A program made the translations under genes and the position numbers. 64,000 bases of DNA from positions 1-64,000 of the forward strand of contig WRPG01000024.1 in assembly GCA_009773355.1 (NCBI GenBank). The letters are read 5' to 3'. The stretch comes from Limisphaerales bacterium. GTDB taxonomy: Bacteria; Verrucomicrobiota; Verrucomicrobiia; Limisphaerales; SXTU01. This document shows, one piece after another, positions 1 to 64,000 of the stretch (positions are counted from its first letter, which is position 1; every line of letters begins with the position of its first letter). The notes under the pieces were generated by a model. That model ran no database searches and was not told the origin of the DNA. It saw only the letters and a program-made list of their open reading frames with translations.

Positions 1-8
1 GGGCGGGA

Positions 9-75
9 GTGTTCGCCTTTGCTCGCACGCTTGTCCGGGTTTGCTCGCACACTGTTCACCTTTGCTCGCAACGCG
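9..75. repeat. Three short direct repeats at the left edge
   Basis: The motif TTTGCTCGCA occurs three times at roughly 22-bp spacing, each time preceded by a related GTTCGCC/GTCCGGG/GTTCACC segment. No gene is visible between the window edge and the TPR protein stop at 212. The true extent to the left cannot be seen. Confidence 0.5.
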
Positions 76-211
76 ACAGCGCTGTTTTGGCGTTTTGCCG
101 GCCGCGCTGGTCTGGCACCAAGCGCCCTCAGCGGCCGGATTGCGCGGGTTAAAAGGACGGGCGGGGACAAGGGGAGCTTGCCGGATGTCGGCCGTGACTC
201 CGCCGCCCAGT

Positions 212-907
212 TCAGACCAGCTCGCCCGTCGGCTCCGCCTGTTTCGGCCGCATCCGCTGCTCGCGCTTGAGCGTCTCCTCGGCCCAGCGGAGATAGCGCT
301 GCGTCTGGCGGTCATGGGGGATGAGGCGGAGCGCCTGCTGGAAGGACTTCATGGCGGCTGCCAAATCGCCCAGCCGCACCTGGCACAGACCCATGCCCTG
401 CCAGGCGGCGAAGTGCTCGGGGTTTAGCAGCACGGCCTTGCGGCAGTCGGCGAGGGATTGCTCGATCTGGCCGAGCTGCCAGAGCAACGTGGCGCGGCGG
501 TTCCAGCCTTCGGCGAAGAACGGATGCGTGCGCGTGAGGCGCGTGAGATGATTGAGCGCGCCCTGGACGTTCTTCCGCTCGATCGAGTCGCTCGCCACCT
601 GCAGGAGGAACGCCGCCTCCTCGCCTTCCTGCGCGATCCAGATGTCGAACAGCGCGCTGATGGCCACGGTGCGCACCGAGGCGGAGTCGGACTGGAGCGC
701 CTTGAGAAGCTGCTCGTGCCCGCCGCAGGCCACGAGCTGCCCGGCGGCGGCGATGCGCTCCTTGTCACCACCACTGAGCAACTGGCGGTAGAGCCGCTCG
801 CGATTCCACTCGCTGCGCAGGGCGTGCGGCCACGCGTAAAACAGGGCGAGGAACAACGCGAGAAACGCGTAAAGCCTCACACACAGCGGGGTGAAGAAGC
901 GGCGCAC
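212..907 (-). CDS. Membrane-anchored HEAT/TPR-repeat protein
   Basis: This 231-residue protein starts with a short basic stretch and one hydrophobic segment (about residues 9-29), so it is probably anchored in the inner membrane. Residues 45-95 read as HEAT-like helices (GHEQLLKALQSDSASVRTVA). Residues 105-215 contain about three TPR motifs, for example AWQGMGLCQVRLGDLAAAMK. Such repeats usually scaffold protein contacts; no enzymatic domain is present. It is divergent from the U32 gene on its right. The specific role is unknown. Confidence 0.8.
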   Translation of the reverse strand: MRRFFTPLCVRLYAFLALFLALFYAWPHALRSEWNRERLYRQLLSGGDKERIAAAGQLVACGGHEQLLKALQSDSASVRTVAISALFDIWIAQEGEEAAFLLQVASDSIERKNVQGALNHLTRLTRTHPFFAEGWNRRATLLWQLGQIEQSLADCRKAVLLNPEHFAAWQGMGLCQVRLGDLAAAMKSFQQALRLIPHDRQTQRYLRWAEETLKREQRMRPKQAEPTGELV

Positions 908-1052
908 GGTCGCAAGCTAACATCCCGGCCCTCGCTGGCAAGCCTCTCGCGCCTCCGGCAAAGCCCGCAGGCAAACCTTGCGCGTGCCGGCCCGCGACGA
1001 GGCTCGACGCTCCCGGTGCGCCAACGTAGTTTGCTCGCGTCGGCGACTCTCC

Positions 1053-3735
<2,683 letters not shown>

Positions 3736-3737
<2 letters not shown>

Positions 3738-3774
3738 ACGCGCGCGGGGGCACCGGCTGGCGGCGTTCGTTTTT
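3736..3774 (+). terminator. Possible rho-independent terminator after the U32 gene
   Basis: A 6-bp stem (GAACGC/GCGTTC, with GC-rich loop sequence) is followed directly by GTTTTT, starting at the U32 stop codon. The stem is short, so this is tentative. Confidence 0.35.
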
Positions 3775-3875
3775 GCGTCATCAAGTTTTAACTTTTTCCC
3801 CGCCCGGGATTGTGCCATACCCTGCGCTGGTTTTTCGGCTGTGGCAGGGCTGCGGGACTTTGGTCTGTCTTGATT

Positions 3876-5375
3876 ATGACATTTGCGTCCATTCTGGTCT
3901 GCGGGCTGATCGGCTTTCTGGTGTCTTGGGGGATGATCCCGGTGATTCTGGCGGTTTGCCGTCGAGCGGGCGGAGGGGAGCGGGACAAGTGCTTTCACCA
4001 GACGCACAAGGTGTCCATCCCCCGGTTTGGCGGGGTCGCGCTGGCGGCCGGGTTTGGCGCGGTCACGCTGGCCGCCGCCTATTTCAGTGACGAGGGGGTG
4101 TCCCGGGAGGTGCTCACCGTGGTGCTGGGTTCCTTGACGATGTTCGGACTGGGCCTGCTGGACGACCTGAATCCCATCGGCGCCCGGATGAAGCTGCTGG
4201 GCCAGATTGTCATTGCCGTCACCGTGGCGCTGGGCGGAACGGGCATTGAATCGGTCACCAATCCCCTCACTGGGGTTGCTCATGACCTGGGGCCGTGGAG
4301 TGTGGTCGCGACGGTGCTGTGGCTGGTGGCCCTGACCAATTTGATCAACATCATTGACGGCATTGACGGCCTGGCGGGAGGCATCAGCCTGATGTTGATG
4401 GTGCTGTTGGTGCATGCCAGCCTGGGCTTTGCCTCGTTTCCCCTGCTGGTGGCCGTGGGCATGATCGGGGCGCTGGTGGGCTTCCTGTATTTTAACTTTC
4501 CGCCGGCCCGCATCTACATGGGGGATGGGGGGGCGTATTTTCTTGGCTTCCTGATTGGCGGGCTGACCTTGATCAGCTCCCAGAAGGGCACGGTGGCCGC
4601 CGCGCTGGTCGCGCCGGTGTTCGCCCTGGCGCTGCCGATCATTGACGTGACGCTGGCCATCCTCCGGCGGGGCATGAAGGGGCTGCCGGTGTTCCGTCCC
4701 GACCGGCGGCACATCCATCACCGGCTCGTGGACTTTGGCTTCTCGCACCGGCGCACGGTGCTCACGCTGTATGTGTTCTCCACGTTGTTCCTGCTCATGG
4801 CCTTTGGCGTGTTCTGGTCGCAGGGCCGGCTCGTGCCGCTGTTCCTCGGGCTGTCGTTTTTGGTGGTGATCTACATCGTCCATTCCTTCGGGATGGCTTC
4901 CTCCAAGTATTCCCTCCGCACGTTTTGGGGGGACATGCAGGCCATGCGCCGGGAATCGCGCTACACGATGGTGCTGGCCCAGTGGCTTGAGCTGGAGGCT
5001 GAACGCTGCCAGTCCCCCGAGGAGCTGTGGGACAATTTTGTCTTCATCGCGCGCAAGCTGGACTTGGCGGAGGTCAGGCTGGTGGTGCGCGACAGCCAGC
5101 TGGTCTGGCGCGCTCCCGGCGCGGACGATGCCCCGGAGGCGCTGGAGCGCAAACATCATGAGTTCCACGGCTCGGCCATCACCGGCATCGAGGTGGCGGC
5201 GCGGCGGGACGCGATGAGCCCGAAACTCTTTGAGATGAAGTCGGAGCTGGCCGCGGAGGCGTGGTTCAAGGCCGCGACCCGCTGGCGCACGGCCAATGGG
5301 GCTGAAATCGCCCTCGCCCCCGATCACAAGCGGCTGGTGGCCGCCAAGCGCACCGCAGTGGGTGTGCCCGCCTAA
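3876..5375 (+). CDS. WecA/MraY-family polyprenyl-phosphate glycosyl-1-phosphate transferase with soluble C-terminal extension
   Basis: About ten membrane segments fill residues 1-340. Family motifs are present in order: KVSIPRFGG (about 47), DDLNPIG (about 95), NIIDGIDGLAGG (about 158), YMGDGGAYF (about 213) and the loop motif RRHIHHRL (about 276). Known members transfer a sugar-1-phosphate from a UDP-sugar to undecaprenyl phosphate at the inner membrane, starting O-antigen or exopolysaccharide synthesis. HIHH favours a WecA-like over an MraY-like enzyme. Residues about 355-499 form an unusual extra soluble domain, perhaps GAF-like (VFIARKLDLAEVRLVVRDSQ). I chose the ATG at 3876 because it begins right at the first membrane helix. 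Confidence 0.85.
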   Translation: MTFASILVCGLIGFLVSWGMIPVILAVCRRAGGGERDKCFHQTHKVSIPRFGGVALAAGFGAVTLAAAYFSDEGVSREVLTVVLGSLTMFGLGLLDDLNPIGARMKLLGQIVIAVTVALGGTGIESVTNPLTGVAHDLGPWSVVATVLWLVALTNLINIIDGIDGLAGGISLMLMVLLVHASLGFASFPLLVAVGMIGALVGFLYFNFPPARIYMGDGGAYFLGFLIGGLTLISSQKGTVAAALVAPVFALALPIIDVTLAILRRGMKGLPVFRPDRRHIHHRLVDFGFSHRRTVLTLYVFSTLFLLMAFGVFWSQGRLVPLFLGLSFLVVIYIVHSFGMASSKYSLRTFWGDMQAMRRESRYTMVLAQWLELEAERCQSPEELWDNFVFIARKLDLAEVRLVVRDSQLVWRAPGADDAPEALERKHHEFHGSAITGIEVAARRDAMSPKLFEMKSELAAEAWFKAATRWRTANGAEIALAPDHKRLVAAKRTAVGVPA

Positions 5376-5456
5376 GCCTGGCCCCGTCGCCCCGCCGCCC
5401 CATCTGTCGCGGACTCCCCCATTGGCAACCGCCCGGCGTCCGACTACGCTCCCCGC

Positions 5457-5927
5457 ATGGCCTCACAATTTCGGCACCATCATCGGGTGACCTACTCCGA
5501 CTGCACGATGGGCAACCACGTCTATCACGCGCGGTATCTCGACATCCTGGAGGCGGCGCGCGGGGAATTCTTCCGCGCGGCGGGCGTGCCGCTGGCGTCA
5601 CTGCACGAGCACGAGCTTTTTTTCCCCGTGGTGGAGTCCCATCTCCACCACGAGGCCACGGCACGCTACGATGACGAGCTGATCATCGAGGTGGTCGTGA
5701 CCGAGCTGGACCAGCAGAAGATCGCCTTTGCCTACGGCATCTCGAACACGCGCAACCAGATCATCCTGAGCGGCCTCACGCGGCACATCTGCATCGGGCC
5801 GGACGGCAAGCCCAAGCCGATGCCGGCGGAGTTCTTCAACCAGCTCAGTCTCGCCTTCACCGGCAAGCCGGCGGCTCCGGCCGCCCCGCCCGCCCGCACC
5901 CCCAAATCGCCGTCGTTTCCGGCCTGA
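5457..5927 (+). CDS. Acyl-CoA thioesterase, 4-hydroxybenzoyl-CoA thioesterase (YbgC/FadM) family
   Basis: This 156-residue hotdog-fold protein has the family signature VTYSDCTMGNHVYHARYLDI, with the catalytic-position Asp at about residue 15 and a Glu in the following helix (LEAARGEFF). Relatives hydrolyse short or aromatic acyl-CoA thioesters in the cytoplasm. The last 25 residues are Pro/Ala-rich and probably disordered. It sits 81 bp after the transferase and could be cotranscribed. The substrate cannot be told from the sequence. Confidence 0.85.
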   Translation: MASQFRHHHRVTYSDCTMGNHVYHARYLDILEAARGEFFRAAGVPLASLHEHELFFPVVESHLHHEATARYDDELIIEVVVTELDQQKIAFAYGISNTRNQIILSGLTRHICIGPDGKPKPMPAEFFNQLSLAFTGKPAAPAAPPARTPKSPSFPA

Positions 5928-6017
5928 AACCGGGCGGCGGGCGGCAAGCGGGGCGGACTTTGCGCTTGAATCCACCCGTCAATGCCTTATTAAGGCCGCC
6001 ATTCAGCCACCGAGTTT

Positions 6018-7598
6018 GTGGCTGGCTGTAAAGTGACAACCACTCGAAGCCACGTGCCCCACCTCATCGGACCCTCGCCGGCTGAATCCACCTCCCCCCC
6101 GTCCGCCGCCGCTGCTGGCCGCCGCCTTTTGCGCCGCCTGGCCGGAGCGGTTCGGACCTGCGGACTGGCGGCGGTGGCCGCGGCGCTCCTGCTCGCCTCC
6201 GCTTTCGCGGAGATGCCGGCGTATCGCTGGGCGTCTCGGGCGGGCGGCACGGGGCACGACTACGGCACCGGCATCGCGGTGGACAGCGAGGGCAACACCT
6301 ATCTTTGTGGCTATTTTCGCGGGCAGGCGCGGTTCGAGGACTACGCGCTCGCCGGCAAGGGCGAGGCGGACATCTTCCTCGCCAAGTATGACCGCGTCGG
6401 AAAGCTGGTCTGGGTGCGGCAGGTTGGCGGCAGCGCGGATGACTACGCACGGGGTGTGGCGATTGACGCGGAGGGCAATTGCTACCTCACCGGCTCCTTC
6501 CAGTCGCCCACGGTGGATTTCGGCGGCGAATCGGTGAAACGCAACTCCGACACGGAAATCTTCGTCGCCAAGTTCGACGGCACTGGCAAGGTGCTTTGGG
6601 TGCGGCAGGCCGGCGGCACCGGCGGCGGCAGCGGCAATGGCATCACCGTCGGCGCGGATGGCTACGTGTATGTCTGCGGCTACTTCAGCGGCGACACCAC
6701 CTTCAGCGACCTTACGCTCAAGAACGCCGGCTTCAACGACATCTTCGTCGCCCGCTACGACACGAATGGCGAACTCGACTGGGTGCGCCAGATTGGCGGG
6801 GCCGGCGATGACGCCGCCGCCGCCATCGCCGTGGACGCCCAAGGCAACAGCTACCTCACCGGCGGCTTCGAGGATGACGTGCGTTTCTCCCGCACCATCA
6901 CCCTGAGCAGCGCCGGCCTGGTGGACAGCTTCGTCGCCAAGCTCGACAACACCGGGCGCACGGTCTGGGCGCAGCGCGCCGGCGGCCCCAACACCGACAT
7001 CGGCTACGGCATCGCCCTGGACCCGCAGGGCAACGTGATTGTCTCCGGCGGCTTCAACGGCACGGAATCCTACGCCTCGGAAATGCGCCTGCACGCCGCG
7101 TTCCGGTCACGCAAGGGCACCCACACCGGGGTGTTCAACGGCAAAGGCCTCAAGAGCGTCGGCGGCTCGGACGTGTTCGTCTCCAAGTATGACCAGCGCA
7201 GCCGGCTGATCTGGGTCCGCACCTTCGGCGGCAACAAGATCGGCGCGCCCGAGGCGGGCTACGGTCTGGCGGTGGACGGCAGCGGCCACGCCCATGTGAC
7301 CGGCACGTTCGCGGGCAAGGTCGAGTTCGGGAACAACACGCTCTTCAGCATGGGCATCGGCGATGTCTTCGTCGCGGAACTCGACCGCGAAGGGCGCGTC
7401 ATCTGGGCGCGGCAGGCCGGGGCGACGTTCTCCGACCCGCACGCCGGGCACGCGATCGCGGTGGACCGTGGCGGCAACAGCTACATCATCGGCTACTTCC
7501 GCGGCAACGTGACCTTCGGCGACCATGTCCTCAAGAGCCTCGGCGAGACGGACATCTTTGTGGCGAAGATCACCGCGCAGTTTGCCCCGCGCCGGTGA
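6018..7598 (+). CDS. Secreted SBBP-repeat beta-propeller protein
   Basis: After a long basic N-terminus comes a hydrophobic signal-like segment (about residues 48-66, AAVAAALLLASAFA), then repeated units of about 50 residues with the SBBP pattern: AGGTGHDYGTGIAVDSEGNT, LAKYDRVGKLVWVRQ, GGAGDDAAAAIAVDAQGNSY, VAKLDNTGRTVWAQRAGG. Roughly eight to ten units fill the chain, giving a propeller with no enzymatic residues apparent. The first ATG leaves an unusually long n-region, so the real start may be internal. Exported SBBP proteins are common in PVC bacteria; their role is mostly unknown. Confidence 0.85.
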   Translation: MAGCKVTTTRSHVPHLIGPSPAESTSPPSAAAAGRRLLRRLAGAVRTCGLAAVAAALLLASAFAEMPAYRWASRAGGTGHDYGTGIAVDSEGNTYLCGYFRGQARFEDYALAGKGEADIFLAKYDRVGKLVWVRQVGGSADDYARGVAIDAEGNCYLTGSFQSPTVDFGGESVKRNSDTEIFVAKFDGTGKVLWVRQAGGTGGGSGNGITVGADGYVYVCGYFSGDTTFSDLTLKNAGFNDIFVARYDTNGELDWVRQIGGAGDDAAAAIAVDAQGNSYLTGGFEDDVRFSRTITLSSAGLVDSFVAKLDNTGRTVWAQRAGGPNTDIGYGIALDPQGNVIVSGGFNGTESYASEMRLHAAFRSRKGTHTGVFNGKGLKSVGGSDVFVSKYDQRSRLIWVRTFGGNKIGAPEAGYGLAVDGSGHAHVTGTFAGKVEFGNNTLFSMGIGDVFVAELDREGRVIWARQAGATFSDPHAGHAIAVDRGGNSYIIGYFRGNVTFGDHVLKSLGETDIFVAKITAQFAPRR

Positions 7599-7666
7599 GC
7601 TGGGTGGCGGATGCCGTCCGCGCCTTGCATCCAATCCCTCGGTTCAGGTCAGGCGGCTTCGTCCCG

Positions 7667-8770
7667 TCAGCCCGGCACGATCACGCTCTTGGCTGACTGC
7701 CACTTCGCCGTCGTGCGCAACGCCTCGTCTGCCTGCTCGATGGTGAAGCGGTGCGACACCATTTCGTGGAAGGGAAACTCCCGCTGGTGCCGGCGGAGGA
7801 ACTCAATCGCCGCCTGCAAATGCCTCGGCTCGCTTGACCATGAGCCGAACACCGAGAGCTGCTTGCGCGTGATGACGTGTGGGTTGAAGGCCACCGTGCC
7901 CGCGTCGCAATAGTGCCCGAGCACGAGATACTTCCCGCCGTCGCGGCACAGCTCCATGCCCTCGACGACCGCGCTCGGATGCCCAACGCATTCGAGCACC
8001 ACATCCGCGCCGTAGCCGCCGGTCAGCTCGCGCACGCGCGCAATCCGGGCGGCGGGCGTGGGGACTTCCTCCAAATCAACCACCTCGTCCGCGCCGAACC
8101 GCTTCGCCATTTCCAGCCGGTGCTTCGGTGCGCCAATGACGATGACCTTGCCCGCGCCCGCGCTCTTCGCCACGGCAAGCGCCGCGATGCCCACCGGCCC
8201 CGCGCCCTGAACGACCACGTTGTCCTGCCACGCGATGCCCGTGCGCTCGACGCCGTGAATCGCCGTGATGAGCGCGCAGCCCGCGCCGATGACGGACTCG
8301 GTGGGCAGGTCGTCGGGCAGTTTGAAAATGGTCGTGCGCGGGCGCAGGTAGTGGAACTCCGCGTAACCGCCGAGGAAGTGCGGCGCGCAATCGCACGGGT
8401 AGCCGATGCCATAGGCCCGCCGCTGCGCGCAACGCGTCGGCTGCTTCTTCACCGCGCAGTAGTAACACTGTCCGCAGGACACGGCGGAGTTCCACGTCAC
8501 GCGGTCGCCCACCGCCAGCGGCTGGCCGGACCAGTCTTGATTCACGCCCGCGCCCAGCTCCGCGATGCGCCCGACCGTCTCGTGCCCGAGGATCACCGGC
8601 AGTTTGATGGGCAACTGTCCCTGCCACAGATGCACGTCGGTGCCGCAGATGCCGGCCATTTCCGTGCGCACCAGCACCGCGCCCGCCTCGACGGGCGAGG
8701 GCACCTCGTAAGTGTGCAGCCGGAGCGGCGCGTTGAAGGCTTCGAGGACGGAGGCTTTGGCGGTGCGCAT
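7667..8770 (-). CDS. Zinc-dependent medium-chain alcohol dehydrogenase
   Basis: A 367-residue MDR protein. The catalytic zinc region is GICGTDVHLW with GHETVGRI. Structural-zinc-type cysteines are in SCGQCYYCAVKKQPTRC. The Rossmann motif is VVQGAGPVGIAALAVAKSAGA, for NAD(P). It probably oxidises a secondary alcohol or polyol. It is the last gene of a minus-strand cluster after the MFS transporter and the DapA-like aldolase, which suggests it works on the same sugar-derived substrate; that link is inference. Confidence 0.85.
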   Translation of the reverse strand: MRTAKASVLEAFNAPLRLHTYEVPSPVEAGAVLVRTEMAGICGTDVHLWQGQLPIKLPVILGHETVGRIAELGAGVNQDWSGQPLAVGDRVTWNSAVSCGQCYYCAVKKQPTRCAQRRAYGIGYPCDCAPHFLGGYAEFHYLRPRTTIFKLPDDLPTESVIGAGCALITAIHGVERTGIAWQDNVVVQGAGPVGIAALAVAKSAGAGKVIVIGAPKHRLEMAKRFGADEVVDLEEVPTPAARIARVRELTGGYGADVVLECVGHPSAVVEGMELCRDGGKYLVLGHYCDAGTVAFNPHVITRKQLSVFGSWSSEPRHLQAAIEFLRRHQREFPFHEMVSHRFTIEQADEALRTTAKWQSAKSVIVPG

Positions 8771-8923
8771 GATGAAGGCAGCTTGGCGAACGTGCCGCGT
8801 CGGCTCAACGCGGAAGTTGCGGCGCGCGGCGTTTACGCTGCTTCATCGTGCGAAAGTCTGCGGACAATCATTCCATCCGAGATGTGCGGACGCTGAAGCG
8901 GCTGAAGGCCGCGCTCCTCTCCG

Positions 8924-8946
8924 ATTTGGCGTGTATCACGCCAAAT
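8924..8946. repeat. Perfect 10-bp stem hairpin over the DapA-like stop codon
   Basis: ATTTGGCGTG and its exact complement are separated by 3 nt. The stop codon of the aldolase lies within the palindrome. There is no T-run, so a terminator role is unproven. To its left (8883-8920) is a GGCTGAAGGCCG-type short palindrome. Confidence 0.7.
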
Positions 8947-9967
8947 AGCCGACAGCAGGCATGAAGCCGTGCCGCTCCAAGGCCGCGCCTGCTTGGCGGA
9001 TGACCTCGACGGGCAACCGGCTGCCCGCGTGCAGACTCGGCGGAGTCACGCCGAACGCATTCGGGCCGTGCGCGAAGAAGTGGTCCATCGCCTTGTTCGC
9101 GTTGGCGAAGGCGTTGCCGTCAGGCAGGCCCGCGACGAGGGCGAAGACTTCCTTCACCACGGCGGAGAGGCGGTCGGAGAGGCGCTGGGCTTCGTCGCGT
9201 TGACCGGACTTGAGCAGCTCGATGACTTGCTGCAACTCGCGTCCGAAGCAGTTCGCGGTGCTGAGGAGGAAGCCGTCATAAGGCCCGCCGCCGGACTTGA
9301 GCCAGTTCGCGTAGCCGCCCTCCGCGCCACGCACGAGGAAGACACCGCCGAAGTCCAAGCCTGAGTTCGCGACGCGGTCCGCTCCACTGGTGTCCTTGAA
9401 GAGGATGAAGTTGGGGAAGCGCGCGGCAAGTTCAGCCACAGTCTCTGGTGACATTTCGTTCTGTGTGACCTGCGGGAGCTGGTAAAGCGCGGTGGGGAAG
9501 CCGAGTTCCAAGATGCCGGTGAGCGCGTCGCGGATGGCTTCTTGGGGCAGGTCCACGCCCTTGGGCGGGCAGACGGTGAAGCTCGGCGTGCTGCGTGTTG
9601 CGTGTTGCGTGACTTCACTCGGCAGAGCCCGGCCATGCTCACGCATCACGGCGCACGCATCACGCGCCTCCGTCTTGAGCACGCCAATCAGCAAATGCAG
9701 TTCGAGCTTCGCCGTCTGCTCCAGCGCGAGGCCGAGCAGTTCGCGGATTTCCGCGTCTGTCATCTCCCAGCCATCGCCGGTCGAGCCGGGAATTAGAAAG
9801 CCCTTCACATGCGGCGCGAGGTGGCGCAGGTGCGCGGTGACGCGCGCGTGGTCGAGCGAGCCGTCGTTGCGGTAGTGCGTAAGCAGCGGGCACCAGAGCG
9901 CCGGGATGCCGCGAGGGAAGAGGCGCGCGTGCCAGTCGGCGCGGGTGGTGGGCGAAGGCGTGCTCAT
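8936..9967 (-). CDS. Dihydrodipicolinate synthase (DapA)-family aldolase
   Basis: A 343-residue TIM-barrel lyase. The pyruvate-binding loop is present as IPGSTGDGWEMTDAEI (family GTTGE). The Schiff-base lysine is in ILFKDTSG (about residue 190), and the barrel Tyr is in TALYQLPQ. The family makes or splits 2-keto acids. Because the gene lies in a transporter/dehydrogenase operon rather than with lysine genes, a sugar-acid or keto-acid aldolase is more likely than true DapA. A GTGTTGC-type repeat hairpin is inserted in frame (PSEVTQHATRSTPSF) between two barrel elements. Confidence 0.8.
   Translation of the reverse strand: MSTPSPTTRADWHARLFPRGIPALWCPLLTHYRNDGSLDHARVTAHLRHLAPHVKGFLIPGSTGDGWEMTDAEIRELLGLALEQTAKLELHLLIGVLKTEARDACAVMREHGRALPSEVTQHATRSTPSFTVCPPKGVDLPQEAIRDALTGILELGFPTALYQLPQVTQNEMSPETVAELAARFPNFILFKDTSGADRVANSGLDFGGVFLVRGAEGGYANWLKSGGGPYDGFLLSTANCFGRELQQVIELLKSGQRDEAQRLSDRLSAVVKEVFALVAGLPDGNAFANANKAMDHFFAHGPNAFGVTPPSLHAGSRLPVEVIRQAGAALERHGFMPAVGYLA
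9588..9668. repeat. Heptamer hairpin inside the DapA-like gene
   Basis: The left arm is tandem GTGTTGC units (GCGTGTTGCGTGTTGCGTGA) and the right arm is the inverted ACGCATC/ACGGCGC form, with a loop of about 25 nt. The open reading frame continues through it. Confidence 0.8.
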
Positions 9968-9972
9968 GAAGC

Positions 9973-9998
9973 GTCCGCCTCCTCACGTCGGCGGCTAC
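9973..9998. repeat. Single arm of the GTAGCCGCCG repeat family
   Basis: GTCCGCCTCCTCACGTCGGC followed by GGCTAC matches the right arms at 2048-2072 and 48191-48215. It fills the gap between the MFS stop and the aldolase start. Confidence 0.8.
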
Positions 9999-10002
9999 TG
10001 CG

Positions 10003-11502
10003 TCAGTGCTTCTCCTCAGCTGGCGGCTCGGGCAGCAGGAAGCCGATGGCAAAGCTCACCACCGCGATGCTGGTGGCGACGATGCCGGCAGCCTTGGCCA
10101 CATGCATCGGGGTCAGCGGACCGGTGCCGGCGAGCCACGGGGCGACCAGGCTGGTGGTCACAAACGCCATGCTGGTGCCGATCATGCGCCCGCCCACGTT
10201 GGTGGCGAAGCTGCCGCCGGTGCCGCGCAGGTGCAGCGGGAAAACCTTGGGCAGGTATTCGCCGAAGTAGCTGAACTGCGCCACGGTCAGCAAACCGCAG
10301 ACGGCGTAAGCCCAAAGGAAGGTTTCGCCACCCTGCGCGAACAGGCTGAAATACGTCAGCGGCAGGACGATGAGCGCGGGAATCTGAAAGACCTTCAACA
10401 GCGCCACGCGGCTCAGGCCGACAATCAGCAGCACCGCGAGCAAGATGCGCCCAGCCAGCCCGCCCATCTCCTGTCGGAACTGGACCTTGTCCGCCATCTT
10501 CTTCACTTCGTCGTTGATGGGCTTCTGCTTGCCGAAGTTCTCCTTGATCTTGCCCAGCACTTCCTTGCGGGCCGGATCGGCGGCGGGGAGCGCGTTGAAC
10601 TCCTTGTTGAGCGCCTCGGCCTCCTTGCGGAGCGGGGCGAGCGCCTTGGCCTGGTCCTTCAACTCCGGCATGCCGGGCGTGACGCGGGCAACCGTCACCT
10701 GCAACGCGCCGAACGCGATGCCGTAGGCGCACGCGGACAAGGCCGCCGTGACCAGCGTGACGCGACGCAGCTCCGGGGCGAACAACGCGGCGAAGCTCGG
10801 GCGCTTCAGCGTGCCGGCGGCCTGGCGCTCACGCCACACTTTCGATTCCGGCACGAACGGCAGCAGCAGCGCGATGGGGATGGCCGGCAGCAGGCCGGTC
10901 ATCAGCAGGTAGCGCCACGAACTGGGCGCGTTCGAGCCGAGTCCCTGCGGCAGGCCCATCTGGGGCAGGTCCGCCATGTGCTGGCTGATCCAGATGCTGA
11001 CCATCGTCACAAACACGCCGCCCAGCGATGCGAAGGCCTGCGTAATGCCCAGCCATTTCTCGCGCTGTTTCTTGTCCTCGAAGACCTCCGCCAGCCAGGT
11101 GATCGCCGCCACAAACTCCACGCACACGCCGATGAAGGTCAGGCTGCGGAAGGTCACGAACATGGGCAGCGTGGTCGAGTAAGCCGCGCAGAACGGTGCC
11201 GCCGAGTAGAGGAAAATGCTCGCGGCCATGATGGTCTTGCGACCGAACTTGTCCACCAGCCAGCCGCCGAGCAGGCCGAAGACGCCGCCGCACAGTGCGG
11301 CGATCCACAGCAGTCGGCCCACCCAGTCCGTGACCAGCGGGTTGTTCTGCGGCACCTTGAGCAGTTCGGCGATGGCGGGCGCGGCCACCAGCGGGGTCAT
11401 CAGCAGCTCGTAGGTGTCGAAGAGAAAGCCGATGCTGGCGATGGTGACGATCAGCCACTCGGTCAGGCCGATCTTCTGCGCGGGCGTCTGCGGAGAACTC
11501 AT
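10003..11502 (-). CDS. MFS transporter with a large loop between TM7 and TM8
   Basis: A 499-residue major-facilitator permease of the sugar/acid-transporter type. The loop 2-3 signature appears as GGWLVDKFGRKTIM, and about 12 helices are visible. After TM7 (VTLVTAALSACAYGIAFGAL) comes a charged insertion of about 75 residues rich in Lys/Glu/Ala (DQAKALAPLRKEAEALNKEF), predicted outside the membrane and helical, before TM8. It is first in the minus-strand operon, so it probably imports the substrate of the aldolase and dehydrogenase. The substrate is unknown. Confidence 0.85.
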   Translation of the reverse strand: MSSPQTPAQKIGLTEWLIVTIASIGFLFDTYELLMTPLVAAPAIAELLKVPQNNPLVTDWVGRLLWIAALCGGVFGLLGGWLVDKFGRKTIMAASIFLYSAAPFCAAYSTTLPMFVTFRSLTFIGVCVEFVAAITWLAEVFEDKKQREKWLGITQAFASLGGVFVTMVSIWISQHMADLPQMGLPQGLGSNAPSSWRYLLMTGLLPAIPIALLLPFVPESKVWRERQAAGTLKRPSFAALFAPELRRVTLVTAALSACAYGIAFGALQVTVARVTPGMPELKDQAKALAPLRKEAEALNKEFNALPAADPARKEVLGKIKENFGKQKPINDEVKKMADKVQFRQEMGGLAGRILLAVLLIVGLSRVALLKVFQIPALIVLPLTYFSLFAQGGETFLWAYAVCGLLTVAQFSYFGEYLPKVFPLHLRGTGGSFATNVGGRMIGTSMAFVTTSLVAPWLAGTGPLTPMHVAKAAGIVATSIAVVSFAIGFLLPEPPAEEKH

Positions 11503-11568
11503 GGCGTGGGATTGGACACGAGGCCGGGAGGGCGGACAAGGGTTTTGTTACGCACCCGTATTATTATG

Positions 11569-11676
11569 CCGGAGCGCGGCACTCCGGGCCGCAGCGGCTG
11601 GCAGCAGGGAAAGACTTCCGAAAGTCTGGAGCATGTTCTGCAAGGTTGCCGCTGCGGCCCGGAGGGCCGCGCTCCG
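11569..11676. repeat. Long imperfect palindrome (GGAGCGCGGC family)
   Basis: The outer arms (CCGGAGCGCGGCACTCCGGG... and ...CGGCCCGGAGGGCCGCGCTCCG) pair over about 29 bp; a small inner hairpin, GACTTCCGAAAGTC, lies in the loop. The element occupies most of the gap between the DGQHR gene and the MFS gene. Related sequence is nested at 54296-54410. Confidence 0.8.
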
Positions 11677-11694
11677 CGTCGGCGGAACGTCCGC

Positions 11695-12828
11695 CTACTC
11701 CGCAGCGCGCATACGCTTGCGCAGGCCGATGGCCGCCGCCAGCTCGCGGTGGATGCTGGTGACGCGCTCGGTCTGGCCCTTCGCCGGGAAGCGCGCGTAA
11801 AAGCCCTCGGCGCGAAACGCCTCGGCCAGTTCGGCCCACGGCGCCAGGCGTTGCGCCCAGCGCTCCGCCCGGCCCTCGACGGGCAAGGGGTCTTGCGCGG
11901 TGAGGTCAGCGGCGACGCGGACGAGGGCTTTGAGCGTGACGGGCTTGGTGATCATCCAGCCGGGCTGGCCCCACTGCGCGCTCCAGGTCTGGGCGGCAGC
12001 CTTGAGGAGATCGCGCAGGGCAAGGTAGTAGCAGTGCGCGTGGTGCTTGGTCGCGCCGGCCTGCTGGATGCCGGGCCATTCCTGGCGAATCCAGCGGTGG
12101 ACTTCGTTGAACAGCTCGGCCTGAAGAATCCATTTCTCCTGCCGGCTGCGGCCGCCGAGGCGGTTGATGCGGAAGCGCAGCGGGCTGTCCTCGGCGCGGT
12201 AGAGCTGCTCGGTGATGTCGGCGGCGAAGCGGCGGTCGGGATCGGCCCACGAGACCTTTTCGTAGAGGTCCACGAGGTGGCTCTTGTTGATGCGCGTGGG
12301 CGTGGAGTTGATGATGACGAACATCTCGGTGGCAAAGTCCTCGCTGCGGCCATCGAAGATGATGCAGGGCACGCGGATGTTCTTCGCCTCCTCCGGGTGC
12401 GTGCGCGCGTAGAACTCCAGCGCGGCGAGCCGGTGCTGTCCGTCAATGATCAGATACTTCTCCTCCGGCTCGCGCAGTTGCCCGACGCCACTGCCGTCCG
12501 ACCACGCGTCAAAGCGCAGCGCCTGCGGGGTGAAGAGGAGCACGGTGCCGGGAATGGGCGGCTGCGAGACGGCGGTCTCGTAGAAGTTGCGGATGGCCTT
12601 GACCTTCGCGTGCGAGAGGTCGCGCTGGAAGGCGCGGTCGCTGCGCTCGACGCGGGCGATGAACTGCGCGACGTCGTCGGGCTGCTCCGGCGGGGCGTCG
12701 GGCTGGATGGAGCCGGCGTCATCGCCATAGTAACGGCTGCTGAAGCGGACCTTCTGGAGCAGTTGCTCCGGCGAGTAGGAGGCGAAGTAGAAGACGGCGT
12801 CCTTCTGGCGGATTTGGGTGGCGATCAT
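11695..12828 (-). CDS. DGQHR-domain protein (DndB/DNA-modification-associated family)
   Basis: The 377-residue protein carries the diagnostic IIDGQHRLAAL near residue 129, followed by IRVPCIIFDGRSEDFATEMF and VIINSTPTRINKSHL, a ParB-like/DGQHR core. A helical C-terminus of about 200 residues follows. DGQHR proteins include DndB, the repressor of phosphorothioate DNA modification, and components of other DNA-modification or defence islands. Here none of those partner genes is adjacent: neighbours are ffh and an MFS operon. So it is either a stand-alone regulator or the remnant of an island. Biochemical function unknown. Confidence 0.8.
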   Translation of the reverse strand: MIATQIRQKDAVFYFASYSPEQLLQKVRFSSRYYGDDAGSIQPDAPPEQPDDVAQFIARVERSDRAFQRDLSHAKVKAIRNFYETAVSQPPIPGTVLLFTPQALRFDAWSDGSGVGQLREPEEKYLIIDGQHRLAALEFYARTHPEEAKNIRVPCIIFDGRSEDFATEMFVIINSTPTRINKSHLVDLYEKVSWADPDRRFAADITEQLYRAEDSPLRFRINRLGGRSRQEKWILQAELFNEVHRWIRQEWPGIQQAGATKHHAHCYYLALRDLLKAAAQTWSAQWGQPGWMITKPVTLKALVRVAADLTAQDPLPVEGRAERWAQRLAPWAELAEAFRAEGFYARFPAKGQTERVTSIHRELAAAIGLRKRMRAAE

Positions 12829-13008
12829 GGCAGTGCTTTCAATCGAGCTGAGGGATTACGCTCCGCTCGTGACTGCTAGAGGGGCGGCCCGGTGAAATCA
12901 ACGTGAAATCGGGCGGCGCACCGTGAAATGATTTGGGCGGGCGGATGCGCGGGATGAATGGCGGCCTCAGCGCGCGGGGAGAGCGGGAGCGAGTGGGCTG
13001 CGGAAGAA
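12829..13008. other. Non-coding gap between the DGQHR gene and ffh
   Basis: No gene is seen. It contains three GTGAAAT repeats spaced about 15-20 bp (12891-12930), possibly part of the DGQHR promoter region. The rest is featureless until the hairpin at 13009. Confidence 0.4.
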
Positions 13009-13104
13009 AGTATTCAGTAGCCAGTGTTCAGTCGGCAGCCGTGGGCGACAGCGTGGCTGACACCGACTGACTACTGATTACTGAAGACTGAACACTGATT
13101 ACTT
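13009..13104. repeat. ACTGATT-type heptamer hairpin downstream of ffh
   Basis: The right arm is tandem ACTGATT/ACTGAAG/ACTGAAC units (period 7) and the left arm holds inverted copies (TTCAGTAGCCAGTGTTCAGT). It lies immediately after the ffh stop on the minus strand. The same family recurs at 43757-43846. Confidence 0.85.
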
Positions 13105-13113
13105 TCCCTCCCC

Positions 13114-14448
13114 TCACCGCATCCCCGGCATCCCGCCCATGCGGCCCATCATCTTCGAGAACTTCGACATCTTCTTCATCATCTGCTGCATCTGGGCGAA
13201 CTGCTGGAGCAGCGTGTTGACCTCGGTGACGGTCACGCCGCTGCCCTTGGCGATGCGGATGCGCCGCTTGGCGTTGAGGAGGTTCACGTTGCGGCGCTCG
13301 GTCGGGGTCATGGCGCAGATGATGCCTTCCTTGCGGCGGAAGTCCTTCTCCGCCTTGCCGAAGTCAGTGCCCTTCGACATCTCCGCGCCGCCGGGCAGCA
13401 TGCCCATGATGTTTTCCAGCGGCCCCATCTTCTTCATCTCGCGGAGCTGCATGAGGAAGTCTTCCAGCGTGAACTGGCCCTTCTTCATCTTCTCCTCCAG
13501 CGCCATCGCGGAGTCCTGGTCAATCCGCTCGGCGGCCTTTTCGACGAGCGACACCACGTCGCCCATGCCGAGGATGCGCTGGGCCATGCGCTCGGGATGG
13601 AACGGCTCGAAGTCGTCGAGCTTCTCGCCCACGCCCATGAACTTGATGGGCCGGCCCGTGACCTCGCGCAGGCTCAGGGCCGCGCCGCCGCGGGCGTCGC
13701 CGTCGAGCTTGGTGAGGATGGAGCCAGTGAGGTTGAGGGCCTGGTCGAAGTGCGTGGCGACGTTCACCGCCTCCTGGCCGGTGGCAGCGTCGAGCACGAG
13801 GAGAATTTCCTGCGGCTGCACGAGGTCGCGCAGGCGGACCAGCTCCTGCACGAGCACCTCGTCAATTTGCAGGCGGCCGGCGGTGTCGAAGATGATGACG
13901 TTGCGGCTGGTGAGCTTGGCGAGCTGCTGGGCGTCGCGGGCGATCTTGAGCACGTCGGTCTCGCCGCGCTTGAGGAAGACCGGGACTTCGAGCTGCTTGC
14001 CGAGCGTTTCGAGCTGGTCCATTGCGGCAGGGCGATAGACGTCGCACGCGACGAGGAGCGGCTGGCGGCCCTGCTTCTTGAGCCAGTTGGCCAGCTTGCC
14101 GGCGCTGGTGGTCTTGCCCGCGCCGTGCAGGCCGACCATGAGGATGTTCGTCGGGCTGGCGGAGAGGTTGAGGCCGGCGTTCGACGAGCCGAGCAGCGCG
14201 ACCAGCTCGTCGCTGATGAGTTTGATGATCTGCTGGCCGGGGTGGATGCTCTGGATGACCTGCTGGCCGAGGGCCTTTTCCTTCACGCGCTCGATGAAGT
14301 CGCGTGCGACCTTGAAGTTCACGTCGGCGTCGAGCAGCGCCATGCGCACGTCGCGGAGGGAGTCGCTGACGTTGGACTCGGAGATTTTCCCGAGGCCGCG
14401 CAGGTTGCGGAAGACGTTCTGGAGCTTGCCGGACAGCGAATCAAACAT
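13114..14448 (-). CDS. ffh: Signal recognition particle protein (Ffh/SRP54)
   Basis: The 444-residue SRP GTPase has its N domain at 1-95, then G1 GLHGAGKTTSAGKLA (about 108), DTAGR (about 190) and TKLDGDARGG (about 248). The methionine-rich M domain (QMQQMMKKMSKFSKMMGRMG) closes the chain. Ffh binds 4.5S RNA and signal sequences of nascent membrane and secreted proteins and docks with FtsY. I chose the ATG at 14446-14448 because MFDSLSGKLQNVF is the canonical N-terminus; the open frame extends much further upstream but is non-coding. Confidence 0.97.
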   Translation of the reverse strand: MFDSLSGKLQNVFRNLRGLGKISESNVSDSLRDVRMALLDADVNFKVARDFIERVKEKALGQQVIQSIHPGQQIIKLISDELVALLGSSNAGLNLSASPTNILMVGLHGAGKTTSAGKLANWLKKQGRQPLLVACDVYRPAAMDQLETLGKQLEVPVFLKRGETDVLKIARDAQQLAKLTSRNVIIFDTAGRLQIDEVLVQELVRLRDLVQPQEILLVLDAATGQEAVNVATHFDQALNLTGSILTKLDGDARGGAALSLREVTGRPIKFMGVGEKLDDFEPFHPERMAQRILGMGDVVSLVEKAAERIDQDSAMALEEKMKKGQFTLEDFLMQLREMKKMGPLENIMGMLPGGAEMSKGTDFGKAEKDFRRKEGIICAMTPTERRNVNLLNAKRRIRIAKGSGVTVTEVNTLLQQFAQMQQMMKKMSKFSKMMGRMGGMPGMR

Positions 14449-14550
14449 GGGGCGGAATCTAGGAAGCGGCGGGAAAACTGCCAGCCCTTTCGCGTCGGTG
14501 GGCGTGGCGGCCCGCTTGCATTTCGGCCCTGGCCCATCGCAACCTTGGCC

Positions 14551-15762
14551 ATGCAATCCGCCGCCTCCACCCGGTTCCAGCGCGTGGCGCGTGCCTACCG
14601 GATCGCCGCGCTGATCGGCTTCAACACGATCCTGCTGTTCCTCCTGCTGAACGTCCCCTTCTACCTCGCGGACTTCCTCTACCCGGACGAGAACGAGCCG
14701 GCCCGGCTGGGTCGCCGCGTGCTGGGCACCTACGGTCTGGAGCACCTGACCAAGGGGTATCCGGGCATGACGGCCGAGGAGGTGGCGCAACTGCAATACG
14801 AGACGTGGAGCCGGCTGGTGGTGTATGAGCCGTTCACGGAATTCAAGGAGCCCGCCTTCCAGGGGCGTTACGTCAATGTCAGCCCGCACGGCTTTCGGGT
14901 GGTGGAGAACCAAGGCCCGTGGCCGCCGGAGCGGCAGAACTTCAACGTCTTTGTTTTCGGCGGCTCGACGACCTTCGGCTACGGCGTGGCGGACGGAGGG
15001 ACGATTCCTTCGCACCTGCAACGCCAGTTGCGCGCGCTCCGCCCGGCTCGGATGGTGTGCGTGTATAACTTCGGGCGGTGCGCATATTACTCGACGCAGG
15101 AGCGCATCCTCTTCCAGCAACTCCTCGAAGGCGGCCTTCGGCCCGACCTGGCGGTGTTTGTGGACGGCATGAACGACACCGGCCACACGAAGGATGGCAG
15201 CGTCTTCTCCAGCACGCTCGGCGCGGCGGTGGTGCAGATTGAGCCGGCCCGCGCGCGGCGTGAATTCGCGGCGCAGGCCTTGCCCGTCATGCACTACGCA
15301 CGCCGGCTCCTGTTGCGGAGCGGCTGGCTCACGCCCGCGCCGGACCGGGCCGCCGCCGGCGACGAAACGACGCCACTCTGGCCGGGCAGTGACGACGAAC
15401 AGGCACGCCGGATGGTGGAGCGCTACCTCGGAAACCTCGGCATGGCCGCCGCAGTCGGCGAGCGGTTCAAGGTGCGGACGCTCTTCGTCTGGCAGCCCGT
15501 GCCGAACTTCCGCGCCGCGCCGGACAGCTCGCGTTTCCCGCAGGAGAAGGAGGCGATTCGGCGCAGTCCCGCCGTCTATGAGCGGCTCGACGCCCTGCGC
15601 GCCGCCGGCCAGTTGCCGGCCAATTTCCTGTGGCTGGCGGATGCGCAACTCGGGCGGGGCGGTGACCTCTACATTGACACCTTCCATTACGCGCCACCGT
15701 TTGCCGACGCGCTCGCGGAGGCGATCGCCCGCCAGATCGCCGCCCTCGGCTGGCTGCCGTGA
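14551..15762 (+). CDS. Membrane-anchored SGNH/GDSL-like protein
   Basis: 403 residues with one N-terminal membrane helix (about 21-41) and an exported SGNH-like domain. Block I is [12 protein letters not shown] (about 139), with Ser in place of the usual GDS context. Block III is FVDGMND, and the C-terminal catalytic Asp/His pair is in [13 protein letters not shown]. Such proteins often act as O-acetyl esterases or acetyltransferase partners on surface glycans. It is transcribed divergently from ffh, about 100 bp apart. The substrate is unknown. Confidence 0.75.
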
Positions 15763-15881
15763 GCAGCCGGGAAAGAGGCTTGCGCGCCCCGTGCGATTCC
15801 CTTAGCAATCCCCCCGCCCAACGCCGGGGCCGCACCTCGCCGCCGCGTTGCCACCAACAACCAAACAACAACTCCGCCACC

Positions 15882-17192
15882 ATGCCCGCCGCGTTCCCCG
15901 ACATCGCCAAAATCCAATACGAAGGCCCGCAGTCCAAGAATCCCCTCGCCTTCAAGCATTTCGACGCCGACGCCGTCATCGAGGGCAAGACCATGCGCGA
16001 CCACCTGCGGTTCTCGGTCGTGTATTGGCATACCATGTGTGGGCAGGGCGCGGACATGTTCGGTTGGGGCACCGCCGTCCGCCCTTGGGAAAAGGGTCTT
16101 GATGGCCTCGACCTTGCCAAGGCCCGCGTGCCCGTGTTCTTCGAGATTTGCGAGAAGCTCGGCGCGCCTTACTACGCCTTCCACGACCGCGACGTGGCCC
16201 CGCACGGCGCGACGCTCAAGCAGTCCAACCAATACCTCGACACCATCACCAAGCTCCTCAAGGCCCAGCAGAAGAAGACCGGCATCAAGCTCCTCTGGGG
16301 CACCGCGCAGCTCTTCGTCCATCCCCGCTATGCGCACGGCGCGGCCACGAGCTGCGACGCCAACGTCTTCGCCTACGCCGCCGCGCAGGTGAAGAAGGCG
16401 CTCGAAGTCACCCACGAGCTGGGCGGCGAGGGCTACACCTTCTGGGGCGGTCGCGAAGGCTACAGTTCCCTCTGGAACACCGACATGAAGCGCGAGCTGG
16501 AGCACCTCGCCAGGTTCCTGCACCTGGCCGTGGCCTACAAAAAGGAAATCGGCTTCAAGGGCCAGTTCTACATCGAGCCAAAGCCGAAAGAGCCGACCAA
16601 GCACCAATACGATTCCGACGCCGCCGCGTGCCTGAACTTCCTCCGCGAATACGACCTGATTGACCACCTCAAGCTTAACCTCGAGACGAACCACGCCACG
16701 CTGGCCGGCCATTCCATGCAGCACGAGATGGAAGTCGCGGGCGCTGCGGGTGCGCTTGGTTCGATTGACGCGAACACCGGCGACCTGTTGCTCGGCTGGG
16801 ACACCGACCAGTTCCCGACCGACATCTACCTCACCACGCAGTGCATGTTGAGCGTCCTGAAATATGGTGGCTTGAAGACGGGCGGCGTGAACTTCGACGC
16901 CAAGGTGCGCCGCGAGAGCTTCGAGCCGGTGGACCTCTTCCACGCGCACATCGGCGGCATGGACGCCTTCGCGCGCGGCCTGAAGATCGCCGCCGCCATC
17001 CGCGCCGACGGCCGCCTCGACGCCTTCGTGAAGGACCGCTACCGCACTTGGGACAGCGGCATCGGCAAGGACATCGAAAAGGGCAAAGTTGGTTTCAAGC
17101 ATCTCGAAGCGCACGCACTGAAGAACGGCGAGCCGAAGCTGGAAAGCGGCCGGCAGGAGTTCCTGGAGAACTTGACCAACGAGTTCATCTGA
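15882..17192 (+). CDS. xylA: Xylose isomerase
   Basis: The 436-residue enzyme interconverts D-xylose and D-xylulose (also glucose and fructose) in the cytoplasm. Visible signature elements are YAFHDRD (catalytic His/Asp), [26 protein letters not shown] (metal Glu and Lys), NHATLAGH and [17 protein letters not shown] (metal ligands). The length is normal for the family. The ATG at 15882 gives the canonical start. No xylulokinase or transporter is adjacent, so this is a stand-alone locus. Its last 29-55 codons are repeated, diverged, at three downstream positions (separate entries), so the 3' end may itself have been exchanged. Confidence 0.97.
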
Positions 17193-17218
17193 ACGAGCAG
17201 GCGGCGATGTCAATCCGC

Positions 17219-17791
17219 CTACTGAGTTGGGCGAGGCAGGAAGTAGCCGAGGATGCTGCGCGGGTCGCGGACGCAGATTTGCACATGGTCCAAGGCACGC
17301 AGGCCGGCGCTCTCGTAAAGCAGGTCGCCCTCGACGAAGAAGGCGCGCACGGTGTCGAAAGGCGGTTGCTCTTCCTGGGCGCGCAACCGGTGGAGAGTTT
17401 CAAAGACGGCCTGGTCCAAGTAGCGCGCCCGCAGGTCGCGGCCCTTGTTCTGCAAGGGCGGGAGGCCGGAAATGGCGCATAAATCCAGATAGGCCCGGTG
17501 GGCGGCTCTGACCAAGTCGAGGTGCTCGGTGTCAATCAGGTTGAGGCAGTTGCCCAGGTCAATGATGGCTCCGAGGACGGCAGGGGTCTGAACCTTGCCG
17601 GAGTTCCTGCCCGCTTCCTCATGTGCCCAGCGAAGGGCACGGGCGGGACTGTCTTCCCAGAAGTAGAGGCCACCACCGAGCCAGTCGTAGGCGTTCCGGC
17701 TGGGGAGAAGCTGGTCATCGCCCACCGCCACTCTGCGCGCGACGGAGAGGTCGCAGCCGTGGTAGCCGAGGACGAGGGAGCGGGAAACCAT
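17219..17791 (-). CDS. Toxin-like protein, possible ADP-ribosyltransferase-type fold (DUF3990-like)
   Basis: This 190-residue protein begins with LVLGYHGCDLSVARRV and has NAYDWLGGGLYFWEDSPARA, then conserved aromatic and acidic positions (FVEGDLLYESAG). The YHGC ... GxGLYFWE pattern resembles DUF3990/ADP-ribosyltransferase-like proteins; I infer a toxin from this and from the small partner gene. Its ATG overlaps the partner's TGA by one base (TGATG), so translation is coupled. It lies antisense just 26 bp after xylA, inside the array of xylA-end copies. No biochemical proof is visible. Confidence 0.65.
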   Translation of the reverse strand: MVSRSLVLGYHGCDLSVARRVAVGDDQLLPSRNAYDWLGGGLYFWEDSPARALRWAHEEAGRNSGKVQTPAVLGAIIDLGNCLNLIDTEHLDLVRAAHRAYLDLCAISGLPPLQNKGRDLRARYLDQAVFETLHRLRAQEEQPPFDTVRAFFVEGDLLYESAGLRALDHVQICVRDPRSILGYFLPRPTQ

Positions 17792-17958
17792 CAGCGGAAC
17801 TGCGGCTTGATCTGGCCGTTGGCCGAATAAAGCCCGGTGGACAACAAAAAGCGCCGGGCAGATTCCTTGGTCGCGGCGATTTTGCGTGCCGTCGCGCGGA
17901 GTTGTCGAAGCTCGCGCTTCATTTCCTGCGTTTTGGTGCCGTGCTTGAGAGTGGTCAT
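17791..17958 (-). CDS. Small partner (candidate antitoxin) of the toxin-like protein
   Basis: A 55-residue basic protein starting MTTLKHGTKTQEMKRELRQL, then helical, with a conserved-looking ATKESARRFLLSTGLYSANG. The stop overlaps the start of the downstream toxin-like gene (TGATG). The order, with the small gene first, and the coupling are typical of toxin-antitoxin operons; the antitoxin label is inference. It has the same reading direction and no other partner. It is easy to miss because of its size. Confidence 0.6.
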   Translation of the reverse strand: MTTLKHGTKTQEMKRELRQLRATARKIAATKESARRFLLSTGLYSANGQIKPQFR

Positions 17959-18063
17959 GACTTTGACTTGAGTGAGAATCTACGCGCACTCTCTTTTCCA
18001 GCAAGCTTCGTTTGTGGCGTTCTTCCCGTCGGCACCGGTTGGCGACGCCAAGGTCCGGCGTGA

Positions 18064-18150
18064 GAAGCGCTCGCGCTGAAAGACGGCGAGCCGAAGCCGG
18101 AAAGCAGCCGGCAGGAATTCTTGGAGAACCTCATCAACGAGTTCATCTAG
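18064..18150 (+). pseudogene. Diverged copy of the xylA 3' end (copy 2)
   Basis: 87 nt align without gaps to the last 87 nt of xylA at about 85% identity by eye, encoding [20 protein letters not shown] then INEFI and a TAG stop. Nothing upstream is xylA-like. It closes the toxin/antitoxin-like module. An exact 14-bp palindrome (AGCCGAATTCGGCT, 18163-18176) follows the stop. Confidence 0.9.
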
Positions 18151-18197
18151 GTTTGCCAAGGAAGCCGAATTCGGCTACGGAGTCGGGCCGATTTTTT

Positions 18198-19631
18198 ATG
18201 AGAATGACGTCCGTCCTCCATTGTCTGAGCCGTCTGAAGCTGACCACCATCGCCGCGTTTGCCTTCGCTGCGGCTGCTTCCGTTTCCGCCCAAGTCACCT
18301 TTCTGAAGGTGGCGGACACCGCCACCAGCATCCCGGGCGGGAGCGGTGCCTTCACCGATTTCCGGCCGGCGGTTTCCGGCAAAGACGTGGGCATTTTTAA
18401 TGGCAAGGGGAGCAGCGGGCAGGTGGGCTTCTACAAGTTCGATGGAACGACCTTGACGAAGCTGGTGGACACGGGCACGGCCGCGCCGGGGGGCACGGGC
18501 AACTTCACGAATTACTCCTTCTTCGCCTACGGCGTGGACACGACGAACTTTTCGTTCCACGGGACGGACGCCGGCGGCATGGCGGGCCTCTACCTGCTCT
18601 CCGGGGCAACGCCCACGTTGATTGCCAACACCAACACGGCGGCCCCGGTGTCGGGGGTGAAGTTCAGCACGTTTGGACAGCCAGCGGTCCATGGCGGCAA
18701 GGTCGCCTTCTTCGGCTTCGGTCCGGGCAGCTATCGCGGTGCCTTCTTGGACTCGTCGGGGACGCTCACCCGGTTGTTCGACACGAACACCGTCACCTTT
18801 CCGGGGGGTGCCGGCACGCTGGCCTTCAGCAGCCAGCTCGCTTATGAGAATGACACGATCGCGTTTCACGCGTGGGATTCGGGGCTGAACCAGCGTGAGG
18901 GCATCTTCAGCTTCTCCAACAGCGTCCTCTCGCTGCTGGCGGTGACCAACCAGACCATCCCCGGTTTCGCGAACACGTTCAGCGGCTTTCAAGGCCCGCC
19001 GAGGTTGAGCGGCGGCACCGTCGTTTTTCAGGGGCATGACACCATCTCGACCCCGGCGGTGCGCGGTATCTTCGCCGTGCCGGCGGGCGGCGGGGCCATT
19101 ACCACGCTCGTGAGCACGGCGACCGCGATCCCGGGTGGAACCAACGGTCTCTTCACCAGCTTCAGCGGCTTCGCGTATGAAAACGGCGTGCTCATTTTCA
19201 CCGGCAGCGGCACCAATTTCATCACCAGCATCTACAAGCTCCAAGGCGGCGTCCTCGAACTGCTGGTGGGCAAAACGGCCCTGCTGGACGGCAAGACCGT
19301 CAGCAGCTTCACCCTGAACACCGGCTCCCTTAACCAGGGCCTCTTCACCTTCCAGGCCAGCTTCACCGACAATTCGAAGGGAATTTTTGGCGGTGAAATC
19401 AGCCTCCCGCAGGACGCCGTGCTGGGCATCAACTCCTACTCACCCGGCACGGGGTTGACGCTTTCGTTCACCGGAGAGAACAACCGGGCCTATCGCATTC
19501 AATACAGTTCCACGCTGCTGCCGGCGAGCTGGACGGACCTGACGAACTTCAATTACACCTCACCCCTCACCGTGCCGGACGCTTCCGCAGCCGGGCCGGC
19601 TCGCCGGTTCTACCGGGCCATCTCGCCGTGA
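18198..19631 (+). CDS. Secreted repeat protein of unknown function
   Basis: 477 residues with a clear signal peptide (LTTIAAFAFAAAASVSAQ). The body consists of repeats of about 60 residues with patterns like LVDTGTAAPGGTGNFTNYS, TLVSTATAIPGGTNGLFTSF and AYENDTIAFHAW, suggesting a beta-propeller or beta-helix. The C-terminal section (YRIQYSSTLLPASWTDLTNF ... FYRAI) is a short module often seen at the end of secreted verrucomicrobial proteins. I chose the ATG at 18198 because upstream in-frame sequence overlaps the xylA remnant in another frame. It is the sole gene between xylA-end copies 2 and 3. Function not recognisable. Confidence 0.75.
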   Translation: MRMTSVLHCLSRLKLTTIAAFAFAAAASVSAQVTFLKVADTATSIPGGSGAFTDFRPAVSGKDVGIFNGKGSSGQVGFYKFDGTTLTKLVDTGTAAPGGTGNFTNYSFFAYGVDTTNFSFHGTDAGGMAGLYLLSGATPTLIANTNTAAPVSGVKFSTFGQPAVHGGKVAFFGFGPGSYRGAFLDSSGTLTRLFDTNTVTFPGGAGTLAFSSQLAYENDTIAFHAWDSGLNQREGIFSFSNSVLSLLAVTNQTIPGFANTFSGFQGPPRLSGGTVVFQGHDTISTPAVRGIFAVPAGGGAITTLVSTATAIPGGTNGLFTSFSGFAYENGVLIFTGSGTNFITSIYKLQGGVLELLVGKTALLDGKTVSSFTLNTGSLNQGLFTFQASFTDNSKGIFGGEISLPQDAVLGINSYSPGTGLTLSFTGENNRAYRIQYSSTLLPASWTDLTNFNYTSPLTVPDASAAGPARRFYRAISP

Positions 19632-19641
19632 TGGCAAGTGG

Positions 19642-19827
19642 CTGGGCCACCTCGCCGTCTTCGTGAAGAACCGCTACCGCACTTGGGACGCGGGCATGGG
19701 CAAGGATATCGAGAAGGGCAAAGCCGGCTTCAAGCAGCTCGAGACCCACGCGCTCAAGCACGGCGAGCCGAAGCTGGAGAGCGGCCGGCAGGAGTTCTTG
19801 GAGAACTTGATCAACGAGTTCATCTGA
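19642..19827 (+). pseudogene. Diverged copy of the xylA 3' end (copy 3, longest)
   Basis: About 180 nt, encoding FVKNRYRTWDAGMGKDIEKG through [20 protein letters not shown] plus I and TGA. It matches the xylA C-terminus with many silent and several amino-acid changes (about 90% over the last 87 nt). It starts 10 bp after the stop of the secreted protein and has no start codon or upstream xylA sequence. Confidence 0.92.
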
Positions 19828-19851
19828 GCGGGTCGCGTGTCGGTCGCCGCG

Positions 19852-21378
19852 TCAGGTTTTTGCCCTGAGCGCGAAAGCCTCCACCACGGCGGCTTCCAGA
19901 CCGGCGACTTCCTCGTCTGACAAGGCAGCGTATTCCGGCAGTTGGCGCTTGGTCTTGGAGATGGAGCCGTTGCCCTGCAAGCACAGGCGCACAAACAGGT
20001 CGGCATGGCGGTTGGGCAGGTCCACCACGTCGCGCATCAACCGCCGCGCCGCATCGTATTGCTGGAGGAACTGAATTTCGGCGGGCAGCTCCTTCTCGAT
20101 GGTGTCCTCCACGAAGCTGAACAGCGTCTCGGCGATGAACGTGCAATCCACGTAACGGTAATAGTCGCGAGTGTCATTGAGCACGGTCATCCGCCCGTGG
20201 CCGTCGAGCTTGTATTCGACGAGTTCCAGCAGCGGCTTGGAGAAGGACTCCAGGCTGGCATCGTAATCACGGAGGCGATGCAGCATGGTGGCGGAGATGG
20301 GGAACACCACGCCGTCGGGGGCGAACCGGCGGAAGGAAAGCACGTAATGGATCAGGAAGCGGTGCAGGCGTCCGTTGCCGTCCGTGAAGGGATGCAGGAA
20401 GACAAACGGGTAGGCGATGAGCGCCGCCGCGATGACGGGATGGAGCCGGTTGAGAATCCGGCGTGATGCGTCCAGATAGGCCGGCATCAGCTCCGGCAAA
20501 TCCTCCGGACGGGGGGCGACAAAGTGCATCTCCTCCTCGGTCTGCCCGACGCTTCGGCTCACGTAGTTCTGCTCCGCGATGCTGTCGCGCCAGCCGGAGT
20601 TCGCAAAGCGCGGGTCAACGACGGCTCGCTGGAGGCCGACGAGCGCGTCCTTGAGCAGGTAATCGCGCTGCGCGGCCTCGTGAAGCGCATCGGCGAACTT
20701 CTGGGCACGCTGCTGGTCCGGAGTCTCACGCTCGATGGCGTAGGAGGATTTGGTTTCCTTCGTGTAGAGAAACTGGAGCGCCCGGGCGTAAAGCTCAGGC
20801 GGGATGGCCTCGATGACCTTCCGGCAGCGCTGCTCAAGCTGGCTGGCTTCCGCGGCCTTCAACCTCTTGGTTTTCCGCACCATCGGGCTGAAGGAAAGGG
20901 TGCCCGGCAGATTGACGTTCACGCGATGGCGCGGGCTGCGGCTCACCGGCCCGGTGTAGTAATCGCGCGGGTCCAGCAGGTCCACGTAGTTGCCTTGGGC
21001 CGCGTCAGGCACGTTCAGGCGCTGGCCGGAAAACGCTTCGTAAAGGAACCAAAGGCGGCGGGCGTAGGCACCGGTGGGTTTGGCCTGGATGCCGGCCACC
21101 ATTTGATCCGGCCGAAGCAGCGGAAGCAGCGTGCGCAGGAGTGAGAGATGCAGTCCCTCCCGCTTGAGAGCGAACTCCAAATGTGCGAAGTCGCTCTCGC
21201 CCGGCCAGTAGGCCCTCGGATATGTCTCCTCGGTCTTTTCCGGAGTGACATGCGTTTTGCGCGTGCCGTGAGTGACGAAGGAGGCGACATGGTGAGGCAG
21301 GCAATTGAGGCGATGCCGCTGCCGGAGCAGGAGGTATCCCGCCGGGCGTCGGTCATCGGACATGGGCGGAGTTGTCAA
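19852..21378 (-). CDS. Fic-family protein
   Basis: The 508-residue protein has the complete Fic motif HPFTDGNGRLHR near residues 328-340, so it is predicted to transfer AMP (or another NMP) from a nucleotide to a target hydroxyl. An inhibitory-helix-like SYAIER lies upstream in the chain (about 212; consensus S/TxxxE-G/N, with Arg at the last position here). That would make it an auto-inhibited Fic. The N-terminal 200 residues and the C-terminal winged-helix-like tail (GNGSISKTKRQLPEYAALSD) resemble stand-alone bacterial Fic/DUF4172-type proteins. The ATG at 21363 is an alternative start. It is the only gene between xylA-end copies 3 and 4, and its AT-richer upstream sequence differs from the surroundings. 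Confidence 0.85.
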   Translation of the reverse strand: MTTPPMSDDRRPAGYLLLRQRHRLNCLPHHVASFVTHGTRKTHVTPEKTEETYPRAYWPGESDFAHLEFALKREGLHLSLLRTLLPLLRPDQMVAGIQAKPTGAYARRLWFLYEAFSGQRLNVPDAAQGNYVDLLDPRDYYTGPVSRSPRHRVNVNLPGTLSFSPMVRKTKRLKAAEASQLEQRCRKVIEAIPPELYARALQFLYTKETKSSYAIERETPDQQRAQKFADALHEAAQRDYLLKDALVGLQRAVVDPRFANSGWRDSIAEQNYVSRSVGQTEEEMHFVAPRPEDLPELMPAYLDASRRILNRLHPVIAAALIAYPFVFLHPFTDGNGRLHRFLIHYVLSFRRFAPDGVVFPISATMLHRLRDYDASLESFSKPLLELVEYKLDGHGRMTVLNDTRDYYRYVDCTFIAETLFSFVEDTIEKELPAEIQFLQQYDAARRLMRDVVDLPNRHADLFVRLCLQGNGSISKTKRQLPEYAALSDEEVAGLEAAVVEAFALRAKT

Positions 21379-21461
21379 AGCTTAAAACGCTTACCAGCGC
21401 TTAAAATTGATTACCACGGCCTCGTTTTCGAGAAAAATCATTACCCCTGCGATGCCCCCCC

Positions 21462-21539
21462 CACGCGCTCAAGCACGGTGAGCCAAAGCTGGAAAGCGGG
21501 CGGCAGGAGTTCTTGGAGAGCCCCATCAACGAGTTCGTC
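21462..21539 (+). pseudogene. Diverged copy of the xylA 3' end (copy 4, stop lost)
   Basis: 78 nt encode [20 protein letters not shown] then PINEFV; the stop codon has mutated. It is about 88% identical to copy 3 by eye and shares its HALKHG variant, so copies 3 and 4 are closer to each other than to intact xylA. It marks the right end of the array. Confidence 0.88.
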
Positions 21540-21599
21540 CGGGCACTTTCGAGCGCTCACGGGGTAGCCAAGGTGCGCGGGCCGCGATAGCTTCCGCCC

Positions 21600-22778
21600 A
21601 TGCCGTTGCGGGCGACCTTGCGCGTGGTCAGGAGCTTCCTCCTCGGGGGCTTCGCGGCGGCGGGCATTGTCTTTCCGGTGGCCGAGGCGGCCCCACCGGC
21701 ATCCTCTCCACTGTTCGAGCACTTGCACGACATCCCCTTCACGGGCGTGGGGATGCCGATGACGATGATCCATGACGCGGGGAGCCGCCCGTTCCTCTAC
21801 CTCGCCGCCAAGGAAGCGGGGCTGCGCATCTACGACGTGAAGGACTCGCCCCGGCTCGTGCGGACCATCCGAATCTCCGAACTGGGCGGGCAACACGTCA
21901 TGAGTCTCGCGCAGTCTGGCCAGCGCGTTTATCTCGCGCTGGGCAACCACTGGGGCAAGCGAGAGACCGCCGGCCTCGCGGTGATTGACGTGGGCAGTCC
22001 CGCCCAGGCGCGCGTGGCCGGCGTGTGGAAGGACAGCCAGACCAACGGAGCTGGCGGTGCGGTTGTCGTCAGCGGGAGCACGGCGTTTCTGGCGGCGATG
22101 GGCAACGGCGTCATCGCGCTCGACGCCGGCAACCCGGCGGCCATCAGTGTGAAGTCGCGCTTCGTGCCCGAGCTGGCCTTCCCCGACAAGCGGCCCGACC
22201 GCGCCAAGATCAACGCGCGCGGGCTGGCGCTTCAGAAGAACCTGCTGTTTCTCTGCTTCGATGCCGGCGGCGTCCGGGTGATTGACGTCGCGGATCCCGG
22301 CAAGCCGGTTGAGATCGGACGCTACTCCAACCCTGCCATGACCGGCCGGCCGCGCGCCTACAACAACCTCGTGCTCGACGGCTCGCTCGCCTACGTGACC
22401 GCCGACTATGTCGGGCTGGAGATTCTGGACATCGCCAATCCGCGCGCGATCAAGCTCGTCTCGTGGTGGAACCCGTGGAACCCGAAGCCCGACGGCCTGC
22501 GGTGGTTCTCCAGTCCGGGGCACGCCAACGAGATCGCCTACGACGCGCGCAGCAAGACCGTGCTGATGTCCGCCGGTCGCAGCGACCTCGTGGCCGTCAA
22601 CGTCTCCGATCCGGCCCGCCCACGGCAGACCGGCTTCATCGGAACCGTCGAGGACACGCAGGCGACCTGGGGCCTCTCGCTGCATGGCGACCTCATCTAT
22701 CTGTCCTACATCCGCACGCTGGGCATCCCGTTCCGTGCCGACTGGTCCGGCGTGAAGGTCTTCCGGTATCGCCCGTGA
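21600..22778 (+). CDS. LVIVD-repeat beta-propeller protein, exported
   Basis: 392 residues; a signal peptide (FLLGGFAAAGIVFPVAEA) precedes repeated units of about 45 residues with the LVIVD pattern: GLRIYDVKDSPRLVRTI, GLAVIDVGSPAQARVAGVW, GVRVIDVADPGKPVEIG, GLEILDIANPRAIKLVS and LVAVNVSDPARPRQTGF. It is predicted to be a secreted or surface propeller, without visible catalytic residues. The role is unknown. Confidence 0.85.
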   Translation: MPLRATLRVVRSFLLGGFAAAGIVFPVAEAAPPASSPLFEHLHDIPFTGVGMPMTMIHDAGSRPFLYLAAKEAGLRIYDVKDSPRLVRTIRISELGGQHVMSLAQSGQRVYLALGNHWGKRETAGLAVIDVGSPAQARVAGVWKDSQTNGAGGAVVVSGSTAFLAAMGNGVIALDAGNPAAISVKSRFVPELAFPDKRPDRAKINARGLALQKNLLFLCFDAGGVRVIDVADPGKPVEIGRYSNPAMTGRPRAYNNLVLDGSLAYVTADYVGLEILDIANPRAIKLVSWWNPWNPKPDGLRWFSSPGHANEIAYDARSKTVLMSAGRSDLVAVNVSDPARPRQTGFIGTVEDTQATWGLSLHGDLIYLSYIRTLGIPFRADWSGVKVFRYRP

Positions 22779-23068
22779 ACGGCGTTTCGGAAGCGGCCGC
22801 ATCCGGTGTCAATATGGCAAGGTGCGTTCCGATCGAGGACCGTGCATGTGCTCCAGCGCGGCGGGCGGGGGCTTCAAGCCCATCAGCAGTTGCATCTGCA
22901 AGCCTGCATCCGGTCCGGGGAAACGGCTGGCAGCCAAACACCCCTCCCTATCTTCCGCCGCCTGAACTTTGACCTTTCACGCCACCATGCTCTCTGCCTA
23001 GAGTCCGCGCGAATTCAGCCCGCGTGGTTGGCGTGCAGCGCCACGGCGCGGGCGCGGTTTTCTGCGAG

Positions 23069-25213
23069 ATGAGCGACGGCACACAGGCGCGCATTCTGTC
23101 GGTGGACGACTCCGGGGCCTTGCACGAGGTCTTGCGCGCGGCTGTCGCCGGAGCGGCAGGCGGGCCGCACCTGTCCCTGACTCCCTCACGACTGAGCGAG
23201 GCGCTCGGCATCGCCCGGCTGGAGCGTGCGTCGGACCAGCCTTACTCCGTCGCCTTCATTTCGCTGCCGTCCGTTGCTGCTTTCGCCGCCATCGAAGTGG
23301 CCGCGCAGTTGTCCGCCGAGGATGGCGACCTCCAACTCGTGCTGTGCCCGACGGCCGACGGCCCTTCGCTGGCTGACCCGTTGAAAACGCGCTTCGGCGC
23401 ATCGGACCACGTCGTGTTGCTGCGGCAGCCGTTCGATGCGGGCGAGGCGCTGCAACTCATCCGCGCGCTCGCCGGCAAGGCGGACTTGCACCGCGAATTG
23501 CGCGGGGCGAAGGCCTCCACCGCCACGCTGAACCGCGACCGCTTCGCCGCGCAGACGGCCGCGAAGTCCGGCTTCGCGCAGGAGGCGCAGTTTGAGCGGG
23601 CGCTGATGGACATGTTCCTCCAGAGCGTGCCGGACGCGGTGTATTTCAAGGACCTCGAATCGCGTTTCGTCCGTGCCAGCATCTCGCTCGCGCAGCGCGT
23701 GGGTTACGACGACCCGAACGAGCTGGTGGGCAGGAGCGATCTCGATGTGTTCAGCGAGGAGCACGGAATGCAGTCCTTCGCCGACGAGCAGGAGGTTATC
23801 CGCACGGGCAAGCCCATCCTTGGCAAAATCGAGAAGGAGACGCTCGCCGACGGGCGCTCGACGTGGGTGCTCACGTCAAAGCTGCCGTGGCGGAACCCGG
23901 CGGGGGCCATCATCGGCACCTTCGGCATCAGCAAGGACATCACCGCCCTGAAGCGTGCGGAGGAGGAGTTGCAGAACTCCAGCGACCTGCTCCAGGCGCT
24001 GCTCGACAACATCCCCGACCGCATCTACTTCAAGAACGCCCAGTCGCGCTTCATCAAGGTCGGCAAGGCGCTCGTCACGCGGCTGGGCCGGACCTCGCCC
24101 GAGCAGGTCATCGGCAAAACGGATTTTGATTTTCACCCGCCGGAGCTGGCGCGGCAGTTCGTCCACGACGAGGAGCACATCATGGCCACGGGCGAGGCCA
24201 TCATCGCGAAGGTCGAGAAACAGGTCGGTCCGGACGGCGAGCCGATCTGGGCCTCGGTGACGAAGGTGCCCATCTACGACCGCATCGGGCAGATTGCCGG
24301 CATCATCGGCATCTCGCGCGACATCACAGCGCTCAAGCGCGCCGAGGACGAGTTGCAGCAGAAGAGCAAGGAACTCATCGAGGCCTCGCGCGCGGCGGGC
24401 ATGGCGGAGGTCGCGACCGGCGTGCTGCACAACGTGGGCAACGTGCTCAACAGCGTGAACGTCGCCGCCACGCTGGTCAGCGACATGGTCCGCCGCAGCA
24501 AGGCCGTGAACCTCGCGCGCCTCGCCGCGATGCTGAAGGACCACGGCCAGAATCTCAGTGTGTTCCTCACGCAGGATGAGAAGGGCAAGCAAATCCCCAG
24601 CTACCTCGAGCAGCTCGGCAAGCACCTCGCCGACGAGCAGCAGACACTCCTGCGTGAGCTGGACGAGATGCGCAAGAGTGTGGACCACATCCGCGACATC
24701 GTCGCCACGCAGCAGGGTTACGCGAAGGTGGGCGGCACCATCGAACCAATCATCGCCGTGGACCTCGTGGAGATGGCCTTGCGGATGCAGCTCACCGCGT
24801 TGACGCGCCACGACGTGACGGTCAACCGCCAGTTCAGCCCGGTGCCGACCGTGTTCGCGGAGAAGCACAAGGTGCTGCAAATCCTGAACAACCTCATCCG
24901 CAACGCCAAGCAGGCGATGGAGGCCAACTTGGACGGCAAGAAGCACCTCACCGTCCGCCTCGCGCCCAACGGCCGCGGCGGCGTGAGCATCCAGGTGCAG
25001 GACAACGGCGTGGGCATCGCGCCGGAAAACGTCGCCAAGATTTTCGGCCACGGGTTCACCACCCGGCAGGGCGGCCACGGCTTCGGCCTGCACAGCGCCG
25101 CGCTTGCCGCGAAGGAGATGGGCGGCGCGCTGACGGTCCACAGCGAGGGCCTGGGCAAGGGCGCGACCTTCAGCCTTGACCTGCCGGCACAGCCGAAGGC
25201 GAATGGCCAATGA
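23069..25213 (+). CDS. PAS-domain sensor histidine kinase
   Basis: 714 residues, no membrane helix. A receiver-like but degenerate N-terminal domain (1-130, ILSVDDSGALHEVLR, lacking a clear phospho-Asp) is followed by two PAS domains (about 165-295 and 305-430; MFLQSVPDAVYFKDLESRF and LLDNIPDRIYFKNAQSRFIK). The dimerisation helix has GVLHNVGNVLNSV with the phospho-accepting His near 454. The ATPase has NNLIRNAKQAM, DNGVGIAPENV and GHGFGLHSAALAA. I chose the ATG at 23069, where the receiver-like domain begins. Its stop codon lies inside a heptamer repeat, so the last residues (ANGQ) are repeat-derived. It pairs with the response regulator downstream. Confidence 0.9.
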   Translation: MSDGTQARILSVDDSGALHEVLRAAVAGAAGGPHLSLTPSRLSEALGIARLERASDQPYSVAFISLPSVAAFAAIEVAAQLSAEDGDLQLVLCPTADGPSLADPLKTRFGASDHVVLLRQPFDAGEALQLIRALAGKADLHRELRGAKASTATLNRDRFAAQTAAKSGFAQEAQFERALMDMFLQSVPDAVYFKDLESRFVRASISLAQRVGYDDPNELVGRSDLDVFSEEHGMQSFADEQEVIRTGKPILGKIEKETLADGRSTWVLTSKLPWRNPAGAIIGTFGISKDITALKRAEEELQNSSDLLQALLDNIPDRIYFKNAQSRFIKVGKALVTRLGRTSPEQVIGKTDFDFHPPELARQFVHDEEHIMATGEAIIAKVEKQVGPDGEPIWASVTKVPIYDRIGQIAGIIGISRDITALKRAEDELQQKSKELIEASRAAGMAEVATGVLHNVGNVLNSVNVAATLVSDMVRRSKAVNLARLAAMLKDHGQNLSVFLTQDEKGKQIPSYLEQLGKHLADEQQTLLRELDEMRKSVDHIRDIVATQQGYAKVGGTIEPIIAVDLVEMALRMQLTALTRHDVTVNRQFSPVPTVFAEKHKVLQILNNLIRNAKQAMEANLDGKKHLTVRLAPNGRGGVSIQVQDNGVGIAPENVAKIFGHGFTTRQGGHGFGLHSAALAAKEMGGALTVHSEGLGKGATFSLDLPAQPKANGQ

Positions 25214-25354
25214 CCAAGCCCCAATTCTCAATGCCCAGTCAATGCCCAATGCCCAATGCCCGAACCATCGCGGCTGAACGGCTTCCGGCGGATCATTGGG
25301 CATTGGTCATTGGAAATTCTTTGGGCCTTGGACATTGGGCCTTGGACATTCGTC
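25202..25354. repeat. CAATGCC-type heptamer hairpin between kinase and response regulator
   Basis: The left arm is CAATGCC units in tandem after AATGGCCAATGACC; the right arm is the inverted CATTGGG/CATTGGT/CCTTGGA units. It spans the kinase stop codon and fills the intergenic gap. Confidence 0.9.
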
Positions 25355-25364
25355 ATCAAGCACC

Positions 25365-26714
25365 GTGAGCAGCATCCCTGAAAACAAGCGCATCCTGGTC
25401 ATTGACGACAACCGGGCCATCCACGAGGACTTCCGCAAGGTGCTCACCGACAGCGGGGCCGACGCGGGCATGGACGCCGCGGAGGAGGCCCTGTTCGGTG
25501 ACACGGCGGAGTCGCGCCCCAAGCGTGCGACCTTCAACTTGGACTACGCGTCGCAAGGTCTCGAAGGCGTGGAGAAGATTCAGCAGGCGCGCGTGGCGGG
25601 GACCCCTTACGCGATGGCCTTCGTGGACGTGCGGATGCCACCCGGCATTGATGGCATCGAGACGACGGTGAAAATCTGGGAGGTCGCGCCGGACACGCAG
25701 ATTGTCATCTGCACCGCCTACTCGGATTACTCGTGGGACGAGATGGTCGGCAAGGTTGGTTACTCGGACCGGCTGGTGCTGCTCAAGAAGCCGTTCGACA
25801 ACGTCGAGGTGCTCCAGCTTGCCTGCGCCCTGACTGAGAAGTGGCGGCTCGCGCAGGAGGCCAAGCTCAAGCTGGACCAGCTTGAGCGCATGGTCGCCGC
25901 GCGCACCGCCGAGCTGCGCAACTCGATGGAGCTGCTCCAGCAGAGCGTCACCAACTACAAGCGCACCGAGCAGCGCCTGCGCCGCAGCGAGGAGCGCTTC
26001 CGCCTCATCACCGAGAACGCCGCCGACCTCATCATCGTCGTGGACGGGACCGGGCGCCCCCAATACCTCAGCCCGTCCGTGGTCCACACGCTCGGCTACG
26101 CCGCTGAGGAACTGTTGCGCGGCTCGCTCTTCTCGCTCGTCCACCCGGAGGACCGCAGCGTGACGGTGGACGCCCTGAAATCCGCGCTGCGCCAGAGCAC
26201 CGACCAGGTGCTCGAATACCGCCTCCAGCACAAGCAGGGTTACTGGCGCAAGTTCGAGGCGCACGCCAGCATTGTGCGCGAGAGCGACGCGGCCGCCGGC
26301 AACCTCGTCCTCGTCTCGCGCGACATCACCGAGCGCGACCGCGCGGAAAAGGAGAATTTTCGCCTCGCCATCCAGCTCCAGCGGGCCGGCGACTCCGGCA
26401 ACCTCGGCGTGATGGCCGCCGCCATCGCCACCGAGCTGGAGCCGCTGCTGGAGGCCGTGCGCGACAAGGTGCGCTTCGCCGAGGACGCCGCGCGCCAGTT
26501 GCAGCCGCTCCTGCGCGCCGACAAGGAACTGCTGGCCGCCGCCACCGCCAACAAGCTCACGCCCGAGCTGCTCGCCAAAGTCACCGCCGCCGACCGGTCC
26601 ACCGACGTGGAATACTTCGCCACCGAGGTGCCCAAGGCGCTCGCCGAATGCCAGGCGAACATCGAACGCATCGCCGACATCCTCGCGGGCATCCAGGCGG
26701 ACGCCCCGGCGTGA
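25365..26714 (+). CDS. Response regulator with PAS domain and vestigial histidine-kinase region
   Basis: 449 residues, GTG start at 25365 next to the receiver start (ILVIDDNRAIHEDF). The receiver covers 5-140 with the phospho-Asp in FVDVRMPPGIDGIE (about 88), then TAYSDYSW and LLKKPFD. A coiled coil leads into a PAS domain (about 215-335, RLITENAADLIIVVDGTGRP). The C-terminus looks like a histidine-kinase dimerisation helix but reads AAIATELEPLLEAV where active kinases have AHELNNPL, and no ATPase domain follows. So it likely receives phosphate from the upstream kinase and signals by protein contact. In-frame codons upstream of the GTG are repeat sequence. Confidence 0.85.
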   Translation: MSSIPENKRILVIDDNRAIHEDFRKVLTDSGADAGMDAAEEALFGDTAESRPKRATFNLDYASQGLEGVEKIQQARVAGTPYAMAFVDVRMPPGIDGIETTVKIWEVAPDTQIVICTAYSDYSWDEMVGKVGYSDRLVLLKKPFDNVEVLQLACALTEKWRLAQEAKLKLDQLERMVAARTAELRNSMELLQQSVTNYKRTEQRLRRSEERFRLITENAADLIIVVDGTGRPQYLSPSVVHTLGYAAEELLRGSLFSLVHPEDRSVTVDALKSALRQSTDQVLEYRLQHKQGYWRKFEAHASIVRESDAAAGNLVLVSRDITERDRAEKENFRLAIQLQRAGDSGNLGVMAAAIATELEPLLEAVRDKVRFAEDAARQLQPLLRADKELLAAATANKLTPELLAKVTAADRSTDVEYFATEVPKALAECQANIERIADILAGIQADAPA

Positions 26715-26756
26715 GGGAGCGCTGCCCGGCTGCCGCTTGTCTGGTGACGGGCAATT

Positions 26757-26775
26757 GGCGGGCTGAAAGCCCGCC
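26757..26775. repeat. GGCGGGC hairpin between two converging genes
   Basis: A 7-bp stem with a 5-nt loop (GGCGGGCTGAAAGCCCGCC) sits between the response regulator and ppk stop codons. It resembles a short REP element and could also act as a bidirectional transcript end, although there is no T-run. Confidence 0.6.
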
Positions 26776-26783
26776 CTACGTTG

Positions 26784-28934
26784 TCACGGGCGCGGGCGGA
26801 GCTTCATCACCGGGGCGCGCAACTTCTCCTTGGCGGACTTGGCCTTTGGCGCGGCTCCGCCCGAGGCCAGCCGCATGAACTCCGTCTGGCTGCGCACGGC
26901 GGTTCCGCCGCGCCTGGGCTTGAGGCGCTGATAGGCGCCGTCGGTTTGCAGCACGCGGGCCTTCACGTTGTCGGCCAGCACGGTGTCCAGCAGTTCGCGT
27001 TGCACGCGGTCGCGCAGGTTGCCGTCCTCAATGGGGAAAACGACCTCGATGCGGCGGAAGAAGTTGCGCGGCATCCAGTCGGCGCTGCCGACGAAGACCT
27101 CCGGCTGGCAGGCGTTCTCGAAGTAGAAGATGCGGCTGTGCTCGAGGAAGCGGTCCAGGACGCTGCGCACGGTGATGTGCTCGCTCACGCCCGGCACGCC
27201 GGGCCGCAGGCAGCAGATGCCGCGCACGATGAGGTCAATCTTCACGCCCGCCTGCGACGCGCGGTAGAGCGCCTCGATGATCTGGCGGTCCACGAGCGAG
27301 TTCATCTTGGCGATGATGCGCGCGGGCAGGCCGCGTTTCGCGTTGGTCGTCTCGCGCTCGATCAGCTTGAGCATCCGGGCGTGCAGCTCGAAGGGTGCGA
27401 CGAGCAGCTTGCGCGTGCCCTGGAACTGGCAGATGCCGGTGAGCAGATTGAAGAGCGACGAGGCGTCGTCGCCGAAGTCCGGCCGGCAGGTGAACAACCC
27501 GAGGTCCGTGTAGAAGCGCGCGGTGGTGGCGTTGTAGTTGCCCGTGGCGAGGTGGACATAACGGCGGATGCCGTCGGCGTCGCGACGGACCACGAGCGTC
27601 ATCTTGCCGTGGACCTTGTAGCCCACGAGGCCATAGACCACATGGACACCCGCCTCTTCGAGCCGCCGCGCCCACGCGATGTTGTTGGCCTCGTCGAAGC
27701 GCGCCTTCAGCTCGACGACCGCCGTGACCTGCTTGCCGTTGCGCACGGCGTTCATCAGCGCCCCGACGATGCGCGGATCGCCGCCGGTGCGGTAGAGCGT
27801 CATCTTGATGGCGAGCACATCGGGGTCTTCCGCCGCTTGCGCGAGGAACTCGACCACGCTGCTGAAGTTGTCGAACGGATGGTGCAGCAGCACATCGCGC
27901 TCGCGGATCGCGGCGAACAAGTCCGGCTGGTCGCGCAGCGCGGGCGCGACGCGGGCGATGAACGGCGGGTCGCGCAACTCCGGCGAGTGGTCGCCCTCGA
28001 CGATGGTCATCAGCCGCACCGGGTTGATGGGGCCGTCAATGACGTAGAGGTCGTCCTCGGTGAGATGCAGCTTGTCCAGCAGCTCGGCGCGGATTTCCTC
28101 GGGGCAGTCCGCCGAGACTTCCAGCCGCACCCCCTCGCCCTTGCGGCGGTTGTGCAGCTCATCTTCGACGGCCTTGAGCAGGTTGGCCGAGTCCTCCTCG
28201 TCAATATACAGCTCGCTGTTGCGCGTGACGCGGAACTGCCAGTGCCCAAGCAGCTTCGTCCCCGGAAACAGGTCGGCGAGGTAATGGCCGACCAGGTGCG
28301 CGAGGAAGACGTAGTCCTGCCGCGAGTCGTCGCGCGGCAGCTTGACCAGCCGGGGCAGCGCGCGCGGGACCTGCACGACTGCGAGCCGCCGGTGGTTCCC
28401 GCCGTTCAGCCGCACCTCGAGCTGCACGATGAGGTTCAGCGTCTTGTTGAGCAGTTGCGGGAAAGGATGCGCGGGGTCGAGGCCCAGCGGCGTGAGCACC
28501 GGCCAGACTTGTTTCTGGAAATAGCTTTCCACCCACAGGCGGTCACCCGGCCCCAGCTCCCTCACTTCGAGGAAGCGAATTCCGTTCTTCGCCAGCGCCG
28601 GGACGAGCTGCTCGCGCCAGCAGTGAAACTGCGCCTCGACCAGCTCGCGCACGCGGCGGTGGATGGCGCGGAAGGTCTCCGTCGCCGTCAGCCCGTCCAC
28701 GCTGCGCTCCACCACGTCGCTCTCGATCTGCTGCTTGATGCCCGCCACGCGCACCTCGAAGAACTCGTCGAGGTTCGAGCTGGTGATGCAGAAGAACTTC
28801 ACGCGCTCCAGCAGCGGCGTGGTGGGGTCGAGCGCCTCGTCGAGCACGCGCTGGTTGAACGCCAGCCAGCTCAACTCGCGGTTGAGGAAATGCTCCGGGG
28901 CGAAGGGGTTGGCGGTGGTGGCGGCGTCAGCCAT
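26784..28934 (-). CDS. ppk: Polyphosphate kinase 1
   Basis: The 716-residue enzyme reversibly makes polyphosphate from ATP. The N-terminus FLNRELSWLAFNQRVLDEA is canonical. The phospho-accepting histidine is in KVHGKMTLVVRR (His about 442) and the second conserved histidine is in RFLEHSRIFYF. It is full length, with a basic C-terminal tail. It converges with the two-component genes; no ppx is nearby. Polyphosphate supports stress survival and phosphate storage. Confidence 0.96.
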   Translation of the reverse strand: MADAATTANPFAPEHFLNRELSWLAFNQRVLDEALDPTTPLLERVKFFCITSSNLDEFFEVRVAGIKQQIESDVVERSVDGLTATETFRAIHRRVRELVEAQFHCWREQLVPALAKNGIRFLEVRELGPGDRLWVESYFQKQVWPVLTPLGLDPAHPFPQLLNKTLNLIVQLEVRLNGGNHRRLAVVQVPRALPRLVKLPRDDSRQDYVFLAHLVGHYLADLFPGTKLLGHWQFRVTRNSELYIDEEDSANLLKAVEDELHNRRKGEGVRLEVSADCPEEIRAELLDKLHLTEDDLYVIDGPINPVRLMTIVEGDHSPELRDPPFIARVAPALRDQPDLFAAIRERDVLLHHPFDNFSSVVEFLAQAAEDPDVLAIKMTLYRTGGDPRIVGALMNAVRNGKQVTAVVELKARFDEANNIAWARRLEEAGVHVVYGLVGYKVHGKMTLVVRRDADGIRRYVHLATGNYNATTARFYTDLGLFTCRPDFGDDASSLFNLLTGICQFQGTRKLLVAPFELHARMLKLIERETTNAKRGLPARIIAKMNSLVDRQIIEALYRASQAGVKIDLIVRGICCLRPGVPGVSEHITVRSVLDRFLEHSRIFYFENACQPEVFVGSADWMPRNFFRRIEVVFPIEDGNLRDRVQRELLDTVLADNVKARVLQTDGAYQRLKPRRGGTAVRSQTEFMRLASGGAAPKAKSAKEKLRAPVMKLRPRP

Positions 28935-29128
28935 AGCAAAGGGAGCGGAGCTTAGGCACGCGGCGCGGGGCTGGGAAGTGACATTTGCGCGTCTGGGAGG
29001 AGCCCGAGGCGGTTGGGGGCCGCGCCGGGGCGGGACGTCCGCTAGCTGGCCCCGCGCAGCCAGCCACCGGGGCGCAACAGGGGCGCAACAGGCTTGTCAC
29101 GGTCGCTTCCCTGCCTACACTCCCGCGC

Positions 29129-30448
29129 ATGCAAGCCATCCGCGCCCTGTTCGCGCTCGCGTCTGTCGCCACGCTGGTCCTGACTTCCACCCCTGCCCGG
29201 GCCGCCGAGGGCAAGAGCGGCGTGGCGCTCAAGCTCGTCGTCACCAACCTCACCGCGCCCTCGGTCCTCACCGACTTCGATGGCAAGCGGATGCTGGTCG
29301 CCGAGCAGGTCGGGCCAATCCACCTGATGACGCCGGACGGCAAGCTCGCGCCGTTCGCCGACTTCACCAGCAAGCTGGCCATCACGCCGGGCAAGTTCGA
29401 CGAGCGCGGCGTGCTGGGCGTGGCGCTGCACCCGAGGTTCACCGCCAACCGCCGGCTCTACGTCTGCTACAGCGCGCCGCTGCGCGCGGGCGCACCCACG
29501 AACTGGAACCACACGATGAACGTCTCGGAGTTCACGGCGAAGGGCGACGCACTGGCGCTCGGGAGCGAGCGCATCGTGCTCCAGATTGACCAGCCCTACT
29601 TCAACCACAACGGCGGGCGCATCTGCTTCGGACCGGACGGCTTCCTCTATCTCGGGGTCGGCGACGGCGGGCACAAGAACGACATCAACAAGGACGACGC
29701 CGACAAGGCCCGCGGCCCGCGCGGCAACGGCCAGAACTTGAACACGCTGCTTGGGAAGATTGTCCGCATTGACGTGGACAAGCCGGCGGCGGGCAGGCTC
29801 TACGGCATCCCGATGGACAACCCGTTCGCCCAGGGCGGCGGCCGGCCGGAGATTTACGCGTGGGGCATCCGCAACCCGTGGGGCATGAGCTTTGATCGCG
29901 GCGGGCAGCGCGAGCTGTTCGAGGTCGAGGTCGGTCAGAGCCGCTGGGAGGAGGTCAACCTCATCGTCAAGGGCGGCAACTACGGCTGGAACCTCCGGGA
30001 AGGCGCGGAGTGGTTCAACCCGAAGAAGGAACTGGCGCCGCTGGACAAGCCCTACTTCGACCCCGGCAACGCGAAGTTCATTGATCCCATCATCGCCTAC
30101 GAAAACCTCGCCGCCTTCCCGCAGGCCGGCAAAGGCAAGAGCGTCACCGGCGGCTACGTCTATCGTGGCCGGGCGCTCCCGCAGCTCGCGGGCAAATACA
30201 TCTTCGCCGACTGGTCCAAGCACTTCAGCCTCCCGCAGGGCGTCCTCTACGCCGCCACGCGCGGCGGGGATGGCAAGTGGAGGATGGACGACCTCGTGCC
30301 CGAGTCGCACGCGACCGGCCACCTCGGGGCGTTTGTCTGGGCCTTCGGCGAGGACAAGGACGGCGAACTCTACGTGCTCACCAACCAGACCGGCGCGCTG
30401 GGCACGAAGTCAGGCAAGATCTGGAAGCTCGTGAAGGCGGGGAACTGA
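29129..30448 (+). CDS. Secreted PQQ-dependent sugar dehydrogenase-like protein (soluble GDH family)
   Basis: 439 residues with a signal peptide (FALASVATLVLTSTPARA). Family features of the six-bladed soluble glucose dehydrogenase/aldose-sugar dehydrogenase fold are DERGVLGVALHPRF, NHNGGRICFGPDGFLYLGVG (with the catalytic-type His), EIYAWGIRNPWGMSFD and VTGGYVYRGRALPQLAGKYI. The substrate and whether PQQ is actually bound are unproven. The ATG at 29129 is preferred because the signal peptide begins there. It is upstream of the DUF1549/DUF1501 pair, in a region of exported oxidative proteins. Confidence 0.85.
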   Translation: MQAIRALFALASVATLVLTSTPARAAEGKSGVALKLVVTNLTAPSVLTDFDGKRMLVAEQVGPIHLMTPDGKLAPFADFTSKLAITPGKFDERGVLGVALHPRFTANRRLYVCYSAPLRAGAPTNWNHTMNVSEFTAKGDALALGSERIVLQIDQPYFNHNGGRICFGPDGFLYLGVGDGGHKNDINKDDADKARGPRGNGQNLNTLLGKIVRIDVDKPAAGRLYGIPMDNPFAQGGGRPEIYAWGIRNPWGMSFDRGGQRELFEVEVGQSRWEEVNLIVKGGNYGWNLREGAEWFNPKKELAPLDKPYFDPGNAKFIDPIIAYENLAAFPQAGKGKSVTGGYVYRGRALPQLAGKYIFADWSKHFSLPQGVLYAATRGGDGKWRMDDLVPESHATGHLGAFVWAFGEDKDGELYVLTNQTGALGTKSGKIWKLVKAGN

Positions 30449-30457
30449 GCCGGAGCG

Positions 30458-30475
30458 CCGGTTTCCAAACCGGCT
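30458..30475. repeat. GCCGGTTT hairpin after the sugar dehydrogenase
   Basis: GCCGGTTT and AAACCGGC are separated by 2 nt, preceded by the motif CCGGAGC also found in other short palindromes here (56957, 59699). Confidence 0.6.
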
Positions 30476-30579
30476 TTGCGCGAGCAACCAGGTGGGAGAG
30501 AGGATTGCCAGCGTCGTCCCGGACGTTTGGCCTTCGCTCGTGAATGACGCCCGCAGCGTCGGGGTCAAACGCACTGCTT

Positions 30580-33819
<3,240 letters not shown>

Positions 33820-33820
33820 A

Positions 33821-33930
33821 GTGCAGGCGAGAAAGTGAGAAAGCGGGCAGGTGGGACGGTGAGCCGGCTAGCCTACCGTCTGCACCCGTCCTCTCACTTT
33901 CTCGCTTTCTCACTCTCCCACCTGCCCACC
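33821..33930. repeat. GAGAAAGT hairpin between the DUF1553 and DUF1501 genes
   Basis: The left arm (GAGAAAGTGAGAAAGCGGGC...) and right arm (CTCACTTTCTCGCTTTCTCAC...) pair over about 40 bp, including CAGGTGGG/CCCACCTG. It fills the gap between the two cotranscribed genes. Confidence 0.9.
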
Positions 33931-33942
33931 TTTGATTTCCCC

Positions 33943-35379
<1,437 letters not shown>

Positions 35380-35380
35380 G

Positions 35381-35467
35381 CCGGAGAAAGTGAGCCGGTG
35401 AGAAAGTGCGAAAGTGAGCGGCGGCAGGGCTTGTTTGCTCACTTTCCCGCTTTCTCACCTGCCCATC
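35381..35467. repeat. GAGAAAGT hairpin after the DUF1501 gene
   Basis: The left arm is tandem GAGAAAGTG/GCGAAAGTG-type units and the right arm is inverted CTCACTTTCCCGCTTTCTCA. It lies between converging genes and ends next to the methyltransferase stop. Confidence 0.88.
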
Positions 35468-35471
35468 TGCC

Positions 35472-36212
35472 CTAACTGGGCGTCAGCCCCACGAGACACC
35501 GCGCCGCAAACAGTCTTGGGCAGCACGAAAGCACTTTGTCCACCTTCCGCAGCGTGCCGAGCATCCCCGCTGGATACATCGCCGGTTTGCTAAACCCGCC
35601 GCACAGCACGTAGTGGAAGGCGCTGAACGCCTCGCGGTGGAAGACTTCCCAACCCTCCGGCCAGCCGGGTTTTTCGTCCCGGAAGAACAGCCGCGTCGCG
35701 TTCCCCTGCGCCGCGTAGTAGTCGCGCGGACGCGGCAGCTCGGTGGCGTAGTTGATCGGCGCGTTGATCGCCACCGGTTCGTGATGCAGCACCCCATACA
35801 CCGGCCAGCTCGCCAGACTGATGAACGGGTCGAACACGATCACGCGCCCGCGAGGATGCAGCGCGCGTTTCGCCTCGCGGAAGAACGCCCCCGGCGCGCG
35901 CAGGTGGTGGAACACATCGAAGAGAATCAGGTGCGACAAGCTCCCGTCCGCGAACGGCAGCTCGTAGCCATCGCACACCACGTCCAGCCACGGATTCGGG
36001 AAGAGGTCGGTGCTGATGGACTGCGGCAGGTGCGACTTCAGGTTTCCCACGCCCGACCCGATCTCGACGACGGCCCCCGGCAGCGAGGTGTCCATCTGCG
36101 CGAGGATGCGCTCGTAGAAGCCGGCGTAAATCTCGCGCAACAAGGGCTTGCCCTGCCACGCCCGCAGGTTGGCCGCGATCTCAATCTGGTGCTGCTCAAG
36201 GGCGATGCTCAT
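35472..36212 (-). CDS. SAM-dependent class I methyltransferase
   Basis: 246 residues with motif I VVEIGSGVGNLKSHLP, then LPFADGSLSHLILFDVFHHL and a post-motif AKRALHPRGRVIVFDPF, typical of Methyltransf_11. The C-terminal 90 residues (PRPRDYYAAQGNATRLFF) may bind a glycan or lipid substrate. I chose the ATG at 36212 (MSIALEQHQIEIA); an upstream ATG at 36263 adds 17 residues that look unlike coding sequence. It is downstream of the polysaccharide deacetylase on the same strand, so a role in surface glycans is plausible but inferred. Confidence 0.75.
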   Translation of the reverse strand: MSIALEQHQIEIAANLRAWQGKPLLREIYAGFYERILAQMDTSLPGAVVEIGSGVGNLKSHLPQSISTDLFPNPWLDVVCDGYELPFADGSLSHLILFDVFHHLRAPGAFFREAKRALHPRGRVIVFDPFISLASWPVYGVLHHEPVAINAPINYATELPRPRDYYAAQGNATRLFFRDEKPGWPEGWEVFHREAFSAFHYVLCGGFSKPAMYPAGMLGTLRKVDKVLSCCPRLFAARCLVGLTPS

Positions 36213-36276
36213 CCGGCTGTCGCGGCATTCGTAGCAAGGATGAACCCCGCTCACCAAGCGCAAACGCCGCCTTCGC

Positions 36277-37020
36277 TCACGGCGACCGGGGCTGGAGGTG
36301 GCGCGCCAATTCGCGCACCGCCACCACGCGGCAGCCCTGCTCCTTCAAGTGCGCCAGATAGCGCTCGAACTTCGCGGGGTCGGTGTTGACCCACGGATGC
36401 TTGAGGTCCGGAATCCCATGAAACGTCAGCACGACCACCTTCCCGTCCCGCGCCTGCGCCACGGCGGCCTTGAACTGCTCCATCGTGGAGTCGGGCTTGC
36501 CATCGAACGCCTGCGGCATGAGCAGCGGCTCGTCGGCCGCCGGATCGAACGCCCTGGCCCCGCCCGCCCGTGCGAACCGGTAGCCGCGCTCGCGCAGGAG
36601 CTTCACCGCCGCCGCGTTGGTCTGGTAGCCGGGGTAGCAGAAGCTCGTCGGGCGCGGGATGCCGTGCGCGGCGCACTGCCGCTCGATGTGCTCCACGTCG
36701 GCCAGCAACTGCTCCGGGGTCTGGCGGGGCACCGCCGTGTGCCGGCGCGTGTGGTTGCCGATCTCGAAGCCGGCGGCGTGCAGCTCCCTGATTTGTTCCC
36801 ACGTCAGGTAATGCTGCTTGTCCGTGGTGAACTCGAAGCCTTCCGTGATGAAGAAGGTCGCGCCGAACCCGTATTTCTTCAGCAGCGGCGCGACGAACGT
36901 GGCGTGGCTGACGACCGAATCGTCAAAGGTCAGCGCCACCAGCCGGTCGGGCACCGGCTCCGCCGCCCGGACAGGGAACGTCAGCACCCACAGAATCGCG
37001 CCAGCAAGCAGCCGCATCAT
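36277..37020 (-). CDS. Exported polysaccharide deacetylase (NodB/CE4 family)
   Basis: 247 residues with an N-terminal signal peptide (LLAGAILWVLTFPVRA). CE4 motifs are present: LTFDDSVVSHATF (catalytic base and metal Asp), GFEIGNHTRRHTAV (metal His pair), RPTSFCYPGYQTN and VVVLTFHGIPD. The family removes N- or O-acetyl groups from chitin-like polymers or peptidoglycan outside the cytoplasm. I took the ATG at 37020 for the signal peptide. It is in tandem with the methyltransferase. Confidence 0.88.
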   Translation of the reverse strand: MMRLLAGAILWVLTFPVRAAEPVPDRLVALTFDDSVVSHATFVAPLLKKYGFGATFFITEGFEFTTDKQHYLTWEQIRELHAAGFEIGNHTRRHTAVPRQTPEQLLADVEHIERQCAAHGIPRPTSFCYPGYQTNAAAVKLLRERGYRFARAGGARAFDPAADEPLLMPQAFDGKPDSTMEQFKAAVAQARDGKVVVLTFHGIPDLKHPWVNTDPAKFERYLAHLKEQGCRVVAVRELARHLQPRSP

Positions 37021-37195
37021 GCGTCGAGGATAAGCGGAGGCTCCCCGCTTGGCGATTCTGATCCGGTGAAACAACGGGAGCTTTGTTCCAGAGCCACGCT
37101 ACGAGCAGGGGCTGCCCGGTCCAAAGGGCGGGCGCTTGAGGGACGCTTTGCCCTTGCCGGAGATCACCGGCTGCTGGCATCAAAGCAACCGACGC

Positions 37196-39499
37196 ATGAA
37201 ATTCCCCCTCCGGTTCTTGCTGCTGCTCGTCGCCCCGCTGCTTCCCGCGTCCGCCGCCGAGCCGTGGGCGGATGCCAAGCTGCCGACGGACAAGGGCCTC
37301 GAACTCTGGCTCGACGCGTCGAAGCAAAGCGTCGCCCGGCAGGTCCGCAAGCTCCCGGCTCTCAAAGACAGCGCGCGTGTGGATGTGCTGCTCGACGGCT
37401 CCGGCCAGCAGCGCGATCTCGCGCAACGCGTCGCCGACGCGCAGCCGAAGTTCCGCGTGGTCGGGACGAATGCCTTCCTTCGCTTCGACGGCAAGGACGA
37501 TTTCCTCGCGGCGGCGAACCTGCGCCGGTCGTTCACGAACTGCACCGTGTTCATCGTCGCCGCGCCACGGGCGAACGCGGGCTACTTCCCCGGTTTCGTG
37601 TCGTTCGCCGCGACGTCGCAGAACGACTACACCACCGGCCTCAACCTCGACCTCGGCGGCGCGGGCACGCCGAACTTCTCCACCGTCAACGTCGAGGGCG
37701 CGGGCATGGCCGGGCAGCGCAACCTCCGCACGCAGCCGGGCGCGTTCGGACGCTGGCAGGTGCTCACCGTCACGTCGCAGCCGGGCACCAACGGCACGCG
37801 GCTCTTCGTGGACGGCGGCGGGCAGGGGCGACGCGAGCGCGCGGTGGGCTCGGTGCTGCGGATGGATGAGTTTGCGCTGGGCGCGCGGCTTTACTCAAAT
37901 TCACCGGAGCCTGTTCATGTCGGCAGCTTCCTCGACGGCGACATTGCCGAGGTGCTGGTCTTCAGCCGCGTGTTGCCGCAGGCGGAGCGACAGGCGGTTG
38001 AGGAATATCTGACCGTGAAGCACGCGCCGTTGCACGCGCTCGCGGCCGGTCCGCAGCCCGGCGGTGCGCGCCCGCTCGAACTTGTCGCCAACCCGCCCGC
38101 CGTGCAGATGCTCGTGCCGGGCTTCACCTGGCGCGAACTGCCGCTGGAGTTGAAGAACCTCACGTCCATCAAGTATCGCGCGGACGGCAAATGCTACGGC
38201 GTCGGCTACAACGGCCAAATCTGGCTGCTCGCCGACACCGACGGCGACGGCGCACCGGACAAGGCGGAGCTGTTCTGGGACGGCACGGGCAAGCTGCGCG
38301 GCCCCATCGGCCTCGCGCTCACGCCGCCGGGTTACAAGCACGGTGAGGGCGTCTTCGTGCCGTCGAAGGGCAAGCTCTCGCTCATCGTGGACAAGAACGG
38401 CGACGACCGTGCGGACGAGGAAATCATCGTCGCGACCGGCTGGAAGGAGATTCCGCAGAACGTGGACGCCATCGGTGTGGCGCTGGACAAGGACGGCAGC
38501 ATTTACTTCGCGCTCGGCGCCGCGAACTACGCGAACGGCTACTTGCTCGACGCGGACGGCAAGTCGCAGTTCGACCTCAAGTCCGAGCGCGGCACGGTGC
38601 TGAAGGTCGCGCCGGACTTCTCGAAGCGCGAGGTGGTCTGCACCGGCGTGCGCTTCCCGGTGGCGATGGCCTTCAACCGTCACGGCGACCTCTTCTGTAG
38701 CGAGCAAGAGGGCGCAACGTGGCTGCCCAACGGAAATCCCTTCGACGAGCTGCTGCACATCCAGCCGGGCCGCCACTACGGCTTTCCGCCGCGCCACCCG
38801 AAGCACCTGCCGAACGTCTTCGACGAGCCGAGCACGTTCGACTACGGCCCGCAGCATCAGAGCACGTGTGGGTTGAACTTCAACGAGCCGGTCAACGGCG
38901 GAAAGATTTTCGGCCCGTCGCACTGGGCCGGCGACGCCCTCGTCACCGGCGAATCGCGCGGCAAGCTCTACCGCACCAAGCTGGTGAAGACCGCCGCCGG
39001 CTACGTCGCGCAGAACCATCTCATCGCCTGCCTGAACTACCTGACCGTGGACGCCTGCCTCACGCCGCGCGGCGATTTGCTCGTGGCCTGCCACACCGGC
39101 AAGCCCGACTGGGGCACCGGCCCGAACGGCCCCGGCAAGCTCTTCCTCATCCGCCACACAGACACCAACGCGCCGCAGCCCGTGCTCACCTGGAGCGCCA
39201 GCCCCACGGAGATTCGCATCGCGTTCGACCGGCCGCTCGACCCGGCGAACCTGCGCGACCTCGCCCGGCGCACGAGCATCACCGCCGGCAAATGCGTGAT
39301 GCCCGGCGACCGCTTCGAGGCGATGTATCCCGGCTACCAGGTGGTGAAGGACCAGAAAGCCACGCCGCGCTACGACGTGCCCGTGCTCTCCGCCAGCGTC
39401 ACGCCCGATCGCCGGACCATCCTGCTCCACACCGCCCCGCGCACGGCGGCGGTGAACTACGCGGTGCGGATGCCGAACGTCTCCCGGAGCGCCGGTTGA
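37196..39499 (+). CDS. PVC membrane-bound dehydrogenase-type protein, N-terminal part of a frameshifted gene
   Basis: 767 residues with signal peptide (FPLRFLLLLVAPLLPASA). A LamG/concanavalin-like domain (LELWLDASKQ to FSRVLPQAERQAVEEYL, about 25-275) is followed by a propeller of the PVC membrane-bound dehydrogenase type (LPLELKNLTSIKYRADGKCY, FPVAMAFNRHGDLFCSEQEG, WAGDALVTGESRGKLYRTKL). The frame ends abruptly at SRSAG with a TGA, while the next frame continues the same kind of protein (DDIELLVDNHGVEAKW). So this and the next entry are most likely one gene of about 1400 codons split by a single-base frameshift near 39480-39500, either a mutation or a sequencing error. Confidence 0.8.
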   Translation: MKFPLRFLLLLVAPLLPASAAEPWADAKLPTDKGLELWLDASKQSVARQVRKLPALKDSARVDVLLDGSGQQRDLAQRVADAQPKFRVVGTNAFLRFDGKDDFLAAANLRRSFTNCTVFIVAAPRANAGYFPGFVSFAATSQNDYTTGLNLDLGGAGTPNFSTVNVEGAGMAGQRNLRTQPGAFGRWQVLTVTSQPGTNGTRLFVDGGGQGRRERAVGSVLRMDEFALGARLYSNSPEPVHVGSFLDGDIAEVLVFSRVLPQAERQAVEEYLTVKHAPLHALAAGPQPGGARPLELVANPPAVQMLVPGFTWRELPLELKNLTSIKYRADGKCYGVGYNGQIWLLADTDGDGAPDKAELFWDGTGKLRGPIGLALTPPGYKHGEGVFVPSKGKLSLIVDKNGDDRADEEIIVATGWKEIPQNVDAIGVALDKDGSIYFALGAANYANGYLLDADGKSQFDLKSERGTVLKVAPDFSKREVVCTGVRFPVAMAFNRHGDLFCSEQEGATWLPNGNPFDELLHIQPGRHYGFPPRHPKHLPNVFDEPSTFDYGPQHQSTCGLNFNEPVNGGKIFGPSHWAGDALVTGESRGKLYRTKLVKTAAGYVAQNHLIACLNYLTVDACLTPRGDLLVACHTGKPDWGTGPNGPGKLFLIRHTDTNAPQPVLTWSASPTEIRIAFDRPLDPANLRDLARRTSITAGKCVMPGDRFEAMYPGYQVVKDQKATPRYDVPVLSASVTPDRRTILLHTAPRTAAVNYAVRMPNVSRSAG

Positions 39500-39518
39500 C
39501 GACGACATCGAACTGCTC

Positions 39519-41450
39519 GTGGACAACCACGGCGTGGAGGCGAAGTGGATGGCCGATGACGGCAAGGATTCGTGGAGCGGCTGGCTGCCGCATCTCGACT
39601 CAATGGTTTCCAAGGTGTTCACCACCGGCAGTGCGGAACATGAGCGGCTGTGGATGCTTCAGTTAGGGAAGGGAAAGTTTACTTGGAACGCACAATTCGA
39701 TTTCAATGGGATGCTTCAACCTGCTGTGCAGCCAGGGTCGAGATTGGATTACGTGGTGTCACGGGAGCATCTCGATTTGGAGTTCGCCGGCTCATGGTGG
39801 ACGAGCGTCGAGTCACAAACCGCCGATTTGGAACCCGGTCTGATTATGACTTTGAGTGGGTCTTCACACTTCGTTCGTGCCCATCCGAGTGGGAATTGGT
39901 CACGAGCGACAGTCAGAGCCGTGACGCCCTATGAGCACCCCAATGTTGCGCTGACTTGGAGGCTTTCCGGTCAGCCATTGGTTCGTAGGTTCACTCCAAC
40001 TTCGTTCCGGCACCTTTATCTTCCATGGCTCCAGCCCGAGGAGCCGGAATACGAGTTGACCATAGCCCGCCCCTTCCCCCTCCGCCGCTTCTACCTCCCG
40101 TGGGCCGAGCCGAGGGCCGAACCCGCGCCGCTCGCCACCGAGCGCGTTGTGCCCGAACTCGCCGGGGGCCGCTGGCTCGCGGGACGACGCCTCTTCCACA
40201 GCGAGCAGCTCGCCTGCGCGAAGTGCCACCGCGTGCGCGGCGAGGGCACCGCCGTCGGGCCGGACCTCTCGAACCTGCTGCACCGCGATTACGCCAGCGT
40301 GCTGCGCGACATCCGCGAGCCGAGCGCCGCCATCAACCCCGACCATCCGGCCTTCAACGTGGACCTGACGGACGGTGAGGCGCTCACGGGCGTGGTAGTG
40401 GGCGAGAGCACCGCGGAGCTGCGGCTGGCGGACGCGACGGGCAAGACGGTCGTCCTCCCGCGCGCGAAGGTGAAGGCGTTGCGCGCCTCCACGCTCTCGC
40501 TGATGCCGGAGGGTTTGCTCGCGACCCTGAACGCCGAGCAGGTGCGTGACTTGATGACCTTCCTCCTCACCGTTCCGCTCGAACCCGCGCCCATCGAAGG
40601 CAACACCCCGCCCCCGCCGCCGAGGAAGCGTGCGGAGGTCGAGGCGCTGCTCAAATCCTCCGTAGGAGACGACGTGAGGAGTCTCACTTCAAACTCGAAA
40701 CCCCAAACGCCAAACCCAAAACCAAGTGAGAGACTCCTCACGTCGTCTCCTACGATGAACGTGGTTTTGTGCGCTGGGCCGAAGGACCACGGCAAGGGCG
40801 AGCACGATTATCCGCTCTGGCAACGCCGCTGGAGCAAGCTTCTCCCGCTCGCGGACAACGTGACCGTCAGCACCGCCGACAAGTGGCCGAGCGCCGAGCA
40901 GTTCGCCAAGGCCAGCGTCATCTGCTTTTTCAACAACAACCCGGTCTGGAACGAGGACCGGGGCAAGGAGCTGGACGCCTACCTCGCGCGCGGCGGCGGG
41001 GCGGTCTATTTCCATTGGGCCGTCGAGGCGCGCACGAACGCGCTCGCCTTCGCCCGCCGCATCGGCCTCGCGAGCGATTCGAGCAAACTCAAGTATCGCC
41101 ACGGGCCGATTGACTTCGTCTTCCACGAGCACCCGCTGGCGAAGGGCTTCACTGCCACGAGCTTCACCCGCGAGAAGTTCGTGGACGAAACCTACTGGAA
41201 CTTCCAAGGCGACCCGAAGGACGTGCAGCTCCTCGCCAGCGCGCCCGAGGACGGCAAGCTCACCCCGCAGCTCTGGACGCGGCAGGTGGGCAGGGGCCGC
41301 GTCTTCGTCGCCGTGCCGGGCCACTACAACTGGACCTTTGACGACCCGGTCTTCCGCGTGCTGGCCTTGCGCGGCATCTGCTGGGCGGCAGGCCAGCCGG
41401 AGGACCGTTTGGTTGAACTCGCCACCATCGGCGCGCGCATCGTGGAGTGA
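39519..41450 (+). CDS. C-terminal part of the same frameshifted gene: cytochrome c and ThuA domains
   Basis: The frame is open from before 39500; GTG at 39519 is only a nominal start. In order: a beta-rich segment (about 1-190), a heme-binding module (ACAKCHRVRGEGTAVGPDLS, with a distal Met in SLMPEGLLATL), a translated repeat element (VRSLTSNSKPQTPNPKPSE) and a ThuA-like domain (VVLCAGPKDHGKGEHDYPLW to GHYNWTFDDPVFRVLALRGI). The combination of dehydrogenase propeller, cytochrome and ThuA is typical of PVC secreted oxidative enzymes. The stretch 39655-40035 is visibly less GC-rich than the rest. Confidence 0.75.
   Translation: MDNHGVEAKWMADDGKDSWSGWLPHLDSMVSKVFTTGSAEHERLWMLQLGKGKFTWNAQFDFNGMLQPAVQPGSRLDYVVSREHLDLEFAGSWWTSVESQTADLEPGLIMTLSGSSHFVRAHPSGNWSRATVRAVTPYEHPNVALTWRLSGQPLVRRFTPTSFRHLYLPWLQPEEPEYELTIARPFPLRRFYLPWAEPRAEPAPLATERVVPELAGGRWLAGRRLFHSEQLACAKCHRVRGEGTAVGPDLSNLLHRDYASVLRDIREPSAAINPDHPAFNVDLTDGEALTGVVVGESTAELRLADATGKTVVLPRAKVKALRASTLSLMPEGLLATLNAEQVRDLMTFLLTVPLEPAPIEGNTPPPPPRKRAEVEALLKSSVGDDVRSLTSNSKPQTPNPKPSERLLTSSPTMNVVLCAGPKDHGKGEHDYPLWQRRWSKLLPLADNVTVSTADKWPSAEQFAKASVICFFNNNPVWNEDRGKELDAYLARGGGAVYFHWAVEARTNALAFARRIGLASDSSKLKYRHGPIDFVFHEHPLAKGFTATSFTREKFVDETYWNFQGDPKDVQLLASAPEDGKLTPQLWTRQVGRGRVFVAVPGHYNWTFDDPVFRVLALRGICWAAGQPEDRLVELATIGARIVE
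40662..40753. repeat. Perfect 24-bp inverted repeat (GTAGGAGACGACG family) with heptamer core, in frame
   Basis: Exact arms at 40662-40685 and 40730-40753 (beginning GTAGGAGACGACGTGAGG) enclose a core of tandem CCAAACG/CCAAACC 7-bp units. It is read through between the cytochrome and ThuA domains. The family recurs at 46941-47028 and as one arm at 63877-63900. Confidence 0.93.
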
Positions 41451-41579
41451 AGCGTGCGAAGGGGCGCGGGTTCTTGCCGGCCAGCCTTGGGGCTTGATTT
41501 GATTCGCGCCTTTGCCGGATAGTTGTCCCGTTCGCCGGCGGACTTTAGCAAGAAAGTGCGTCCGCCAGCGAACACTGTA

Positions 41580-41858
41580 ATGAGCCGGTGCCGCGTCTTG
41601 GTGCTATATTCGGGCCGCGTGCAGGGCGTCGGCTTCCGCTACACGGTGAAGCAGGTGGCGGCCGGCTACGAGGTCGCGGGCACGGTGCGGAACCTGCCTG
41701 ACGGCCGGGTCGAGCTGGTGGCCGAGGGCGCGCGCGACGAGCTGGAAGCGTTCCGGCAGGGCATCCGGGACGCGGGGCTGGATGGGTTCATCCGGTCGGA
41801 AGACGCCCGGTGGGCCGAGGCCCGCAGTGAATTACGCGGTTTTGAAATAGTCCGTTAA
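41580..41858 (+). CDS. acyP: Acylphosphatase
   Basis: 92 residues with the family signature [12 protein letters not shown] (catalytic Arg) and [17 protein letters not shown] (catalytic Asn). It hydrolyses acyl phosphates in the cytoplasm. The ATG at 41580 gives the usual length; an in-frame ATG at 41523 would add 19 atypical residues. It is 10 bp upstream of the phosphoesterase gene, so the two are probably cotranscribed. Confidence 0.93.
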
Positions 41859-41868
41859 ACGCCGTTCA

Positions 41869-42591
41869 ATGAAATACGCGATCATCGCCGACATCCACGC
41901 CAACTGGGAGGGGCTCCAAGTTGTGCTGGCGGATGCGCAGGCCAACAAGGTGACCCACTACGCCTGCCTCGGCGACGTCGTCGGCTACAACGCGAATCCC
42001 AAGGAGTGCCTCGACCTCGTCCGCTCCATGGGCATGCCCGTGGTCAAGGGCAACCACGACGAATACTGCTCCGTGGACTCCGCGCTCGAGGGCTTCAACC
42101 CGCACGCCGCCGAGGCCGTCAACTGGACCCGCGCCCAGCTCGCCGAGGACGACATCCTCTGGCTGCGCGAGCTGCGCTACATCCGGCTGGTCGCCAATTT
42201 CACCATCGTCCACGCGACGCTCGACGGCCCCAAACGCTGGGGCTACGTGTTCGACAAGCTCGCCGCCGCCGCCAGCTTCACCTACCAGAACACCGGCGTC
42301 TGCTTCTTCGGCCACACACACGTCCCGGTCGCCTTCGTGCGCGACGCCACGGTGCGCGGCGGCACCTACTCGAAGTTCAAGGTCGAGCCGGGCAAAAAAT
42401 ATTTCGTCAACGTCGGCAGCGTCGGCCAGCCGCGCGACGGCAACCCCAAGTGCGCCTACGTCATTTACGACATGGACGAGCAGACCATCGAGCTGCGCCG
42501 GCTGGACTACGACATCGCCACCGCGCAGGCCAAGATTCGCGCCGCCGGACTGCCCGAGCGCCTCGCGGAACGCCTCGCGCTGGGCAAGTGA
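41869..42591 (+). CDS. Calcineurin-like metallophosphoesterase
   Basis: 240 residues with all metal motifs: IIADIHANWEGL (D-x-H), CLGDVVGYNANP (GD), VVKGNHDEYC (GNHD) and FFGHTHVPVAF (GHTH), plus VNVGSVGQPRDGNP. This is the YfcE/DR1281-type cytoplasmic phosphodiesterase family; the substrate is unknown. Spacing to acyP is 10 bp. Confidence 0.92.
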   Translation: MKYAIIADIHANWEGLQVVLADAQANKVTHYACLGDVVGYNANPKECLDLVRSMGMPVVKGNHDEYCSVDSALEGFNPHAAEAVNWTRAQLAEDDILWLRELRYIRLVANFTIVHATLDGPKRWGYVFDKLAAAASFTYQNTGVCFFGHTHVPVAFVRDATVRGGTYSKFKVEPGKKYFVNVGSVGQPRDGNPKCAYVIYDMDEQTIELRRLDYDIATAQAKIRAAGLPERLAERLALGK

Positions 42592-42720
42592 GCCACAAAA
42601 AGGCACAAGAGGCGCAAGAAGTTCTTCCATCGAACGCGTCCGGTTCCGCCGGACGCGTTTGGCTTTATGGTGAACTCGCCGAGGGCAATTTCTTTGTGCC
42701 GCTTGCGCCGCTTTGTGGCT
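42591..42720. repeat. Long palindrome with a perfect inner 11-bp hairpin
   Basis: The outer arms (AGCCACAAAAAGGCACAAGA.. and ..TCTTTGTGCCGCTTGCGCC then GCTTTGTGGCT) pair imperfectly over about 32 bp; inside is AACGCGTCCGG/CCGGACGCGTT with a 5-nt loop. It fills the gap between the phosphoesterase stop and the heptosyltransferase start. Confidence 0.85.
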
Positions 42721-42740
42721 AACCTTCGCTCCTCTTTGCG

Positions 42741-43757
42741 GTGAAGGTTCTCATCCTCAAACCCAGCTCGCTCGGCGACGTGGTGCAGGCGCTCCCGCTC
42801 CTGCGCCTGCTCAAGCAGCACCGTCTCGACGCCGAGGTTCACTGGTGGCTCGCTGCGGAACTGCTCCCGCTGCTGGAAGGCGACGCCGACCTCGCGCAAC
42901 TCCTTCCCTTCGAACGCAAGCGCTGGCGCTCGCCCGCCTACTGGCCACAGGGTCTCGCCCAAATCCGGGCGATGCGCGCCGCCCGCTACGACTGGGTGAT
43001 TGACCTCCAGGGTCTCGCCCGCAGCGCGATGTTCGCGTGGCTGGCGGACGGCGCGTTCACCGTCGGTCTTGAACTCGAACGCGAGGGCGCGCACCTCGCC
43101 TACGACCTCGCCGTCCCGCGCCCGAAGGACCAGCCGCACGCCGTGGACTGGTATCTCGCCGTCGCCCGCGCGCTCGGCATCCCGGTGCATGACCACTTCG
43201 ACTGGCTGCCGCCGCGCGCTGAAGCAGCCGCCCTCGCCGAGACCAAGTGGCCGCCCAACGGCGCACGCTGGCTCGGCATCAATCCCGGCGCGCGCTGGGA
43301 CAACAAACGCTGGCCCGCCGAACACTTCGCCGAACTCGTCCGCCAACTCGCCGCGCGCGATGCCAGCTTCCGCTTCGCCCTCCTCGGCGGCTCCGGCGAC
43401 TGGCAACTCACGGAAACCATCCGCCGCGCCGCGCCTGACCGCTGCGTGAACTTCGCCGGGCGCACCACGCTGCCCGAACTCATCGAGGTGCTCCGCCGTT
43501 GCGAGCTGCTCGTCACCAACGACACCGGCCCCATGCACCTCGCCGCCGCGCTGCGCAAGCCCGTCGTCTCCCTCTTCGGCCCGACGCGCCCGGACCAGAC
43601 CGGCCCCTACGGACAGGAAGCCTCAGCCCTGCGCCATCCGCTCCCGTGCGCCCCGTGCATGAAGAGCCGCTGCCACTGGGCGGAGCCGCTGGCCTGCTTG
43701 CGGGGCATCTCGGCGGCGAGTGTGGCCGAGGCGGTTGTAGCGCGCCTCGCACGGTGA
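42741..43757 (+). CDS. Glycosyltransferase family 9 (lipopolysaccharide heptosyltransferase-like)
   Basis: 338 residues, GTG start at 42741. It has the GT9 N-terminus VLILKPSSLGDVVQALPLLR (acceptor side) and the donor-side motifs GINPGARWDNKRWPAEHFAE, FALLGGSGDWQLTE and LLVTNDTGPMHLAAALRKPV. Relatives (WaaC/WaaF) add ADP-heptose to the lipopolysaccharide inner core on the cytoplasmic face. This implies a Gram-negative LPS-type envelope. Which heptose position it modifies cannot be told. Confidence 0.9.
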   Translation: MKVLILKPSSLGDVVQALPLLRLLKQHRLDAEVHWWLAAELLPLLEGDADLAQLLPFERKRWRSPAYWPQGLAQIRAMRAARYDWVIDLQGLARSAMFAWLADGAFTVGLELEREGAHLAYDLAVPRPKDQPHAVDWYLAVARALGIPVHDHFDWLPPRAEAAALAETKWPPNGARWLGINPGARWDNKRWPAEHFAELVRQLAARDASFRFALLGGSGDWQLTETIRRAAPDRCVNFAGRTTLPELIEVLRRCELLVTNDTGPMHLAAALRKPVVSLFGPTRPDQTGPYGQEASALRHPLPCAPCMKSRCHWAEPLACLRGISAASVAEAVVARLAR

Positions 43758-43846
43758 AGTGTTCAGTTTTCAGTAGGAAACGGTCGTCCAAACGCGCACG
43801 AGGTTGCCTCCGCTCAACTGAATACTGAACACTGACTACTGATTAC
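43757..43846. repeat. ACTGATT-type heptamer hairpin
   Basis: The left arm is AGTGTTCAGTTTTCAGTAGG; the right arm is tandem AACTGAATACTGAACACTGA/CTACTGATTACTT units. It is the same family as at 13009-13104 and spans the heptosyltransferase stop codon (TGA at 43755-43757). Confidence 0.85.
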
Positions 43847-43880
43847 TTGCCCCTCCCCCGCCCGCGCCTACATTCCTTCC

Positions 43881-44762
43881 ATGCCGGAGACGCCAGTTGC
43901 CATTCGGAACAACCTCGCCGCCGTGCGGGATCACACGCGCGTCTACAAGGACTTCACCTACGTCTATCCCGTCATCTCGCGGCGCAGCGGCGGCCTCTCC
44001 ATCGGCATCAACCTCAACCCGGACAAGCACTGCAACTTCGACTGCGTGTATTGCGAGGTGGACCGCAAGACGCCGGGCAAGACCTCCGTCGTGGACCTCG
44101 CCCAGCTTCGCCAGGAACTCACCGCGCTGATTCACTTCGCCCGCGACGGCGGCCTCGCCCGCGAGCCGAAGTTTGATGAAATCCCGCCCGCCCTAACGCG
44201 CACTCCCCGCGACATCGCCTTCAGCGGCGACGGCGAGCCGACCATGCTCCACCACTTCGATGAGTGCGTGCGTGTCGCCGCCGAGGTGAAGCGCGCCGAG
44301 GACCTCGACACCACCAAGCTCGTCCTCATCACCGACGCCGCCGGTCTCGACACCGGCAGCGTGAAGCGCGGCCTCGAAATCATGGACGCCAACCAAGGCG
44401 AGGTCTGGGCCAAGCTCGATGCCGGCACCGAGGGCTACTACAAGCTCGTCAACCGCACCACCGTCCGCCTCGACCGCATCCTCCACAACCTCCTCGTCAC
44501 CGCGCGCGCGCGGCCCATCATCATCCAGAGCCTCTTCCTGCGGATGCACGGCCAGCCGATGCCGCCGGAGGAACTGGCCGAGTATTGTTTCCGTCTGGAG
44601 GAACTCGTCCACGACGGCGCGCAAATCCTGGAAGTCCATCTCTACACCATCGCCCGCCCCACGCCCGAACCGTTCTGCGGCAAGCTGACCAAGGCCGAAC
44701 TCGAAGCCATGGCCGCCACAGTGCGGGAGAGGACGGGGTTGAAGGTGGTGACGTTTGATTGA
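43881..44762 (+). CDS. Radical SAM protein
   Basis: 293 residues with the cluster motif CNFDCVYCEVDR (CxxxCxxC, about residue 49) and the glycine-rich FSGDGEPTMLHHFDE SAM-binding region; VHLYTIARPTPEP lies near the end. It is a YfkA/MoaA-like radical SAM family of unassigned function, about 290 residues long and without an auxiliary-cluster SPASM domain. The cytoplasmic [4Fe-4S] enzyme class is certain; the substrate is unknown. Confidence 0.88.
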   Translation: MPETPVAIRNNLAAVRDHTRVYKDFTYVYPVISRRSGGLSIGINLNPDKHCNFDCVYCEVDRKTPGKTSVVDLAQLRQELTALIHFARDGGLAREPKFDEIPPALTRTPRDIAFSGDGEPTMLHHFDECVRVAAEVKRAEDLDTTKLVLITDAAGLDTGSVKRGLEIMDANQGEVWAKLDAGTEGYYKLVNRTTVRLDRILHNLLVTARARPIIIQSLFLRMHGQPMPPEELAEYCFRLEELVHDGAQILEVHLYTIARPTPEPFCGKLTKAELEAMAATVRERTGLKVVTFD

Positions 44763-44816
44763 GCGGCCAAGAATCGCCTCGCACTCCATCGGACCGATGG
44801 TTAAATCCCTCCGCAG

Positions 44817-46430
44817 ATGAACCAGCTCTATTACGGCGACAACCTCCAAGTGCTGCGCGAGCACATCGCGTCCGAGTCGGTTGATCTCATCTACCTCGAC
44901 CCGCCGTTCAACTCCAAGCGCGACTACAACCTGCTGTTCAAGTCGCCGAAGGGCCACCAGAGCGAGGCACAAATTGAGGCATTCAAGGACTCGTGGTCTT
45001 GGGGAATGCAGGCGGAACATGAACTCCACGAACTCATGGGGCAGAAGAACACGAATGTTGCGCTCGTGATGGACGCGCTTCGCTCCTTCCTTGGGCGCAA
45101 CGACATGCTGGCCTATCTGGTGATGATGACCAATCGGCTGCTGGAGTTGCACCGGGTGCTCAAGCCCACCGGCTCGCTCTACCTCCACTGCGATCCGTCC
45201 GCTTCCCACTACCTGAAGCTCGTTCTCGACGCCGTCTTTGGAAAAGAGAACTACCGGACGGAGGTTAGTTGGAAGCGGCAGAGCGCGCACAACGACGCCA
45301 AGCAAGGCAGGCAACAATACGGCAATATCCGGGACGTTATCTTTTTCTACACGAAGTCCGCCAAGTGGACCTGGCACTGGCTTTACACCCCCTACGACGA
45401 AAGCTATGTCGAAGACTTTTATCGCTTCGTCGAGCCGGAGACCGGAAAGAGGTATCGCCTCAGTGACATCACCGCACCCGGGGGCGCCTCACCCGAGAAG
45501 CGCAACCCGCGCTACGAATTTCTGGGTGTCACGCGTTACTGGCGCTACGCGAAGGAGACCATGACGAAACTCCACGCCGAGGGGCGCATCGTGCAGACCG
45601 CGCCGGGCCGCGTGCCCGCCTACAAGCGCTATCTCGATGAGATGCCGGGCGTCGGTCTGCAAAACGATTGGAGCGACCTGAAACCAGTCAGCGGGAATGA
45701 ATCCCTTGGCTACCCCACTCAGAAGCCCCTTGCCCTGCTGGAGCGCATTCTTTCCGCCAGCAGCAATCGCGGCGACATGGTGCTCGACCCTTTCTGCGGG
45801 TGCGGCACCGCCGTCCACGCGGCGCAGAAGCTTAAGCGCAAGTGGATCGGCATCGACATCACGCATCTAGCCATTTCGCTTATCGAGAAGCGGCTCAAGG
45901 ATGCCTTCAAATCGGGCTGCGATTTTGATGTTCATGGGACTCCCCAAGACCTTGCCGCCGCGCGCGACCTCGCCGAGCGAGACAAATATCAGTTCCAGTA
46001 TTGGGCGGTGTCGCTTGTGAACGCCCAGCCAGCCCAGGGCAGGAAGAAGGGGGCGGATGGGGGCGTTGATGGGTTGAAGTTCTTCCATGACGTGGACAAG
46101 GACGGGGCGCGCAAAATCGTCGTGAGCGTGAAGGGCGGTGGCTTGAAGACGGATGACGTGCGGGCGCTCAACCATGTCCGCGAACGCGAGCAGGCGGAGA
46201 TTGCGCTCTTCATCACGCTCGAAACCCCGACCAAAGGGATGATCGCCGACGCTGCATCCGCCGGCTTTTATACCAGTGCAGCGAATCACAAGGTCGCGCG
46301 CGTGCAACTGTTGACGATTGAGAGCCTGCTCTCTGGCAAGCAACGCGCCGAGCATCCTGACTACGCGCCGGACTTGAACTTCAAGAAGGCCAAGGTCGAG
46401 GCAACTGGAGAGCAGAAGGAATTACTTTAG
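44817..46430 (+). CDS. DNA methyltransferase fused to a restriction-endonuclease-like domain
   Basis: 537 residues. Methyltransferase motif IV (YLDPPFNSKRDY, about 25) precedes motif I (DPFCGCGTAVHAAQ, about 325), the beta-class order of N6-adenine/N4-cytosine enzymes. GYPTQKPLALLERIL is the usual preceding signature. The last 130 residues contain GADGGVDGLKFF ... IVVSVKGGGLKTDDVR, matching an Mrr-like/PD-(D/E)xK core, with Ser at the usual Glu/Gln position (SVK). The gene may thus be a single-chain restriction-modification-like protein. No separate R or S gene is adjacent. Confidence 0.85.
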   Translation: MNQLYYGDNLQVLREHIASESVDLIYLDPPFNSKRDYNLLFKSPKGHQSEAQIEAFKDSWSWGMQAEHELHELMGQKNTNVALVMDALRSFLGRNDMLAYLVMMTNRLLELHRVLKPTGSLYLHCDPSASHYLKLVLDAVFGKENYRTEVSWKRQSAHNDAKQGRQQYGNIRDVIFFYTKSAKWTWHWLYTPYDESYVEDFYRFVEPETGKRYRLSDITAPGGASPEKRNPRYEFLGVTRYWRYAKETMTKLHAEGRIVQTAPGRVPAYKRYLDEMPGVGLQNDWSDLKPVSGNESLGYPTQKPLALLERILSASSNRGDMVLDPFCGCGTAVHAAQKLKRKWIGIDITHLAISLIEKRLKDAFKSGCDFDVHGTPQDLAAARDLAERDKYQFQYWAVSLVNAQPAQGRKKGADGGVDGLKFFHDVDKDGARKIVVSVKGGGLKTDDVRALNHVREREQAEIALFITLETPTKGMIADAASAGFYTSAANHKVARVQLLTIESLLSGKQRAEHPDYAPDLNFKKAKVEATGEQKELL

Positions 46431-46441
46431 CCGATCGGGTC

Positions 46442-46954
46442 ATGGCGTGCGCCACGGGACATCCTTCCGACCTCGCCGCTCTTCTTGCCCTGACAGCCGC
46501 CTGCATCGCGCGGATGCGCGCCGACGGCATTGAGCAATGGGATGAGGTTTATCCGGACGCCGCCGTCCTTGCCCGCGACCTCGCGGCGGGGGCGTTGCAC
46601 GTCTTGCGGGAGGGGGATGGCATCATCGCTTGTGTCACGCTGGACACCACGCACGACCCGCTCTGGCAGGGCATGGACTGGTCAGCAGCGGGCGAACCGG
46701 TGGCAGCGGTGCATCGGCTCATGGTGCATCCGGCGGCGCAGGGACGCGGCCTCGCCAAGCAGCTCATGGCCCACGCCGAGTCGCTCGCGCGGGCGCGGGG
46801 CTTCCGCGCCATCCATTTAGACTGCTTCACGGCGAACCCTGCCGCGCTCGCCCTCTACGAACGCCTCGGCTACCACCGCACCGGCACCGCGACGATGCGC
46901 AAAGGCCCGTTCGTCTGCTTCGAGAAGCTGCTCGCGCCGAAGGAGACGACGTGA
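46442..46954 (+). CDS. GNAT-family N-acetyltransferase
   Basis: 170 residues; the acetyl-CoA loop is VHPAAQGRGLAKQLMAHAES, with HLDCFTANPAALALYERLGY as the C-terminal helix-strand. The acceptor substrate is unknown. It starts 11 bp after the methyltransferase stop. Its stop codon and last residues (KETT) come from the left arm of a repeat hairpin, so the native C-terminus has been replaced. Confidence 0.88.
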   Translation: MACATGHPSDLAALLALTAACIARMRADGIEQWDEVYPDAAVLARDLAAGALHVLREGDGIIACVTLDTTHDPLWQGMDWSAAGEPVAAVHRLMVHPAAQGRGLAKQLMAHAESLARARGFRAIHLDCFTANPAALALYERLGYHRTGTATMRKGPFVCFEKLLAPKETT

Positions 46955-47028
46955 GGAGTCTCACTTCAAACTCAGAACGCAGAACCCGGAACGTGGCACC
47001 AGATCAGAGACTCCTCACGTCGTCTCCT
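46941..47028. repeat. Perfect 22-bp inverted repeat (GTAGGAGACGACG family)
   Basis: Exact arms at 46941-46962 and 47007-47028 surround a core of AGAACGC/AGAACCC units. The left arm carries the stop codon of the GNAT gene. Confidence 0.93.
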
Positions 47029-47092
47029 ACGGATGGGATGATGGGAGGATTCCATTGCATCCCGCCGCCGTCGCCGCAAAGTTCCCGCGCGC

Positions 47093-48181
47093 ATGATCCG
47101 GAACATCATCTTCGACTGGTCGGGCACGCTGGTGGATGACCTGCCCGCCGTCCTGCGCGCCACGAACCACTGCTTCACCTCCGCCGGCAAGCCCGAGATG
47201 TCGCTCGACCAGTTCCGCGCGGAGTTTTGCCTGCCGTTCCAGCCATTCTACGACCGCCATCTGCCCGGCGTGCCGATGACGCAACTCGAAGCGTGGTTCC
47301 ACGCGCGCTTCCGTGAGGTGCAGGACCTGGTCGAACCGCTGCCGCACGCGCGGGACTTCCTCCTCTTCTGCCGCGAGCGCGGGGTGCGGACGTTTCTCCT
47401 GAGCACGGTGCATCCCGACCACTGGGAGACCCAGGCGGCGAGCACGGACTTCGGGCGGTTCATTGACCGGCCCTACACCGGTATCTGGGACAAGCGGAAG
47501 GTCATCCAGCAGCTCGTTGCGGAGAATGGCCTCGACCCGCAGGCCACCGTCTTCATCGGCGACATGGCGCACGACATCGAGACGGCGAAGCACGGTGGCA
47601 TCCACTCGGTGGCCGTGCTGACCGGCTACAACAAGCTCCCCCAGCTCCGCGCCGCCGCGCCCGACCTCATCGTCGAGCACCTCGGCGAACTGCGCGACCT
47701 GCTCACGCGTGGCGGGATGCGCCTCAACTCTCAACTCTCAACCCTCAACTCCCACCCCGTCCCCATCTCCACCGTCGGCGGCCTCATCCTCGACGCGGAC
47801 GACCGCGTGCTCATGCTGCGCACGCACAAGTGGTCGCATCTCTGGGGCATCCCCGGCGGCAAGATCAAGTGGGGCGAACGCTCCGAGGACGCGCTCCGCC
47901 GCGAGTTGCTGGAGGAGACGGGGCTGGCCATCACCGACATCCGCTTCGTCATGGTGCAGGACTGCATCCACTCGAAGGAGTTTTACCGCGACGCGCATTT
48001 CCTCCTGCTCAACTACACCTGCCGCGCCTTCGGCAGCACGCCGCCGATCACGCTCAACGACGAGGCGCAGGAGTTCCGCTGGGTGACGCTGGCGGAGGCG
48101 ATGGGGATGGAGCTGAACCGGCCGACGAAAATCCTGCTGGAAGAAGTGATTGGTAGCCGATGTGAGGAGGCGGAAACTTAG
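47093..48181 (+). CDS. HAD hydrolase - Nudix hydrolase fusion
   Basis: 362 residues. Residues 1-205 are a HAD-superfamily phosphatase (IIFDWSGTLVDD, FLLSTV, VFIGDMAHDIETAK), similar to phosphoglycolate-phosphatase-like proteins. Residues 225-350 form a Nudix domain with a full box (GGKIKWGERSEDALRRELLE then ETGL) and preceding HLWGIPGGK. The linker (LNSQLSTLNSH) is exactly a translated CTCAACT heptamer repeat, so two neighbouring genes appear to have been joined in frame by the repeat. The C-terminus (SRCEEAET) is likewise derived from the repeat at 48153. Confidence 0.88.
   Translation: MIRNIIFDWSGTLVDDLPAVLRATNHCFTSAGKPEMSLDQFRAEFCLPFQPFYDRHLPGVPMTQLEAWFHARFREVQDLVEPLPHARDFLLFCRERGVRTFLLSTVHPDHWETQAASTDFGRFIDRPYTGIWDKRKVIQQLVAENGLDPQATVFIGDMAHDIETAKHGGIHSVAVLTGYNKLPQLRAAAPDLIVEHLGELRDLLTRGGMRLNSQLSTLNSHPVPISTVGGLILDADDRVLMLRTHKWSHLWGIPGGKIKWGERSEDALRRELLEETGLAITDIRFVMVQDCIHSKEFYRDAHFLLLNYTCRAFGSTPPITLNDEAQEFRWVTLAEAMGMELNRPTKILLEEVIGSRCEEAET
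47722..47752. repeat. CTCAACT heptamer repeat at a domain junction
   Basis: Four tandem 7-bp units (CTCAACT/CTCAACC), no inverted arm, translated as the HAD-Nudix linker. It is the same unit as at 54616-54646. Confidence 0.9.
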
Positions 48182-48215
48182 GCCATCCAGTCCGCCTCCT
48201 CACGTCGGCGGCTAC
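48153..48215. repeat. GTAGCCGCCG-family hairpin over the HAD-Nudix stop
   Basis: The left arm (GTAGCCGATGTGAGGAGGCG, 48153-48174) and right arm (TCCGCCTCCTCACGTCGGCG, 48191-48215) pair almost fully. The stop codon lies in the loop. Confidence 0.92.
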
Positions 48216-48220
48216 GAACC

Positions 48221-48649
48221 ATGTCCACCATCACCCTCACCGACCTCGAAGTGTTCTACCACGTCGGCGTGCCGGACGCGGAGCGGGCGCAACCGCAGCG
48301 GCTGCTGCTGACCGTCGAGATGCAGCACGACTTCACCCGCGCCGCCGCCAGCGACGACCTGCGCGAGACGATTGACTACTACGCGGTATCGCGCCGCTTG
48401 CTGGCCTTCGGCGAGGGCCGGAGCTGGAAGCTGATCGAGAAGCTCGCGGCGGACATCGCGGCGATGGTGCTGGCGGATTTCGGCGCGGGGGCCGTGAGCG
48501 TGGAAGTGAAGAAGTTCATCATCCCCGAAGCGCGCCACGTCAGCGTGCGCCTGACGCGGACGCCGAGCGCGGCCTTGAGGCCGCAGAAGCGTGTGAAGGC
48601 CAAGGGTGAACAAACGCAGCCTCGCCGATCATCGCGCTCTGCGGCGTGA
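48221..48649 (+). CDS. folB: Dihydroneopterin aldolase
   Basis: 142 residues. The FolB fold is recognisable from LTDLEVFYHVGVPDAERAQP (catalytic-region Tyr) to IEKLAADIAAMVLADF and VEVKKFIIPEARHVSV. It cleaves dihydroneopterin in tetrahydrofolate synthesis. The enzyme normally ends near VRLTR (about residue 112); the remaining 30 residues (PSAALRPQKRVKAKGEQTQP) are read from palindromic GCGGCCTTGAGGCCGC-type sequence. No other folate gene is adjacent. Confidence 0.85.
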   Translation: MSTITLTDLEVFYHVGVPDAERAQPQRLLLTVEMQHDFTRAAASDDLRETIDYYAVSRRLLAFGEGRSWKLIEKLAADIAAMVLADFGAGAVSVEVKKFIIPEARHVSVRLTRTPSAALRPQKRVKAKGEQTQPRRSSRSAA

Positions 48650-48668
48650 TCGCCGCGCTCCTTGCGCC

Positions 48669-50048
48669 TCACTTCCCACCGGTCGCGGGCACGGTGAGCA
48701 CTTCCTTGAGCTTGCTGGTGACCGCCTCCGCCGATGCGCCGGTGCTCGACTTCATCCCGGCCGCCAGCCCGGAGACAAACGCCGTGGAGGACGACGTGCC
48801 GCTGACCAGGTAAGCCTTGCCGCCGAAGTAGATGATGCTCGATCCCGGCGCGGCCACGTCCACGAACTCGCCGCGATTGGCGTAGCTGGCCAGGCCGTTC
48901 TTGCCGCCGGCCGTCACCGCGAGCACTTCGGGATACGCCGCCGGATAATTCGGCAGCGTGGTCGGCTCGTTGCCAGCGGCCGCGATGAACAGCACGCCGC
49001 GCTCGGCCCCCTTGCTGATGACGTTGTGCAGCAACTGGCTGTCGCCGCCGCTGGCGAGGCTGAGGTTGATGATGCTCGCGCCCGCGTTGAGCGCCTCGAC
49101 GATGCCGCGCGCGACATCGAACGTGCTCGTCGTGTCCGCGTTGCCATACACGTCCACCGGCAGCACGCGCACGGAGGTGGCCGCGCCCTTGTCCTGCGTG
49201 CTGGCGAGCCCGCGCATGAGCGTCTCGAACATCGAGGTGCCGTGCGTCGGGCTGGTGTCGCCCGGCGTCGCGTCGCCCGCCACGGACACCCCCGGCAGGA
49301 GAAACTCGCTGTAGGGGGAATTCCGCTGCACGGGCTGGTCCACCAGGCCCACGACCAATTGCCCGGCGGGCGCGCTCGCGTCGGGCTTGAGCGTGAGCGG
49401 CAGCGCGGAACTGGCGGCGAGCGGATCGGCGAACGTCGGGCGCGGGATGGCGTAGTTGTAGTCCGCCTCAAAGTCGGAATTGCCGTTCAACGACGTGAGC
49501 GCCTGCCGGGCGGCGTCCTCGTCCGCAAACTTCAGCCGGTAGGCGCCAAACTTGTCCACCCGCCCGGTGACTTTCGCGCCGAGCCGCTTCGCCAGCTCGT
49601 CCGCGCTTTCCTTGCTGCCGGGTTTGCGCAGCAGGACGAGTTCGTCGGCGATGGGCTTGGCCTTGGCCGCCTCGCGCCGGCGCACTGGCTGCGTGGCATC
49701 GCCGACCGAGGTGCGGAAGACGAAGAGCTTGGCGGGCGCGTTGGGCTGCGGCAGCACCGCGTAGCTGAGTTCGCCCAGCATCCGACCGAGGGCGTCGCCG
49801 GCGGAGAGGTTGCTGAACTTCACGGACACGGGCTGCTTGAGCCGGGTGCCCGGCTCGACGAACACCTGCCAGCCGGTGACGTCGGCGAGCTGTTCGAGCA
49901 GTTGGGGCAGCGTCCAGCCGGCAATGTCCGCGTCCACCCGCTCGCCGCCGCCGCGCCAGACCAGCTTGTCTGCTGCGTGCGTCGGGCCGGCGACGAAGGC
50001 CAGCGCCAGCAGCGCCAGGCACAGGCCGGTTTGGAGCGCGTGGTTCAC
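48669..50048 (-). CDS. Secreted subtilisin-family (S8) serine protease with STN-like N-terminal domain
   Basis: 459 residues from a GTG at 50048, chosen because a signal peptide (TGLCLALLALAFVAGPTHA) follows; an ATG at 50123 would add a poor leader. Residues about 30-105 look like a secretin/TonB short N-terminal (STN) domain (LPQLLEQLADVTGWQVFVEP to AGDALGRMLGELSYAV). The peptidase has VVGLVDQPV (Asp), SPTHGTSMFETLMRG (His) and VSGTSSSTAFVSGLAAG (nucleophile Ser), with AAAGNEPTTLPNYPAAYPEV as the oxyanion region. It is divergent from the PpiD-like gene. Confidence 0.85.
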   Translation of the reverse strand: MNHALQTGLCLALLALAFVAGPTHAADKLVWRGGGERVDADIAGWTLPQLLEQLADVTGWQVFVEPGTRLKQPVSVKFSNLSAGDALGRMLGELSYAVLPQPNAPAKLFVFRTSVGDATQPVRRREAAKAKPIADELVLLRKPGSKESADELAKRLGAKVTGRVDKFGAYRLKFADEDAARQALTSLNGNSDFEADYNYAIPRPTFADPLAASSALPLTLKPDASAPAGQLVVGLVDQPVQRNSPYSEFLLPGVSVAGDATPGDTSPTHGTSMFETLMRGLASTQDKGAATSVRVLPVDVYGNADTTSTFDVARGIVEALNAGASIINLSLASGGDSQLLHNVISKGAERGVLFIAAAGNEPTTLPNYPAAYPEVLAVTAGGKNGLASYANRGEFVDVAAPGSSIIYFGGKAYLVSGTSSSTAFVSGLAAGMKSSTGASAEAVTSKLKEVLTVPATGGK

Positions 50049-50202
50049 GGGGCACAGATACCACCCCGGCTGCGCGCCTGCGAGCGGTCTTTCTTTCGGG
50101 GCGACAGGCATCGGACTGTTCAACGCCGCCCCGGCCGTTTGGTTGCCGGATTTCCGGGCCGCTCGTTGACGGCCCGGCGAGCGCCGTGGCCCGCTTTAGG
50201 GT

Positions 50203-50232
50203 TTGACCGGCTTGCAAACGCGCGGCTAGGTT
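50203..50232 (+). promoter_or_regulatory. Possible sigma-70-type promoter for the PpiD-like gene
   Basis: TTGACC, an 18-bp spacer and TAGGTT, 26 bp before the ATG at 50258. The -35 match is good and the -10 match is weak. Confidence 0.35.
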
Positions 50233-50257
50233 TCCCGCCTGATTTTTCGGCCCGATT

Positions 50258-51949
50258 ATGATTGGCACGTTACGCAGACATTCGCAGTGGCTTTGGGGCA
50301 TCATCATCACGGTGGTGATCGTCACCTTCGTCATCTTCTTCAGCCCCAACGTCGGCAACAACCAGAGCCGGGGCGAGGCGGACTACGGCACCATCTACGG
50401 CCAGCCCATCAAGCGTGACGAGCTGGCGCAGGCCTACACCGACGCCCGGCTGGGCTACTTCCTCAGCACCGGCCAATGGCCGGATCGCGACGAACGCGCG
50501 CGGATGTTCGGCTTCAACCTCGACGCCGAGGCCCGCCAGCGGCTGCTGATCAATCATCAGGTCAGGCAGCACGGCATTGATGCCGGAGAGACGGCGGTGA
50601 AGGAGGAGATCAAGAACATCTTCACCGACCCGCAGACCGGCGGGTTCAGCCTCCAGCGCTACGACGGGATGCTCAAGCAGCACTTCGCCTCCGCCGGTGT
50701 TTCCGAGGCGGCCTTCGAGCGCTTCCTGAAACACGAGCTGGGACGCCAGCAGCTTGCCCGCATGTTTGGCCTCTCCGGCAAGCTCATCACCGCCAAGGCC
50801 GCCGACGCCTTCTTCCGCCGCGAAAACGAGCAGGCGCTCACCGAGTTCGTCTTCCTCGCCAGCTCGAACAACCTCGCCAAGGTGAAGCTCGACGACGCCA
50901 CCCTGCGCACCTGGCACACGAACAACCTCGGCACCTACCGCATCTCCGAGCGCGTCGCCGTCCACTACGTCTATTTCCCCTACACGAACCACAACGCCGA
51001 GGCGGACAAGGAGCTGGCCGCGAACACCAACCTCGTCGCCTTCATGGAGGCGTATTACAAGACCAACGTCTTCCGCTACCGCGACACCAACGGCACGGCC
51101 CTGCCCTTCTCGCAGGCGCAGGCGCAGATCCGCACCGAGTTCCGCGACGAGGCCGCCGCGCGCATCGGCTATCAAAAGGCGGCGGAGTTCGCCAACGAGC
51201 TGTTCAAGCAGGCGAACAAGGCCGACAGCCTGCTCGCGCTCGCCGCCAAGAAGGGGCTGGCGGTGAAGGTGACGGAGCCGTTCACCGAGTTCGAGGGGCC
51301 GAAGCTCACGAACGCCCCGCCCAACTTTGGCCGCACCGCCTTCCAGCTCTCGACGGACGAGGCGCTCGGCCAGATGCTGCCGGGCAGCGACGGCGTGTAT
51401 TTCATCGCGTTCAAGAACCGCCTCAAGCCGGAGGATCCGCCCTTCGCCAAGGTCAAGGACAGGGTCGCCGAGGACTACAAGCGCTCGCAGGCCATCGAGC
51501 TGACGCTCACCGAAGGCACCAAGCTCGTGGCGGCGGCCAACGCCGCGCTCGCCAAGGGCAAGTCCTTCAAGGACGCCGCCAAGGAGCTTGGCCACGTCGC
51601 GCTCGAAGTGCCGCCCTTCAGCCGCAACGCGCGCGAGATTGAAATCGCCGCCAGCCGGGGCCTGGGCGTGGAGGAGTTCCGCGACCAGTCGTTCGCCCTC
51701 GCCGCCGGCAAGGTCAGCAGCTTCCGGCAGGTCAGTGGCGGCGGCTTCGTGGTTTATGTGAAGGGCTTCCAACCCGTGGCCGAGGAGCAGGTGAAGGCCA
51801 AGCTGCCCGAGTTCACCGAGTCCCTCCGCGACAACCGCGCCAACTACGCCTTCCGCGAGTGGCTGGGCCGCGAGGTCGAACGCTCCGGCGTGATGGCCGC
51901 GCTGCAGCCGCAGACCAAAAAAGGCGCGGCCAAGGGCATCGGCGAATAG
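50258..51949 (+). CDS. Membrane-anchored PpiD/SurA-like periplasmic chaperone
   Basis: 563 residues. A single N-terminal transmembrane helix (WGIIITVVIVTFVIFF, about 13-28) precedes a SurA-N-like chaperone region (YGTIYGQPIKRDELAQAY to LLINHQVRQHGIDAGETAV, ESVxxxD-like segments). A C-terminal region is rotamase-like (FQLSTDEALGQMLPGSDGVY). The domain order matches PpiD, which helps exported proteins fold at the inner membrane. The parvulin catalytic residues are not clear, so isomerase activity is uncertain. The stop is 2 bp from the pseudouridine synthase start, suggesting one transcript. Confidence 0.8.
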   Translation: MIGTLRRHSQWLWGIIITVVIVTFVIFFSPNVGNNQSRGEADYGTIYGQPIKRDELAQAYTDARLGYFLSTGQWPDRDERARMFGFNLDAEARQRLLINHQVRQHGIDAGETAVKEEIKNIFTDPQTGGFSLQRYDGMLKQHFASAGVSEAAFERFLKHELGRQQLARMFGLSGKLITAKAADAFFRRENEQALTEFVFLASSNNLAKVKLDDATLRTWHTNNLGTYRISERVAVHYVYFPYTNHNAEADKELAANTNLVAFMEAYYKTNVFRYRDTNGTALPFSQAQAQIRTEFRDEAAARIGYQKAAEFANELFKQANKADSLLALAAKKGLAVKVTEPFTEFEGPKLTNAPPNFGRTAFQLSTDEALGQMLPGSDGVYFIAFKNRLKPEDPPFAKVKDRVAEDYKRSQAIELTLTEGTKLVAAANAALAKGKSFKDAAKELGHVALEVPPFSRNAREIEIAASRGLGVEEFRDQSFALAAGKVSSFRQVSGGGFVVYVKGFQPVAEEQVKAKLPEFTESLRDNRANYAFREWLGREVERSGVMAALQPQTKKGAAKGIGE

Positions 51950-51951
51950 CC

Positions 51952-52758
51952 ATGCCCCTTGGCGCAGTCATCAAGCTCTCCTGTCCCGCCACGCAGGAGT
52001 TTTGGGAAGTCCCCGTCGTCCACGAGGACGAGCAACTGCTGGCCGTGGCCAAGCCCGCGCGCCTGCTTTCCTCCCCCGACCGCTACGATCCGCAACGCCC
52101 CAACCTCATGCGCCTGCTGCACGATGGGATCGCGCAAGGGGCGACGTGGGCGAAGCAGCGCAACCTGACCTATCTCGCCAACGCGCACCGGCTCGACTTC
52201 GAGACCAGCGGCGTGATGCTGCTGGCCAAGACGAAGCCCGCGCTCGTCGCGCTCGCCAACGAGTTTGGATCGAACAAGCCGCTGAAGACCTACGTGGCCC
52301 TCACGCGCGGGATGCCCGCGCAGCCGGAGTTCACCGTGGATGCGCCCATCGGTCCGCAGACACGACAGCTCGGCTTGATGCGGATTGACACGCAGGGCGG
52401 CAAGAAGTCCATCACGGAGTTTAAGGTGATCGAGCAGTTGCGGGGTTTCACGCTGCTGCACTGCCATCCGCTCACGGGCCGCACGCACCAGATTCGCGTC
52501 CACCTCCGCTCGGTCGGCCTGCACATTGTTGGCGACGTGGACTACGCCGGCAGCCCGCTCTACCTCTCGCAGATCAAGTCGAGCTACCGGCCCAAATTCA
52601 AGGAGCCGGAGCGCCCGCTCATGGGCCGCGTGGCCCTGCACGCCGAGCGCCTTGAGATCAAACATCCGGCGACCGGCGAACCCATCGTCATCACCGCCGA
52701 GTGGCCGAAGGACCTGCGCGTGACCGTGAAGTATCTCCGCATGTTCAGCGGGCTGTAG
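51952..52758 (+). CDS. RluA-family pseudouridine synthase
   Basis: 268 residues with the catalytic motif AHRLDFETSGVMLLAK (Asp of HRLDxxTSG) and HPLTGRTHQIRVHLRSVG. It converts uridine to pseudouridine in rRNA or tRNA. It is 2 bp downstream of the PpiD-like gene. The target position cannot be assigned from the sequence. No S4 domain is seen at the N-terminus. Confidence 0.9.
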   Translation: MPLGAVIKLSCPATQEFWEVPVVHEDEQLLAVAKPARLLSSPDRYDPQRPNLMRLLHDGIAQGATWAKQRNLTYLANAHRLDFETSGVMLLAKTKPALVALANEFGSNKPLKTYVALTRGMPAQPEFTVDAPIGPQTRQLGLMRIDTQGGKKSITEFKVIEQLRGFTLLHCHPLTGRTHQIRVHLRSVGLHIVGDVDYAGSPLYLSQIKSSYRPKFKEPERPLMGRVALHAERLEIKHPATGEPIVITAEWPKDLRVTVKYLRMFSGL

Positions 52759-52759
52759 T

Positions 52760-52844
52760 CCGGTTCAAAGTTCAAGGTTTCAAGTTCAAAGTTGGGTTGC
52801 ATGCGCCCGTGACTTTGAACTTGAAACTTTGAACTTTGAACCGG
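52760..52844. repeat. GTTCAAA heptamer hairpin between RluA and YebC genes
   Basis: The arms CCGGTTCAAAGTTCAAGG.. and ..CTTTGAACTTTGAACCGG pair over about 33 bp with a 16-nt loop. It is the same family as the in-gene inserts at 1596 and 2313. Confidence 0.92.
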
Positions 52845-52870
52845 CTCCCAGCCCTCGGTATTCTCCGCGC

Positions 52871-53602
52871 ATGGGCCGCCAGTGGTTACACGCCAAACGC
52901 CTCGTCAACAACCTGAAGAAGGGCAAGACGACCGGCAAACTCGTCCGCGAAATCATGGTCGCCGCCAAGCTCGGCGGGCCGGACCCCGCCGCCAACGCGC
53001 GGCTCTTCACCGCCTGCGAGAAGGCGCGCAAGGAAAGCGTCAACCGCGACGTCATCGAGCGCGCCATCAAGAAAGGCTCCGGCACTGGCGACGAGAAACT
53101 GGTCATGGACCACGTCGTCTTCGAGGGCTACACGCCGCACAAGGTGCCCGTCATCGTCGAGTGCATGACCGAAAATGTGAACCGCACCGCGCCCGAGATC
53201 CGCGTGCTGTTCAAGCAGGGCCAGCTTGGCACCACCGGCAGCAACAAGTTCCTCTTCGACCACGTCGGCCTCGTGGAAGCCCATCATCCGACCGCCGGCA
53301 CCGACATCGAGGCCGCCGCCATCGAGGCCGGCGCCAACGAGGTCGAGCCGCTCGCCACCGCGCAGAACGACGACATCCCCGAGGACGCGACCGGCGCGCG
53401 GTTCATCACCGACCGCACCGCCATCCACGCCGTCTCACAATGGTTATCCAAGAACGGCTGGACCGTCGTGACGAGCGAGATGGGCTACGTGCCGAAGAGC
53501 TTTCCTGAACTCACCGAGGCGCAGCGCGCCGAAGTCGGTGAATTCCTCCACGAGCTGGACGAGCACGACGACGTCTCCCGCGTCTGGGCCGCGCTCAAGT
53601 AG
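52871..53602 (+). CDS. YebC/PmpR-family protein
   Basis: 243 residues. The family core is present: REIMVAAKLGGPDPAANARL, ERAIKKGSGTGDEKLVMDHV, YTPHKVPVIVECMTENVNRT and GQLGTTGSNKFLFDHVG. YebC-like proteins act as transcriptional regulators or as translation factors that relieve ribosome stalling; which applies here is unknown. The N-terminus reads MGRQWLHAKR instead of MAGHSKWANI, a variant of the usual start. Confidence 0.92.
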   Translation: MGRQWLHAKRLVNNLKKGKTTGKLVREIMVAAKLGGPDPAANARLFTACEKARKESVNRDVIERAIKKGSGTGDEKLVMDHVVFEGYTPHKVPVIVECMTENVNRTAPEIRVLFKQGQLGTTGSNKFLFDHVGLVEAHHPTAGTDIEAAAIEAGANEVEPLATAQNDDIPEDATGARFITDRTAIHAVSQWLSKNGWTVVTSEMGYVPKSFPELTEAQRAEVGEFLHELDEHDDVSRVWAALK

Positions 53603-53665
53603 CGGTCCCCTTTTTTCCGGCCGGCGTTGAACCTTTCCTCGGGTTCCGCATTCCACTCTGCAACG

Positions 53666-54217
53666 ATGCCCGCCGTGGCCGAGCCGGATCAACCGCCCGT
53701 GTGCGCCGCCCGTCGCGGTGACCCCGACGCGTGGGACGCCCTCCTTCGGCGGCATCAGTTGCCGCTGTATGCCTACGTCGCCGAACTCGTCCGCCACGAA
53801 CAGACCGCGCTGGACATCGTGCAGGAGACGTTCATCGCCGCCGCGCGCCACCTCGCCAGCCTGCGCGACGACGCCAAGTTCAGCTCGTGGCTCTTCGGCA
53901 TCGCCCGGCAGAAGTGCGCCCAGCACTGGCGCAAGCCCCCGCGCGACCACGAGCCGGTCGAGGAACTCGCCGACGTGCTGTCCGACGACGCGGACGGTCC
54001 GCGCGACTGGCTCATCCGCCGCGAGCGCGAGGAGGAATTCTTCGCCCGCCTCGCCGAACTGCCCGAGCCGCAGCGCGAAGTCCTCCTGTTGCACTTCCTC
54101 GAAGACTTCTCCCTCGAAGAAATCGCCGACATCACCAGCGCGCCCGTCGGCACGGTCAAATCGCGGCTCCACTACGCGAAGCGGGCACTGCGACAACGGC
54201 TCGAAGAAAAATCCTAG
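53666..54217 (+). CDS. ECF-type RNA polymerase sigma factor
   Basis: 183 residues with sigma region 2 (LYAYVAELVRHEQTALDIVQ then ETFIAAARHL; FSSWLFGIARQKCAQHWRK) and region 4 (LPEPQREVLLLHFLEDFSLE, VGTVKSRLHYAKRALRQRL). It redirects RNA polymerase to a stress or surface regulon. The ATG at 53666 gives normal length. The next gene, a small membrane protein, is a candidate anti-sigma partner, although it lacks a ZAS zinc motif. Confidence 0.9.
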   Translation: MPAVAEPDQPPVCAARRGDPDAWDALLRRHQLPLYAYVAELVRHEQTALDIVQETFIAAARHLASLRDDAKFSSWLFGIARQKCAQHWRKPPRDHEPVEELADVLSDDADGPRDWLIRREREEEFFARLAELPEPQREVLLLHFLEDFSLEEIADITSAPVGTVKSRLHYAKRALRQRLEEKS

Positions 54218-54513
54218 CCGCGAAAGGGCGCAGAGAGCGCAAAGCATGAAACACCGAAACTTCCAACGCCCAACGCTCAACGCTCAACCTTCAACGGAGC
54301 GCGGGCGTCCCGCCCGCAGCGGCCACCCGGCAGGAAGCGCGTTTGGACTCGCTGCGCCATCTTCATATCGGGCTGCTGCGGCCCGGAGTGCCGCGCCCCG
54401 GTTCGGCCAAACTGCGCGAGGCTCGACGACTGCTTTTTTGAGCATTGAAAGTTGGAAGTTGAGCGTTGGACTTTTTCCCCTCAGCTCTGCGTCCTTTGCG
54501 CTCTTTCGCGGCT
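54215..54513. repeat. Composite palindrome of three nested repeat families
   Basis: The outermost arms are AGCCGCGAAAGGGCGCAGAG.. and ..TGCGCTCTTTCGCGGCTA. Inside them are CAACGCC/CAACGCT heptamers and their inverse (TTGGAAGTTGAGCGTTGGA). Innermost is a GGAGCGCGGGC/GCCGCGCCCCGG palindrome of the 11569 family. It fills the whole gap between the sigma factor and the small membrane protein; no gene is seen in it. Confidence 0.88.
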
Positions 54514-54527
54514 AATCCCTCCCTCCC

Positions 54528-54941
54528 ATGAAAACCCCGCGTGAACTCCTGCTGAAACGCCACGAAGCCGCGCTGCCCAAACTCGACGCCCTCCGCGCCG
54601 CCGCGCTCCCCGCCCGCTCTCAACTCTCAACTTTCAACTCTCAACCCGCCTCCCTCTGGGAGCGCCTCCTCGGTCCGAACCCGCTCGCATGGGCCGGGCT
54701 GGCGGCGGTGTGGCTGGTGCTCTTCGCGGTGAACCGCAGCGGTGGCGAGGCGGCAAGTTCCGTTTCCTTTGCCAGCCGCGCCAGCCAGCCGAGCGAAGCT
54801 GCAGTGGCCGAGATTGTCCGCGAACGCCGGCGCGAGATGGCGGAGCTGCTCAACCTCGACGAACCGAAGGCCGCCGTGCCCAGCCGCAGCGAGCTGCACC
54901 CCAAGCGCAGCCAGCGGCGGGAGGAGTTTGTCCATGTGTGA
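54528..54941 (+). CDS. Small membrane protein downstream of the sigma factor
   Basis: 137 residues: a basic cytoplasmic N-terminus (MKTPRELLLKRHEAALPKLD), a translated CTCAACT repeat (SQLSTFNSQ), one membrane helix (AWAGLAAVWLVLFAV, about 63-78) and a charged outer tail (VRERRREMAELLNLDEPKAA). The arrangement and position are consistent with an anti-sigma factor or accessory protein for the ECF sigma, but no known domain is visible. Confidence 0.65.
   Translation: MKTPRELLLKRHEAALPKLDALRAAALPARSQLSTFNSQPASLWERLLGPNPLAWAGLAAVWLVLFAVNRSGGEAASSVSFASRASQPSEAAVAEIVRERRREMAELLNLDEPKAAVPSRSELHPKRSQRREEFVHV
54616..54646. repeat. CTCAACT heptamer repeat in the small membrane protein
   Basis: Tandem CTCAACT/TTCAACT units, no inverted arm, read in frame as SQLSTFNSQ. 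Confidence 0.88.
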
Positions 54942-54955
54942 CACGCCCCGCTTGC

Positions 54956-55030
54956 GTAGCGCGACATTCCAATGTCGCGACCGTCACTCGTCCTTGGATC
55001 GCCGCGACTCGACATTGGAATGTCGAGCTA
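54956..55030. repeat. Pair of CGACATTC palindromes
   Basis: GCGACATTCCAATGTCGC (54961-54978) and CTCGACATTGGAATGTCGAG (55008-55027) are each perfect palindromes and are mutually related; GTAGC and GCTAC flank them. They lie between the small membrane protein and the next gene. Confidence 0.88.
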
Positions 55031-55079
55031 CCTTGCGCCGGCTGTCCGCGCCGTGATCGCGCCGTGAATTTCCGTCCCC

Positions 55080-56939
55080 ATGAAATCACTCTACTGGAAG
55101 ACCCGCTCGCTCCGCCGCACCGCATCCGGCGCACGCCGCGCCCACTGGCCCGGCGTCGTGCTCAACCTCGTGCTCGCCTTCGTCCTCGTCGCGCACGCGC
55201 TGGGTGCCCTTGTGCTCGCGGGGCTGGAAGGCAGCTTCGCCGAGGTGTTCGGCCTCGCGGACGCGCTGCTGCCCATCATCGTCACATGGGCATTGGCGCT
55301 GGCGGCGGTGGGCCTGGGCTACCAGCTCACGGTGCCGGGAGACCGCCTGCCGGGCGAGGCCGGCGAGCCGCCCGCGCAGCGGATCACGCGCTGGTTCCAC
55401 TGGGCCAACCTGCGCGCCGTGCTCTTCGGCGGGCTGGCGGCGGCGACGGTGCTGGCGGCGGCCCACACGCTCTCGGGCTGGCAGGGCCGACGCGCGTGGG
55501 AGGCGTATCGTGCGGAGGCGGAGAAGCGCGGCGTGGTGTTTGACTTGGAGAAGCTCATGCCGCCACCGGTGCCCGATGCGGAGAACTTCGCTGCCACACC
55601 GCTGCTGCGATCGTTTCAGAGTGGGAATCCAGAATTCACCGAGCGTCGCACCAAACTCGGTCCGCAAGCTCCCGAGTCGCCATTCCGCCCCGACGACCCA
55701 CACATGAAATCGTCGTGGCCGAACAGACAGAATTGGATTCGTGGGGAGCGTTGGAATTTCCCCGAATTGCAAGGCTACTACCGAAGCTCGACCAACTTCC
55801 CGGCTTGGCCGACTCCGCGCACGCCTAGCGAAGACGTGCTCAAAGCGCTCTCCCGTTTCGACTCGGAGCTGGCGGAACTGCACGGTGCCGCAGCAAGACC
55901 GCAGACGCGGTTCAACATCCAACTCAGTGAGGACGGCGTCTCCACGCTCATACCGCACTTGGCCGTGATGAAGTCACTCCAGTGGACGGTCACGCTGCGG
56001 AGTGTGGCACGGCTTGAAGCGGGACGGACGAACGACGCCTTTGCCGATGCCAAGCTGGCGTTCCGACTGTCGGACACGGTCCGAGGCGACGCCCTTCTTA
56101 TCGGCCACCTCGTGCGGCTCGCCACGCACAACCTCGCGCTCCGCACGTTGTGGGAAGGGCTGGCCGACCACCGCTGGACGGACACGCAGTTGGCCCACTG
56201 GCAGGCCGACCTGGCAAAACGCAACTTCGGCGCCGAACTGCGGCACGCGATGGCGGGCGAGCGGGCCTACAGCAACCGCGCAATGGAGTTCATCCGCCGT
56301 CGGCCGGAAATGCTGGGTGCGATGGGTGATTTGGGAAACGGAGAACCGCTCAAGAGTGCCAGTGGCTTCGGCAAGTTCATGTCGCGTCTGCCCCCGCCGG
56401 GCTGGATGTGCATGGAGCAAATCAACCTGAACCGTGCGTTTGAAGAATTCATCATCGGAGCGTTGCCTACGGGGAATGAACGGTTCGACCCGGCTTTGAT
56501 TCGGTCGAAGGATGCCGCGATGGAGGATTACTTCGCGCGCAATCGTCCGGGCATCAAGGGAACCCTTCGGCACTGCGTTATGTCGGTAATGTTTCTGCCC
56601 GCAGTGAGCAAAGCCTCTCACAAGGCGTGTCAGGCGCAGACTTTCACGCACCTCGCCGCTGCCGCCTGCGTGCTGGAGCGGCACCGGCTGGCGCGCGGGA
56701 GTTATCCCGAGACACTCGCCGCGCTCGCGCCGGAGTTCGGCCCGCTGCCGCCCGACCCGATGTCCGGCCAGCCCTTCCGCTACGAGCGCACGGCGGACGG
56801 CCGCTTCCGCCTCTGGTCCGTAGGCTGGAATGGCAAGGACGACGGCGGCACAGTGGCCCTGACCGGCACCCCGGCCAGCAAGAGCCGGAACATCAACTTC
56901 GAGCAGGGCGACTGGGTCTGGCCGGTCCCCGTTCAGTAG
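55080..56939 (+). CDS. Large membrane-associated protein of unknown function
   Basis: 619 residues. The first 150 hold three or four hydrophobic helices (VVLNLVLAFVLVAHALGALV; ALLPIIVTWALALAAVGLGY; LRAVLFGGLAAATVLAAAH). The rest is a large, mostly helical soluble region ending in an aspartate-rich turn (LAPEFGPLPPDPMSGQPFRY ... FRLWSVGWNGKDDGG). That ending is shared with many uncharacterised verrucomicrobial and planctomycete proteins. The middle part (about 55590-56640) is less GC-rich than the flanks. It may belong to the sigma-factor locus. No function is assigned. Confidence 0.7.
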   Translation: MKSLYWKTRSLRRTASGARRAHWPGVVLNLVLAFVLVAHALGALVLAGLEGSFAEVFGLADALLPIIVTWALALAAVGLGYQLTVPGDRLPGEAGEPPAQRITRWFHWANLRAVLFGGLAAATVLAAAHTLSGWQGRRAWEAYRAEAEKRGVVFDLEKLMPPPVPDAENFAATPLLRSFQSGNPEFTERRTKLGPQAPESPFRPDDPHMKSSWPNRQNWIRGERWNFPELQGYYRSSTNFPAWPTPRTPSEDVLKALSRFDSELAELHGAAARPQTRFNIQLSEDGVSTLIPHLAVMKSLQWTVTLRSVARLEAGRTNDAFADAKLAFRLSDTVRGDALLIGHLVRLATHNLALRTLWEGLADHRWTDTQLAHWQADLAKRNFGAELRHAMAGERAYSNRAMEFIRRRPEMLGAMGDLGNGEPLKSASGFGKFMSRLPPPGWMCMEQINLNRAFEEFIIGALPTGNERFDPALIRSKDAAMEDYFARNRPGIKGTLRHCVMSVMFLPAVSKASHKACQAQTFTHLAAAACVLERHRLARGSYPETLAALAPEFGPLPPDPMSGQPFRYERTADGRFRLWSVGWNGKDDGGTVALTGTPASKSRNINFEQGDWVWPVPVQ

Positions 56940-56956
56940 GTCAGCGCTTCCCCGGC

Positions 56957-57023
56957 GGAGCGCAGGTGTCCAACCTGCGTGCCTAGGCTGACCTACACCG
57001 CGCAGGTTGGACACCTGCGCTCC
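56957..57023. repeat. Perfect 23-bp inverted repeat whose arms are themselves hairpins
   Basis: Exact arms at 56957-56979 and 57001-57023 (GGAGCGCAGGTGTCCAACCT..). Each arm also folds on itself (GCAGGT/ACCTGC). It lies between the large membrane protein and the oxidoreductase. Confidence 0.92.
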
Positions 57024-57081
57024 GGCACGGCGTTTTCCACACTTGAATCACCGGCGTCGCTCGCGCTTCAATGCTTGCGAC

Positions 57082-58110
57082 ATGAAAGCCGTCCAGCTTC
57101 TCGCCCACGGCACGCCCGGCCAGTTCAGGTTCGGCGAAGTCGCTGACCCTGTCCCCGCCGCCGATGAAGTGGTCGTGCGCGTGCGCGCGTGCGGCGTGAA
57201 CCACCTGGACCTGTGGTTCGAGCAGGGGGATTTGCCCACGCCGGTCGCGCTGCCGCGCATCGGCGGCTGCGAGGTGGCCGGCGAAATCCTCGCGCTCGGC
57301 GCGGACGTGGACCAGTGGCGCATGGGCGACCGCGTGGCCGTGCAGTCCAATCTCTTTTGCGGCACCTGCGAGTTCTGCCTGCGCGGCGAGGATTCGATTT
57401 GCCTCAACGGCAAGCTGCTCGGCATCCAGTGCGACGGCGGATTTGCGGAGAAGGTCAAGGTGCCGGCCCGCTGCGTGGTGGCGCTGCCGGAGGCGGTGAG
57501 CTTCGAGACCTCGGCCGCGCTCACGCTGGCGGGCAGCACGGCGATGCACATGCTGACGGACCGCGCGGAAGTGCGCGCGGGCGACTGGGTGCTGGTCATC
57601 GGCGCGTCCAGCGGCGTCGGCTCGGCGGCGATCCAGATTGCGAAGCAGCTCGGCGGACGCGTCATCGCGACGGCTTCTTCGCCGGCCAAGCGCGAGCTGG
57701 CCACCAAGCTCGGGGCGGACTTCGCCGTGGATTCCTCGAAGGCCGACTGGCCGTCCGAGGTGCGGAAGATCACCGACAAGCGCGGCGTGGACCTGGTCGT
57801 TGAGCACGTCGGCGGCGTGGTGTTGCAGTCCGTCTTCCACTGCCTCGCGCGCGGTGGCACGGTGGTGACGTGCGGCGCGACGGGCGGCCGCGAGGTGCCG
57901 ATGCAGCTCTGGCCGTTCTTCGTGAAGCAGCACCGGCTCATCGGCAGCTACGGGCGCAACCGCGGCGACTTGAACGCGACGCTGGAATGGGCGGCGGACG
58001 GGCGCTTGAAGCCGGTCATCCATCAGGTCATCCCGCTGCCCGGCGTGAGCAACGCCTTCGAGCAGCTTCGCAGCCGCACGGTGCTGGGCAAGCTGGTGGT
58101 GAAGCCGTAG
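57082..58110 (+). CDS. Zinc-binding alcohol dehydrogenase / quinone oxidoreductase-like enzyme
   Basis: 342-residue MDR protein with ACGVNHLDLWFEQGDLP, GCEVAGEILALGADVDQW, a zinc-type cysteine cluster FCGTCEFCLRGEDSIC and the cofactor motif VLVIGASSGVGSAAIQIAKQ. The AxxGxG pattern and absence of a clear catalytic-zinc Cys/His pair suggest an NADPH-dependent quinone or enone reductase. The ATG at 57082 gives the canonical MKAVQLL start. The substrate is unknown. Confidence 0.85.
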   Translation: MKAVQLLAHGTPGQFRFGEVADPVPAADEVVVRVRACGVNHLDLWFEQGDLPTPVALPRIGGCEVAGEILALGADVDQWRMGDRVAVQSNLFCGTCEFCLRGEDSICLNGKLLGIQCDGGFAEKVKVPARCVVALPEAVSFETSAALTLAGSTAMHMLTDRAEVRAGDWVLVIGASSGVGSAAIQIAKQLGGRVIATASSPAKRELATKLGADFAVDSSKADWPSEVRKITDKRGVDLVVEHVGGVVLQSVFHCLARGGTVVTCGATGGREVPMQLWPFFVKQHRLIGSYGRNRGDLNATLEWAADGRLKPVIHQVIPLPGVSNAFEQLRSRTVLGKLVVKP

Positions 58111-58138
58111 TGCGGGTTCCTGTTCCCTCTCGATGAAC

Positions 58139-58216
58139 ATGGTAGGGCCGACCTGCTGGTCGGCCAGTGTGCGACGTGGTGGCAGGCCGCGGCCGCGCAG
58201 CAGCGCGGCCCTACCA
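58139..58216. repeat. GGTAGGGCCG palindrome upstream of argH
   Basis: Outer arms GGTAGGGCCG and CGGCCCTACC, with inner palindromes GACCTGCTGGTC and CCGCGGCCGCGCAGCAGCGCGG. It fills most of the gap before argH. Confidence 0.8.
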
Positions 58217-58289
58217 AGCGCCTGGAAGAAGGCACGGGGCTTTCCCGCGTGACTTTCCGCTGGTCGGCCAACAATCTCCGCTTCGTTTT

Positions 58290-59696
58290 ATGAGCCAGAA
58301 GTCTCCCGCCCCCGTGTCCCGCAGCGGCCGCTTCGCCAGCGGCCCCGGCGAGGATGTCGCGCGCTTCACCGAGTCCATCTCGTTCGACTGGCGGCTGTGG
58401 TGGCACGACCTCCACGGCTCGCTCGCGCACGCCGCGATGCTCCAGCGCATCGGTGTGCTCACGCGCGCGGAGTTGAAGGCGATTCAAGGCGGGCTGCGGC
58501 AAATCGCGGCTGAGATTGAGGCCGGCAAGTTCAAGTGGAAGGCCGAGCTGGAAGATGTCCACATGAACCTCGAGGCGGAGCTGACCCGGCGCGTCCCCGC
58601 CGGCGCGAAACTCCACACGGGCCGCTCGCGGAACGACCAGATCGCCCTCGACGTGCGCATGTGGCTGCGGGATGAAATCATCGAGTTCGCGCGCGAGCTG
58701 CGGGACTTGCAGCGCGCGCTCGTCGAATTGGGCGCGGCCAACGCGGCGGTCATCATCCCCGGCTACACGCATGTGCAGCGGGCGCAGCCGGTCTATTTCG
58801 CGCATCATCTGCTGGCCTACGTGGAGATGCTCGACCGCGATTACGGCCGGCTGCTCGACTGCTTCAACCGCGTGAACGTCTGTCCGCTGGGCAGCGGCGC
58901 GATTGCGGGCTCCACGCTGCCGCTCGACCGCGAGTTCGTGGCGAAGGAACTCGGCTTCGTGGATGCGAAGGGCACGCCGCAGGTCACGCAGAACTCGATG
59001 GACGCGGTGAGCGACCGCGACTTCGCGATTGAGTTCTGTTCGCTGGCGGCGCTGGTGGCGATGCATCTCTCGCGGCTGTCCGAGGACGTGATTCTCTGGG
59101 CCAGCAGCGAGTTCAACTTCATCAAGATTGCCGACGCCTACACGACCGGCTCGTCGCTGATGCCGCAGAAGAAAAACCCGGACATCGCCGAGTTGACGCG
59201 CGGCAAGACCGGCCGCGTGTATGGCAACCTCGTCGCACTGCTCACGCTGTTGAAGGGCCTGCCGATGACCTACAACCGCGACTTGCAGGAGGACAAGGAA
59301 CGGCTCTTCGACACTGCCGACACGGTGCGCGCGTGCGTGCGGCTCATGGCCGCGATGCTGCGGCACACGACGGTCAACGCCGCCGCCTGCGCCGCCGCCG
59401 CGAGCGATTCCGCGCTGCTGGCCACGGACCTCGCGGATTATCTCGTGCGGAAGGGAATGCCCTTCCGCCACGCGCACCACGCCGTCGGCGCGGCGGTGGC
59501 GCTCGCGGAGAAGCTGGGCAAGCCGCTGGGCGAGCTGACGGCGGCGGAGCTGAAGTCGGTGAACGCGGCGTTCGGGACGGATGCGAAAGAGTGCTTCAAC
59601 CTCGCAAAGGCAATGGCGCGGCGCAACCTCACCGGCGCGCCCGGCACGAAGGAAGTCGCGAAGCAGCTCGCACGGTGGCAGAAGGCGCTGCGGTGA
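58290..59696 (+). CDS. argH: Argininosuccinate lyase
   Basis: 468 residues. The signature TGSSLMPQKKNPDIAELTRG (catalytic serine loop) is intact, with the N-terminal RFASGPGEDVARFTESISFD, LHTGRSRNDQIALDVRMWLR and the catalytic-His region GYTHVQRAQPVYFAHHLLAY. It splits argininosuccinate into arginine and fumarate, the last step of arginine synthesis. I chose the ATG at 58290, directly before the conserved start. No argG is in the window. Confidence 0.97.
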   Translation: MSQKSPAPVSRSGRFASGPGEDVARFTESISFDWRLWWHDLHGSLAHAAMLQRIGVLTRAELKAIQGGLRQIAAEIEAGKFKWKAELEDVHMNLEAELTRRVPAGAKLHTGRSRNDQIALDVRMWLRDEIIEFARELRDLQRALVELGAANAAVIIPGYTHVQRAQPVYFAHHLLAYVEMLDRDYGRLLDCFNRVNVCPLGSGAIAGSTLPLDREFVAKELGFVDAKGTPQVTQNSMDAVSDRDFAIEFCSLAALVAMHLSRLSEDVILWASSEFNFIKIADAYTTGSSLMPQKKNPDIAELTRGKTGRVYGNLVALLTLLKGLPMTYNRDLQEDKERLFDTADTVRACVRLMAAMLRHTTVNAAACAAAASDSALLATDLADYLVRKGMPFRHAHHAVGAAVALAEKLGKPLGELTAAELKSVNAAFGTDAKECFNLAKAMARRNLTGAPGTKEVAKQLARWQKALR

Positions 59697-59697
59697 G

Positions 59698-59800
59698 CGG
59701 GCGGAGCGCCGGCTTGCAGCCGGCAGGTCATCCGGCCATCAGCGCCGTTCAGCAAAGTGCGTGGCCTCTGCGGGTTGCAAGCCCGCGCTACCCCTGGCGG
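59698..59800. repeat. GCGGAGCGCCGGC palindromic repeat after argH
   Basis: It contains GCCGGCTTGCAGCCGGC, followed by GCGGGTTGCAAGCCCGCGCTAC, short hairpins of the family seen at 26757 and 30458. It lies between the converging argH and kinase genes. Confidence 0.75.
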
Positions 59801-59840
59801 CGGGCAGGCGACTTCGGCGTTCGGCGAATAGCCCGCCGTC

Positions 59841-61358
59841 CTACGGCTCCAGGAAATCAAACACCGCCAGCCGCCCGCCGTCCTCCAAGGACAGCAGCAC
59901 GCGCAGGCCGGGCGTGAGTTCCACCGCGTGGCCGTGCCGGAGGTAGTCCGGCTGGTCCACGAGCAGCATGTCGGCGTTGCTCTGGTTCACGAGATACCAC
60001 TTGTCCTGATGGAAGGTGAAGTAGCCCACGGTGTCGCGCTTGGCGTCCAGCGGCGAGACGTTCGAGCGCGCGTGCCAGGGGTAGAGGTATTGCCCGTTCC
60101 AGACCGTGAGCGCGTGCTCGTCGTCCTTGAAGTCCAGCGTGTCGCTGCCGGGGCGTTTGATGTGCCGGAGGAACGTCGCCACGGGCACGGGCGCGGCGAG
60201 CTTGCGCTTGCTGAACGGGCATTCCAGCGGCAGCCCCTGCGCGACGATGAACCAGTTGTGCCCGTCGGGGCTGGGATGAACCAGGTCGAGCGTCTTCTGC
60301 AAACCCTTCTCCCATTCGCTCGCCGAGGCGCGCAGGTGCGGCGCGTGCAGGCCGACCACGAACGTCTTGATGAAGAGCTTCTCCAGATACGGCCCGAGCC
60401 GATGCGCGGAAATCTCCGGTGGCGGCTTCAACCGGTTGCTCGGGTCGTTGGGATGCTCGATGTAAAGCGCCTGCGCGCCCATGCTCAACAGATCGTCCTC
60501 CTCCGGCGACCGCGTGCTCCGCACCTTCGGCCCCGCGAGCGGATGCCGCAGCAGCAGGCTCTCGTAAATCAGCACCGCCAGCGCGTGCAGGTCCGTCTCG
60601 ATGCTCGGCTGCTTCTTCCCGGCCACGACTTCCGGCGCGATGTAGCCCGGCGTGCCCATCACCGTCGGCGGCGCGAGGCCGGGCACCACGAGCGAGTCAC
60701 AGTCAATCACGCTCGCGTCGCCGTGCTTCGGGTCAATGAGCACGTTGTTGTGCGACAAGTCCGAGTGCGCGAGGCCGGCGAAGTGCAGGCGGCGCACGGC
60801 GCTGGCCATCACGGAGCAGCACTGGAGGTAGCGCAGCAGGTTGCCGCGCTCCTCCTCGGGCACGAGCTTGCGCGACTTCGCGCCCGTGAACCACCGGCCC
60901 TTCTTCTCGCGCGTGTTGCCGGTGCGGTCCTTGAAGAAGAAGTTGCTGCGATATGCCGGCACCACGACGCCGAGCACGGGCCGGTGGAGGTTGTGCCGCT
61001 TGATGAAGTCGGCGGGCAGCGTGGGGTCGTTGTCAATGATGCCGACGGGCCAGCAGAAGTGCTTGCGCCAGTAATCCGACTGCGCGCCGCCGATGGTCGG
61101 GTTGTAGGGGCCGAGGATTTTCTCCAGGCGACGTCGGCGCTCGCCGGGGTCATTGACGTGCCCGAAGAAGAACGCGACGACGTGCTGCTTGTCCTTGGTG
61201 AAGAAGACAATTTTCTCGCCGCCGGATGCGAGGGGTTCGCTGTCGAACTCCACCGTGCTGCCGTCCGTGAGCTTGGCGCGGAGAAACTTTTGCTGCGGCG
61301 CGCCAGGCAACGGCGGCGGCGCGGGCGGCGGGGGCTTGGGTTTGGAGAGAAGAGCCAC
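59841..61358 (-). CDS. Ser/Thr protein kinase-like protein with C-terminal FHA-like domain
   Basis: 505 residues from GTG at 61358; the in-frame codons before it are repeat sequence, so the ATG at 61436 is unlikely. A proline-rich start leads to a kinase domain (about 25-310): GGEKIVFFTKDKQHVVAFFF, catalytic HSDLSHNNVLID, VIDCDSLVVPG in place of DFG, and VMGTPGYIAPEV. The last 90 residues (DTVGYFTFHQDKWYLVNQSN ... LTPGLRVLLSLEDGGRLAVF) look like an FHA-like beta-sandwich. It follows the PP2C gene on the same strand. Kinase plus phosphatase plus VWA is the makeup of the TerY-P triad; I infer that context. Confidence 0.8.
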   Translation of the reverse strand: MALLSKPKPPPPAPPPLPGAPQQKFLRAKLTDGSTVEFDSEPLASGGEKIVFFTKDKQHVVAFFFGHVNDPGERRRRLEKILGPYNPTIGGAQSDYWRKHFCWPVGIIDNDPTLPADFIKRHNLHRPVLGVVVPAYRSNFFFKDRTGNTREKKGRWFTGAKSRKLVPEEERGNLLRYLQCCSVMASAVRRLHFAGLAHSDLSHNNVLIDPKHGDASVIDCDSLVVPGLAPPTVMGTPGYIAPEVVAGKKQPSIETDLHALAVLIYESLLLRHPLAGPKVRSTRSPEEDDLLSMGAQALYIEHPNDPSNRLKPPPEISAHRLGPYLEKLFIKTFVVGLHAPHLRASASEWEKGLQKTLDLVHPSPDGHNWFIVAQGLPLECPFSKRKLAAPVPVATFLRHIKRPGSDTLDFKDDEHALTVWNGQYLYPWHARSNVSPLDAKRDTVGYFTFHQDKWYLVNQSNADMLLVDQPDYLRHGHAVELTPGLRVLLSLEDGGRLAVFDFLEP

Positions 61359-61364
61359 GAGGTT

Positions 61365-61506
61365 AAGCTCCAAGTTCCAAGCTCCAATGACCAAAGAAGC
61401 TCCAAGCTCCAAGCTCCAATGTCTCGACACGCACACTACGCCCTTCGGTTTGGAGGTTGGGATTTGGAGCTTCTTTGGTCATTGGAGCTTGGGATTTGGG
61501 ATTTAG
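61365..61506. repeat. CTCCAAG heptamer hairpin between phosphatase and kinase genes
   Basis: The arms contain an exact 24-bp match (61381-61404 with 61465-61488, GCTCCAATGACCAAAGAAGC..), flanked by tandem CTCCAAG units and their inverse, with a loop of about 60 nt. It occupies the entire intergenic gap. Confidence 0.93.
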
Positions 61507-63413
61507 AAAATCACGTTCCCCGGCAGCCGGTGCAGCACGGCCACGGTGCGGTCGTCGTTCTCACCGCGCTTCTCGAACTCCAGCCATTGCGCCAGTCCCC
61601 ATGCGGCGGACTCCTGCAGCAGCGGTGCGAGTTGCAGCAACTGCGCCTTGAAGTCCGGCAGCGGCTGGTCCACGCCCGTGTAGAACTGGCGGAAGATGGC
61701 AGTGGCCTTTTTCTCCAGCGGATAGAACGGGTCTTCGATGCCATCGCTGCACAGGAGCACACACTCCACCGCCGCGACATCGCTGATGACCTCCACGGCC
61801 TTGGCCTTGACGCGCGCGCAATCGTCGGGGACGAAGCAACTGACCTCGCCGCTGTGCGTGCCGCTGTCGCTCGCGCCGAGGCGGGCGGTGGATTTGTCTT
61901 TGCGGAGGAGGCAAATCGCGCCGTCGCCGATTTGGTTCGTCAGGAGCAGTTCGTGCTGCTCGCCGCGATAGTGCAGCGCAGTGAGGAGCGTGCAGCGGAA
62001 GTCCTTGGGCGCGCAGCCGGACTTCTTCGCCAACTCCACGAGCGCGTCCGTCGCGGCGATGGCGGCGGCGGTGACTTGCGCGGAGAGAAAATCCTTCAAC
62101 TTCGTCGCATCGGTGGCGATGGCGGAATCCACTTTCTCGGTCGCAGCGAGGAGAAACTCCACCACGCGGTGCGCGGCGACGTGGCTGCCGATGCGGCTGT
62201 GCTGGCAACTGCCCGCGCCGTCGGAGACGCACAGGACGGTCGCGCGGTCGTGGGCATCGAAGGCGAGGGAATCCTCGCGGTGCGTGCCGCCGTTGGCATG
62301 CATGCGTCCGCGTCGCGACGCGCCCGCCGCGCGCCAGCCGGGGAGCACGCGCTCGAACGCGACGGCGTCGGTGGCGGCGATGCGTTTGAGTTCCGGCGCG
62401 TGCGGTGCGATGGCGGGCGGACACCACGGCTCCTTGGCCGGGAGATTCTTCCAAGTGGCGGGCTTGGGAGGCGTGGTGGGGGCGGGTGCCGGGTTGGGAG
62501 TCCCGCCTTTAGGCGGTGGGGACGCCGCGCCGCCTGAAGGCGGGACTCCATGCGGGACGTTGGCGGTCGAGCGCGCCCCCTCTCCCTCGGAGGGAGAGGG
62601 CTGGGGTGAGGGTGAAGACGTGGGAGTCTTGGTGGATGCGGATGCAACAGAAGTAGGTGGCCGCTCTCCCTCACCCCGTCCCTCTCCCGCTGGGAGAGGG
62701 GGGGCGCTCGCGGCCGGCTGTGCGGGCGCTGCCTTCACCTTGTCCGCCGGGGCGGAGACGACGGCGGTGGCCGGGACGGTCACGGCGATGGTGGGGGCCT
62801 GGAGTTTGACCTCCTCGCGGGGGATGAAGACCGTGGCACCGGATTCCGCGATGTTGGGTGGGAGCTTCGCTGGACGGTCGGGGGCGGCGGAGGCGGGGGA
62901 ATTGGGATTCGCGGGGCCGGATTTTGCCTCTGCGGCGGGGGAATTGGCCTCTGCTGTGCCAGAAATGGCTCGTGCGGCGGTAGAAATGGGGTCTGCGGCG
63001 CTGGAAATCGCTCGTGCGGCACCAGAAATCGTATCTGAGGCGGGGGAACTGGCACGCGCGGCACTAGAATTGGCCTCTGCGGCGGTCGGATTCGGGTCTG
63101 AGGCGGTCGAAATGGGCCGTGAGGCGGTGGAATTGCGGTCTGAGGCAGCCGCAGAAGCCTTTTCTGCCGCCGCAGACGGCATTCCTGCCGCCTCCTGTCT
63201 CACATTGTGTGCCGCATGTCCCACTTCGTGTGCCGCAGACGCCTTTCCAGCGGGTTCATTTGGCACACTTGCCGTCCCCGACGGCTTTTCGACCGGCGCA
63301 GACGCGTTCCCTGCTGGCGCGGGCGGCTTCGCAGCGGCATCAGCGGGCTGGGGAACGGCAGCTTTGTCATCGGCTGGCTTGTCGGCCTTGGGTTTGCGGA
63401 ACCAGTCAAGCAT
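61503..63413 (-). CDS. PP2C-family protein phosphatase with long low-complexity N-terminal region
   Basis: 636 residues. The C-terminal 260 form a PP2C domain: GRMHANGGTHREDSLAFD, VLCVSDGAGSCQHSRIGSHV (metal-binding DG), LLCSDGIEDPFYPLEK and ENDDRTVAVL. The first 360 are Ala/Ser/Pro-rich. Residues about 85-175 are a 7-residue repeat (ASDxxS TA/SA type) encoded by 21-bp DNA units. Two palindromic repeats are also translated (PLPAGEGRGEGE / PSPSEGEGA, and PPSGGAASPPPKGG). It is predicted to dephosphorylate Ser/Thr targets of the downstream kinase. The N-terminus MLDWFRKPKADKP is probably genuine. Confidence 0.85.
   Translation of the reverse strand: MLDWFRKPKADKPADDKAAVPQPADAAAKPPAPAGNASAPVEKPSGTASVPNEPAGKASAAHEVGHAAHNVRQEAAGMPSAAAEKASAAASDRNSTASRPISTASDPNPTAAEANSSAARASSPASDTISGAARAISSAADPISTAARAISGTAEANSPAAEAKSGPANPNSPASAAPDRPAKLPPNIAESGATVFIPREEVKLQAPTIAVTVPATAVVSAPADKVKAAPAQPAASAPPLPAGEGRGEGERPPTSVASASTKTPTSSPSPQPSPSEGEGARSTANVPHGVPPSGGAASPPPKGGTPNPAPAPTTPPKPATWKNLPAKEPWCPPAIAPHAPELKRIAATDAVAFERVLPGWRAAGASRRGRMHANGGTHREDSLAFDAHDRATVLCVSDGAGSCQHSRIGSHVAAHRVVEFLLAATEKVDSAIATDATKLKDFLSAQVTAAAIAATDALVELAKKSGCAPKDFRCTLLTALHYRGEQHELLLTNQIGDGAICLLRKDKSTARLGASDSGTHSGEVSCFVPDDCARVKAKAVEVISDVAAVECVLLCSDGIEDPFYPLEKKATAIFRQFYTGVDQPLPDFKAQLLQLAPLLQESAAWGLAQWLEFEKRGENDDRTVAVLHRLPGNVIF
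62497..62549. repeat. GGAGTCCCGCCTTTAGGCGG hairpin inside the phosphatase gene
   Basis: Arms at 62497-62516 and 62530-62549 pair except for one or two bases, with a 13-nt loop. It is in frame in the low-complexity linker. Confidence 0.88.
62576..62704. repeat. CTCTCCC...GGGAGAGGG double palindrome inside the phosphatase gene
   Basis: CCCTCTCCCTCGGAGGGAGAGGG-type and CCCTCTCCCGCTGGGAGAGGG-type hairpins flank inverted GGTGAGGGTGA/TCACCC segments. The same element occurs at 63704-63841. Similar elements are widespread in GC-rich bacteria. Confidence 0.85.
62884..63177. repeat. 21-bp tandem repeat encoding a 7-residue repeat
   Basis: About 13 diverged units of the form GCCTCTGCGGCGG..GAA.TG, period 21 bp, in the phosphatase gene. 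Read on the minus strand they give xxSxAxx heptads. Units differ at third and variable positions, so the array is old rather than freshly expanded. Confidence 0.88.
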
Positions 63414-63703
63414 GGCGGGGACGGAGGAAGCTTGCTCCCGGAGGGAGCGGGGAACTTAGTCGGGGGCAAGGCGAGCCGAGGCGAGCCGACGCCCTCGGAA
63501 CCGTCCGCAAGGGCAGGCGCACCCCGGCAGGGGTGCCGGCGACGGCGGACAAGGCGGGTCCGGCGTCCCTCCGGGACGCGACTTCAAAAGGGGGCGCATA
63601 CCGGGGGCGGCGGCCTGCGGCCTTGCCCCCGGCTAAGTTCCGCTGGCCCTCCGGGCCGGGGAAAGCGCGGTGGCTGCAGGATGTGCATGGGCGGAAGTGG
63701 CCG

Positions 63704-63841
63704 TTCTCCCTCACCCTAGCCCTCTCCCGCTGGGAGAGGGGATTCGCGCTGGAGCGGCGGAAGCTGGCGGTGCTCCCTCCGACCCGAGGCGGACGGACGC
63801 CCTCCCTCGCCCAGCGGGAGAGGGCCGGGGTGAGGGAGAAG
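63704..63841. repeat. Long CTCTCCC palindrome upstream of the phosphatase
   Basis: The left arm (TTCTCCCTCACCCTAGCCCT..) and right arm (..GAGGGCCGGGGTGAGGGAGAA) pair over about 38 bp; each contains a smaller CTCTCCCGCTGGGAGAGG hairpin. It is the same family as at 62576-62704. Confidence 0.88.
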
Positions 63842-63876
63842 ACGTGGACTGTCGAACGGCGTCCGAAGGGAGAAGT

Positions 63877-63900
63877 GAGACTTCTCACGTCGTCACCTAC
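63877..63900. repeat. Single arm of the GTAGGAGACGACG family
   Basis: GAGACTTCTCACGTCGTCAC followed by CTAC, a diverged match to the right arms at 40730-40753 and 47007-47028. Confidence 0.75.
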
Positions 63901-63941
63901 GAAAAAGGAGAGAGTTGCCCACGGATGAAGTGCGAACCCAC

Positions 63942-64000
63942 TCATTGTCCAAATAGTCTGCTCCAGAAGCTCTTGGGCTTGGCAGCGGCTTCGACAGGCG
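63942..64000 (-). CDS. C-terminus of a protein cut by the window edge, possibly a VWA (TerY-like) protein
   Basis: Only 18 residues are visible, ending AAAKPKSFWSRLFGQ and a stop. A low-complexity stretch followed by a basic, aromatic KSFWSRLFGx tail is common at the end of VWA/TerY-like proteins. The position ahead of a PP2C gene and a kinase on the same strand fits the TerY-P triad. The domain itself is outside the window, so this is a guess from context. Confidence 0.4.
   Translation of the reverse strand, partial: PVEAAAKPKSFWSRLFGQ

Follow-up and report, generated by a model that had tools for sequence, protein, structure and literature searches.

The window, that is, the whole stretch of DNA analysed here, comprises bases 1-64000 of contig C88 (64,735 bp) from a draft genome of 6.16 Mb. 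At its right-hand end, a PP2C phosphatase gene is directly followed by a protein kinase gene on the reverse strand, and a further ORF is cut by the edge:

59841..61358 (-), protein kinase of TerY-P type (505 aa), starting at a GTG within an ORF that is open as far as 61436; named from its Pfam Pkinase match, its full-length relatives and a structure model (pLDDT 91.8); kinase domain at about residues 26-360, then a degenerate zinc ribbon, then an all-beta C-terminal domain
61503..63413 (-), PP2C phosphatase of 636 aa; its N-terminal linker is long and rich in Ala and Pro
61665..62312 (-), PP2C catalytic domain, residues 368-583, from the Pfam match
63943..64000 (-), 3' end of an ORF for 207 aa that runs on to contig position 64566, as read from the 735 bases past the window

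The preliminary description of this DNA placed a PP2C gene beside a kinase-like gene, and Pfam bears this out, with matches above the cut-off for both (Pkinase, 4.7e-13, for the ORF at 59841-61436; PP2C_2, 6.8e-29). The metal-binding and catalytic motifs of the phosphatase (RED, SDGAGS, GDGA, SDGIED and NDDRT) are all present. For the kinase, the sequence points to the GTG at 61358, and not to 61436, as the most likely start, because a dispersed palindromic repeat covers the opening 26 codons of the ORF and conservation begins at 'MALLSKP'. This repeat (61364-61505), which prolongs the ORF upstream and misleads start calling, is one of two near-perfect palindromes of about 130-140 bp that lie between genes here (the other is at about 63703-63840); both belong to families that are multicopy across the genome. 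A dispersed palindromic repeat of this kind is also found in frame within the linker of the phosphatase, at about 62497-62710 (PPLPAGEGRGEG...SPSPQPSPSEGEG), so that a repeat element has been turned into protein sequence.

The third gene of the triad

The protein truncated at the right edge had been taken to end like a VWA protein. Extension of the sequence rules this out, as the complete protein has no VWA domain in its 207 residues, a result that the preliminary description had itself counted as refuting; it gives no convincing Pfam match either and is an unrelated insert. An ORF between the VWA and PP2C genes is present in this genome only, and among 58 genomes searched, homologues of the protein occur in just one other (G015, where the main copy contains stops). 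The idea of a VWA protein as the third member of the triad does survive, but with a TerY-like VWA gene that lies one gene further along.

Beyond the insert, the end of C88 encodes the 19 C-terminal residues of this protein (VPAEGIALPPPPPQIVIHP). In another genome of the genus (G010), the same tail closes a 230-aa VWA protein that starts with MSVRRLPVYILADCSGSM (Pfam VWA, 2.8e-12), and residues 1-217 of the VWA protein are encoded in our genome at the end of a second contig, C120. The two contig ends share exactly 20 bp, in frame, within the VWA gene, which adjoins the same arginine-decarboxylase-like gene (named by eye from the sequence) on C120 and in genome G008. From this overlap and the shared neighbour, the triad is present and very probably complete in this genome, in the order VWA-PP2C-kinase with the insert between VWA and PP2C, the VWA gene being joined across two contigs and not read through. 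The DxSxS part of the MIDAS motif is present in the TerY-like VWA protein, as DCSGSM. TerY-type VWA proteins close with a conserved proline tail, ALPPPPPQIVIHP here (L009:4678-4734) and LPPPPPEVNVVL in IncHI2 TerY, which is perhaps a docking peptide.

Active site and C-terminal domain of the kinase

Five features of the kinase were located from alignments and from the model:

61212..61214 (-), Lys49, the first residue of beta2 and proposed to be the catalytic lysine in a migrated position; Lys in 36 of 36 relatives, Gly, Ser or Ala in six outgroup kinases
61173..61175 (-), Ala62 at the beta3 position of the usual kinase lysine; Ala, Gly, Gln or Cys in 36 of 36 relatives, Lys in 6 of 6 outgroup kinases
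60696..60761 (-), catalytic loop Asp200 (H-S-D-L-S-x-x-N) to D219-C-D221, which replaces DFG; key residues invariant in 37 of 37
60195..60281 (-), degenerate zinc ribbon, CPFS versus C-x4-C...CPFC, as seen when aligned to ribbons that are intact in other phyla
59844..60209 (-), all-beta C-terminal domain, residues 384-505, from the secondary structure of the model; FHA-like by eye

The catalytic region was described as atypical, with CDSL instead of DFG. CDSL is indeed present, but it was read one residue off: the segment is D219-C-D221-S-L, the first Asp of DFG is retained as D219, and the change is from DFG to DxD. This DxD is common to all kinases compared (37 of 37 in the family and 6 of 6 in the outgroup, E. 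coli YegI and other TerY-P kinases included). H198, D200, N205, D219 and D221 are invariant in all 37 family members, and the Glu of the APE motif is invariant across phyla. The equivalent of PKA Lys168 is Ser in the family, and the alpha-C Glu is not conserved.

Going by the alignments, the CDSL is just part of the TerY-P DxD, and the main oddity of the active site is one that the preliminary description missed, a migrated lysine. Every family member covering the region (36 of 36) has Lys at position 49 and never at 62, and the six outgroup TerY-P kinases show the reverse. A first AlphaFold model, built from 10 close sequences, had a pLDDT of 39.7; remade with 36 diverse sequences, it reached a pLDDT of 91.8 and a pTM of 0.89. 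In the latter model, residue 49 is the first of beta2 (49-54) and beta3 spans residues 59-64.

WNK and POMK likewise have no beta3 lysine and carry a lysine at the start of beta2, a likeness of workings and not of membership. In POMK, this lysine forms a pair with the second Asp of the motif DLD; without the lysine the enzyme is inactive, and activity returns when a lysine is reinstated in beta3, as in K93G/S108K (PMC5142810). POMK thus shares the DxD motif with the kinase here, and also lacks the alpha-C Glu. It differs in that it phosphorylates sugar and has no usual HRD motif, whereas the kinase here has HSD, and the lysine swap probably arose independently of that in WNK and POMK. By analogy with POMK, the kinase would be active, its Lys49 standing in for the beta3 lysine and forming a pair with the second Asp of the DxD, Asp221.

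A 2025 review lists the motif pattern VVA-, HSDLSYKN, DVD ('Yegi1') among the pseudokinases and discusses WNK and POMK for other families only (PMC12599244, table 1). The pattern of the kinase here (VVA-, HSDLSxxN, DxD) is the same, and this match, together with the lack of a beta3 lysine in 36 of 36 relatives, would fit a true pseudokinase, i.e., a nucleotide-sensing or docking scaffold that unites VWA and PP2C without phosphotransfer. We consider this unlikely, if still worth serious attention: HxD, N205, D219 and the APE Glu, which a dead kinase would not need, are invariant across phyla, the new lysine is equally invariant, and a phosphatase always adjoins where the contig allows. Because the human kinases WNK and POMK, which are built alike, are active, the label of pseudokinase is doubtful for the Yegi1 type, and we read the protein here as a migrated-lysine kinase. 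From the same analogy, we infer that ter-type kinases in general may be active enzymes with a migrated lysine.

The C-terminal domain was called FHA-like. Residues 384-505 are all-beta in a confident part of the model (block pLDDT mostly 93-97), but the kinase C-terminus has no FHA sequence match in Pfam or PDB, and an alignment of 18 C-terminal domains contains no conserved motif of phosphothreonine-binding residues (Gly-Arg, Ser-x-x-His). In Foldseek and VIA searches with the whole model, the matches listed were all to kinase domains. On the model, an FHA-like fold or an OB fold is possible. A profile comparison of this domain with that of the membrane protein described below gave a weak match (E 0.074) and was set aside.

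Relatives of the triad and the absence of ter genes

Kinases of the genus are 91-97% identical to ours and those from the order's other families 60-66%, and wherever contigs allow, the VWA, PP2C and kinase genes are collinear, both within the genus and in further families of Verrucomicrobiota. A scan of 84,980 genomes found full-length kinase relatives in Gemmatimonadota, Planctomycetota, Thiotrichales and Bacillota, and many of these have PP2C and VWA genes collinear with the kinase. One could argue that the triad is an accident of position, as the dispersed repeat parts kinase from PP2C and the insert parts PP2C from VWA in this genome; that the genes are chance neighbours is, however, refuted by the same order in other families and phyla and by gaps of about 10 bp between triad genes at two loci (L061 and L087), and we give it practically no credence.

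Relatives that share this system are recorded under names such as Pedosphaera and Verrucomicrobiales. Several MAG records from the same genus or order (L076, L077, L078, L079 and L084) are titled 'Proteobacteria bacterium', 'Klebsiella pneumoniae' or 'Akkermansia muciniphila', and these titles look wrong. At one reduced locus (L064, genome G039), the VWA and the C-terminal domain of the kinase are kept and the kinase domain and PP2C are missing; a GYF plus FGE-sulfatase protein adjoins the freestanding C-terminal domain. A HlyD-like gene downstream of the kinase in members of the genus (L054, L055 and L058) was considered as a partner and rejected, as it is not seen at the other loci read.

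On plasmids, a tblastn search with the kinase as query matched 2,354 records, of which 2,189 cover at least 80% of the query; a phage collection yielded one partial match only. Four plasmid loci were opened and all four are ter clusters, with the kinase gene coming after VWA, TerD-family, TerY-C protein and PP2C genes. Our kinase can be aligned with those of the ter clusters from one end to the other (39-40% identity, about 95% of the length covered), and identities are 53% between the VWA protein and IncHI2 TerY and 27% between the PP2C domain and ter-cluster PP2C. At the level of sequence, this end-to-end alignment is evidence of membership, beyond mere resemblance. Two things strongly support the proposal of a TerY-P-like kinase/PP2C/VWA triad: these orthologues from genuine ter clusters, and the recovery of the VWA gene.

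The triads of the plasmid ter clusters (E. coli IncHI2A plasmid pEC21Z063-110K-NDM5, and plasmids of Aromatoleum, Azospirillum and Caballeronia) have the same gene order, the migrated lysine and the DxD. By contrast, the locus here has no TerD or TerX genes and no TerY-C match, a degenerate zinc ribbon, one VWA gene against two or three in the plasmid clusters, and the 207-aa insert gene. The chromosomal YegL-PphC-YegI genes of E. coli also encode VWA, PP2C and kinase in the order seen here; YegL is a clear VWA homologue and YegI carries a DxDS motif. Unlike the kinase here, YegI keeps the beta3 lysine and has a different C-terminal half, and its match is weak (E 0.002).

The check for ter-like genes that the preliminary description proposed came out negative. 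There is no ter-like neighbour here, and TerD (PF02342) was found in 0 of 97 genomes of the genus and order, with matches in the positive-control genomes, absences that are weakened by MAG incompleteness. A TerY_C search for TerY-C gave no match in this genome, nor in any control genome. TerD often occurs in the same genome as related triads from other orders and phyla. In orthologous kinases, the kinase domain is followed by a zinc ribbon, C-x4-C...CP[FYWH]C; three of the four cysteines of this ribbon are lost in this clade (CPFS). The loss maps to one branch with a support of 100/100, Gemmatimonadota sequence included, and no TerD was found in the searched genomes of this ribbon-loss clade. 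Since the loss is derived on a single branch, the locus is a TerY-P variant and not a full typical member. The triad here is decoupled from tellurite genes.

These data bear on two further explanations. The presence of orthologues within ter clusters, and of a TerC-family gene by the triad in one Bacillota relative (L088), would agree with a functional module for resistance to tellurite or oxyanions, with effectors other than TerD; with TerD absent from the genus and order and no ter-like gene next to the triad, we find this very improbable. We see equally little to recommend an antiphage defence module akin to the stand-alone TerY-P-like defence systems. Links between TerY-P triads and restriction systems are on record, and TerY-P-like modules whose kinase carries an OB-fold confer protection from phage (PMC11090510), but the triad here is conserved in the genus and related families, and the loci read have no defence genes beside them, with McrBC-type, nuclease and helicase genes all absent. 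PADLOC is silent on the triad; because it is equally silent on ter-cluster controls, this carries no weight on the question of defence.

A candidate membrane partner and the proposed signalling route

A membrane protein is encoded near the VWA gene in two relatives (L062 and L087). Within the order, it is present in 16 of 16 genomes with triad genes and in 0 of 20 without; counted by family, the figures are 5 of 5 versus 0 of 20, with a Fisher p of 1.9e-5 that overstates the case because families share ancestry. The protein consists of an N-terminal hydrophobic segment, a DUF2135-like domain (a weak Pfam match, below the cut-off), several hydrophobic glycine-rich segments and a conserved C-terminal region. 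Our genome has two copies in tandem on contig C157, not beside the triad. One of them (L171:5704-8535, 944 aa) has a VWA domain inserted mid-protein, and its neighbour is a plain copy. A homologue from a cyanobacterium (41% across the membrane and C-terminal half) carries a VWA at the same place, and its gene is clustered with genes for VWA, FHA, PP2C and FHA-kinase proteins. Other DUF2135-like matches on plasmids (Paenibacillus, Vagococcus and Bacillus) have no triad nearby.

With TerD proteins absent, we propose the DUF2135-like membrane protein as the candidate, and probable, output of the switch, in an orientation and through a phosphorylation that we infer. The explanation that we favour, with moderate confidence, is that the locus encodes an active TerY-P phospho-switch that has been freed from the tellurite genes and signals to this membrane protein. 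The PP2C would undo the phosphorylation carried out by the kinase, and the VWA protein, via its metal site, would act as a docking or sensing subunit. The output would probably reach the membrane protein, with its DUF2135-like or VWA domain, transmembrane segments and conserved C-terminal region, and the role is likely to be in envelope or metal-stress signalling and not in tellurite resistance. Against this stands the fact that the partner lies apart from the triad here, and the co-occurrence may partly reflect shared ancestry.

A bolder proposal, which we hold tentatively and would put somewhat short of even, is that the ter-cluster kinases, which occur on thousands of enterobacterial plasmids and are decoupled from ter genes here, form a bacterial family of active with-no-lysine kinases that invented the WNK/POMK site independently and have been wrongly listed as pseudokinases, and that in Verrucomicrobiota their signal goes to a DUF2135/VWA protein anchored in the membrane, in place of TerD proteins.

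As a triad-only lineage without TerD or the zinc ribbon, these bacteria would present the signalling switch of the tellurite cluster reduced to its core. Through the lysine swap (K49 versus residue 62), mutation can show directly whether a kinase type now counted as dead is in fact alive, and it can do so too for the kinases with matches in more than 2,000 sequenced plasmids. As for the output of the triad, the membrane protein inherited along with it would be the first candidate.
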